Below, piece by piece: positions 1-35,827 of a stretch of 35,827 bases of DNA; position 1 is the stretch's first letter, and the number at the start of each line of letters is the position of its first letter. The notes under the pieces are model-generated. The model worked only from the letters and a program-made list of their open reading frames with translations, was not told where the DNA came from and ran no database searches. Source of the DNA: a virus; IMG/VR virus record IMGVR_UViG_3300046009_008164, positions 1-35,827 of that record; one strand, 5' to 3'. The translations under genes were made by a program, and so were the position numbers.

Positions 1-305
1 ATTCTCATTATCATTGAGCCATGGTTTGACTCTAAAAGATAAACCTTGGGGAAGATGTTTTGGATTCCATCCCTAACCTCTTCAATGGCTTTTTCTAATT
101 CATGGCCAGCAGAAAATAGCTCCACTTCTTTATCGTGAAAACTCATTCCATGGAAGTCACTCTCATCACCGATATGGATGATAATATCCGGCTCCAGCAC
201 GGTCTTTATCATGTAAAGAAATGGTAAAAAATACGGGTGACTGTAAGGGCAATGAGTATCTGATATAATCAGAACTCTCTTGCCCCTGGCGTCCAGGTGA
301 AGCAA
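1..305 (-). CDS. Metallophosphoesterase, C-terminus cut by window edge
   Basis: The minus strand stays open from a TTG codon at 305 to the window edge, about 101 residues. The TTG is preceded by GGAGG at six bases, a strong ribosome site, and no ATG in frame lies upstream. The product has the calcineurin-like metallophosphoesterase metal signatures in order: D16-x-H18 (VLIISDTHCP), G46-D47-x-x-D50 (IIHIGDESDF) and N94-H95-G96. In the family these residues bind two metals and hydrolyse phosphomono- or diesters. The substrate cannot be told; phage members include nucleic-acid phosphatases and nucleases. It follows the amidase gene by about 40 bases and probably belongs to the same late transcript. 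The family call is fairly sure; the start codon is likely but unusual. Confidence 0.82.
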   Translation of the reverse strand, partial: MLHLDARGKRVLIISDTHCPYSHPYFLPFLYMIKTVLEPDIIIHIGDESDFHGMSFHDKEVELFSAGHELEKAIEEVRDGIQNIFPKVYLLESNHGSMIMR

Positions 306-343
306 TAGAAACCTCCAAAAAATGGTTTTCTATCGTATCACTA

Positions 344-781
344 TCAGTGCCATATCCATTGAGCGGTAAGCTGTTTAACGTCAAAGTTTGGGCAAGTCTT
401 GCCTTTCTGATCCAGGTCACGATGACCAAGAATATCAAGCTTCTTAAGATTATAGTCGGAACACAATTTTTTGCACAAAGATTCTAAGCTTTGCTTTTGT
501 TCATCAGAAAAGCGATCTTTTCCGGTTAGGCAAATGCCTATTGAATTTGAATTATGGCCCATAACGTGAGCACCAATACGATTAACGTCGCGTCCATGAT
601 GAATCTTGCCGTCTTTGGTAATGACAAAATGATACCCAATATCGTCCTCTGTACCAGGAACGCCATCAGGGCCAGTAAAGCCACGATCAGTATGCCAAGC
701 CCTAATAGTCTTAACATTATCATGTTGTGCCCTGTCTGAATCTGAACAATGAACAACTATTAAATCAATTTTCCGAGGCAT
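344..781 (-). CDS. N-acetylmuramoyl-L-alanine amidase endolysin (Amidase_2)
   Basis: A 145-residue single-domain endolysin of the T7-lysozyme/PGRP family, which cuts the amide bond between muramic acid and L-alanine of peptidoglycan. Probable zinc ligands are H11 (IVVHCS), H120 (GHRDL) and C130 (TCPNF). Y50 (IGYHFVI) and K128 lie where the family has its catalytic tyrosine and lysine. The segment GPDGVPGTEDDIGYH at 37-51 is a usual loop of Gram-negative phage amidases. There is no signal peptide and no separate wall-binding domain, so release to the periplasm should depend on a holin. The start overlaps the end of the lipoprotein gene by 17 bases. The call is secure from motifs and length. 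Confidence 0.95.
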   Translation of the reverse strand: MPRKIDLIVVHCSDSDRAQHDNVKTIRAWHTDRGFTGPDGVPGTEDDIGYHFVITKDGKIHHGRDVNRIGAHVMGHNSNSIGICLTGKDRFSDEQKQSLESLCKKLCSDYNLKKLDILGHRDLDQKGKTCPNFDVKQLTAQWIWH

Positions 782-1118
782 TTATCATCACCCTTACGGC
801 TTCCCAGAATCTTGCCACCTTGATGTAATTTGGAGTTTCCCAACCTACCATCTTGTTGCATTTTTCAATTGGATGAACCGTGACAGTGCCGCTAGGGCCA
901 ATGTATTTTTTAGAAAAGCGATAAGGTCTGCATTGGCAGTATGACTTTTCTTTATTGATTACGTCATATTGATATGTTTCTTGGCTGATTGGATCAACCG
1001 CCAATATTAGCTCAGAAACTAATACTGGTGAACATTGAGGCAAATCGGAAATTTCTGGTCTTGTTTGGCAACTAGGGAAGATTACCAAACTCATCAGAAT
1101 CAGTACCAGGCTTCGCAT
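765..1118 (-). CDS. Small lipoprotein, candidate outer-membrane spanin
   Basis: A 117-residue protein starting MRSLVLIL, with a short basic-hydrophobic signal sequence and a lipobox-like FPSC ending at Cys17, so it may be lipidated. Four further cysteines (QCSP, CQC, KCNK) suggest a periplasmic location. A GTG 15 bases upstream could also be used, but GAGG nine bases before this ATG fits better. The start lies inside the end of the 68-residue gene upstream, an overlap arrangement seen in Rz/Rz1 spanin pairs, and the gene directly precedes the amidase. It is longer than most o-spanins and not proline-rich, so the spanin role is inferred from location and lipobox only. Confidence 0.6.
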   Translation of the reverse strand: MRSLVLILMSLVIFPSCQTRPEISDLPQCSPVLVSELILAVDPISQETYQYDVINKEKSYCQCRPYRFSKKYIGPSGTVTVHPIEKCNKMVGWETPNYIKVARFWEAVRVMINASEN

Positions 1119-1278
1119 TTTGATATTCCTCACCCTTTATCTTGGCCAGCTCGTCTTGCTTTTTTCGCTCTCTTTCTGCCATCCAATGCTGGATGGATTT
1201 AATAATTTTGGAGCCAAGCTGTTGAATCAGAGGAATCAGTAAATACTTAGCAACCGATTGTCCTAGCTTGGCCCACAT
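1072..1278 (-). CDS. Small amphipathic protein, possible inner spanin partner
   Basis: A 68-residue protein with an N-terminal hydrophobic/amphipathic stretch (about residues 11-33, KYLLIPLIQQLGSKIIKSIQ) followed by a charged helix rich in Lys, Arg and Glu. It starts three bases after the stop of the 76-residue gene, with AGTAGG as ribosome site. Its last 47 bases overlap the lipoprotein gene in another frame. Membrane-proximal helix plus coiled-coil-like tail plus overlap with a lipoprotein is how i-spanin/o-spanin pairs are built. The hydrophobic segment is weak for a true transmembrane helix, so this is a candidate, not an assignment. Confidence 0.55.
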   Translation of the reverse strand: MWAKLGQSVAKYLLIPLIQQLGSKIIKSIQHWMAERERKKQDELAKIKGEEYQNAKPGTDSDEFGNLP

Positions 1279-1280
1279 AA

Positions 1281-1511
1281 TTAACCTACTTCGCCATCAA
1301 TTTTATCAGCTTGCTCAAGAGCAAACTTTTCAAGAACAGGAACGGCAACGAGTACGATGCCATCCACAAGCGGCTTTTGACCAAGCTTTGCAGATTCCTG
1401 TGCCCATTCGCCAATAGACTTAATAAGCTCTTTTGCTGCTTCCTCTGCAATGTCTAAGCCTTTTGACTTTGCAATCTTAACTAGCTCTTTTGGATCATAC
1501 GCCTTTTCCAT
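1281..1511 (-). CDS. Unknown 76-residue lysis-region protein
   Basis: Starts MEKAYDPKEL with GAGGAG ten bases upstream, overlapping the end of the protease-like gene by 17 bases. The sequence is helical and acidic, with one moderately hydrophobic stretch at about 49-60 (VDGIVLVAVPVL) that is too short for a clear membrane span. I do not recognise a family. Its place between the metalloprotease-like gene and the spanin-like pair suggests a late role in lysis or virion release, but nothing in the protein itself proves this. Confidence 0.6.
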   Translation of the reverse strand: MEKAYDPKELVKIAKSKGLDIAEEAAKELIKSIGEWAQESAKLGQKPLVDGIVLVAVPVLEKFALEQADKIDGEVG

Positions 1512-2019
1512 CTTGACTCTCCTCTAAAAATTTTTCCGCAATATCGCGGATAATATATCCTACTGCATACGGCACACTATAGGGACGCTTTTTTGTTAGC
1601 TTGAAATCATGCCCAAAGCCAAGCTTGTGACAGTATTCATGGGCCATGTGACCAGCTACTTCCTCAATAGTCATGGGACGAATAAACTTAAGGTTTGAAT
1701 TGATATAAGTAATGTTTGGATATGTGTACCCAATGACTTTTGATAATCTTTTGGAATAAAGACGAACATCAAAATCCCACTCATAATCAATCTCAGGCTG
1801 CAAAACTTCTTTTCCCGAAATAATCACTTCATAAATTTGCTTGTTGGTTAATCCACCATTGTCTGCAAATTGAACTTTTCCGGCCCAAACATGAGACAAA
1901 ATAGCGTCTTTAAATTCCTGGGAATTTACAACCACTTCAAGGATTACTGCGGCGGCAAGTATTTTTTTACGATCCTTGTCCGTTCCACCAGTTACTTTTA
2001 TGTTTGTTTTGACTGTCAA
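1495..2019 (-). CDS. Metzincin-like zinc metallopeptidase (HExxHxxGxxH)
   Basis: A 174-residue protein carrying HEYCHKLGFGH at residues 127-137, an exact match to the extended zinc-binding signature HExxHxxGxxH. H127, H131 and H137 would bind zinc and E128 would activate water. The segment before it (PMTIEEVAGHMA) would be the rest of the active-site helix. No clear Met-turn methionine follows; the downstream stretch is PYSVPYAVG. There is no signal peptide. The start overlaps the stop of the holin-like gene by four bases (ATGA). Because it sits in the lysis cluster, targets could be host envelope proteins or phage structural proteins. The motif is plain; the activity is inferred. Confidence 0.72.
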   Translation of the reverse strand: MTVKTNIKVTGGTDKDRKKILAAAVILEVVVNSQEFKDAILSHVWAGKVQFADNGGLTNKQIYEVIISGKEVLQPEIDYEWDFDVRLYSKRLSKVIGYTYPNITYINSNLKFIRPMTIEEVAGHMAHEYCHKLGFGHDFKLTKKRPYSVPYAVGYIIRDIAEKFLEESQDGKGV

Positions 2020-2198
2020 TCGAGCCCCATTTTTTTATAAATAAATGAAACAGCCAATGAAACAGCAGAGCTAAATACTGCCATAACTACGCCAATCTTT
2101 AGCTTTAAGGTCGTGACAGTTTCAAGAATAGCCTTATTCTCTTTTCTTAGTTCTTTGATTTCTTCCCAAACTAAGTCTCGCCATTCTTTCTGATCCAT
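2016..2198 (-). CDS. Holin-like membrane protein (XhlA-type layout)
   Basis: A 60-residue protein: a charged N-terminal helix (DQKEWRDLVWEEIKELRKEN) leading to one hydrophobic segment at about 38-53 (GVVMAVFSSAVSLAVSF) and a short basic tail. This layout matches XhlA/haemolysin-like phage holin accessory proteins, which have a coiled coil then a single C-terminal membrane span. I chose the ATG at 2198, which overlaps the TAA of the upstream secreted-protein gene in a TAATG junction with GGGG before it, rather than the TTG 15 bases upstream. Position in the lysis cluster upstream of the amidase supports a holin or holin-partner role. It could instead be a membrane-anchored accessory factor. 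Confidence 0.68.
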   Translation of the reverse strand: MDQKEWRDLVWEEIKELRKENKAILETVTTLKLKIGVVMAVFSSAVSLAVSFIYKKMGLD

Positions 2199-2872
2199 TA
2201 CAACCCCAGACAAACATCAATTGCTGAAATTACCGCCGTTTTATCGCCTTCAGTGATAAGTGTACCATCCGGAGTTACTGCTTGCACTTCTTCCTTGGCA
2301 GAGTTAAGTGATCCGGTTTCCAGTAGGCCCTTAATTGGAGCATAAAGACTCACTATCTGTTTTACCTGATTGGTTGTAAGGCCCTTGGCTGCGTTTCTAA
2401 CGAGCACCAAGTCCATTACTGCTGATCCGCACTCACGAAGAGACTTGGCTTGCCCCAGAGCTTGTTTTTGAGCGTTTAGTGAAGCCTGAGAAGCCTTGTA
2501 TGAGTCAAAGCTTTCCAAGTCCTTTACAAGCTTCTTTCCTGCTAGTTTGACGCAATAAACTTGTAGCAAATCGTTGTTTTGGATTTTTGTCCAATCTTCT
2601 TCAGAGCATACAAGTGCTAGGAACTTTGCAGAACAATCTTCAACGTCAACGCAGTCAAGTGTTTCGGACTTGAGGTAATTATCCTCTAGTGAAACAAATC
2701 CCAAAGAAACAATCCCTGGCTCGTCACCAACGTCAAGGCATTGCTCACCAGTAGCTTCGCAAGTTGATTGAAGCTGATAAGCCTGAGTTGAAAGTGACTG
2801 AATCTTAGACAATGGCATCCAGTTGGAAGCCATTGCTGAGAAACTGATTAAAAATAAAAGTAGTGATTTCAT
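2198..2872 (-). CDS. Secreted cysteine-rich protein of unknown function
   Basis: A 224-residue protein starting MKSLLLFLISFSAMASNW, a textbook Sec signal peptide with likely cleavage after AMA-S. The mature part has ten cysteines in pairs (CEATGEQC, CVDVEDC, then C-terminal CGS and CLGL), so disulfides in the periplasm are likely. No known domain is recognised. Its start overlaps the stop of the 762-residue secreted fibre-like gene by one base (TAATG), so the two are translationally coupled and may work together, for example as partner or chaperone. An exported protein next to tail-fibre genes is unusual for a phage. Confidence 0.75.
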   Translation of the reverse strand: MKSLLLFLISFSAMASNWMPLSKIQSLSTQAYQLQSTCEATGEQCLDVGDEPGIVSLGFVSLEDNYLKSETLDCVDVEDCSAKFLALVCSEEDWTKIQNNDLLQVYCVKLAGKKLVKDLESFDSYKASQASLNAQKQALGQAKSLRECGSAVMDLVLVRNAAKGLTTNQVKQIVSLYAPIKGLLETGSLNSAKEEVQAVTPDGTLITEGDKTAVISAIDVCLGL

Positions 2873-5160
2873 TATTGTCTATCTCCTGAACAGTTTAATG
2901 ACACCCCTGTTACGTCAACTGTAACCGTGCCTGATCTTCCCCGTATTCCTGTAGTCATGTTTCCTGATCCGTCCGTGTAAGGAATACCTGTCATGGCACC
3001 AAATCCACCGCCGCCTACTTCTGCCGAACAATTTAGCATAACATTTGGCTTCCATCCTGATGTTGATATTGTAAAGTCTCCAGCTCCGTTTCTTATCGGT
3101 GCCGATGAAACCATATTGCAATCGTCATAAGTTTCAACCAATGGAGTTGATGAGGTTACAGTGTGAGAGGATATTGTTGAGCCAGCTCCTCCAAAAGTAA
3201 AAACACAATCTTTTGCGTTTGTTGTGTTTGGCTTTGTCACCTGCTCCCCCGTCAAAACAGGTCTAGCAATATTCTGAGTCGATGGGCGAACCGTTACGCG
3301 AATATCTACTTGGCCAGAAGTTGCTGACCTGTCTGCTGTTATTGAGTTAGAGGTAACTCCACCCGATGCAGTCTGCTCAAACATTAGTCTGTGCATTTTT
3401 TCAGAAGTATCAGAAATGTTAAATGTTCCGCAAACTGTTCTTGGTGTTGCTGTTGCTACACTGTTTGCACTAACCCCAGATGTAATTTTTTGACCACCCT
3501 CAAAGATTATTGCCTGTGCACTTATAGCTGTTTCAACGACTTGAAATGTAGAAAAAAGACTTCCTGATGTGCCAGAGTTTATAAAATGTGTAATATCAAA
3601 ACAAACATCCCAGAAACCTGTATATGGCGGCACCCATGCAACTGATACGCTTTCACTTCCTGCTGCACAAGTTAATCCACTAGGTGAATTTGTTAATGAG
3701 CAACCAATCTTGGCATTGGATGATCCTGGTCGTAAAACCATATCAAGAGAAGCATTTTCAATTGGAGAGTAAGAGCTGACGCTAACAGTTCCAAGAGTAG
3801 GGTTAGCCCCCCCAATATTCGCATCAATAAACCACGCGCTCGCTTCGTTAGTTACGGCGGTTTGAGGCTTGGCTTGATTAAGGTCCACTCCTTGTTTTTG
3901 ACAAGAAATAGTTAATTCTCCATTAACGGCAATACTTGAGTCTGACCTGTACACTTGAGCTAAAATTTGAGTAGATGATATAGATGTAGCGTTGCCATAG
4001 TAGAAATTATTTCCACCGTGTACCGCAGTAACCTGACAACTAGGCGCTACTGTAAACAATCCTGTTTTGAAGGTACATGTTTTTGTCGTGGTACCCGAGC
4101 AAGATGCAAGCCAATCAAGTGTTTGTGTTGTGATTGTAGCGGAGGTATTAACTCTTGCACTAAATTCGTCTTCGCATTCAGTCGTTCCTTGGCACGGTAA
4201 AGTAACCGTCCGGTTCTCACTTCCCAAATATCCTTTATCAGCAAGAATTGTTCCTGCTAAGAGTGATTCAATCCTTAACTTAACAAGATTGCCTATGGCA
4301 GGGCAAAGAATTGATACGAATGGACTTCCAAGCCATTTTGATTCTGTTGTTGGCAATGTTTGGCTATTGATTTCTGTTGCGCCATTAAAAACTGAAATTT
4401 TAAATGCGTTATTGTTTGATGTTGAATATTCTATATAAGCAAGGCATCCACCGTTTAAAAAATCTGGAATTGCTTTTGCCGTAGTTTCAAAATATTGTCC
4501 GGCTCCACTTGCTACAAATTGAGCGTATTTTGTGTCACCTTCAGGGCCATTAAGATAAGTTTGCTGAGTAAGTGTACCACCCACATTAGTCCATCCAGGA
4601 GATAAGCCATCTTCAAAAGATTCGTTTTCCAAAAGATTTACGCCGCCTTCTCCACCACCTGAACCAGAACCAATCTTTTTAAATAGTGTTCCATCATTGG
4701 TAAACTCTAGGTTTCCTGCATTAACTCGAAGTCTGTTAGGGCCTGTGCCAATGTGCAGATGACCTTTTACTCGTCCGTTTTGTTCAATTGAAGTTTGAGT
4801 TCCAGAAAAAGCGTCAATTGTGTTAGTTTTTAAAACACCAGAATCAAGCCCAAGGTCTTCATTCATTTCAAACTGAGTTGATGAAGCATCCCATTTTAAA
4901 TATTTTCCAGTAGAGCCATTAAAAAGAATTTCCTTATCAACGGCTGCACCATCACCAATTTGTACGTTGTTTCCATCCCACTTAAGCTTTTTTGAAGTCT
5001 TTTCAACCGAAAGCTTTTTGTTTGAAACGCCATCATTGGTATCAAAAACAAGCTGTTTATCATCAGACGTTTGTGGACGGCCAATCTTGACTTGATCCTG
5101 CGGAATGTTTGATTGCGCTAAGGCCATCAATGGCAAAAGCAAAAGCCATAAAAATCTCAT
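2872..5160 (-). CDS. Large fibre-like protein with Sec signal peptide
   Basis: A 762-residue protein. Residues 1-16 (MRFLWLLLLPLMALAQ) form a clear Sec signal peptide. Residues about 30-160 are repetitive beta-rich sequence typical of phage tail-fibre shafts (KLKWDGNNVQIGDGAAVDKE, then TGKYLKWDASSTQF). A Gly/Ser linker at about 164-173 leads to a lectin-like or carbohydrate-binding jelly-roll candidate (NLLENESFEDGLSPGWTNVG). The C-terminal half has repeated cysteines (TTECEDEF, TTTKTCTF, APSCQV, FTFGG) and a Gly-rich tail. The start has AAGGAG seven bases upstream and follows the other fibre gene. A fibre made for export is odd: it could be a surface protein of the infected cell, or a fibre needing periplasmic folding. 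Function is inferred. Confidence 0.75.
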   Translation of the reverse strand: MRFLWLLLLPLMALAQSNIPQDQVKIGRPQTSDDKQLVFDTNDGVSNKKLSVEKTSKKLKWDGNNVQIGDGAAVDKEILFNGSTGKYLKWDASSTQFEMNEDLGLDSGVLKTNTIDAFSGTQTSIEQNGRVKGHLHIGTGPNRLRVNAGNLEFTNDGTLFKKIGSGSGGGEGGVNLLENESFEDGLSPGWTNVGGTLTQQTYLNGPEGDTKYAQFVASGAGQYFETTAKAIPDFLNGGCLAYIEYSTSNNNAFKISVFNGATEINSQTLPTTESKWLGSPFVSILCPAIGNLVKLRIESLLAGTILADKGYLGSENRTVTLPCQGTTECEDEFSARVNTSATITTQTLDWLASCSGTTTKTCTFKTGLFTVAPSCQVTAVHGGNNFYYGNATSISSTQILAQVYRSDSSIAVNGELTISCQKQGVDLNQAKPQTAVTNEASAWFIDANIGGANPTLGTVSVSSYSPIENASLDMVLRPGSSNAKIGCSLTNSPSGLTCAAGSESVSVAWVPPYTGFWDVCFDITHFINSGTSGSLFSTFQVVETAISAQAIIFEGGQKITSGVSANSVATATPRTVCGTFNISDTSEKMHRLMFEQTASGGVTSNSITADRSATSGQVDIRVTVRPSTQNIARPVLTGEQVTKPNTTNAKDCVFTFGGAGSTISSHTVTSSTPLVETYDDCNMVSSAPIRNGAGDFTISTSGWKPNVMLNCSAEVGGGGFGAMTGIPYTDGSGNMTTGIRGRSGTVTVDVTGVSLNCSGDRQ

Positions 5161-5171
5161 TCTAACTCTCC

Positions 5172-6182
5172 TTATTCAGTAAACAGAACATTTGCGTAAG
5201 TGTCCTGTCCATTATCAATCACATTTGAGTCACAGCCAAGGAATCTTGGTGTATCTATTACAGTTCTTGCAGCACTGGCAGAAACAAGGATTCCTGAATC
5301 ACCAGAAACACCGAATCCTGAGAATCTTCCACCAACGATTTTACAGTCATCACCATCAACCTGGAGTCCTGTAATAGTAGCACCCTTGGAAATAGTAACG
5401 CCTCGCTTAAAAACAATTTCAATATTGTTATTTAAAACAACCGGAATAGCTGCTGGAGCTTCACTTCTGAGGACAAGTATTTTCCATCCATCCTGAGCGT
5501 TATCAAGTGCTCCCTTAAGTGTCGCGTGAGTCACCCCTTGGTCAACACCTACAAGGCCCACAATTGCATCATAGTCTGATGATCCAGTTTCATTAGTTGC
5601 AACCATGATCGGCAAAAGAACTCTTGAGTCAGTAATCGCTGCCTGGTTAGCAATACCAGTAGAAGTGGAAACATAAAGCTCTGCAACCTTGATCCATCCT
5701 GCTGGAGTGACCGGAGCAACTGGCGATCCTGCTGGAGTACCAGCGAGATACTGAATCTCAGCTTGCCAATCTGTTGCAATGGTAAAGTTTTGATTTGAAA
5801 TCAAATTTGTAAATTCATCTTTAAATTTGCGAGACTCTGTTAGCGTATTGAATCGCCCGTGGCGTACCACAAGAATATCAATGCGAGGGTTAGAAGAATT
5901 CGGCGTATCAATGTTAAGAGTAACGTCTGCATCCCTCACCAATGGCTTTCTGTCCGGCTCTTTTGAGTCCGTGACAATAGTTTGAAAACCTACACCAGCC
6001 TTTACGACGAATGAAGTTGCTGACTGATAAAGAATCCTAAACGAATCTTTAAAAAAAGCGTTAGTTTTTCTTCCCATCATTTCATAAAGCAAACGATCAT
6101 AAATGCCACGTTCTAAACGCGACTGAAGCGAATTAAGGTCTTGTGAAATTATCTCCTGACCTACGTTAAACTGTTGTCTCAT
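5172..6182 (-). CDS. Tail fibre / baseplate appendage protein
   Basis: A 336-residue protein directly after the P2 gpI-like gene, where phages of this type carry their tail fibre. The N-terminal about 200 residues resemble the baseplate-attaching part of fibre proteins (RQQFNVGQEIISQDLNSLQ, then NPRIDILVVRHGRF). The C-terminal third looks like a short beta-helix (NNNIEIVFKRGVTISKGATI, then LQVDGDDCKIVGGRFSGFGV), as in receptor-binding or pectate-lyase-like folds. There is no signal peptide, unlike the next gene downstream. The start overlaps the upstream gene by four bases (ATGA). The role in host attachment is inferred from position and repeat character. Confidence 0.78.
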   Translation of the reverse strand: MRQQFNVGQEIISQDLNSLQSRLERGIYDRLLYEMMGRKTNAFFKDSFRILYQSATSFVVKAGVGFQTIVTDSKEPDRKPLVRDADVTLNIDTPNSSNPRIDILVVRHGRFNTLTESRKFKDEFTNLISNQNFTIATDWQAEIQYLAGTPAGSPVAPVTPAGWIKVAELYVSTSTGIANQAAITDSRVLLPIMVATNETGSSDYDAIVGLVGVDQGVTHATLKGALDNAQDGWKILVLRSEAPAAIPVVLNNNIEIVFKRGVTISKGATITGLQVDGDDCKIVGGRFSGFGVSGDSGILVSASAARTVIDTPRFLGCDSNVIDNGQDTYANVLFTE

Positions 6183-6799
6183 TCTTGCACCCTCTCTATT
6201 AAACGATAAACAGTACCAAACGCCTTCGCCTCATTAACTGCCTTGATTATGTTGGCAAATACAGTATCGCTTGAAACGCTAGAACCGTTCAAGAACTCCC
6301 TGTCTAAAAATGCCTCGCGGTCAAAAAATGAAGTAGCTTCTGGAATCTGATATGGAATTATGATTGTAAAAGCATTATAAAGAACCTGAAAATCCAATAT
6401 GTTACGATTCAAAAAACTTTCTCGGTTTAAAAAGTTACCAGAAAATTGGCTATGCTCAATAATTGAGCACTCTCCTCTGATAAGCAAACCATCAACGATT
6501 GCCTTAATCGCCGGAACATTTGATTTATTTACGATCAGTTTTACCCTTTGGCGATAAGAACCAAGGCTTTCTAGTGGCAGACGATCAACTGATCTTTCCT
6601 CTCCATGAAGTGCCACATATTCATCCGATCCAGTATCAATGAAAGTTTCATCATAATGAATCTGAGAATCTTTCTGAAGCTCTGCCAAGCACTTTGCGGC
6701 GGCATTGAAAATTTTAGGCGCATCAATATTCTCCTGGAGAACCCAAGCAGGAATTAGCGTCCTAAGCTTATCAAACCATTGCTGCTGGGTCAGGCTCAT
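6179..6799 (-). CDS. Tail protein I / Mu gp48-like baseplate protein
   Basis: A 206-residue protein immediately downstream of baseplate J, the standard position of P2 gpI or Mu gp48, which closes the baseplate wedge and connects the tail fibres. The N-terminal 100 residues fit the family (helical, with ALHGEERSVDRLPLESLGSY). An inserted segment carries two copies of F-[LF]-[ND]-R-E-x-F-L-[ND]-R-x-x-L, at about 123-135 and 158-170. That duplication is not a usual part of gpI. It overlaps its neighbours on both sides by four bases. Confidence 0.75.
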   Translation of the reverse strand: MSLTQQQWFDKLRTLIPAWVLQENIDAPKIFNAAAKCLAELQKDSQIHYDETFIDTGSDEYVALHGEERSVDRLPLESLGSYRQRVKLIVNKSNVPAIKAIVDGLLIRGECSIIEHSQFSGNFLNRESFLNRNILDFQVLYNAFTIIIPYQIPEATSFFDREAFLDREFLNGSSVSSDTVFANIIKAVNEAKAFGTVYRLIERVQE

Positions 6800-7968
6800 A
6801 CTATGCTCACCGCTCCTGCAATAAGTTTTTCATTTGCTGCTACTGCCACGTTTCCTGCTGGAATCGAGCTTGAGAAATTTGTTAGATCATTGGTTCCTGC
6901 TGGCCCCCAAATTGATAAAACATAATTGTTTGCTTGGATTTTATTAAAGCCCTCACCAATAGAGAGAACCTTATTCACATATTCATTCATTGTTTCAATG
7001 ATTTTACTTACGTCTGACTGAAGCTCTGCATAGTTGGGCCCACCAGCATTGAGCGTGATACTAGCTGTCCAATTCAATGGAATAGCAACCGCTCCCCTTA
7101 CTTCAATATTAACTCCTGCCGCCTTAACGCCAACAAGTCTGGCCTTTACAGCATCAATCAAAGCTTGAGAGCTGTTTCCGTTTGCGTCGGCAATATAAAG
7201 CGTAACATAAGGAATCCTGAAGTAAGATGATCCTGGCAAAATTTGATCCCCACCAATGTCATAATCAATTACCACTCTCTCGATAGTAATTGGCGCAGCC
7301 ATAGATACCCCTGGAGTGGCAAGCGCAGCACCTCTAATTGCTGCCTCAGTGGCTCCTGCAAGTGCCTGGATAAGACTCTTGATAATGTCACGATACTCAG
7401 CATCTTCTGGAGCGTTAGTTCCTCCGGCCATGGCCGCAGCATTTGAAACTAAGATTGATGGATCAGATAAAGTGGATTCCAAAACGGTAATTCTGGCAAT
7501 TCCAGCATTTCCATTTGTGCCGCCATCAATTGCCTCGATTTGAGCCGAAACGGTCAATCCGGTCAATGTAACGGCTTCTGTCGTTACAAAACGAATCTCC
7601 TGGCCATTGGAATCCTTTTGCGTCTTGATAATCGTACCAATAGCAATGGTCACGTTTCCGGCGTTTGTGTTTGGTCTTGAGAATGTAATTTCTCCGGTGG
7701 CCTTAGCCGCTTCCGGTCTAGCAAAGCCATCCCCAAAGTGGTCAACCGCCAAGCGATCCAGGTCTGCGCCCGATGCCAAGTCAAAAAATGTTTTTGAAAA
7801 TTCAGATACGATCAATTCAGACAATTCATTCAATCCGGCCGAAAGTGCTCCGGCAAGAATATCGTGCATTGAACCTTCTGAGAAATCGGTAATCTCGCTG
7901 GCCTGAGCTAGAATTTCCGCTTTATAAAGCTCATAAAATTCTGTTAATGATGTTACTTTTGTTGCCAT
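6796..7968 (-). CDS. Baseplate J-like protein
   Basis: A 390-residue protein of the P2 gpJ / Mu gp47 / T4 gp6-related family, which forms the wedge ring of contractile-tail baseplates. Family features seen are the N-terminal helical part with SEGSMHDILAGALSAGL and FDLASGADLDRLAVDHFG, then GxTFSR-type beta strands with IAIGTIIKTQKDSNGQE, and NAGGPNYAELQSDV near the end. Length is as expected. AAGGA precedes the ATG at six bases. It is followed by the gpI-like gene with a four-base overlap, and preceded by the gp25-like gene. Confidence 0.92.
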   Translation of the reverse strand: MATKVTSLTEFYELYKAEILAQASEITDFSEGSMHDILAGALSAGLNELSELIVSEFSKTFFDLASGADLDRLAVDHFGDGFARPEAAKATGEITFSRPNTNAGNVTIAIGTIIKTQKDSNGQEIRFVTTEAVTLTGLTVSAQIEAIDGGTNGNAGIARITVLESTLSDPSILVSNAAAMAGGTNAPEDAEYRDIIKSLIQALAGATEAAIRGAALATPGVSMAAPITIERVVIDYDIGGDQILPGSSYFRIPYVTLYIADANGNSSQALIDAVKARLVGVKAAGVNIEVRGAVAIPLNWTASITLNAGGPNYAELQSDVSKIIETMNEYVNKVLSIGEGFNKIQANNYVLSIWGPAGTNDLTNFSSSIPAGNVAVAANEKLIAGAVSIV

Positions 7969-7975
7969 AAATTCC

Positions 7976-8377
7976 TTAGAATGTCAGGTCGCCAAACGGG
8001 TCAACTGTATTGGAAAATTCACCTGTGCCAACCGCATTAACAACATATTGAACAGTAAAAAGCCCGTCTGACTCTTGCTTAAATCTTACTGTAACCAGCT
8101 CACTTACGCGAGAATCTTGCTCAAACTGCTGCTTTATAACCAGCGCAAGCTCTTGCTGCTTGGCAAGGCTCCCCAATTGATTCTGCCATCTTTTAACGCC
8201 AACACCGTACAATGGACGGTGAACCAGTGTGCCTGGAACCGTAATTAGCCTATGATACAGTGCTTGCTTGAGATTTTCGATGCCTTTAATAAGCTGGAAA
8301 TCACTGTTTGGAGCTGGCTTAAAATCGCCCTTTATGAACTCCAGGTCTTCCAGGTATGAATCTTGAATCTGGCTCAT
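7976..8377 (-). CDS. GpW/gp25-like baseplate wedge protein
   Basis: A 133-residue protein of the GPW_gp25 family, the small wedge subunit that nucleates sheath assembly in contractile tails. The family core is visible: QLIKGIENLKQALYHRLITV, then PGTLVHRPLYGVGVKRWQNQ, with the E-x-R-type region QFEQDSRVSEL after it. Gene order (gpV, small protein, gp25, gpJ, gpI) is that of P2- and Mu-like baseplates. It overlaps the upstream gene by four bases. Confidence 0.9.
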   Translation of the reverse strand: MSQIQDSYLEDLEFIKGDFKPAPNSDFQLIKGIENLKQALYHRLITVPGTLVHRPLYGVGVKRWQNQLGSLAKQQELALVIKQQFEQDSRVSELVTVRFKQESDGLFTVQYVVNAVGTGEFSNTVDPFGDLTF

Positions 8378-8637
8378 TTGATCCTCGTAATAAGCGTGGC
8401 CGGATTAACCTCACCAACGCCGCCAACAGGGCCCCCGCCGTTTGCAAACGATCCTGGGGCAACGGTTAAATCACCAGCCTGGATTTGAACATCAGCGTTT
8501 AATGTTAATTGGTCATAAAGCCAATCGGCAAATACCTGGCAAATAAGATCAAGTTGTGCGCTATCAAACGCAGCACCGCGAGCCGATTGCATCTTTGCCT
8601 TAAGGTCATTTTTTATGACTGTAGTATTTAAAGCCAT
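8374..8637 (-). CDS. Small baseplate-region protein, unknown
   Basis: An 87-residue protein starting MALNTTVIKNDLKAKMQ. This ATG at 8637 follows GGAG at seven bases and lies one base beyond the gpV-like stop; longer reading in the same frame into the gpV-like gene is not needed. The N-terminal half is helical and the C-terminal half has a Gly-Gly-Pro-Val-Gly-Gly segment. Similar small proteins sit between gpV and gp25 in many contractile phages, but I do not recognise a named family. A baseplate or assembly role is inferred from position alone. Confidence 0.7.
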   Translation of the reverse strand: MALNTTVIKNDLKAKMQSARGAAFDSAQLDLICQVFADWLYDQLTLNADVQIQAGDLTVAPGSFANGGGPVGGVGEVNPATLITRIK

Positions 8638-8638
8638 A

Positions 8639-9280
8639 TTATTTCTCCGTAAAAGACAAATCAGATAGGATGACTTCATCATCAATTGGGCTTGCCTTTA
8701 GTGTATCATACTCAGACTTTCTAGCTAGATAGTCAGAGTTATTTATCGGAACAGTAACAAGGTATCCAAACGAATCAATATGCTGATGAACAGCATCATC
8801 ATTTGCGTGAACGGATAAACTGCTTAAAAGTGAGCTGGCAAATGCCTTAAAAACCTGACCAAGAACCAAGTTTTCTGTGGGCTCAGTATCACCGCGAGAA
8901 AGATTGATCCTAGAATTTGATGTGAGCCAAAACTTTTTTCCGGCCAATGCCCGATTAACCTTGTCTCCATTGGTGGCAGTATTTGGGATTTTATCAATCC
9001 GCGAGCTTAGTCTGCGGATCACATAAGCCTGATCGTCGTCGCCCTCTACATTGCAAACGATTACCAAGTCACCTGGAGTGGGGAACTCAAAGTCACCTGA
9101 CTCTGTGCCAACATTTTCCCAGGTCATAGTGGCAATGATCTTTCTTTGCTCAGGGATTGTTTCCACTTCCACTTTTAGATAAGAGCGATCTTGGGCAAGA
9201 TAAAGCTTTTTAACCAAACCAAGAATAAGGTAAGTGCGATCATCCCTAAACATTTCTTTTAGTTCGTTAAAGCCCTTCAA
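8639..9280 (-). CDS. Baseplate assembly protein V / tail spike (Mu gp45-like)
   Basis: A 213-residue protein of the Phage_base_V group: an N-terminal OB-like domain (about 15-110, with LYLAQDRSYLKVEVETIPEQ and FEFPTPGDLVIVCNVEGDDD) followed by a beta-prism-like part and a C-terminal tail. In the family a trimer forms the membrane-piercing spike under the tail hub. The usual C-terminal metal-binding HxH tip is only weakly suggested by VHQHIDS at about 164-170. It starts directly after the hub gene stop (the two are adjacent at 9280/9281). Confidence 0.82.
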   Translation of the reverse strand: MKGFNELKEMFRDDRTYLILGLVKKLYLAQDRSYLKVEVETIPEQRKIIATMTWENVGTESGDFEFPTPGDLVIVCNVEGDDDQAYVIRRLSSRIDKIPNTATNGDKVNRALAGKKFWLTSNSRINLSRGDTEPTENLVLGQVFKAFASSLLSSLSVHANDDAVHQHIDSFGYLVTVPINNSDYLARKSEYDTLKASPIDDEVILSDLSFTEK

Positions 9281-10675
9281 CTATTCCCCCAATAAACTGC
9301 TATCCAGGTCGATAAAGTTAATGAAATCAATCTTCATGGTGAAACCATTGTCCATATCCATTTCAAACATTACTGACTTTACATAAAAAACTGTGTTAAT
9401 GCGAGAAAGTGAATCGGCCCAAGCGTCTGCAAGCTCTCTTGGGTATCCTCTGCGCAATAGAAAAGCTTTTCTTTGTGCCTTATTGGCATTTGAATCAATC
9501 TCTTTAAGCTCTGCCTGGCTCAAGAATATCCTGATAGCACTACCATTTCTCATTTGTGAGAATTTGATCGGTGAAGTGTCTTCATTTCTTTCTTCTGGAA
9601 CTTCCATTTCATAAGTGGTTAGACTTCCCTCGATCTGCTGTCTTGAAAGCTCCTCAAATATGGATTCACCAATCTTAATCAATTGCTCTTTGTTCGTTAT
9701 GTCTTTGACCAGGAAAGTGTAAAAGTCTGCATCCTTTGGAGGATCAATCTTTTTACCATCCTTATCCAATTGCGGCACTGTAGTTCTGACGTTTCCAAAA
9801 TTGGCTATAAACTGCGCGTCCTTCGCCTCTTCTGGTAGCTTCGCTTCTTCAATTCTTTTCTCAAGAGGATTGAATGACTTGACCAGCACGTTAAAATCTT
9901 TGGCCCTACCAAGTTTCCTGGTAAAGTTTAAATCCTTGATGTTTCCACCATAGATGAAATGCTTAATGTTTTTCTTTTCGTAAATGTTTTGAGGCTTGGT
10001 TATAACGTACTTATCAAGCTCAATGAATCCAACAAAACCAACGCGAGAAACTATGTCTTGCATAATCTCCCAATAAGTTTCTTTTCGCTTTTGATTTTTT
10101 ACTGATGTTACCGGATTAAAGTCCGGTGCCAATTGCGCAAGTGTAGGCATTGGATTTTCGCCAGTTCTATTATCAACCTTAATATCCTTGGTTGCTAATT
10201 GCTCGTTGATTAAGTCCTGGATGATCTGGTCAATTGGCTTTGATAGTGCAATTGGCTCAGTATTGACTCGTTTCTGGTCAATGAATAAAGATGTGTAATC
10301 CCTGCCCTCTAGCTGAACCGTTCTTGTCGTGTCATCAAACTTAATTGAAGACTCATCTGCGAATCCGATAAAAACCGTATTATCTGGAGTGGGCTCAATA
10401 AGATTGAGGCTATTATCCAGGTTATAAGTCTTCTTTCTGTCTTCCATGCAAATGGTGACAGCGCAAGCTCTCATGCAGCGTGGATCAAATGGAAAAGCCG
10501 CATAATCAATTGTTGCCTTAAATGTGTCTGCTTCAGAGTAGTCATTTCTCTCAACGCTTAAGCTCCTGCATGAAACAGGTATATCCTTAACCTCTTGTAG
10601 TATTGCGCTACCTGATCCGAAGTCCTCCCAACGAGGCCTAAGAATTACGCCGCCCTGGGGATAATACAAACTCAT
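9281..10675 (-). CDS. Tail hub protein (P2 gpD / Mu gp44-like)
   Basis: A 464-residue protein with the late-control-D hub fold expected between the LysM tail protein and the spike. Visible family features are an N-terminal beta domain (SVERNDYSEADTFKATIDYA), SSIKFDDTTRTVQLEGRDYT, then a helical insertion and KDLNFTRKLGRAKDFNVLVK, typical of gpD-type hubs. Hubs join the tail tube to the spike. The start overlaps the upstream gene by four bases (ATGA). Confidence 0.86.
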   Translation of the reverse strand: MSLYYPQGGVILRPRWEDFGSGSAILQEVKDIPVSCRSLSVERNDYSEADTFKATIDYAAFPFDPRCMRACAVTICMEDRKKTYNLDNSLNLIEPTPDNTVFIGFADESSIKFDDTTRTVQLEGRDYTSLFIDQKRVNTEPIALSKPIDQIIQDLINEQLATKDIKVDNRTGENPMPTLAQLAPDFNPVTSVKNQKRKETYWEIMQDIVSRVGFVGFIELDKYVITKPQNIYEKKNIKHFIYGGNIKDLNFTRKLGRAKDFNVLVKSFNPLEKRIEEAKLPEEAKDAQFIANFGNVRTTVPQLDKDGKKIDPPKDADFYTFLVKDITNKEQLIKIGESIFEELSRQQIEGSLTTYEMEVPEERNEDTSPIKFSQMRNGSAIRIFLSQAELKEIDSNANKAQRKAFLLRRGYPRELADAWADSLSRINTVFYVKSVMFEMDMDNGFTMKIDFINFIDLDSSLLGE

Positions 10676-11799
10676 AGTCTAGGAATCTCCAACAATGAAC
10701 CAACCGATAGCTCTGTGGTCGTAAGATTGTTGTAATCGTAAATCTTCTTCCAATTGTCAGGTGATCCATAAAACTTAATTGCGATCTTCTGCAAATTGTC
10801 GCCAACTACAACCAAGTGTCTTGCCAGTGGTAATTCACTATTTAATTGCGCCACTCGCGCCTTAAGTCTTTGCAACAATGCCGTAAGGCTCGCGCTCTGT
10901 CTTATTGCTCCAGTGTAAAACTTTGCCGACTCGTATCTGCCAGTAAGTGCTGCGGTATCATCAAATGCTTTAAATGCCCCAACGGTGCGCTTATATGTGC
11001 GAAGCTTATTCTGGGCATATTTAATAAGCCCCTTCGCTCGCGTGACTGATTTTTGAATGTCTTGAACCGTGCTAAGAATCTGGTCAACGAATCCAGTTAC
11101 AGTTCCAATGGCCCCCGCAACGTCACTTGTTAGCGCGGTGATCTGGTCGCCAATACTGCGAGGAACAGAATCAGGAATATTGCTATTTGTGTCCTGGAAT
11201 CCAATTGCAGCATCAATAAGGTCTTTGTTAATGGCAAATGGTATCTCTTTTGATCTTTGAAGAAACCTTGCATTTTTTGGAGCGTTAAATCCAATGATGG
11301 AAAAGGTAATTGAATACTTAACCTTGCTCAGTCTTTGCATTTCAAAATCAGTTCTTAAGATAATGCAATAGCGATCAAACTCTCCCATGGTAATACGAAC
11401 CACATTACCACGAATACGAATGGCATCAATCTGCTGCTGAAACTCTGTGGCAATATTCTTAAGCTCTCTGTTTGTGTAACGCTTGTCTTTGAACTCGCCA
11501 TTGATGGTTATGTCAGTTTCTTCAGGGCCCAAAACGTGCATTGTTGGCTCTGAATAACCGGAATAATACTCCTTCTTAATTCTCTGTGATCCACCGAACT
11601 TAAATGGAACCTGGGGCATTAAATTGCCAACCAGGCGAACCCTGTCTCCCTCTGATCCGCTATTCAGGATTTCCTGGATGAGCATACCCTCGGCAAAGTC
11701 ATTGCCGTCAAAAGGTGGCTCCACCGAAGTCTCAAAAGGATTTCTGATGGTATTCTGTAGGCTATTAACCTTTCCCTGGAATCCGTTTACCAAGCTCAT
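10672..11799 (-). CDS. LysM-containing tail/baseplate protein (Mu gp43-like position)
   Basis: A 375-residue protein. Its N-terminal about 200 residues (PQVPFKFGGSQRIKKEYYSG, then TDITINGEFKDKRYTNRELK) look like the DNA-circularisation/tail-adaptor type domain found after tape measures. The middle is helical and coiled (about 215-320). The C-terminal about 45 residues (HLVVVGDNLQKIAIKFYGSP, then SVGSLLEIPRL) form a LysM domain, as in the T4 gp53 and P2 gpX-type tail proteins that bridge hub and tube. The start overlaps the tape-measure stop (TAATG). Confidence 0.82.
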   Translation of the reverse strand: MSLVNGFQGKVNSLQNTIRNPFETSVEPPFDGNDFAEGMLIQEILNSGSEGDRVRLVGNLMPQVPFKFGGSQRIKKEYYSGYSEPTMHVLGPEETDITINGEFKDKRYTNRELKNIATEFQQQIDAIRIRGNVVRITMGEFDRYCIILRTDFEMQRLSKVKYSITFSIIGFNAPKNARFLQRSKEIPFAINKDLIDAAIGFQDTNSNIPDSVPRSIGDQITALTSDVAGAIGTVTGFVDQILSTVQDIQKSVTRAKGLIKYAQNKLRTYKRTVGAFKAFDDTAALTGRYESAKFYTGAIRQSASLTALLQRLKARVAQLNSELPLARHLVVVGDNLQKIAIKFYGSPDNWKKIYDYNNLTTTELSVGSLLEIPRL

Positions 11800-13718
11800 T
11801 AGATTGACTTTTGTTGTAAGGCTGCTGTGCCGCTTACAGTCGCGCTAGTCCTATTACGGCTTGATTTCTCAAGTTGATCCTTAATAGTAAATGCAATCCT
11901 GTCTGGCTGTAGCACTTCCTTAAAGTTATTGGTCATTTTAACGTCATAATTATTAACCATATTGGAAACTTTTGCATTGTCCACATTGCCATCCTGCAAA
12001 GGTGACTGTGCCCTTCCAATAGTTTTCATGAACTCCTCAGTAGCATTTTTCATGCCTTCACCAAAGATATTCTCAGTTCCAAAAAGAGGATCAGAGAAAT
12101 TACCAGAAAGTAAGTTTTGAACAATCTGGCTGATGTTAAGAATTGCCTGGGCCCACATACCAACAAATCCTGCAATGAATCCACGGATAGCGGCGTATGT
12201 GTATAGGAATCCTTCCGCTAATAACTTAAGTCCATAGCTAAATGTTTTGATCTGATCTTTCATAAAATCAAGAACGCTTGTGCCGCCAATGATTGTATAG
12301 AATAGTTCTTCCCATCCCTTAATCATGTCTTGAATTGGCATCATGAATACGCCAAATGCTTCTGAAAATCTTTTGGCTATTGATGCGATAGCAACACTGT
12401 TTTCTGCAACCCAATCAACAAGCTCAATTTTTGCTCTGGAAAAAGCCCTGGTTAATCCTTGTAATGGAATTAAAAAAGCCGCAACACCAGCAGAGAATTG
12501 CAATATTCCAGCTAGTGCTATTTTTATCAATGGCCACAAGAATCTTAAAACAGTTCCAAGGTTTGACATAATCCAGGTAATTCCACCGAATAGCATCTGG
12601 AGTGGCTTCATGCTTCCCATAAATGCCTGAAGTGCTTGCATTGCAGGGCCAATAAAAGGCATTTTTGCCAGGAAGTGAACAATCTCTTGAAGGTGCATAA
12701 ACAACAATGCAACACCGGCCAAGCCTATTGATGATTTAAAATCTTTTGAAAGGTCTGCAATCTGTGAAAGCCCTATGAAAAGCTCTTTGGGATTTTCAAT
12801 CATTGGCTTTATAAAATCAGAAAACATTTTTACGAGTGTTCTGCCTTTTGTATTTAGCCACTCAATACCAATATTTAAAATTTGAATAAGTGGCGGCAAA
12901 ATAGCTTCGCCAAGTGGACGCAATACGCTTGTGAATCCCATGAATAAATCACGAACTCTTTGGAATACGCCGGAAAGGGTATTCGCTCTCATTGCCAAAA
13001 TATCTGAGTTATTGGCAAATTTTGCCATGGCATCATTAAGAATATTAAACCGCTTAGTTGCATCGAGCTGATTAAAGCCCTTAGCGTCTTTGATCTTGGC
13101 TTCTTTAAACGGCTCAGGAGCTTCCGTAAGCAATCGACGGAATAAAGTGTCGCCCATACTTGCAGAGCCCTCAATAGAGCGCAATAGCTGGCCCTGAACG
13201 TCTGCTGGATTGATACCTAAGTTTGGTGCTGACTTTAAAAGATTTCTTGAAAGCGATCTTGCCGCGCCAAAGTTTTCACCAGCAAGTCCTTTTGGGACTA
13301 ACATGGCAGAAAGAGTTTTGGTCATATCCAAAAGCTCTGCCGCAGGAATACCAAACTTAATGGCATCCTTGGCAATGTCGTTCATAATGTTTTTTGATGC
13401 TGCCATCTTTTCATTAAGTGATCCAATCGAGCCAGTTAAGTGCTCCACGTTTGAATCAATAATCTGAGTAAATGAAAGCTGAGAATCTTTAAACTTGTCT
13501 GCTGCTTGAATGGCCGTACCAAGTATTCCAAGAATACCACCACCCGCGCCTGAGAATTGAGTAATAAAACCCATCCCAAGCCTTTGGACGTTATACATTG
13601 CCTCATTAACCGAATTTGATAGGGAATCTACTCTGCCTTGTAATTGGTCAGACGCAAGAACCGCCTGACCAACATCAAATCGAAATTCAGATAATACTTT
13701 AAAGGCATTAACCGCCAT
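11799..13718 (-). CDS. Tail tape measure protein
   Basis: A 639-residue, helix-rich protein with hydrophobic segments at about 45-70 (GMGFITQFSGAGGGILGILG) and in the region 330-440, the usual composition of a tape measure. It lies directly after the frameshifted tail-chaperone frame, which is the diagnostic position. Known ratios of about 1.5 angstrom per residue would predict a tail near 95 nm, an estimate only. Its ATG overlaps the last eleven bases of the chaperone extension frame, so its translation is coupled to the frameshift product. Confidence 0.93.
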   Translation of the reverse strand: MAVNAFKVLSEFRFDVGQAVLASDQLQGRVDSLSNSVNEAMYNVQRLGMGFITQFSGAGGGILGILGTAIQAADKFKDSQLSFTQIIDSNVEHLTGSIGSLNEKMAASKNIMNDIAKDAIKFGIPAAELLDMTKTLSAMLVPKGLAGENFGAARSLSRNLLKSAPNLGINPADVQGQLLRSIEGSASMGDTLFRRLLTEAPEPFKEAKIKDAKGFNQLDATKRFNILNDAMAKFANNSDILAMRANTLSGVFQRVRDLFMGFTSVLRPLGEAILPPLIQILNIGIEWLNTKGRTLVKMFSDFIKPMIENPKELFIGLSQIADLSKDFKSSIGLAGVALLFMHLQEIVHFLAKMPFIGPAMQALQAFMGSMKPLQMLFGGITWIMSNLGTVLRFLWPLIKIALAGILQFSAGVAAFLIPLQGLTRAFSRAKIELVDWVAENSVAIASIAKRFSEAFGVFMMPIQDMIKGWEELFYTIIGGTSVLDFMKDQIKTFSYGLKLLAEGFLYTYAAIRGFIAGFVGMWAQAILNISQIVQNLLSGNFSDPLFGTENIFGEGMKNATEEFMKTIGRAQSPLQDGNVDNAKVSNMVNNYDVKMTNNFKEVLQPDRIAFTIKDQLEKSSRNRTSATVSGTAALQQKSI

Positions 13719-14165
13719 TTTTGCTCCCCGATTCTTCCGCTAAAATTTCATTTAGCCTTTGACAGTATATCTCAAACTGCCAGGGAGTCATAGAATTGAT
13801 CTCCTCCAGGGACACGTTACTGTAGCGTTTAACCCAGGCTATTGTTCTCCAACGGTCACGAACTCCGGCTCCAATTCGTTTCCCTCGGACTTTGTAATCA
13901 TGTTAATTGCTTTTAGGCACTCTTGGTATTCGCCAAAACTTAGCAATCCATCAAGATTTTCTTTCTCTGCCATATTTAGCTTTTTAGAACCAACCTGAAC
14001 AAGCAAAAGCTTCAAAAGCTCTTTTTGAACAAGAACTCCAAGATAAGCCTGATTGTCACTAGCTTTTTTTCCGGCCAACTGTGAAGCCGTTTCAATGTCG
14101 CCAATTTTTGGCTCACGGAGATAGATTTCTTTTTTAGTGGATAAAGTAAACTTGTAGCCTTGCAT
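13708..14165 (-). CDS. Tail assembly chaperone, -1 frameshift fusion product (gpGT/E+E'-like)
   Basis: Reading from the same ATG as the short chaperone, a -1 slip at G-GGA-AAC (13878-13884) avoids the TAG at 13839 and continues for about 57 codons to TAA at 13708, giving about 152 residues. The extension contains TIAWVKRYSNVSLEEINSMT and PWQFEIYCQRLNEILAEE, coherent helical coding sequence without an independent start. Lambda G/GT uses the related heptamer GGGAAAG, and P2 E/E' also uses -1 slippage. Such pairs bind the tape measure and recruit tube subunits. The extension overlaps the tape-measure ATG. The reading frame and slippery site are directly visible; slippage itself is inferred. Confidence 0.85.
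13839..14165 (-). CDS. Tail assembly chaperone, unshifted product (gpG/E-like)
   Basis: A 108-residue acidic helical protein starting MQGYKFTLSTKKEIYLREPK, between the tail tube and tape measure genes. I chose the ATG at 14165, preceded by AAAGGGG at five bases. An in-frame start 54 bases upstream would run through a strong hairpin and gives a poor N-terminus (MGWGLRAPYL). The protein ends with EFVTVGEQ after the slippery site, so most ribosomes would make this form and a minority the fusion. The role, coating tape measure before tube polymerisation, follows from position and the conserved two-product layout. Confidence 0.85.
   Translation of the reverse strand: MQGYKFTLSTKKEIYLREPKIGDIETASQLAGKKASDNQAYLGVLVQKELLKLLLVQVGSKKLNMAEKENLDGLLSFGEYQECLKAINMITKSEGNELEPEFVTVGEQ
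13878..13884 (-). promoter_or_regulatory. Programmed -1 frameshift slippery heptamer
   Basis: On the minus strand the bases read G-GGA-AAC in the chaperone frame, fitting X-XXY-YYZ. It is one base from the lambda heptamer. It lies about 40 bases before the zero-frame stop, and the -1 frame is open from here to 13708. No convincing downstream pseudoknot was identified by eye. Confidence 0.85.
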
Positions 14166-14195
14166 GAAAACCCCTTTTTTTATCATTATCAGGTA

Positions 14196-14212
14196 GGGGG
14201 CACGAAGCCCCC
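14196..14212 (-). terminator. GC-rich hairpin after tail tube gene
   Basis: A six-pair stem of GGGGGC and GCCCCC with loop TTCGT on the minus strand lies 16 bases past the tube stop codon and before the chaperone ribosome site. No U-tract follows directly, so it is more likely a partial terminator, attenuator or 3'-end stabiliser than a full stop. It resembles the TTCG hairpin behind the major capsid gene. Confidence 0.55.
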
Positions 14213-14227
14213 ATCCCATTTTAAAAC

Positions 14228-14650
14228 TTAGATACGGATTCGACCAGAAGCTTGGAAGTTCATCGTCTTGGTCACTTTTTCATTCAAGCCAGACTGAGTT
14301 TTGTTCAGGCTGAATTGAGCGTCAAAATAAACATAAGATGCACTTGTACCATCAGGATAGTTCTCTGTGGTGATAAATGTATAGTCTGAAACGCCAATGC
14401 CATTAAGGTTATTGGTGATTAGAGCATCAATAAAGCTCTCTAATGTATCGTTTTTAACTTCCATATCAAAAGAGCCTGACCATCCTTCGATAGACTGATC
14501 CCCTTCTGGTACTGGTGCGCCAACATAGAAAGCACGGCTAAAGCTGCTGTCTTGGTTCACGCTTACATTGGTGATTGTATCAACGACAACCTCTGCGCCA
14601 TCTTGATACAATTTAAAACTGGCCTGATGACCGCGAATTGAAGCTGCCAT
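14228..14650 (-). CDS. Tail tube protein
   Basis: A 140-residue protein immediately after the sheath gene, the fixed place of the tube subunit in contractile phages. It is beta-rich (RGHQASFKLYQDGAEVVVDT, then GWSGSFDMEVKNDTLESFID) with a strand-rich end (MNFQASGRIRI), as expected for the tube fold. GAGGAG lies eight bases before the ATG. The hairpin directly after the gene may shield this abundant mRNA or lower expression of the following genes. Confidence 0.86.
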   Translation of the reverse strand: MAASIRGHQASFKLYQDGAEVVVDTITNVSVNQDSSFSRAFYVGAPVPEGDQSIEGWSGSFDMEVKNDTLESFIDALITNNLNGIGVSDYTFITTENYPDGTSASYVYFDAQFSLNKTQSGLNEKVTKTMNFQASGRIRI

Positions 14651-14654
14651 TTTA

Positions 14655-16097
14655 TTACTCCTCTGTCACAACGACGGATTCACCGATTTCAGCACGAAGC
14701 ACGATGAAGCGCATTGAGCTATAGATGCGGCGTTTATAAACGATAAAGAATTTGCCTTGTGCGATAGTATCATCAGAATTTTCTGAATCAATATCGACAA
14801 TCTTAGCGAGTCCACCCTGAACCTCAGAATCCTTTGGAACGATGCCAAGGTCTTCTTGTTGCTTATCAAAACGCTGGATAGCACCCTTGACGGCAATGCG
14901 CTTAGGCTGGCTATTAACATCGTTCTGGTAAACCTTGAGAAAGCGAGCAATGCTGTTAGTTAAATAGTCTGCCATACGACGGCGAAGAACAGTTAACTTT
15001 GAGCTGTTTGCAATCTGAGTAACAACACCAGACTTAACTTTGAAACCAATGTCCAAGTCCTGCTCGAATGAAGAAACTCCACCCTGCATAAGCTGGATAT
15101 ACTCGTCACGGGTAAGAAGCTTTTTAAGGCCAATTACACCGAACAGAAGGCCAGCGTTTCCTGCGTAGGCCGGATCAACATTTGGAGAAGTCTGAGAAAG
15201 AATTGAGGCATACCATGAGGCTGGTGAAGTGTAAGTCGCAACACCGTCAACAAGAGTCTGAACCCAATTTGATGCGTAAATAATACGGCCATCAGTGTCG
15301 CGTAATAGAGCAACATCAGAAAGATTGTTTGCAACTGAATCATTTTCAAGCTCAGAGCAAATAACCATTTTATCCTGAGTGAGTCCTGCGTGGATTTTCA
15401 GGTATGAATTGCGAGTGTCGTTGTACTGATCCAAGAAAAGGATATTTCCCGCGCCTTCAACTGCTGCCTTGGCAATAGCTGTCTCATAATTAATATCAAC
15501 CAATGCGCCATCAGAACCAGACGCAAGAGCTGTCAGAACCAAGTTAGCTGGCTCCTCTGCTACGCTTAATACGTTAGCATCAACAAGCTTTGAAGCAAGC
15601 AAACGCTCGGCTGCATCGGCCATAACCAAGTTATCGTAAATTTCAGTAGGGAAGAACTCAGAAGCTCCAGCATTGTCGTCCTGGATAGTAAGTTTCTTTC
15701 CAGAAACAGAACCAGCTTCAACTTTTACTTTGATGTTATTCCCGTAAACGCCTTTGCTCTTAGCTGTAAGAGTTAAAAGGTTTACCGGAGTAGAGCTTAC
15801 AAGCGTGATGCTTGCTTTAAGTGATCCGGTAGCTTCAACTCGGATGATTTTAAGAGCTGAAAACTTTTTATTCTTTAGTTGCACGTTTCCAATATAAGAC
15901 GATTTTCCGTACGCCTCATGAAACTGCTTTGTGCTTGATACTCGCTCAAGCGAGTGTGGGCCACGTTGAAACTGACCAACGAGAATAGCTACGCCTGTAC
16001 CTACTCCCTGGACGCTTGGTGCCGGAGCTGTTTCGTCAATGACAATGCCATCAACTTCAGCGAACTCCAGAGGATTGTTTGTTCTAAAAATACCCAT
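14655..16097 (-). CDS. Contractile tail sheath protein
   Basis: A 480-residue sheath subunit. The N-terminus (DETAPAPSVQGVGTGVAILV, then GQFQRGPHSLERV) is the typical sheath start, and the C-terminal domain (DYLTNSIARFLKVYQNDVNS, then GKFFIVYKRRIYSSMRFIVL) has the conserved strands that lock neighbouring subunits. The internal PASWYASILSQTSPN region is also sheath-like. Length is close to P2 FI- and Mu L-type sheaths. AAGGAG precedes the start at eight bases. This is the clearest proof of a contractile tail. Confidence 0.95.
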   Translation of the reverse strand: MGIFRTNNPLEFAEVDGIVIDETAPAPSVQGVGTGVAILVGQFQRGPHSLERVSSTKQFHEAYGKSSYIGNVQLKNKKFSALKIIRVEATGSLKASITLVSSTPVNLLTLTAKSKGVYGNNIKVKVEAGSVSGKKLTIQDDNAGASEFFPTEIYDNLVMADAAERLLASKLVDANVLSVAEEPANLVLTALASGSDGALVDINYETAIAKAAVEGAGNILFLDQYNDTRNSYLKIHAGLTQDKMVICSELENDSVANNLSDVALLRDTDGRIIYASNWVQTLVDGVATYTSPASWYASILSQTSPNVDPAYAGNAGLLFGVIGLKKLLTRDEYIQLMQGGVSSFEQDLDIGFKVKSGVVTQIANSSKLTVLRRRMADYLTNSIARFLKVYQNDVNSQPKRIAVKGAIQRFDKQQEDLGIVPKDSEVQGGLAKIVDIDSENSDDTIAQGKFFIVYKRRIYSSMRFIVLRAEIGESVVVTEE

Positions 16098-16108
16098 CTT
16101 AATGCTCC

Positions 16109-16711
16109 TTAAACTTCAAAGTTTTCTTCAACTTCATAATCATTCTCATCCGTTTTCACTTCCGATTTGAGAGTGATTTCCACCATTCTCGGCTCAGATT
16201 TTTCAATCAGCTTAAAATGATTGACTGTAACATCAACCTTTACTCGCCACTCAGCTCTTTGCGAACCGTCCTCGCCATCCATAAAAGTGTAACCGTTTTG
16301 ATCGTACCGTGCAATTGCTTCATGGTAATCAATTAACTCAAGGGATAGTCCTGTGGGGGCTCCAGTGTCGATAAATTGCTTATTAAGCACGGCCATTAGT
16401 TTATCAAATAACTCGGCTCTTTGGAGCTTATATTCGCACCATAAATCCAACTGGATATTCATATCGTAGTAGCCAACTGAATAAGCTACAACGTCATTTA
16501 TCGGATTTTCAGGATCGGCTGATCTTTTAAAAATATTAGGAAACGAGTGGGTGAATGTCGGCGTACCTGTTGTAATTATAGTGATGCAAGGCACCTCAAG
16601 CTCAACCTTGGCATTGGGCCACTCATCAAAAACGCGATCCTCTACCTCGGGCAAATTTGCCTTAATAAATTCCTGGAGAGTCCGTACTGCCACAAGCAAA
16701 TCTGGAGTCAT
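16109..16711 (-). CDS. Tail terminator / tail completion protein
   Basis: A 200-residue protein located between the HK97 gp10-like gene and the sheath, where the tail terminator is expected. Its N-terminal part (PDLLVAVRTLQEFIKANLPE) and the mixed alpha/beta middle (DMNIQLDLWCEYKLQRAELF) fit the gpU/terminator fold, which caps the tube and sheath after elongation. The last about 30 residues are strongly acidic (KTDENDYEVEENFEV). The start overlaps the upstream gene by four bases. The family is judged by position and composition rather than a sharp motif. Confidence 0.7.
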   Translation of the reverse strand: MTPDLLVAVRTLQEFIKANLPEVEDRVFDEWPNAKVELEVPCITIITTGTPTFTHSFPNIFKRSADPENPINDVVAYSVGYYDMNIQLDLWCEYKLQRAELFDKLMAVLNKQFIDTGAPTGLSLELIDYHEAIARYDQNGYTFMDGEDGSQRAEWRVKVDVTVNHFKLIEKSEPRMVEITLKSEVKTDENDYEVEENFEV

Positions 16712-17157
16712 TCTTCCATTGCCTTTTTAATCTCTGATCTAACGTCTGACATAATCTGATCCAGGGCATTTGTTAAAACAAATCTTGGCTTCATACCCTC
16801 TTCAGCGATCTTGTTTCTAGTATAAGTCGCCAGGGCCCAACACGCATCATTTATCTCAGGCTGCTGCAATACCCTTCTGGCCCACTCTAGCAATGGTGGC
16901 ATTGGTGGAGTGAATGGCCTTGATCCAAACTCAACAATGCCAGCATAAGGGGCATAGTTGCCCAAAATAGCCTCTTTCTCAGTTACGATCAAATCCCATG
17001 ATTGAGCATAAAGGCCAGTATCAACTGGACTTGAAGCCACCAAGTTTTTCATATTCATCATCAAAGCATTAACAACGGCTTTCTTGTACGCATCCATGTT
17101 TTTATTGGCGTACTTTTCAAGCTCACTAGAAAACCTATCAAGGCTTACGACTTTCAT
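16708..17157 (-). CDS. HK97 gp10-like neck/tail-completion protein
   Basis: A 149-residue protein with the hallmark HK97_gp10 layout: a helical N-terminus, then SSPVDTGLYAQSWDLIVTEK and GNYAPYAGIVEFGSRPFTPP. P-V-D-T-G-x-x followed by Y-A-x-x-x-E-F-G is the family signature. These proteins sit at the head-tail neck and help to join the tail to the head. The first 20 bases overlap the two-membrane-span gene. Confidence 0.88.
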   Translation of the reverse strand: MKVVSLDRFSSELEKYANKNMDAYKKAVVNALMMNMKNLVASSPVDTGLYAQSWDLIVTEKEAILGNYAPYAGIVEFGSRPFTPPMPPLLEWARRVLQQPEINDACWALATYTRNKIAEEGMKPRFVLTNALDQIMSDVRSEIKKAMEE

Positions 17158-17395
17158 CTATTTCCTTGGTCATTCCATTTGGTTTCATACGCCAAAATAA
17201 GTGGCCCACTAAAACACCATTAAAAAAGCCAATACAAAAAACCATGAAAGGCATTTCATAGGAAGCTTTAATTAGAAACGCACTTATTGATGACTCTGTG
17301 CCGCCTTTAATTATTGCCCAAACATCATACACAAGAATCAAAATAATTAGGGTAGGGATAACAAAAAAGGTAACTTTTTTAGTAAGCTGTTTCAT
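17138..17395 (-). CDS. Two-span membrane protein inside the structural cluster
   Basis: An 85-residue protein with two hydrophobic segments, about 9-30 (FFVIPTLIILILVYDVWAII) and 48-68 (MPFMVFCIGFFNGVLVGHLF), a short loop between them with GGTESSIS, and a basic then charged C-terminus. Class II holins have this topology, and similar small membrane proteins occur near phage neck genes. It has no good ribosome site before its ATG, so expression may depend on coupling to the upstream gene, which ends only four bases earlier. Function is not assigned; holin-like or membrane-docking roles are both possible. Confidence 0.65.
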   Translation of the reverse strand: MKQLTKKVTFFVIPTLIILILVYDVWAIIKGGTESSISAFLIKASYEMPFMVFCIGFFNGVLVGHLFWRMKPNGMTKEIDESRKP

Positions 17396-17399
17396 TAAA

Positions 17400-17771
17400 T
17401 TAGTTTGATCTGTCTTTAATGGTTAAAAATCTTTCTTTTTCAAAAGTAAAAATTTCTCCGCTCACTCCTTGAGTAACCACTACGGTCACAGAGGAATCAC
17501 TTATTTTTTTAAGAAGCAATGATTTTGTAGGCGAGCCCTCAAATGAAAAACTTGAAAGGGTAGTATCTAGAATAGTTATTTCCCCTGGAATAGTTGAAGA
17601 TAAAACCACTGGAGATGTTTGCCCTGGAAATCTAACTTCAATAGTGCTTCCAGCTTCAATAACAAATGGGTTTACTTTGTACTTGTCTAGCGAGTCTCTC
17701 AATCTAAGATTAATGACACCTTTAAAAGTATCTCCTCTATAGACTAAGTATTCTGTAGTTGTGTGGCTCAT
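17400..17771 (-). CDS. Beta-rich structural protein, possible appendage base
   Basis: A 123-residue protein, almost entirely beta-strand in character (VYRGDTFKGVINLRLRD, then GSTIEVRFPGQTSPVVLSST). The YRGDTFKG start followed by a strand ending IEVRFPG resembles the upper-baseplate or appendage immunoglobulin-like proteins of many phages. It is coupled by TAATG to the FN3-like gene upstream, which in turn is coupled to the 785-residue gene, so the three may build one appendage. I do not assign a named family. Confidence 0.65.
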   Translation of the reverse strand: MSHTTTEYLVYRGDTFKGVINLRLRDSLDKYKVNPFVIEAGSTIEVRFPGQTSPVVLSSTIPGEITILDTTLSSFSFEGSPTKSLLLKKISDSSVTVVVTQGVSGEIFTFEKERFLTIKDRSN

Positions 17772-18394
17772 TATGGCACCTCATCCATTTCAATACTCAT
17801 TTTAGTTACTTTACCAGAAAAAGACATAGTTGTTTCTTGTGATACTACACTCAGAGTAGTCCCACCGCTTCCAATTAATATGCTTGCAGACTTCTCTAAT
17901 CGAGCCACTAGCCCTTGTAGTATTTCAGCGGGATTACCTGTGGAGGTTGATACTACCGTAATGATTTCCTCATTGGATTCAGCTATGCCGATTGCCGAAA
18001 CTGCTCGCACTCCGAAGGTGTATAATAGGCCTTCTTGAAACACAGTCTGACCATCGCCAAGAGTAAACAGTCTAATTTGTGTAGGAGATTCTACTACCGC
18101 TGCAACATTAATTTGCACAAAAAGAGCAGCAGGAGTTACAGTACCTAGTGCCACATAAACTCGGTAGCGAGTAGGTGGCTCAGAAGTTCCTGTAGCAGCA
18201 TTCCAATCTACAGTCATGTCACCATCTGGGCCAGAAACTACAGACACTATTCCGTTAAAAATAGGTTCATTAGTGTCTGGTAGGAAGGGTAAAGATGTTG
18301 GGTGTTTTACCCCTCCCGTCACTAACTGGTTTGCTCTTATCTCTCCGAGGGAAGTACCTTGAACACCTCCCTCAAAGAACAATAAATTAGGCAT
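17771..18394 (-). CDS. Fibronectin type III-like structural protein
   Basis: A 207-residue protein with one FN3-like domain at about 48-150: GIVSVVSGPDGDMTVDWNAA, then TRYRVYVALG and LLYTFGVRAVSA, with the Trp and Tyr/Phe positions of the FN3 core. The rest is low-complexity and beta-rich. FN3 and Ig-like domains in phages decorate virions and promote weak attachment to cell surfaces or glycans. The ATG overlaps the stop of the 785-residue gene and is preceded by AAAGGA. Confidence 0.7.
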   Translation of the reverse strand: MPNLLFFEGGVQGTSLGEIRANQLVTGGVKHPTSLPFLPDTNEPIFNGIVSVVSGPDGDMTVDWNAATGTSEPPTRYRVYVALGTVTPAALFVQINVAAVVESPTQIRLFTLGDGQTVFQEGLLYTFGVRAVSAIGIAESNEEIITVVSTSTGNPAEILQGLVARLEKSASILIGSGGTTLSVVSQETTMSFSGKVTKMSIEMDEVP

Positions 18395-20751
18395 TAGCTA
18401 TCCTTTAGGCTCGGACGAATATCAACACCAGGAGGACTAAGGAAAGTATATCTCACCAGTGTTCCAACAGTGTTTGAAATTGTTCCAAGAGCTAACCATG
18501 TCGCTCCACCATCGTTTGAATATTGAAAGCGAGATGTCTCATTAGTGATGTCATGATCAACCAACTGAACACCACTTAAATCAAATGCCCTGAAGCTAAG
18601 AGTTAGGGGCACGGATGATGCGTAAGCTTTTTTGAGTCTGAAGCCGACTCTCGTAGGGATTGCCGAACTAGAGTCGTCGTAAGAGTACTCCCAATTATCC
18701 GAAAGCTCCTCTGCTGCCTCATATCCAACCTCTGCGCCGGAAACCTGAAGATGAGAAGAGTGACCGATTGCCTGAGTTTTGAAGCAGATTTTAAATTGAA
18801 TCTGTGTTGAACCTGCAATTGATAAAGGTTGCCCCTCATCTAGTGAAACCCACCCACCAGAAATTGAACCAAAACCTGAAGTGCGGTAATAAACATCAAG
18901 CTCACCAGATGTTGCAATCAATTCCTTAAAGAAGTTTAGAGATTTAACAATTGAGTTTTGCGGTAATGAAACTACTTTTGAAACAATATAAGAGTAATCA
19001 AAAAGGCAATCTGAGCGAAGATCAACGGCAATAATCCCACGCTGTCCGGCTGTGGTGGAGGCAATAAATAGCCATCCATTTTGGTTTGTGAAGTTAAGTG
19101 GAATGGTTGCTGTTTTTAGTTCATAACTATCACGAGTTGTTGTCTCGTACCAATCCATCCCAAAGTCACCAAAATTTGTAGACATAAGATTATTTTCAAT
19201 CTTCTTAACAAAGATTCTGAATGCCGTTGTTGTGGCTGTACCACCAAGGAAGATCGCTCTATCAACACTGTCTGCCCATGAAGCAGTGACAGGGACAGGA
19301 GGAACAAACTGGTTAAGAGCACCTTGATAATTAAAAGTAGTAAGAGAAGGCCAAGCTAAAGTCTCAGGCGTTAACTCATCAAGTCTTCCGACATACATTT
19401 GTGCACCTGTGGCACCGGTAGCAAAGAAGGCGCAAGATTGACCGTTAAGCAATGGGCCATTGATCGGTGAATCAGTCGGCGTTGCGTTTCTTTCTGCGTC
19501 AGTCAATAGTAGTGTTCCAGACAGGGCAGGCAGAATGCTAGTTTTATGTAACCATTGTGAATTAGTGTACCCAAAGGCTCTTCCAATCACAACACCTGTT
19601 GATGAAGTAACAGCGTTTATTGAAGCACCTCCGGCGGTTAGCGATAACTCAAAATCATTGGCAGTTAAATTGCGAACAAAATATGTGGTGTTAAAAGCAA
19701 ATGCAGCGGGAAGTACGCCAGAGATAATTTGAATCGGTTCATTTTCTGTATATGGGTGTCCTACTAAGTTAATTTTTGCAGGTGTTCCGTTAATAATATC
19801 GACTGTAGTTGTGCTATAGGTAGGAGCAACCGAAGTGTCTCGAACAAAGTATTGATGCTGAGCACTTGCGCCAACGTGAACGTAAAGTTTTTGAGCATCG
19901 TAATCAAGAATAGAGGCGGCGGCATCAATTTCTTGATTCAGCTCTTGCATGACGACCGAAGTAGGTCCGGCAGCGGCAGCAATCGAGGCACCGTTGAAAG
20001 TAGCAGATAGCTCGAACTGATCTGCTGAAGCGTTACGAACAAAATATTTTGTATTAGCTACAAAGGTTGAAGTTGTCCAAGCAGCACCAACTTGGCTGGT
20101 AAAGTAGACTTGATCGTTGTTGTTAAAACCATGCGCAGTGAAGTTAAATTTTACTGGAGTTCCCAGAGTAATAGTCATTGAGCGAGAGTTCATTGTCGAT
20201 CTGCGGCCAAGCTGATAAACTGCTTTCTGATCGTTACCGGTAGCAAAATCAATTGTCGGCGGTGCTACTTGTGTGAAGTCTGCGCGATCTACTTTATTGA
20301 CAAGAAGTGTTCCCGATCCACCGACTATAATTGTACCCACAGCGGTCAAATAAATTTTCCACCCTGTAGTGCCTGCATCAACAACTTTCAATGCTCGAAT
20401 AGTGTGAACAATCGCTGGAGACTGTGGAAGGCGTACGTTAATTCGACCTACATAAGTGCTTGCGCCAGTTGTTGCATTAAACTCATAGCAAAGAATAGGG
20501 AGAAGTGCCGTAGGTGAAGCAGTTTGCGTACCCAGCACAAAAATTCTGCTATTGTTTGAAGCGTAAAATGTAACCGCTGGAGTTACAGTTCCGAGAGTGT
20601 CCGAAAACACATCAATGAATTTACTTGGCGGTGGCCCGAGAACTGGCTTGGAATCAATTGTTCTTTGTGACACGCGCCCTGCAAGTGTTGTGCGTGTTTG
20701 ATCGTATGAAGTGCCTGTTGAGGCCAAAAGTTGTAAGTCTAGTAGTTTCAT
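18394..20751 (-). CDS. Large appendage/minor structural protein with tandem FCCH-like repeats
   Basis: A 785-residue beta-rich protein. Two copies of a domain of about 75 residues lie at about 195-268 and 317-390. Each has G-T-P-x-K near the start, H-[GP]-[FY] in the middle, T-x-YFVRN, then FELS and a GGASI-like end. This YFVRN/FELS pattern is that of the FCCH-like modules common in phage minor structural proteins. The region before it looks like a propeller-type or beta domain with many Gly-Thr turns, and the C-terminus has a jelly-roll-like stretch (SEVGYEAAEEL area). Its place between neck genes and tail completion argues for a neck or head appendage rather than a baseplate fibre. Confidence 0.72.
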   Translation of the reverse strand: MKLLDLQLLASTGTSYDQTRTTLAGRVSQRTIDSKPVLGPPPSKFIDVFSDTLGTVTPAVTFYASNNSRIFVLGTQTASPTALLPILCYEFNATTGASTYVGRINVRLPQSPAIVHTIRALKVVDAGTTGWKIYLTAVGTIIVGGSGTLLVNKVDRADFTQVAPPTIDFATGNDQKAVYQLGRRSTMNSRSMTITLGTPVKFNFTAHGFNNNDQVYFTSQVGAAWTTSTFVANTKYFVRNASADQFELSATFNGASIAAAAGPTSVVMQELNQEIDAAASILDYDAQKLYVHVGASAQHQYFVRDTSVAPTYSTTTVDIINGTPAKINLVGHPYTENEPIQIISGVLPAAFAFNTTYFVRNLTANDFELSLTAGGASINAVTSSTGVVIGRAFGYTNSQWLHKTSILPALSGTLLLTDAERNATPTDSPINGPLLNGQSCAFFATGATGAQMYVGRLDELTPETLAWPSLTTFNYQGALNQFVPPVPVTASWADSVDRAIFLGGTATTTAFRIFVKKIENNLMSTNFGDFGMDWYETTTRDSYELKTATIPLNFTNQNGWLFIASTTAGQRGIIAVDLRSDCLFDYSYIVSKVVSLPQNSIVKSLNFFKELIATSGELDVYYRTSGFGSISGGWVSLDEGQPLSIAGSTQIQFKICFKTQAIGHSSHLQVSGAEVGYEAAEELSDNWEYSYDDSSSAIPTRVGFRLKKAYASSVPLTLSFRAFDLSGVQLVDHDITNETSRFQYSNDGGATWLALGTISNTVGTLVRYTFLSPPGVDIRPSLKDS

Positions 20752-20798
20752 GTTTACCCCTTAATTGCATTATATTACATCTAAAATAATTGTTGTTG

Positions 20799-21218
20799 TT
20801 ATAAATAAGTTTTTTGCTTACTTGCTTTCCTTACTTGAACATTGAAATAAACGTATTCCTCTGTGATTGAAATAACTTCATAGAGTAGCCCGTTAATATA
20901 ATACCAACGCTCTTGATTTTGATTCTCAACTGAGCAATTGATCTGTTTTTCGTTATAAGTCTTTTTTGAAATCATCTTAAGCAATAAGTCGCCTTGTTTT
21001 AGATTCCCACCTTCACGAAGTCTTAAGCTATGGGATAAGTCCACTAGGTAGGGAGTGGGTAGGACTTGCTGAGTGGAATCTGTGGGAGTGCCTGATCCTG
21101 GCTCATTGCCTGACCATTCTCGCGTGAGGATATAAATAGGGTGCTTGATTGCTCCCAGGTCATCCCTGAGCCCAAGTATTGAATCAACATTTTTTAAAAC
21201 GTCGTCAACTATTCCCAT
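20799..21218 (-). CDS. Head completion / neck protein candidate
   Basis: A 139-residue protein starting MGIVDDVLKNVDSI. I chose the ATG at 21218 because it overlaps the stop of the upstream gene in a TAATG junction; a start three codons earlier is possible. It has an N-terminal helix, then a beta-rich body (GDLLLKMISKKTYNEKQINC, then RWYYINGLLYEVISITEEYV) of the kind found in head-closure proteins that seal the connector. The position after capsid genes supports this, but no diagnostic motif was seen. Confidence 0.66.
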   Translation of the reverse strand: MGIVDDVLKNVDSILGLRDDLGAIKHPIYILTREWSGNEPGSGTPTDSTQQVLPTPYLVDLSHSLRLREGGNLKQGDLLLKMISKKTYNEKQINCSVENQNQERWYYINGLLYEVISITEEYVYFNVQVRKASKQKTYL

Positions 21219-21583
21219 TACCAACATACCTTAGCAGAACCGCCACGGCCCCCACGGCAATTATTTGGAATATCCAAAAGCTTGGATAATTCGTCGAGCA
21301 ATCTTGCTAGTTCTTTGTAGGCCAGGTCAATCGTGGCATTTGTATCAAGCTCAATATCGCCAATGCGCTTAACATTGCCGTTCGAGCTTGCTGCCTTAAC
21401 CCTGGCTTTCTGATCTTCAATTTCTTGAACAAGGGCAAGTGCTCTGTCTTCAATGAATTGATTTAAGCCTTCAAGGCGATCATTTATGATGCTATTGAAG
21501 TGAGTCGAACCAGGCTCAATAATTTTTCCGGTATGGCAAAGTGCAAAGATTACCCTGTGCTTGTCTTCTGATGAAAATGCCAT
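21218..21583 (-). CDS. Head-tail connector-like helical protein
   Basis: A 121-residue, mostly helical protein with a long central helix pair (about 28-62 and 80-108) and a Gly-Arg-Gly-Gly-rich C-terminus (CRGGRGGSAKVCW). This layout, directly after the capsid gene, is like the adaptor proteins that bind under the portal in many phages. AAAGGA precedes the ATG. The adaptor role is inferred from position and helical content. Confidence 0.64.
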   Translation of the reverse strand: MAFSSEDKHRVIFALCHTGKIIEPGSTHFNSIINDRLEGLNQFIEDRALALVQEIEDQKARVKAASSNGNVKRIGDIELDTNATIDLAYKELARLLDELSKLLDIPNNCRGGRGGSAKVCW

Positions 21584-21586
21584 TAG

Positions 21587-21787
21587 CTATCCTTTGGCTT
21601 TCTTCCTGGCTTTTTCTTTTCCGTAGCTACTTCTGATACGGCTTCTTTTCCCTTCTTCTTCATTGATAGCCTCCTGGATAAGCATTTTTTCGGCGCGTGT
21701 TCTCTCTGCACCGTTTAGAGTGCCAAGTGCAGCCTGTTTTTCAAGAAGTTTTTTCTTAGCTGCTTCTCTGTGACGAGTGTAATTCAT
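21587..21787 (-). CDS. Small basic helical protein
   Basis: A 66-residue protein, about a third Lys/Arg, with a heptad-like helix through its whole length (HREAAKKKLLEKQAALGTL, then ERTRAEKMLIQEAINEEEGK) and a very basic end. AAGGAG precedes the ATG. It lies between the terminator-like hairpin after the capsid gene and the connector-like gene. It may bind DNA or the capsid interior. No known family is recognised. Confidence 0.65.
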   Translation of the reverse strand: MNYTRHREAAKKKLLEKQAALGTLNGAERTRAEKMLIQEAINEEEGKRSRIRSSYGKEKARKKAKG

Positions 21788-21840
21788 ATTCCTTCTCCTT
21801 TTTAGGGCCCCCAGGGAAAAGGAATAAACCCCAGGGGCAT

Positions 21841-21865
21841 AAAAAGAATGGGCCGAAGCCCATTC
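21841..21865 (-). terminator. Intrinsic terminator after major capsid gene
   Basis: On the minus strand an eight-pair stem, GAATGGGC with GCCCATTC, closes a TTCG tetraloop and is followed directly by TTTTT. It starts three bases after the capsid stop codon, as a classic rho-independent terminator. Downstream genes probably depend on read-through. Confidence 0.85.
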
Positions 21866-21867
21866 AA

Positions 21868-22764
21868 TTAGACCGTAGTAATTACTGAAGCAATCTTCTT
21901 ATCAGCAGGACTGATTTTAGCGTGGAATGACTTAACAGCATACCACTCGTTACCAGTTACAATGATCTGGCGAGCGAGAATATCCTTATCAGAGTCCATT
22001 TCCATTTCTTGCTTGCGCATAATTCCGTAAGCGTTTTCCTTACAGATAAGAGCGCGGTAAGCATCCGTTGAAGCAATGTCAGCAACCTGAGTCATGGTAT
22101 CAACAGAAACAATCGCCATGCCAAGAAGACGGCCTTCAAAGCCATCAACGAGATACATAGGATCGTTAGCATCAGCCTTCAAGAATCCTGAAGTAGGATC
22201 AGTCATCAAGCTAAGAGACTGAAGTGAGTGCATGAAGCAAACAACAGAATCCTTATGCTTGTCACCGAAAGCGGCAACTTTACCGCGAAGAAGAGTGCGA
22301 ACATTCATAGTATCAGTCGCCAATGTCGCTGTGTAACCATTTGTGTGGTTAAGCGGATTGTCGATTTCAGCAAGAAGCTTTTGGTCAACTTTCTCAGCGT
22401 GAACGCGAGCGATCTGGCGTTGAGCTTCTGCCATAATCTGATCCATAGATGCAGCAGACTTTTTGAAAGACTTTTTGGTGAAGCCAACTGCCTTACCAAC
22501 TTCAAACACTGTCGCACTGAAGCTGTCGTCGGACATATTATCCACTGTTAGAGCTGCGTTTTCTGCTGGCTCCTCGGCGGCACCAATTGCCTTGAAATAA
22601 GGGAAATTGACTGTTAGACCAGAGCCTTCCGCTTTGAGCTGGTCGTTACGGAGCGCGAACGCACCGAAAACAAGCATACGGTCAAAGTAGGCTTGAATAT
22701 GATCTGACCAGACTTTTGGTTCAAAGACGTAGTCACTGGCTTCTGTTACTCCTGCAAATGGCAT
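21868..22764 (-). CDS. Major capsid protein
   Basis: A 298-residue protein of HK97-fold type by size, position and composition: after scaffold and before the connector genes. Recognisable features are the N-terminal FEPKVWSDHIQAYFDRMLVF, then LTVNFPYFKAIGAAEEPAEN (the E-loop/beta hinge region), FEVGKAVGFTKKSFKKSAAS, and a P-domain helix QRQIARVHAEKVDQKLLAEI. The end (RQIIVTGNEWYAVKSFHAKI) is typical of capsid A-domain strands. AGGAG precedes the ATG and a strong terminator follows the gene, as expected for the most abundant virion protein. Confidence 0.9.
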   Translation of the reverse strand: MPFAGVTEASDYVFEPKVWSDHIQAYFDRMLVFGAFALRNDQLKAEGSGLTVNFPYFKAIGAAEEPAENAALTVDNMSDDSFSATVFEVGKAVGFTKKSFKKSAASMDQIMAEAQRQIARVHAEKVDQKLLAEIDNPLNHTNGYTATLATDTMNVRTLLRGKVAAFGDKHKDSVVCFMHSLQSLSLMTDPTSGFLKADANDPMYLVDGFEGRLLGMAIVSVDTMTQVADIASTDAYRALICKENAYGIMRKQEMEMDSDKDILARQIIVTGNEWYAVKSFHAKISPADKKIASVITTV

Positions 22765-22782
22765 AAAATCTCCTAAAATAAA

Positions 22783-23469
22783 TTAAAGTTTTGCGTTACT
22801 CATCAGCTCGTTATAAAGCTCTTTGTTTTCCTGGAACAGCTTTGATCTGGCCATGATTCCCATTTTGTTAAACTCTTCCTGACTAATCTTTTTAGAACCG
22901 TCAGCAGGTTTTTTCTGGTCATCTTTGGTCGTCGTGCTATTCGCAGGGCCCTTAGAACTTACGCTTTGGACTTTTACGCCAGAAATAATCTCAGCAAGCT
23001 GCTCCTCAGACATTTCTTGTCCTTCTTCAAGTGCTTCGAGGGCTTTACCCATCTTGAACTCAAAGAACTCGTAATTATCCATTCCAATACCATTTTCCAG
23101 TGCTAACTGAAGCATGGCATTTCTGACCTCTAGGGTTTGATTGACTTGAGATACGCGCTGGAGCTTTTCACCTGGATCAGCCTGGTCGTCATCTTCTTCG
23201 CCAAAAATACCCTTAAGACCACCTTCAATCTTCGCAAGTCGCTCAGAAAGAGTTTTGTTCTGAGTGCGATACTTACCAGCCTCGCCTCTCAAATCCTTAA
23301 GCTCTTTTTGTGCCCACTCAGGAAGCGCATTAACGTCATTGCTACCAGAGCCCTGACCTTTCTGCTCATTATCATTTGGCTTAGAGTCGCCTGTACCCTC
23401 ACCAGAACCACCGCCGCCTGTGCCGTGATCTGTAGCCTCATTCATTAAAAAATACTTACGAAAAAACAT
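22783..23469 (-). CDS. Scaffold protein
   Basis: A 228-residue, acidic and helical protein directly upstream of the capsid gene. It has a Gly-rich disordered N-terminus (GTGGGGSGEGTGDSK), a coiled-coil-like section (about 57-85, LKDLRGEAGKYRTQNKTLSE), an acidic patch EEDDDQ, and a C-terminal helix (ISQEEFNKMGIMARSKLFQE) as in other scaffolds that bind capsid through a C-terminal helix. I kept the start at 23469, preceded by AAAGGGGAAAGG; an internal ATG eight codons later has no ribosome site. Confidence 0.82.
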   Translation of the reverse strand: MFFRKYFLMNEATDHGTGGGGSGEGTGDSKPNDNEQKGQGSGSNDVNALPEWAQKELKDLRGEAGKYRTQNKTLSERLAKIEGGLKGIFGEEDDDQADPGEKLQRVSQVNQTLEVRNAMLQLALENGIGMDNYEFFEFKMGKALEALEEGQEMSEEQLAEIISGVKVQSVSSKGPANSTTTKDDQKKPADGSKKISQEEFNKMGIMARSKLFQENKELYNELMSNAKL

Positions 23470-23580
23470 TCCTTTCCCCTTTGTTATCGTATCGTTTCAA
23501 AATGCTATCACAACGAAAGTTTATTGCAAGATGAGAGTTTTGGTGGATCCATTATTGCAAACTGCAACGATTCGAACTAG

Positions 23581-23596
23581 AAAAGCTCGAGCTTTT
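23581..23596. other. 16-bp perfect palindrome between minor head and scaffold genes
   Basis: The sequence AAAAGCTCGAGCTTTT is self-complementary and lies just after the minor head stop. As RNA it folds into a six-pair stem with a TCGA loop, and a T-run is part of the right arm, so it could act as a weak terminator; it could also be a protein-binding site. TTGCAA copies lie nearby at about 23525 and 23556. Confidence 0.4.
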
Positions 23597-23602
23597 GCAA
23601 TT

Positions 23603-24442
23603 TTATTCCCATGAGGAACGGTATGGAATCATGATGGATCGGTCATTTGGGCGATCTGGAGGGGTCATAAATTCACGGACTATGATCTTGCTGCCCTGCT
23701 TAAACGAGTATTTAAACGGCTTATCAATATCCACAATCAGGTTTTTCCCTGCTGCCTGGATAGAGTCCTCACCCGTCCTGGAGTCCATTGGGTGATAAAG
23801 GGTCTTTTTCAGGTCTGGGAAGTAATCGGTCTGAATTGACTGAAATCCTCTGAATTTAGCCGTATTGTAAAGCCCATGAAGCTCAGTTCGAACTATCCTG
23901 GCAAGAACCCACTCCTCGGCATTAAACACCATTTCCATATCACTGACGGCTTGGCTCCAGGTCTTTTGCTGCAATAGTGCCTGGGATAGCTCGCGCTCAA
24001 AGCCTGATCTTAGATTGGCGTTATAGGCATCCAGGCTTGATTGATAATTGTTAAAAAGGAACGTATCTGGATCAACCGATGCCACAACAGCATCAACATT
24101 GATTGCCGGATTAACACCGGAAAACTTCTTTTCCAGCTCATTCATTTCCCGCGCAGAATCCTCTGATCCTTGGTCACGAACCATATCAGTACCAAAACGG
24201 GATTCTTCCTTTGCTCTTTTTTCAAGAATCAGGATCATATCCTCTACCTGTGCCATTGCTGATCTAAGTCTGGCCTCTGTAAAGGTATTGTCCGGCGTGG
24301 TTAATAGGCGAAAAGTTAGCTCGCTCCTGGCTTGCTTATAGAGCTTTAACATACGTCTGGCCTGAGACATTTCTATGCCTTCAATTCTGGACGCATTACG
24401 CTCCAGGATTCTCATGCCATCAATATCGTTAAAAAAGCTCAT
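23603..24442 (-). CDS. Minor head protein (SPP1 gp7 / Mu gpF-like)
   Basis: A 279-residue protein with the Phage_Mu_F / SPP1-gp7-like domain in its second half: a helical first half, then MVFNAEEWVLARIVRTELHG, then LYNTAKFRGFQSIQTDYFPD and KKTLYHPMDSRTGEDSI. The R-T-E-x-x-x-x-x-N-x-A and H-P-x-D-S-R-T elements are the family signature. These proteins attach to the portal inside the procapsid and are needed for DNA ejection and head shape. It follows the tag-protein genes by a four-base overlap. Confidence 0.9.
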   Translation of the reverse strand: MSFFNDIDGMRILERNASRIEGIEMSQARRMLKLYKQARSELTFRLLTTPDNTFTEARLRSAMAQVEDMILILEKRAKEESRFGTDMVRDQGSEDSAREMNELEKKFSGVNPAINVDAVVASVDPDTFLFNNYQSSLDAYNANLRSGFERELSQALLQQKTWSQAVSDMEMVFNAEEWVLARIVRTELHGLYNTAKFRGFQSIQTDYFPDLKKTLYHPMDSRTGEDSIQAAGKNLIVDIDKPFKYSFKQGSKIIVREFMTPPDRPNDRSIMIPYRSSWE

Positions 24443-25158
24443 ATATCAAATTTCATTTGCCCTGGATTATCTATTTTTTTTCTTTTCTTAGATAGAAACT
24501 TTATTGCCTTTTCTTCTTTTGTGAATCTTTTTGTCTTTATAAGGCTTTCATAAGAACGAATGGTATCCCTAGTTTTCTTTTGACCAACTTTAGAGAATAC
24601 GCTTAAAAAGTCTTTTGGCTTAATTCCACCGGAGTTTTTTAATGCCTGTGCAACGTGCTTTAGTTTTGACTTTTTTCTAAATAAAACAAATGAGGCACTT
24701 GTTGTTGCTGTGGCCACTGCGCCACTTAATGCAAGTTTTTGCTCATCATTCAGCTTCTTGCTTAATAGTCCGTGCGCTCCCATAGCTGCCAAAGCACCAC
24801 CACCAGCAAGCCCAAGCGATAAAACGCCAAAACCTCTTTTTGCCAAAACCTTTCCGGTAATAGCAAATTTGGCGGCAACCTTTATTTGCTCATCAATAAT
24901 TTGGGGTGGAACTCCCGCCCTTCTGAGTAGCTTGACTGATCCTCTGATATTGGCTGATCTGCCATATGCTTTCCATGAGTCCTTAACCATTTTTCCGGCC
25001 TGGTATCCAGAAAACGCCGATACGCCAAAACCAGCACCAACGGCAATTGTGTTTGATACAGGCTTTTTAAAAGATGCTGGCTTTTCTTGTCCTGATGAAG
25101 CTTTGCGCTTCATTGGAATGATACGGCCATTCACTCTCCTGAATACTAAATCGCTCAT
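24439..25158 (-). CDS. Tagged head-region protein with membrane-type segments
   Basis: A 239-residue basic protein. It starts with the shared tag (FRRVNGRIIPMK, residues 6-17). After a Ser/Lys-rich linker come three Gly/Ala-rich hydrophobic stretches, about 37-58 (NTIAVGAGFGVSAFSGYQAG), 109-132 (GFGVLSLGLAGGGALAAMGA) and 142-160 (LALSGAVATATTSASFVLF), then a basic helical tail. The make-up is like ejected proteins that enter or cross the host membrane. It is coupled to both neighbours by ATGA overlaps. No enzyme domain is seen. A virion-packaged role is inferred from the tag and location. Confidence 0.72.
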   Translation of the reverse strand: MSDLVFRRVNGRIIPMKRKASSGQEKPASFKKPVSNTIAVGAGFGVSAFSGYQAGKMVKDSWKAYGRSANIRGSVKLLRRAGVPPQIIDEQIKVAAKFAITGKVLAKRGFGVLSLGLAGGGALAAMGAHGLLSKKLNDEQKLALSGAVATATTSASFVLFRKKSKLKHVAQALKNSGGIKPKDFLSVFSKVGQKKTRDTIRSYESLIKTKRFTKEEKAIKFLSKKRKKIDNPGQMKFDI

Positions 25159-25790
25159 TTGTCTCGCCCTTTACTTGCCATGCCTATTCCGGCAAGTAGT
25201 AACCCTGATGATATAATTAACGGATTTGGCTTGTATGCACCCTTTATTCCAAGGGCAACGAATGATCTGTTTTTAGGATTGATCTGGGTCATCCCTTTAA
25301 CAAATGCGCCTCTTTTAATTACTTTTTTAGCCGACGCATAGTTAATCTCTCTTCCATGTGCAAAAAACTTTGAGTTTTCTTTTTTCATGAATCTCAATGC
25401 TTCATTGCTTATAACTGTGCCGGATATGTTTTTTCTTTTTTTGCTAATTGCGTTTGCTTGTACCGTTGCAAAAAGCTTTTTTCCCCAACCCTTATTTGAT
25501 TTGGTGAAAAGGTTTGAAGCATACATAACGTGTTCACCACCAACACTGTTTTTTCTTGTTATAGCAAAAGCTCTTGGTAGAAATCTTTTTTTGTCTGAAA
25601 CGCTTACCAGGCTAATTCCTGGGCCCCTGAAAACCTTGGCTGAAAATGTTTTTGCATTAAAGCCTTTTGATGTGGCCCCATAAGTAGCGATTGCAGCACC
25701 GGACGCAACTTGCGCCTTATTTGCGCCGTTATCCTTTTTTCGAATCGGCACAATCCTACCCTTAATACGAACAAATTTAACTTCGCTCAC
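25155..25790 (-). CDS. Tagged head-region protein, possible GNAT-like domain
   Basis: A 211-residue basic protein. The tag FVRIKGRIVPIR is at 6-17. Residues about 72-150 have GNAT-acetyltransferase-like order: FAITRK strand, HVMYASNLFTKSNKGWGKKL with a G-x-G-x-x-L acetyl-CoA-type turn at 101-105, helix ATVQANAISKK, then SGTVISNEALRFMKKENSKF, like the end of a GNAT fold. A hydrophobic segment lies near the C-terminus (about 190-206, PLIISSGLLLAGIGMAS). The acetyltransferase idea is tentative, as the usual strand sequences are diverged. It is coupled to both neighbours by four-base overlaps. Confidence 0.7.
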   Translation of the reverse strand: MSEVKFVRIKGRIVPIRKKDNGANKAQVASGAAIATYGATSKGFNAKTFSAKVFRGPGISLVSVSDKKRFLPRAFAITRKNSVGGEHVMYASNLFTKSNKGWGKKLFATVQANAISKKRKNISGTVISNEALRFMKKENSKFFAHGREINYASAKKVIKRGAFVKGMTQINPKNRSFVALGIKGAYKPNPLIISSGLLLAGIGMASKGRDK

Positions 25791-26185
25791 TTTTTCTTAG
25801 TACCTTTCAATGAGGACTTATATTTTTTGTATGCCACTGGCTTTTCTCTTTTGAAGTCTCTTTCCATCTGATCCCTGTCTGCGTTAGCAACTTCTTGCTT
25901 TGTCTTTACTCTCATTGATCCAAGGCCAAGTCCTAGTAGTCCACCAATTACGGCCCCACTAGCACTAAACTTACTTCCAAGCTTCTTTGATCCAACAATG
26001 GCACCCGTAGCGGCTCCGGCCAAGACACCAGTGACTTGGTTCTTTGTCTTTGGCTTCATATTAGATGCTTTTTGAGCTAGTTTTTTATCTGAAACGTGTC
26101 GCTTGTCTGCATTGCCATCTTTCTTTTCACGGATAGGAATAACTTTCCCACCCTTACGAATAAATTTCATTTTTGGCTTTTCCAT
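25787..26185 (-). CDS. Tagged glycine-zipper protein
   Basis: A 132-residue, very basic protein. The tag FIRKGGKVIPIR is at 8-19. A glycine-zipper membrane hairpin follows at about 51-90 (VTGVLAGAATGAIVGSKKLG, then SGAVIGGLLGLGLGSM), flanked by Lys-rich sequence. Glycine-zipper segments insert into membranes and may oligomerise. AGGGG lies before the ATG. As it lies just after the portal gene and carries the same tag as three other local proteins, an ejected pore or anchor role is a reasonable inference. Confidence 0.72.
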   Translation of the reverse strand: MEKPKMKFIRKGGKVIPIREKKDGNADKRHVSDKKLAQKASNMKPKTKNQVTGVLAGAATGAIVGSKKLGSKFSASGAVIGGLLGLGLGSMRVKTKQEVANADRDQMERDFKREKPVAYKKYKSSLKGTKKK

Positions 26186-26194
26186 GTAATCCCC

Positions 26195-27685
26195 TTAAAA
26201 GAATGTGCTAAATCGCTGTTGGCTGTTAATCATCTGTTGTTCTGCTTCTAGGTCTTCAACGCCAAAATCAAGCCCTTTTGCTTGTAGCCACTTCAATGCA
26301 GAATAACGTGAAACAATGTTATTATTTGCCGCCTGTACTGCGAGCATAAGAGTCTGCTGCATATCCTGGATGGTCATTTCAAAGATTGGTGGCCATTGAG
26401 CTGATACGTCAAGGGAGTCAGGCATCCACCCTTCTGGGGTCATGTAAACAGTTTGGTAGCCCTGCTGGGTGTAAGCCAGGATAATGGCGACCATCTTTTG
26501 AGATAGTGCAACCATTCCCTTTTCAACCCATGGGCGAAGCTCATTGATAAGCTCGGTCATGGGCCCGTGCATGACTTCCATTGCTTTGCCTGACTGAGCA
26601 CTTGCAACCATCTTTTCAGGATCAAGTAGGACGATTCTGGCTGCGTGTTGAGCAAGCTTAAGAAGATCGTCAGAAACATTTTTACCTGTCTCAACTCCTG
26701 ATCCACCAACTTCAAGGAACTCGGCTTTTCCATCACGTCCCATCATCCATGCGCGTGAAGATGATTTAATAAGATTCTCAACCTCGTCCTCAGTCATTCC
26801 GGTAATGGCCAATTGAGGCTCCATTCCGTATCCTGCTGCTGAGTATCGCTGAGAAATGTTATAGTTTAAGGCATCAATGAATCCTTGAATCTGGCATACC
26901 ATTGGATCATCTGATCCATCTGCACCGTGAAGATTCTCGCCCCACCGGAACCATTCACCCTGGACGAATCCAAGGCCATGGTCGGCTTTTTCTATTACTT
27001 CAAATTCAGGCTCGGCTTGCGAGTCTGGATTGTATTCTGGATTGTCATAAAGAATATCTGACTGCTTATTCAGCTCAAGCTTGAACCATCTGCAAATTTT
27101 CTTTCCTGTGCCTGGGTCAAGATCATCTGTTTCATAAACGTATTTAATCTCAATTGACTCAAGATTGTTTGCAGCATCAAAGCTTGGATAGCAATAGTTT
27201 GGATTATAGACTTCCAAGCGCAAAAAACCGTCCACCATTTTCACTCGACAAAATGCGCTGGTATAGCTAACAAGTAGCTTTCCTACTTCGAGCATCTTTG
27301 ATTGGAAGTGAACCGATTTCTGCACAACGTCCAGGAAGAACTCGGTTTGAGGGTCATCAGATACCTGGAATTTTGGAAAAGAAGATTTGCCACAGAGCTT
27401 AGTGCCTACCCTGTCTTGGAAAATCTTTGCGAAGGGGAAAATGATAGACGGCTTGCGCTTGTGTAGGGGGATAAAATCCTCACAAGAGTCTTTCCATTCT
27501 GCTAAGTGGTCGTATTGAACCGAATGAATATAGTTATAAACCTTGTCTAGCTTGCTAGAGCGATTTCTGGCCTTAGATGATCCTGGCTGAATTACGCCAA
27601 GGATATTATTGGCGCGTTTCTCTGATCGGGATTTCCCGAAAAAAGTCCTTTCTCCAATATTGTACTGTTTGCCCTTGCCATTCAT
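26195..27685 (-). CDS. Portal protein (SPP1 gp6-like)
   Basis: A 496-residue portal, the ring at the DNA vertex through which the terminase pumps DNA. Family features are an N-terminal helical part, KPSIIFPFAKIFQDRVGTKL, the middle QGEWFRWGENLHGADGSDDP, then MVCQIQGFIDALNYNISQRY, and the long C-terminal helix (MEVMHGPMTELINELRPWVE, then LKWLQAKGLDFGVEDLEAEQ). Length and gene order after terminase fit. It overlaps the kinase-like gene by four bases. The glycine-zipper gene follows at a nine-base gap. Confidence 0.93.
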   Translation of the reverse strand: MNGKGKQYNIGERTFFGKSRSEKRANNILGVIQPGSSKARNRSSKLDKVYNYIHSVQYDHLAEWKDSCEDFIPLHKRKPSIIFPFAKIFQDRVGTKLCGKSSFPKFQVSDDPQTEFFLDVVQKSVHFQSKMLEVGKLLVSYTSAFCRVKMVDGFLRLEVYNPNYCYPSFDAANNLESIEIKYVYETDDLDPGTGKKICRWFKLELNKQSDILYDNPEYNPDSQAEPEFEVIEKADHGLGFVQGEWFRWGENLHGADGSDDPMVCQIQGFIDALNYNISQRYSAAGYGMEPQLAITGMTEDEVENLIKSSSRAWMMGRDGKAEFLEVGGSGVETGKNVSDDLLKLAQHAARIVLLDPEKMVASAQSGKAMEVMHGPMTELINELRPWVEKGMVALSQKMVAIILAYTQQGYQTVYMTPEGWMPDSLDVSAQWPPIFEMTIQDMQQTLMLAVQAANNNIVSRYSALKWLQAKGLDFGVEDLEAEQQMINSQQRFSTFF

Positions 27686-28611
27686 TCTTTAGTCCTTATT
27701 GGAATTATCTTACCATTTTTCCTGATAAAGCGAATACCCTTAGCGCGATCATTTATGCGCTGGTCTATTGAGCTTGCTGTTTTTTCAGGAAGCTTATGGG
27801 GATAAAGCTTATATTGATTTTTGCCTGTTTGTTTGAATTTGTAACCAGACTTTAATAGTTGGTTGATCTTTCTCAGGGCTTTTGGGCTCTGGCCCTCAAT
27901 GACTGCCTTTTCACTCATGACTGTTGACTTGCCCACCAAGTCCTTAACCTTTGTGTTCCAATAGCCTTCAACGCCAAGGATTTCTTTTCCTGCGTCTGTT
28001 AGCTTTGTTACTCTGGTCTTATTAAGAGCTGCACCAGTATCAATGACAGTGCCATCTATTATATTACCGTTATGAATATCAAGATTAAGGCCCTCATTTT
28101 TAAATACCTTTTCACCTTCTCTGATTATCCACCCTGAAGGCTCGTCCCTTTTATTTGTAATGTATTTCTGAAGCAAACCACGCTTGGATTTAGATAGCCG
28201 GATAATATTAGTCTCGGTCATTGGTATGCCGTAATTAGGGGCATTGTCAGCAATCGCCTTGGCAACTGCGAGCTTGTCCTTTACCTCTGGGTAGCGTTTC
28301 ATTAACGCCTTGCTTGCCTCAGTTCCTTTTGTGCCCTTTGGAACCTTGATAACAAAATCCTGGGCTGGCATACGCATAAAGGCTCTTGAGTCAACGCCTT
28401 CACCAATTTTAAATAGCCATTCTTTTGGGTTTTTATTTCTTTTTTCAAAGAAGCTAACAACTTTTTTTGCGTTTTTCTTTCCATCTGGATCATTAAGGAT
28501 CATTTCTGCCAGCTTACTTTGAGACTTGGTAGCAACTTCCAATCCTTTCCGGATAGGAACAATTTTGCCTCCAATCTTTCTGAAAACGTACCTGGAGAGT
28601 TTTACGCTCAT
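27682..28611 (-). CDS. Kinase-like protein with shared tag at both ends
   Basis: A 309-residue protein between the large terminase and portal. The shared tag is at 10-21 (FRKIGGKIVPIR) and again at 295-306 (FIRKNGKIIPIR). Between them a protein-kinase/APH-like order is visible: Gly-rich loop GEGVDSRAF (70-78), VAIK-type K89 (DFVIKV), a hinge LLQKYI (146-151), catalytic loop D178-x-H180-x-x-N183 (NLDIHNGNII), then metal-binding D191-x-G193 (VIDTGA). The D-x-H-x-x-N pattern matches the aminoglycoside-phosphotransferase/ABC1-type kinases. Substrate and activity are unknown. A virion-borne effector kinase is the favoured idea. Confidence 0.78.
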   Translation of the reverse strand: MSVKLSRYVFRKIGGKIVPIRKGLEVATKSQSKLAEMILNDPDGKKNAKKVVSFFEKRNKNPKEWLFKIGEGVDSRAFMRMPAQDFVIKVPKGTKGTEASKALMKRYPEVKDKLAVAKAIADNAPNYGIPMTETNIIRLSKSKRGLLQKYITNKRDEPSGWIIREGEKVFKNEGLNLDIHNGNIIDGTVIDTGAALNKTRVTKLTDAGKEILGVEGYWNTKVKDLVGKSTVMSEKAVIEGQSPKALRKINQLLKSGYKFKQTGKNQYKLYPHKLPEKTASSIDQRINDRAKGIRFIRKNGKIIPIRTKE

Positions 28612-28775
28612 TAGTCCTCGGTAATTTCTTTAATTTCTTGAGCAATTTCTTTTGCAGTATCGGCAATCGGCTTAGTGGCTGCTCTTGTAAGATCAACGGC
28701 AACCTCTAGTGGAGCTGTTGCAATCTCAGTCACATCAGAAACTAATCCACCAATGCTTTTAATTAATCCAAACAT
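28611..28775 (-). CDS. 54-residue amphipathic protein
   Basis: A short gene: ATG at 28775, with AAGGAG six bases upstream, to TAA at 28611. The TAA overlaps the next ATG (TAATG). The product starts MFGLIKSIGGLVSDVTEI and continues as a helix with a hydrophobic face and an acidic end (KEIAQEIKEITED). The N-terminal amphipathic start suggests membrane association. The tight coupling on both sides makes it very likely real. Family not recognised. Confidence 0.75.
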   Translation of the reverse strand: MFGLIKSIGGLVSDVTEIATAPLEVAVDLTRAATKPIADTAKEIAQEIKEITED

Positions 28776-28786
28776 AAATCTCCTTT

Positions 28787-29008
28787 TTAAAACGCCAAGT
28801 CCTTAATCCCTTCAAGATGCTGTGCATATTCTAGGAATTTAGATTGATTGAATTGAACTTGGTATTTGTGCCAATCACCTGAACTCATCTTGTAGGCATA
28901 TTCAGCTTTTCCGCGCTCGAACTTAATTACCTCAATCGGGGAGATTCCCATAAGCCTGAGATATGCGCAAAACTTTATATTCTTTGATTTCTGTAATTCA
29001 GTGCTCAT
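28787..29008 (-). CDS. Small protein between large terminase and portal
   Basis: A 73-residue protein: helix, then KFCAYLRLMGISPIEVIKFE, then GKAEYAYKMSSGDWHKYQVQ and FNQSKFLEYAQHLEGIKDLA. This pattern (helix with LRLxGIxP, strand with YAYxMSxxxW, FNxSxFLxYA) resembles the DUF5659-type small phage proteins that I know by shape only. It is coupled to terL by ATGA. Function unknown. Confidence 0.7.
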   Translation of the reverse strand: MSTELQKSKNIKFCAYLRLMGISPIEVIKFERGKAEYAYKMSSGDWHKYQVQFNQSKFLEYAQHLEGIKDLAF

Positions 29009-30639
29009 AATGCTCCCACCTTGTACTTATTGTTGACCAATCCCCATAGCATTTCAAGGGAATCTGGCCCGTCATCATGCGTACCCTTTGGAAAGTCATA
29101 AAGCTGGTTCATGAACTCCTGGGATAAGTTTCTGTTGAACAGGATTAGTCCATGTGCCACTTTGGGCTCAATTGAGTATATCCGTTTTTCCTTGTTCTCA
29201 GTCAGATAGATTTCATAAAACTTAATCTGGATCATTTTCTTAAGCTCTTGCTCAATTCTTTTTCTTTCTTTGAGAATGTTATCCAGTAGTAATTCGCGGA
29301 ATAAGTTTGTTTCCACCCCAAACTTAAAGTAATTAAGCCGAGCGTGTAAGTCGAATATTTCCCTGATGAAAACACTAGGCGCAACCCGCTTAAGATAAGC
29401 TTCATGAACAAATAGCCGATTCCTCTGATCTGCATAACCCGATAAGATTGATGTGAAGTCAGGCTTCTTATTTGATGTGACTTTTCGCTGGCCAGTAGAA
29501 GGGTCAATCGTCCCGTATGCCGTGAGCATATTCCAAGGGATAAGCGTGTTAGTTTTTTCAATGAACAATCCCTTTTCTTGCTCTTGATACCACCAAATAT
29601 TTTCAGGGGCGAAAACCTTTTCCTCATCACTCATTGGAGAGTTTTGTTTTTCCTTCATAAATGACCGGATACCAGTTTCGATGATTTCTTCCTGGAGAGC
29701 ATAATAAGGCTCTTTTTCTGGCCATAAAACTTCTGTGCCTTTTAGCATTTCAGCTTCATTTTGCATGAAATATGCTTTGGCATTTATGATCCTGTCACCA
29801 TCATCCAGGTTACAATAAATGCCTTTCCATTTGTCCCATAGGTCTTTTCGTTGTGACCATGATTCGATTGCTCGATATTCTGCGGATTGATACCTGGGAT
29901 TGTTGATTAGCTTTACCAGCAATGATTCGCGGTGAAGAACAGTGCCAACCAGCTCAATGTTTGTTTGTTCATCACCGATTTTGGAAATAACATCATTGTA
30001 CCAATTGAGCTGCTTTTCTCTGAGCATTTCACTTTCAACTTCTTCAGAGTGTTCAATATCATCCAGAATGATTTTCGTTGGTCGAACGTCACCAAACCGG
30101 ATTCCTCGCATTTCCGTACCAGAGCCAAGCGCAAGAATACGGCATGGATGATCTGCATTGTGAGCAACAAAATCTGTCGAACCAATTTTTCTGCTTGGTA
30201 TAAAGTTACCGAAAGCAGAAATAAGATCATCATTGCCAATGAACTCGGATTGTATGTCTTTGACTTTTTGTACTGCCTGAGCGTCGGTGTTAGATATGAT
30301 GACAATGAACTTCTCCAATCGGTAGCAAACGTCATGGATCGGCTTAATAAGAACTTTATTCGTACTCTTGGCGTATCCGCGAGGTGCGGCTGAAGCCCGA
30401 CGAATAGCTCTCTCGCCAAATTTGTACTGAGCAAACGTATCTCGATGAAAGCGATTGAAAGCGTGTCGGCAATAATGCGGAAAAAAAGTGATAGCGAATA
30501 GCTGAATATCCGTAGCACACCGATGAATAAGTGCTTCCATAAAAGCATCATAGTCATTTTGTAAGTTTTGCAAGAGCCGCGAGAACTCTTCCTGGGGCAA
30601 GTTTCTTAGACTCTCCACCAGCTCCATTTTCAGATTCAT
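29005..30639 (-). CDS. terL: Terminase large subunit
   Basis: A 544-residue DNA-packaging motor. It has an N-terminal ATPase: Walker A-like SAAPRGYAKST near residue 85, adenine-binding CATDIQLFAITFFPHYC before it, and Walker B ILDDIEH near 193. The C-terminal RNase-H-like nuclease includes D in YGTIDPSTGQ and the FPKGTHDDGPDSLEML near the end, the DD motif of this fold. I set the ATG at 30639, with GGTGG five bases upstream, which overlaps terS by 86 bases; a later ATG at 30540 lacks a ribosome site. Motifs are clear. Confidence 0.95.
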   Translation of the reverse strand: MNLKMELVESLRNLPQEEFSRLLQNLQNDYDAFMEALIHRCATDIQLFAITFFPHYCRHAFNRFHRDTFAQYKFGERAIRRASAAPRGYAKSTNKVLIKPIHDVCYRLEKFIVIISNTDAQAVQKVKDIQSEFIGNDDLISAFGNFIPSRKIGSTDFVAHNADHPCRILALGSGTEMRGIRFGDVRPTKIILDDIEHSEEVESEMLREKQLNWYNDVISKIGDEQTNIELVGTVLHRESLLVKLINNPRYQSAEYRAIESWSQRKDLWDKWKGIYCNLDDGDRIINAKAYFMQNEAEMLKGTEVLWPEKEPYYALQEEIIETGIRSFMKEKQNSPMSDEEKVFAPENIWWYQEQEKGLFIEKTNTLIPWNMLTAYGTIDPSTGQRKVTSNKKPDFTSILSGYADQRNRLFVHEAYLKRVAPSVFIREIFDLHARLNYFKFGVETNLFRELLLDNILKERKRIEQELKKMIQIKFYEIYLTENKEKRIYSIEPKVAHGLILFNRNLSQEFMNQLYDFPKGTHDDGPDSLEMLWGLVNNKYKVGAL

Positions 30640-31114
30640 CGTATCCACCGGATAATTTAATTAGCATATCTAACGCTTTAAGTCGGTCAGACCGCTTGAA
30701 GCTAAATGATTTTGATTTGGAGTAGCCATCTTTGCCATGTGATTCTGAGCGCGAGTAGGAAACGCCATCCAGGAGCCCAAGATTTGCGTCAGGCTTGATT
30801 TCAAGGTGCCCCCCTTCGCTTACCTGGACTAATTCCTCCATGCCGTCAAAAGCGATTTTAACCAGCAAATCAGTCGCTTTGTTTAAATCGAATTTGTGTA
30901 GTTCGTTGACTCGTTGCTTTTGTTTATCGAGGTGGGACTGGATATACGCAGCTATCCTAGGTTTTGCTAGGAGCGCAATAGCATGAACTCCAGCAGCCTT
31001 TTCAGACATTTTGTACCCTGCATCTAGTACGGCGCGCGTACCATTACCACCGTTCATGATGTAGTGCTCGCAGAATTGAATTTGTCGGGCGTTTAAGCCG
31101 TCTAGTGGGTTCAT
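30554..31114 (-). CDS. terS: Terminase small subunit
   Basis: A 186-residue protein. The N-terminus (LNARQIQFCEHYIMNGGNGT, then RAVLDAGYKMSEKAA) is the Terminase_2 / XtmA-type DNA-binding helix-turn-helix region, which recognises the pac or cos site. A central helix (SHLDKQKQRVNELHKF) mediates ring assembly. The last 30 residues, rich in Gly and Lys, would contact TerL. It is the first gene of the late block. The repeat-rich gap lies directly upstream. Confidence 0.92.
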   Translation of the reverse strand: MNPLDGLNARQIQFCEHYIMNGGNGTRAVLDAGYKMSEKAAGVHAIALLAKPRIAAYIQSHLDKQKQRVNELHKFDLNKATDLLVKIAFDGMEELVQVSEGGHLEIKPDANLGLLDGVSYSRSESHGKDGYSKSKSFSFKRSDRLKALDMLIKLSGGYDESENGAGGESKKLAPGRVLAALAKLTK

Positions 31115-31199
31115 ATATCCATCCTAACATATTTTGTATGGCCAGAATACCATCCGTAGCACCCCGACCATAAAATCAATTTTAGGGCATAATAGAACC

Positions 31200-31370
31200 A
31201 TGAGGCAAACAATCTTAGCTTTGGTCTTGGCTCAGTTCTTGTTCTACCAGGATGAGCTGCCAATTGTGCAGGACGACGATCCTGAGCCCCAGCATCTTTC
31301 ATGGGAACTTGGTGAGCCTGATAATCAGGTTGAAACTGAGGTAATATACGAACCAGCAAGCGAAGATTAG
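31200..31370 (+). CDS. Possible plus-strand 56-residue protein with hydrophobic start
   Basis: The only plausible gene on the plus strand: ATG at 31200 to TAG at 31370. The product begins MRQTILALVLAQFLF, resembling a signal peptide or membrane anchor, then is strongly acidic (VQDDDPEPQHL, DNQVETEVIY). The reverse-frame alternative is a proline/arginine-rich sequence of poor quality. The ribosome site is weak (AGGG twelve bases upstream). A GCGGTTACC / GGTAACCGC inverted repeat directly follows the stop. It may be chance, or a divergently transcribed regulator. Confidence 0.4.
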   Translation: MRQTILALVLAQFLFYQDELPIVQDDDPEPQHLSWELGEPDNQVETEVIYEPASED

Positions 31371-31371
31371 C

Positions 31372-31635
31372 GGTTACCTGGTTACCAGGCTAGTTACCAC
31401 CTGGTAACCGCGCTATGTCATTGATTTTGTTCTTATTATTATTATTAGTTACCAAGTTACCAGATAATAATAATAAGACCCCAGGCGAGGAGGAGGAGGA
31501 GGAGAATCAAAATATAAGGGGGTAGGGGGGGTGTACCCTGTTTTTCTGGTAACCTGGTAACTTTTCCGAAAAAGTCAATGATCTCAAATAGATGGACGAT
31601 TACCAACTGGTAACTTGGCTTGGTAACTGGTAACC
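31372..31635. repeat. Iteron-like GTTACC/GGTAAC cluster, candidate origin or control region
   Basis: Eleven exact copies of GTTACC or its complement GGTAAC lie in about 260 bases. Forward copies start at 31373, 31381, 31393, 31448, 31456; reverse copies start at 31403, 31548, 31556, 31609, 31622, 31629. Pairs are often exactly eight bases apart. About 0.1 copies would be expected by chance. The stretch separates the early/replication genes from terS and lies near the primase-helicase gene. Outside this gap the motif occurs only singly. It may bind an initiator or repressor. A replication origin or operator is inferred. Confidence 0.75.
31432..31477. repeat. Perfect 14-bp AT-rich inverted repeat around two iterons
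   Basis: Arms CTTATTATTATTAT (31432-31445) and ATAATAATAATAAG (31464-31477) are perfect complements; the 18-base loop holds two GTTACC copies eight bases apart. The low melting energy would suit an unwinding element. A GAG repeat (six copies, 31487-31504) and a G-run tract (31519-31531) follow on the same strand. Confidence 0.8.
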
Positions 31636-31639
31636 AAAC

Positions 31640-31846
31640 TCACTCAAAAAGGTCGTCTGACCGTTTTCTGAGGGTGTCGATGATGTAAACCAGCTCCATG
31701 TGGGTCAGGTCGTCACCAATAAAAGTGTTGAGGGATTCTGGCGAGTCGTAGAAGGCAATGACGAATTTTGTTGATCCGGCGAGCTTTTCCAGCATTTCTT
31801 CCGGCGTTAATTCTTTTGGTCTAAATGGTAAAAGTTTATCGTCCAT
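31640..31846 (-). CDS. Small acidic protein, unknown
   Basis: A 68-residue protein: acidic N-terminus, then STKFVIAFYDSPESLNTFIG and LTHMELVYIIDTLRKRSDDL. The core FVIAFYD...LNTFIGDxLTHMELVYxIDxLxxR is seen in many small phage proteins. The first ATG has no ribosome site; the ATG at 31795 has GGAAG near it and is an alternative start. It is separated from the upstream gene by the terminator, so it may need its own promoter or read-through. Function unknown. Confidence 0.6.
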   Translation of the reverse strand: MDDKLLPFRPKELTPEEMLEKLAGSTKFVIAFYDSPESLNTFIGDDLTHMELVYIIDTLRKRSDDLFE

Positions 31847-31861
31847 GACTAATTATGGCAT

Positions 31862-31887
31862 AAAAAAAGGGCTTTTTAAGCCCTTTT
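31862..31887 (-). terminator. Intrinsic terminator containing a stop codon
   Basis: On the minus strand AAAAGGGCTT pairs with AAGCCCTTTT around a three-base loop and is followed by a T-run. The TAA of the ribbon-helix-helix-like gene (31876-31878) lies at the loop, so a ribosome ending there would sit on the hairpin. It would end the replication-gene transcript. Confidence 0.85.
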
Positions 31888-32082
31888 CCAATGTTCTTTT
31901 GCTATTGAGTAATGACTTTTTTTACCCGTTTTGGGTTTCTTTTTTGGCTCAAAATCATCATCAATAAGCCCTTTTCTTTTGAGTTCATCAAACACAAGTT
32001 TGTTAATAATATATGAAACTGAGACATTTTCATCGTCTGCCAGTTTGCACAATTTTGAGTAAACAATTGGATTGGTAATCAT
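31876..32082 (-). CDS. Ribbon-helix-helix-like DNA-binding protein candidate
   Basis: A 68-residue protein. Residues about 14-36 (ADDENVSVSYIINKLVFDEL) have the strand-turn-helix pattern of short RHH/Arc-type repressors: E-N-V-S-V-S, then a helix with hydrophobic I, L, V and F at the packing positions. A very basic tail (KKKPKTGKKS) follows. It lies just downstream of the primase-helicase and next to the iteron cluster, so it is a good candidate ligand for GTTACC repeats. The match is by eye only. Confidence 0.6.
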   Translation of the reverse strand: MITNPIVYSKLCKLADDENVSVSYIINKLVFDELKRKGLIDDDFEPKKKPKTGKKSHYSIAKEHWKRA

Positions 32083-32083
32083 T

Positions 32084-34567
32084 TTAAACCTCCGGCATTT
32101 TGATAATTATTCCCTTGGTCGCCGATCCGGCGTTATAGCCTTTTATCTTCATATTCTTTCTCGGCTCAATGCAATATTCCTTATCCCTGGTTAGGATTCT
32201 GGCGTAGTCGCTCCACTTGGGAACGATCTTTTTGAGCTTGGAGCTATTGGATGCCAGGAATAGGCGTTTGCTATCAATTACCCTGATTCCTAGTGAAGAT
32301 AATAGGGCGGTAAATTGGCATGAATTACCATCCCCATATTCCGGTTTGGATTGATTGACCATAACCTGTTCAATGATCCTGGCGAGTGTCTTATTCTCAC
32401 GAATATCAGGGTTACAGTTCATTATGTCGTGGTAACAAGATTCTGAGTCCTGGGATTGGTTTGATTCCATGTAATCGGATTGGATCAATCCATAGGTTTC
32501 TACAACGCTATCCAATTCTGCTGTTGTGATCGGCTTTCTGGATGAATATACCCAAAAGCAAGCCACGGCTGCGGATAGCTGATCTGCGAGGCGTGATTCC
32601 ATCCGGTAATGGTCGCGGAAATGCCTTTTGCAAATATTGATGCTGGATAGGATGCTTGGGATAGCATTAAAAGCTGTGGTGAATAGGTTTGCCTTATCTT
32701 TTGAGATTAGGCTGAAAACGGTGGAGAGTTCATCAAACTGCTCTGCGGTCTGATTCTTTGGTGGTGTGATTTCCACCACGAAGAATCTGGAAGCGTCTGC
32801 TGAGTTAAAATTCACGGTCTGGATTGATCCCATGAGGAATAGGCATTGGGTGTTGGTTCGGATTGCATCACCGTGAGCTGATCCTCTTAGGACTTTGGCT
32901 TCACTGTTTGTGCTCATTTGTCGTGCGAGTTCCATGATTCCATCAATACGGCCAGAATCCGGCTCAGACTCATCAAAACAAATTGCGCGAGCATTGTTCT
33001 TTAGTTCCTGGCGAATCCCTGCGGCGGTCGCGTTCATGGTTAGAAGGGAGTTTGGAACCAATTGGCTGCACCACTTAACGATTTCAGACTTTCCGTTTCC
33101 TCGCTGTCCTGTGAGCCATAGGTGAAAACGCCAAGGTAATACTGAGAAGATTTGTGCTTGGATGATCCACGCCGAAAGATAAAGGTAATCCTTTGGGTTT
33201 TTGTAATGGATATTCATGAATCCGGTTAATAGGTAATCCAGCTCATCTTGATCTAATTCTCTTGAAAGAGCGTGTTCTGATTTGACCAATTTTTGGTAAT
33301 GGTACTGAGAGATTGGATTAACCTTTGGCAGTATTTCCTGGCCATTGTTTACGATGAAGTGTGAGCCATCTTCCCAAACGCCGATTCCACGAACTTTCTC
33401 AGGATTGAATAATCCGGCCTGACGGCACTGATCCATCAATTTGCTGGCCACTTCTTTCCAGGGAACTATGACGTTATCACTCTCCTCATCTTTTATGCCG
33501 TAGGTTTTTTTCCACCATTCAACGGGAATTAGCTGGAGCATATTTAGTACGTTACTGTGACCGGATGCTGATATTCTGATAATTTGGTTATTATCCGATG
33601 AAGAGTAATAATACTCTGATTCCATGTATCCGAGGCAATGAAGCTCAGTGAAGTCTAGGCGATCAATTGCCAATTGTTCACGGAGTTTATCAATTCCCTC
33701 GAATTGGTGAAGGTCATTGAAGTCACTCCAGGCATCGTTCTTTATGCCGAATTGAGGAACCCTGATAACTATGTTGGCGTTTTGCTTTTGTGCCTGACGG
33801 GCATATTTTTCCCCCACGCCGTTTTTGTCGCGGTCGGCGCAAATGACGATCCGGCAATCCGGCTTGATCTTTCTTAGTTCTTTAATCGCCTTGGGTATGT
33901 TTCCGGCGTTAAAAACGCAAACGGATTGATTTGCCGGAAATGCCATCTGGATACTGGCGGCGGTGGCAAAGCCTTCTGAAACATAAATGACTTCTGAATC
34001 AACCTTAGTCAGTGGGCAAAAACCGTATTCAATCTCAATTCCACTTGAAAAACGCTTTTCAAACTTTCCGGTTAATTCATTTTTGAATATGCGCTGGACT
34101 CCAACGAACCCACTTGAGTTATAAACGGGTATGAGTAGGACTTCATTCTGGTCAACTCTTGAGATATAGCTATCTGTTACGCCTTTATAATCCAGGTAAG
34201 GATGAAGCTTTCCGGCGGTGGCACGGGCAAAAATGGGCTTCCACTTCTCGCGGCACTCTTTATGCTTGCGCTGCTTTTCCATTTCCAATTTGGCATTGGA
34301 CTCCTGGACGTGCTTTTTATAGTTCTTGATGAAATTACGGTCTTTATTGAGGCTGGTATCCCATGAATTTATGGTGTGCTGGTCGCCTTGTCTCCAAGAG
34401 CCGTAATTGATCTGGGAATATGAATTGCCCTTGTATTCCCATGTGTGCCCAACGTACCAAACATGGTCTTTATCCCCTGATCGGTGGATTTTACCATCCA
34501 GTGTTAATGCGGTAATTTTTTCAGCATATCTGCTGTTGATTTCTTGAATAGCATTTTCTATTATCAT
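32084..34567 (-). CDS. TOPRIM primase with P-loop helicase domain
   Basis: An 827-residue replication protein. TOPRIM domain at about 190-290: E198 in VIYVSEGFATAASIQ, then ICADRDKNG (D245, D247) and SDFNDLH (281-287). C-terminal P-loop ATPase: Walker A at 487-494 (TGQRGNGKSE) and Walker B at 529-533 (ICFDE), with R-finger-like RHFRDHYR further on. The fused primase-helicase is typical of phages and of P4-type initiators; no zinc finger is visible at the N-terminus. It would prime and unwind phage DNA. One base separates it from the RHH-like gene. Confidence 0.9.
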   Translation of the reverse strand: MIIENAIQEINSRYAEKITALTLDGKIHRSGDKDHVWYVGHTWEYKGNSYSQINYGSWRQGDQHTINSWDTSLNKDRNFIKNYKKHVQESNAKLEMEKQRKHKECREKWKPIFARATAGKLHPYLDYKGVTDSYISRVDQNEVLLIPVYNSSGFVGVQRIFKNELTGKFEKRFSSGIEIEYGFCPLTKVDSEVIYVSEGFATAASIQMAFPANQSVCVFNAGNIPKAIKELRKIKPDCRIVICADRDKNGVGEKYARQAQKQNANIVIRVPQFGIKNDAWSDFNDLHQFEGIDKLREQLAIDRLDFTELHCLGYMESEYYYSSSDNNQIIRISASGHSNVLNMLQLIPVEWWKKTYGIKDEESDNVIVPWKEVASKLMDQCRQAGLFNPEKVRGIGVWEDGSHFIVNNGQEILPKVNPISQYHYQKLVKSEHALSRELDQDELDYLLTGFMNIHYKNPKDYLYLSAWIIQAQIFSVLPWRFHLWLTGQRGNGKSEIVKWCSQLVPNSLLTMNATAAGIRQELKNNARAICFDESEPDSGRIDGIMELARQMSTNSEAKVLRGSAHGDAIRTNTQCLFLMGSIQTVNFNSADASRFFVVEITPPKNQTAEQFDELSTVFSLISKDKANLFTTAFNAIPSILSSINICKRHFRDHYRMESRLADQLSAAVACFWVYSSRKPITTAELDSVVETYGLIQSDYMESNQSQDSESCYHDIMNCNPDIRENKTLARIIEQVMVNQSKPEYGDGNSCQFTALLSSLGIRVIDSKRLFLASNSSKLKKIVPKWSDYARILTRDKEYCIEPRKNMKIKGYNAGSATKGIIIKMPEV

Positions 34568-34598
34568 CGTGACTCCATTGGTCTGGGGTTTTTAAGGG

Positions 34599-34952
34599 TC
34601 AGTTTAAAGTAACATTTAATCTGGCCCTTATTTGTTTTGAAACATCTTCTTTATCCCTGCACAAAATGTAAAGCACTCCCATTGAATGACAGAAAGCTTG
34701 CCATGCTTTTTGTTCTTTTGATTGCTTTGCATTACCAGTTTTAAATTCAATCTCTATGATTAGCGTATATTCCGAAAGTGGAAGCCATCCCCAAGCATCT
34801 GCCATTCCAGGCTGATTGATCTTTATTGGCGTGTTGTTTGCCGTATAAAAAAGCCCAACGTGACGCTGGAAAATTCTTATCTTTGGAAATTTCTGTTGGG
34901 TGAATAGGATTGTTTCTTGAAGCAATCTCTGGTGTTCAGCGTATTTATTCAT
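34599..34952 (-). CDS. VRR-NUC nuclease
   Basis: A 117-residue PD-(D/E)xK-type nuclease. The order is NQPGMADAWGWLPL (D52), then LIIEIEFKTG (E69, K71), then SKEQKAWQ (Q81), as in VRR-NUC proteins that cut DNA junctions or flaps. It precedes the primase-helicase gene and probably resolves replication or packaging intermediates. Gap to the next gene is 31 bases with no clear feature. It overlaps the upstream gene by eight bases. Confidence 0.88.
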   Translation of the reverse strand: MNKYAEHQRLLQETILFTQQKFPKIRIFQRHVGLFYTANNTPIKINQPGMADAWGWLPLSEYTLIIEIEFKTGNAKQSKEQKAWQAFCHSMGVLYILCRDKEDVSKQIRARLNVTLN

Positions 34953-35142
34953 GGTCGTGTGGATTTACAAAAAAGTGGATATGAAAAAACGGTGTTTCGA
35001 TTAAAAATTCAAGGTTAGACCATAGAATAAAATCAATCCTAAAAATAGGTGGAGCGATTTTAAGTGCCAGGTCTGCTTTTACGCAATAACCGAAAAAATG
35101 CCTGTGTGCCATTATGCCAATTGCTATGAGTGGTTTAATCAT
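34945..35142 (-). CDS. Small hypothetical protein
   Basis: A 65-residue protein from ATG at 35142 (MIKPLIAIGIMAHR). AAAGGA lies nine bases upstream, better than an earlier ATG at 35163. It is mostly hydrophobic and aromatic, with many Phe, Ile and His residues (FFGYCVKADLALKI, ETPFFHIHFFVNPHDHE). No family is recognised. The C-terminal HIHFFVNPHDH could bind metal. It overlaps the VRR-NUC gene. Confidence 0.6.
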   Translation of the reverse strand: MIKPLIAIGIMAHRHFFGYCVKADLALKIAPPIFRIDFILWSNLEFLIETPFFHIHFFVNPHDHE

Positions 35143-35175
35143 TCCGATTCCTTTATTCGCCACTATGGGCGGGTG

Positions 35176-35376
35176 TTAAAATAAAACTTCTCTTTCGGCA
35201 TCTTCTTTTATTTGCGCTTTGGCGTCCTCAAGAATACCTATCAACTCATCGGTTATTTCTTTTGTCCAGTTCATACCAAACTGATCGTCGAGTGCCCTAC
35301 CAAGCTTCTCAATGACACTTATCTTTGTGTCAATGGTAAGCTCCGGCGCTCTAAATATCTCCATTATTTCCTTCAC
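35176..35376 (-). CDS. Small helical hypothetical protein
   Basis: A 66-residue acidic helical protein (EIFRAPELTIDTKISVIEKL, then TDELIGILEDAKAQIKEDAE), overlapping the gene before it by four bases (ATGA). No motif is recognised. It is part of the early-type gene group. Confidence 0.62.
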   Translation of the reverse strand: MKEIMEIFRAPELTIDTKISVIEKLGRALDDQFGMNWTKEITDELIGILEDAKAQIKEDAEREVLF

Positions 35377-35732
35377 ACTTCCTCCTTAACTAATTCTTTA
35401 TGCTTGGATAAAAATTCTCTGGCGTGGCGACCGGCCACAAATCCTTTGTGAGAGTCTCTAAAAACATCTTCATGATCGTCGGCTAACATGGAGCTACACC
35501 GATTGCTTGTCTCGGCAGACCAATGATCTTTTTCACCATAAAACTCCGCCATATTTTTTGCATCCTTCACAAGGGCGCGTAGCTTGGTGAGTTCTTCTAG
35601 CTCTCCCCGAACTATTGCTGCTTTTTGCTTATACAGATCATCGTGAGACTGCTTATAGTGAACCAACAGATCATTTACCTGTGAGATGATAGGTTCTTTT
35701 TTAAAATCTTCGATGTTACTAATCGCGCTCAT
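35373..35732 (-). CDS. Helical hypothetical protein
   Basis: A 119-residue protein: helical and charged through the first 65 residues (QSHDDLYKQKAAIVRGELEE, then KLRALVKDAKNMAEF), then a middle with WSAETSNRCSS and a second helix. AAGGAGAAAGA precedes the ATG. A coiled-coil is likely. No known domain is recognised. It is coupled to the next gene by ATGA. Confidence 0.65.
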   Translation of the reverse strand: MSAISNIEDFKKEPIISQVNDLLVHYKQSHDDLYKQKAAIVRGELEELTKLRALVKDAKNMAEFYGEKDHWSAETSNRCSSMLADDHEDVFRDSHKGFVAGRHAREFLSKHKELVKEEV

Positions 35733-35827
35733 TCTTTCTCCTTATTTGCTTTGACTACGATTAAACACCATAAGCCGACCGTTAGCACCACAGGAGGAAG
35801 AAGAACTATCCAATCAGTAGGTAGTCT
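35729..35827 (-). CDS. Partial small membrane protein at window edge
   Basis: Open in one frame from the window edge to TGA at 35729. The 32 visible residues (RLPTDWIVLLPPVVLTVGLW and then CLIVVKANKEKE) form one membrane span and a charged end. The TGA overlaps the next ATG in an ATGA junction, which supports real coding. Its start lies outside the window. Confidence 0.6.
   Translation of the reverse strand, partial: RLPTDWIVLLPPVVLTVGLWCLIVVKANKEKE

Follow-up and report, generated by a model that had tools for sequence, protein, structure and literature searches.

Between the replication and the packaging genes of a virus known from IMG/VR record IMGVR_UViG_3300046009_008164 (35,827 nucleotides, all of which were analysed and are here called the window) lies a gap of about 260 bp crowded with copies of the hexamer GTTACC and its complement GGTAAC. 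What is this array for? An earlier note on this DNA had proposed a replication origin, a partition-like site or a master operator for the late operon. The evidence assembled below makes it very probable that the array is a cis-acting replication-initiation site of a ~43-kb dwarf myovirus, either the origin itself or an assembly site of the kind that crr represents in P4.

The array and its gene neighbourhood

A hexamer scan of the window confirmed the 11 exact copies described in the earlier note, which span 31373-31634 and occur in both orientations. Their density had been called far above chance, and it is: in 60 Markov shuffles of the window, the top non-simple hexamer cluster within 264 bp reached 6 copies, against 11 in the real array. 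The exact eight-base spacing reported for several pairs is correct for three of them, the last pair being spaced by 7, and so is the nine-pair hairpin, in which GCGGTTACC (31370-31378) pairs with GGTAACCGC (31403-31411). Only one such array is present in the window, and likewise in the overlapping contig that was searched.

The copies are arranged as a mirror image. When a degenerate twelfth copy (ATTACC at 31599) is counted, the symmetry becomes complete, with a mirror partner within 2 bp for 12/12 sites. Using exact sites only, 10 of 11 are mirror-matched, a value not attained in any of 2000 sets of random sites. The right outer cluster mirrors the left one within the same 2 bp. The array is built from the following parts:

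31373-31408, no strand assigned: left outer iteron cluster, GTTACC at 31373, 31381 and 31393 (plus) and 31403 (minus)
31431-31478, no strand assigned: perfect 15-bp inverted repeat TCTTATTATTATTAT / ATAATAATAATAAGA, nearly AT-only, enclosing the inner left iteron pair
31448-31461, plus strand: inner left core pair GTTACCAAGTTACC, copies at 31448 and 31456, 8-bp spacing
31462-31547, no strand assigned: centre of 86 bp with an AT stretch, a GGA-repeat purine tract and G-runs, 47% GC
31548-31561, minus strand: inner right core pair GGTAACCTGGTAAC, copies at 31548 and 31556, 8-bp spacing, mirroring the inner left pair
31599-31634, no strand assigned: right outer iteron cluster, ATTACC at 31599 (plus) and GGTAAC at 31609, 31622 and 31629 (minus)

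The inner left pair is bordered by AT-rich tracts, and the 15-bp inverted repeat is a candidate melting element. The centre has a GC content of 47% versus 43% in the flanks and is therefore not AT-rich as a whole. Its purine tract and G-runs occupy one strand at 31484-31533, and a sibling contig (L028) shows a one-base difference in a G-run of the centre.

The main genes are all encoded on the minus strand. A VRR-NUC gene, a Toprim primase/AAA+ helicase and two 68-aa ORFs lie to the right of the array, and the terminase small and large subunits lie to its left:

34599-34952, minus strand: VRR-NUC / resolvase-like gene, upstream of the primase-helicase, a position kept in relatives
32084-34567, minus strand: Toprim primase / AAA+ helicase, 827 aa, Walker A GQRGNGKS, the proposed initiator
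32084-32494, minus strand: C-terminal domain of the primase-helicase, roughly its final 136 residues, a candidate for iteron binding by analogy
31876-32082, minus strand: 68-aa small protein, RHH-like by eye, no homologues found, not a conserved partner
31640-31846, minus strand: 68-aa small ORF between array and primase-helicase, no homologues found
30554-31114, minus strand: terminase small subunit, across the array from the primase-helicase

The window core lies 523 bp from the helicase stop, and the two small ORFs (449 bp) come between helicase and array, unlike in most relatives. These ORFs have no Pfam or PHROGs match and no homologue beside other arrays. Between terminase and array, a plus-strand 56-aa ORF (MRQTILALVLAQFLF..., 31200-31370) runs against the direction of the main genes; it has a signal-peptide-like start and no PHROGs match. 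A terminator-like GGGCTTTTTAAGCCC followed by a T-run (31861-31887, minus strand), not listed by the automatic scan, lies at the end of the RHH-like 68-aa gene. A megablast of the array region against phage records and an Rfam search returned no match.

The virus has terminase and portal genes of its own, together with genes for a major head protein, a tail sheath, a baseplate and an amidase; to judge from the predicted genes, the last four mark it as a myovirus. Contig G001, which contains L004, overlaps both window ends, which gives a circularly permuted map that closes at about 43.26 kb. On the closed map, the detrended GC-skew minimum falls at 30.1 kb, near the array but weak (range p 0.04).

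Recurrence of the array beside helicase genes

The nearest named primase belongs to Bdellovibrio phage phi1422 (JQ177062/NC_019525; 29.6% identity), where a 12-copy GTTACC array (14007-14311) starts about ten bases past the primase-helicase stop codon. The two arrays share the hexamer, the 8-bp spacing of the inner pairs and the outer clusters to left and right; the centre measures 83 bp in phi1422 versus 86 bp in the window, and the outer clusters stand 64 bp versus 44-45 bp beyond the inner pairs. Unlike the window, phi1422 has a strongly AT-rich centre (20% GC) and an array that adjoins the primase stop. Its record carries no annotation of the array, and the consulted passages of the genome paper describe neither an origin nor these repeats. 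The GC-skew minimum of phi1422 lies 8 kb away from its array.

To look further afield, the core was expressed as the pattern GTTACCNNGTTACC-N(70-100)-GGTAACNNGGTAAC, with the reversed pattern as control. It matched 43 IMG/VR contigs versus 1 for the control, and the control match (L049) was dismissed as a satellite repeat. Sorted by centre length, 10 contigs matched at 39-69 bp, 43 at 70-100 bp and 17 at 101-131 bp, the last figure including four already in the 70-100 bp set via an extra repeat. Contigs L028 and L004/L048/L091 come from the window's own virus and add no independent evidence. A genome collection yielded 14 more matches, from Streptococcus, Agromyces, Roseomonas, Aureimonas, a cyanobacterium, Gemmatimonadetes and MAGs labelled Lokiarchaeota and archaeon; misbinning can affect MAG contigs, which leaves archaeal hosts unproven. 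The centre is lower in GC than the flanks in 50 of 58 arrays, the window being among the exceptions.

The constant neighbour of these arrays is a helicase. Among 80 tabulated loci, many of the remainder being cut by contig ends, a Walker-A ORF ends no more than 250 bp from the core in 40 (counted by hand). The ORFs of 52 loci fall into four similarity clusters, and the helicases found at arrays are VapE-like proteins, Toprim primase-helicases, DUF927 proteins with a Cch HTH and DUF5906 proteins, mostly with the array just 3' of the gene. Several individual loci deserve mention. At L010 3225-5204, a GTTACC array stands beside a Toprim protein in which an AAA_25 (RecA-like) helicase replaces the usual helicase domain. 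On L052, a short contig binned as Lokiarchaeota, a helicase-like ORF is followed after 48 bp by a GTTACC core (3752-3871). Two near-identical GTTACC arrays from one archaeal MAG (L058 2714-2824 and L059 78-188) have RHH-like and PIN-like ORFs close by and no helicase seen nearby.

A set unbiased by the repeat was obtained by selecting relatives by protein alone, which gave 39 non-redundant primase-helicase relatives with enough downstream DNA. When hexamer clusters are compared across the whole locus, the strongest one lies downstream of the helicase stop in 28 of the 39, a count that includes at least one false positive, since the cluster in L092 is a simple repeat (a one-directional GCAGCA tract) and was rejected as an array. 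The word drifts among these relatives (GGTAAC, CGTAAC, GTAACA, GATAAC, GCTGCA, GGCACA), and the mirrored layout is kept despite this drift in L094, L096 and L108, which were inspected by eye. No array is visible in the flanks examined of L092, L093 and L095, which are among the closest relatives (36-41% identity; the L092 flank comprises 528 bp downstream). In 98 Streptococcus genomes, such a cluster lies 3' of vapE in 20 of the 22 strongest VapE loci and occurs in 6 of 12 loci of another class, with a Cch HTH (both counted by hand). The comparison with related phages proposed in the earlier note thus places the array 3' of related helicase genes in phi1422 and in dozens of elements.

Iteron unit, putative initiator and known origins

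How large is the repeated unit? Across 57 non-redundant arrays, in which the hexamer itself is fixed by the search pattern, agreement within arrays is 0.68 at base -1 and 0.61 at base +7, versus 0.27 and 0.25 between arrays, and it holds also for copies other than mirror partners. The iteron is therefore about 8 bp long, with a GTTACC core common between elements and one element-typical flanking base on each side; in the window, +7 is A (GTTACCA) in 10 of 11 copies. This unit equals the dominant 8-bp spacing, so the inner repeats abut. A search of open-licence literature turned up no relevant account linking either GGTAAC or VapE to iterons.

The proposed binder is the primase-helicase. Its AlphaFold model (pLDDT 90.8) was compared by Foldseek with PDB structures, and the best match was SCCmec Cch (E 4e-10); SaPI PriRep1 with dsDNA (E 3e-7), NrS-1 helicase and MCMs were also matched, with modest TM-scores (about 0.2-0.45), the multidomain proteins being compared whole. 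SaPI Rep and Cch2 bind their iterons via the C-terminal domain, and by analogy the C-terminal domain of the primase-helicase probably does the same. This assignment is an analogy with partial support, because iteron similarity tracks C-terminal identity in Streptococcus VapE after correction for the core (partial r 0.38, Mantel p < 0.001), the corresponding covariation in the window's own helicase family is not significant (p = 0.13), and the isolated C-terminal domain model has no significant PDB fold match.

What is observed is a symmetric array linked to the helicase gene; from this we infer binding, melting and initiation in the following order. The Toprim primase/AAA+ helicase would bind the iterons, probably through its C-terminal domain. 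The mirrored inner pairs would nucleate two oppositely facing helicase rings flanking the centre, and the outer clusters would raise the local concentration. The AT tract would then melt, the rings would transfer to the single strands, and the protein's own primase domain would lay the first primers, from which a host or phage polymerase would carry on bidirectionally.

This layout has counterparts in known systems. SaPI/PICI origins lie 3' of rep, with two iteron sets flanking an AT-rich region. The window likewise has two iteron sets flanking a central region, with all 12 sites mirror-symmetric, and an initiator whose predicted model has the Cch/PriRep AAA+ helicase fold. PICI/SaPI iterons lie immediately 3' of the initiator gene, as they do in phi1422 and most relatives, whereas the window has two intervening small ORFs. 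Unlike a PICI/SaPI, the window is a non-satellite tailed phage, with a Toprim primase-helicase and a centre that is not AT-rich overall; its own terminase, portal, head, sheath and baseplate genes mean that it is not a PICI, though the array would work like a PICI origin. P4 shares with the window a Toprim-type primase plus helicase and short iterons (GTTCACC/GGTGAAC) directly 3' of alpha, annotated as crr, which occur in direct pairs and in inverted orientation. It differs in having a separate crr and ori, a repeat word one base longer and a pair spacing of 9-10; the array does not carry the P4 type 1 iterons GGTGAACA, its word being GGTAAC. In SCCmec, the Cch2 C-terminal domain similarly binds short direct repeats 3' of its gene, but the iteron is AAGTG in three copies, and no mirrored array is described in the consulted passages.

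A further parallel comes from pRN1, whose replication was shown by experiment to depend on a ~100-bp 'stem-loop' 3' of orf904; the authors of that work also pointed to a comparable structure in a phage (PMC4234260). At about 5086-5181 of pRN1 (L222, NC_001771) we find TGTCCATAGTGTCCA, a 64-bp AT-rich centre and then the mirror image, so that two TGTCCA copies 9 bp apart are mirrored across the centre. This is the core geometry of the GTTACC arrays, 3' of a P4-family primase-helicase; the differences are another word, an inner core only and the authors' reading as a stem-loop. On our own reading of the sequence, the pRN1 'stem-loop' would correspond to the inner core of the present array design. 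BIP-1, which is cited as a stem-loop origin, was also considered, and no multi-copy iterons were found in it.

Alternative readings and wider meaning

The operator and partition functions of the earlier note would both assign the array to the 68-aa RHH-like protein (31876-32082), acting on late transcription or segregation. The gene is indeed adjacent, its product looks RHH-like by eye and the array lies upstream of the terminase genes. However, the protein has no family match and no detectable homologue in 50,697 phage records or beside related arrays, promoter-like matches stay at chance level, and the constant neighbour is the helicase, no conserved adjacent partition protein having been found. 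Neither function finds support, and we consider this reading very improbable. Simple repeats such as the GCAGCA tract of L092 occur elsewhere, but the shuffle test, the symmetry, the recurrence in unrelated contigs and the helicase adjacency make a functionless chance or low-complexity repeat close to inconceivable.

Recognition of a DNA secondary structure rather than of iterons, as proposed for pRN1, where the stem is required (PMC4234260), would turn the array into a stem-loop (cruciform) origin. The whole array region does fold into a single long, imperfect stem-loop (-42.8 kcal/mol, z = -4.05), and the phi1422 inner core and the pRN1 origin fold likewise. The window inner core alone, however, folds barely better than shuffles (z -1.12), which argues for iterons over structure, and its two inner spacers differ. 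Since the agreement at -1 and +7 extends to copies that are not mirror partners, a repeated protein-binding word explains most of the pairing, and a structural origin seems distinctly improbable. It is somewhat easier to imagine, though still unlikely, that the helicase binds the array, which is needed in cis, and that strand synthesis begins at another site. P4 carries two sites with type 1 repeats about 4.7 kb apart, the array 3' of alpha, annotated as crr, and the annotated origin; against this reading stand the single array in the window and in the searched overlapping contig, and the use of the array 3' of rep as the origin in PICI elements. A replication origin, the remaining proposal of the earlier note, is well supported by the arrays 3' of related helicases, the PICI/SaPI layout and the Cch/PriRep1 fold.

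In a wider sense, GTTACC in one mirrored geometry may serve as the origin word for self-loading AAA+ initiator helicases from at least four families, in bacterial and perhaps archaeal phages and mobile elements, with element-specific flanks and occasional replacement of the word. If the pRN1 origin represents this design in its minimal form, the iteron origins of P4 and SaPI and the stem-loop origin of pRN1 would form one class. We advance this generalization tentatively and stop just short of favouring it. The array occurs in ordinary tailed phages beside several helicase families and with one recurrent DNA word, and it provides a simple sequence signature for locating origins in uncultured phages. 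It also allows the pRN1 origin, which was mapped by experiment, to be read in a new way, and it makes the choice and switching of origin words by self-loading helicases testable.
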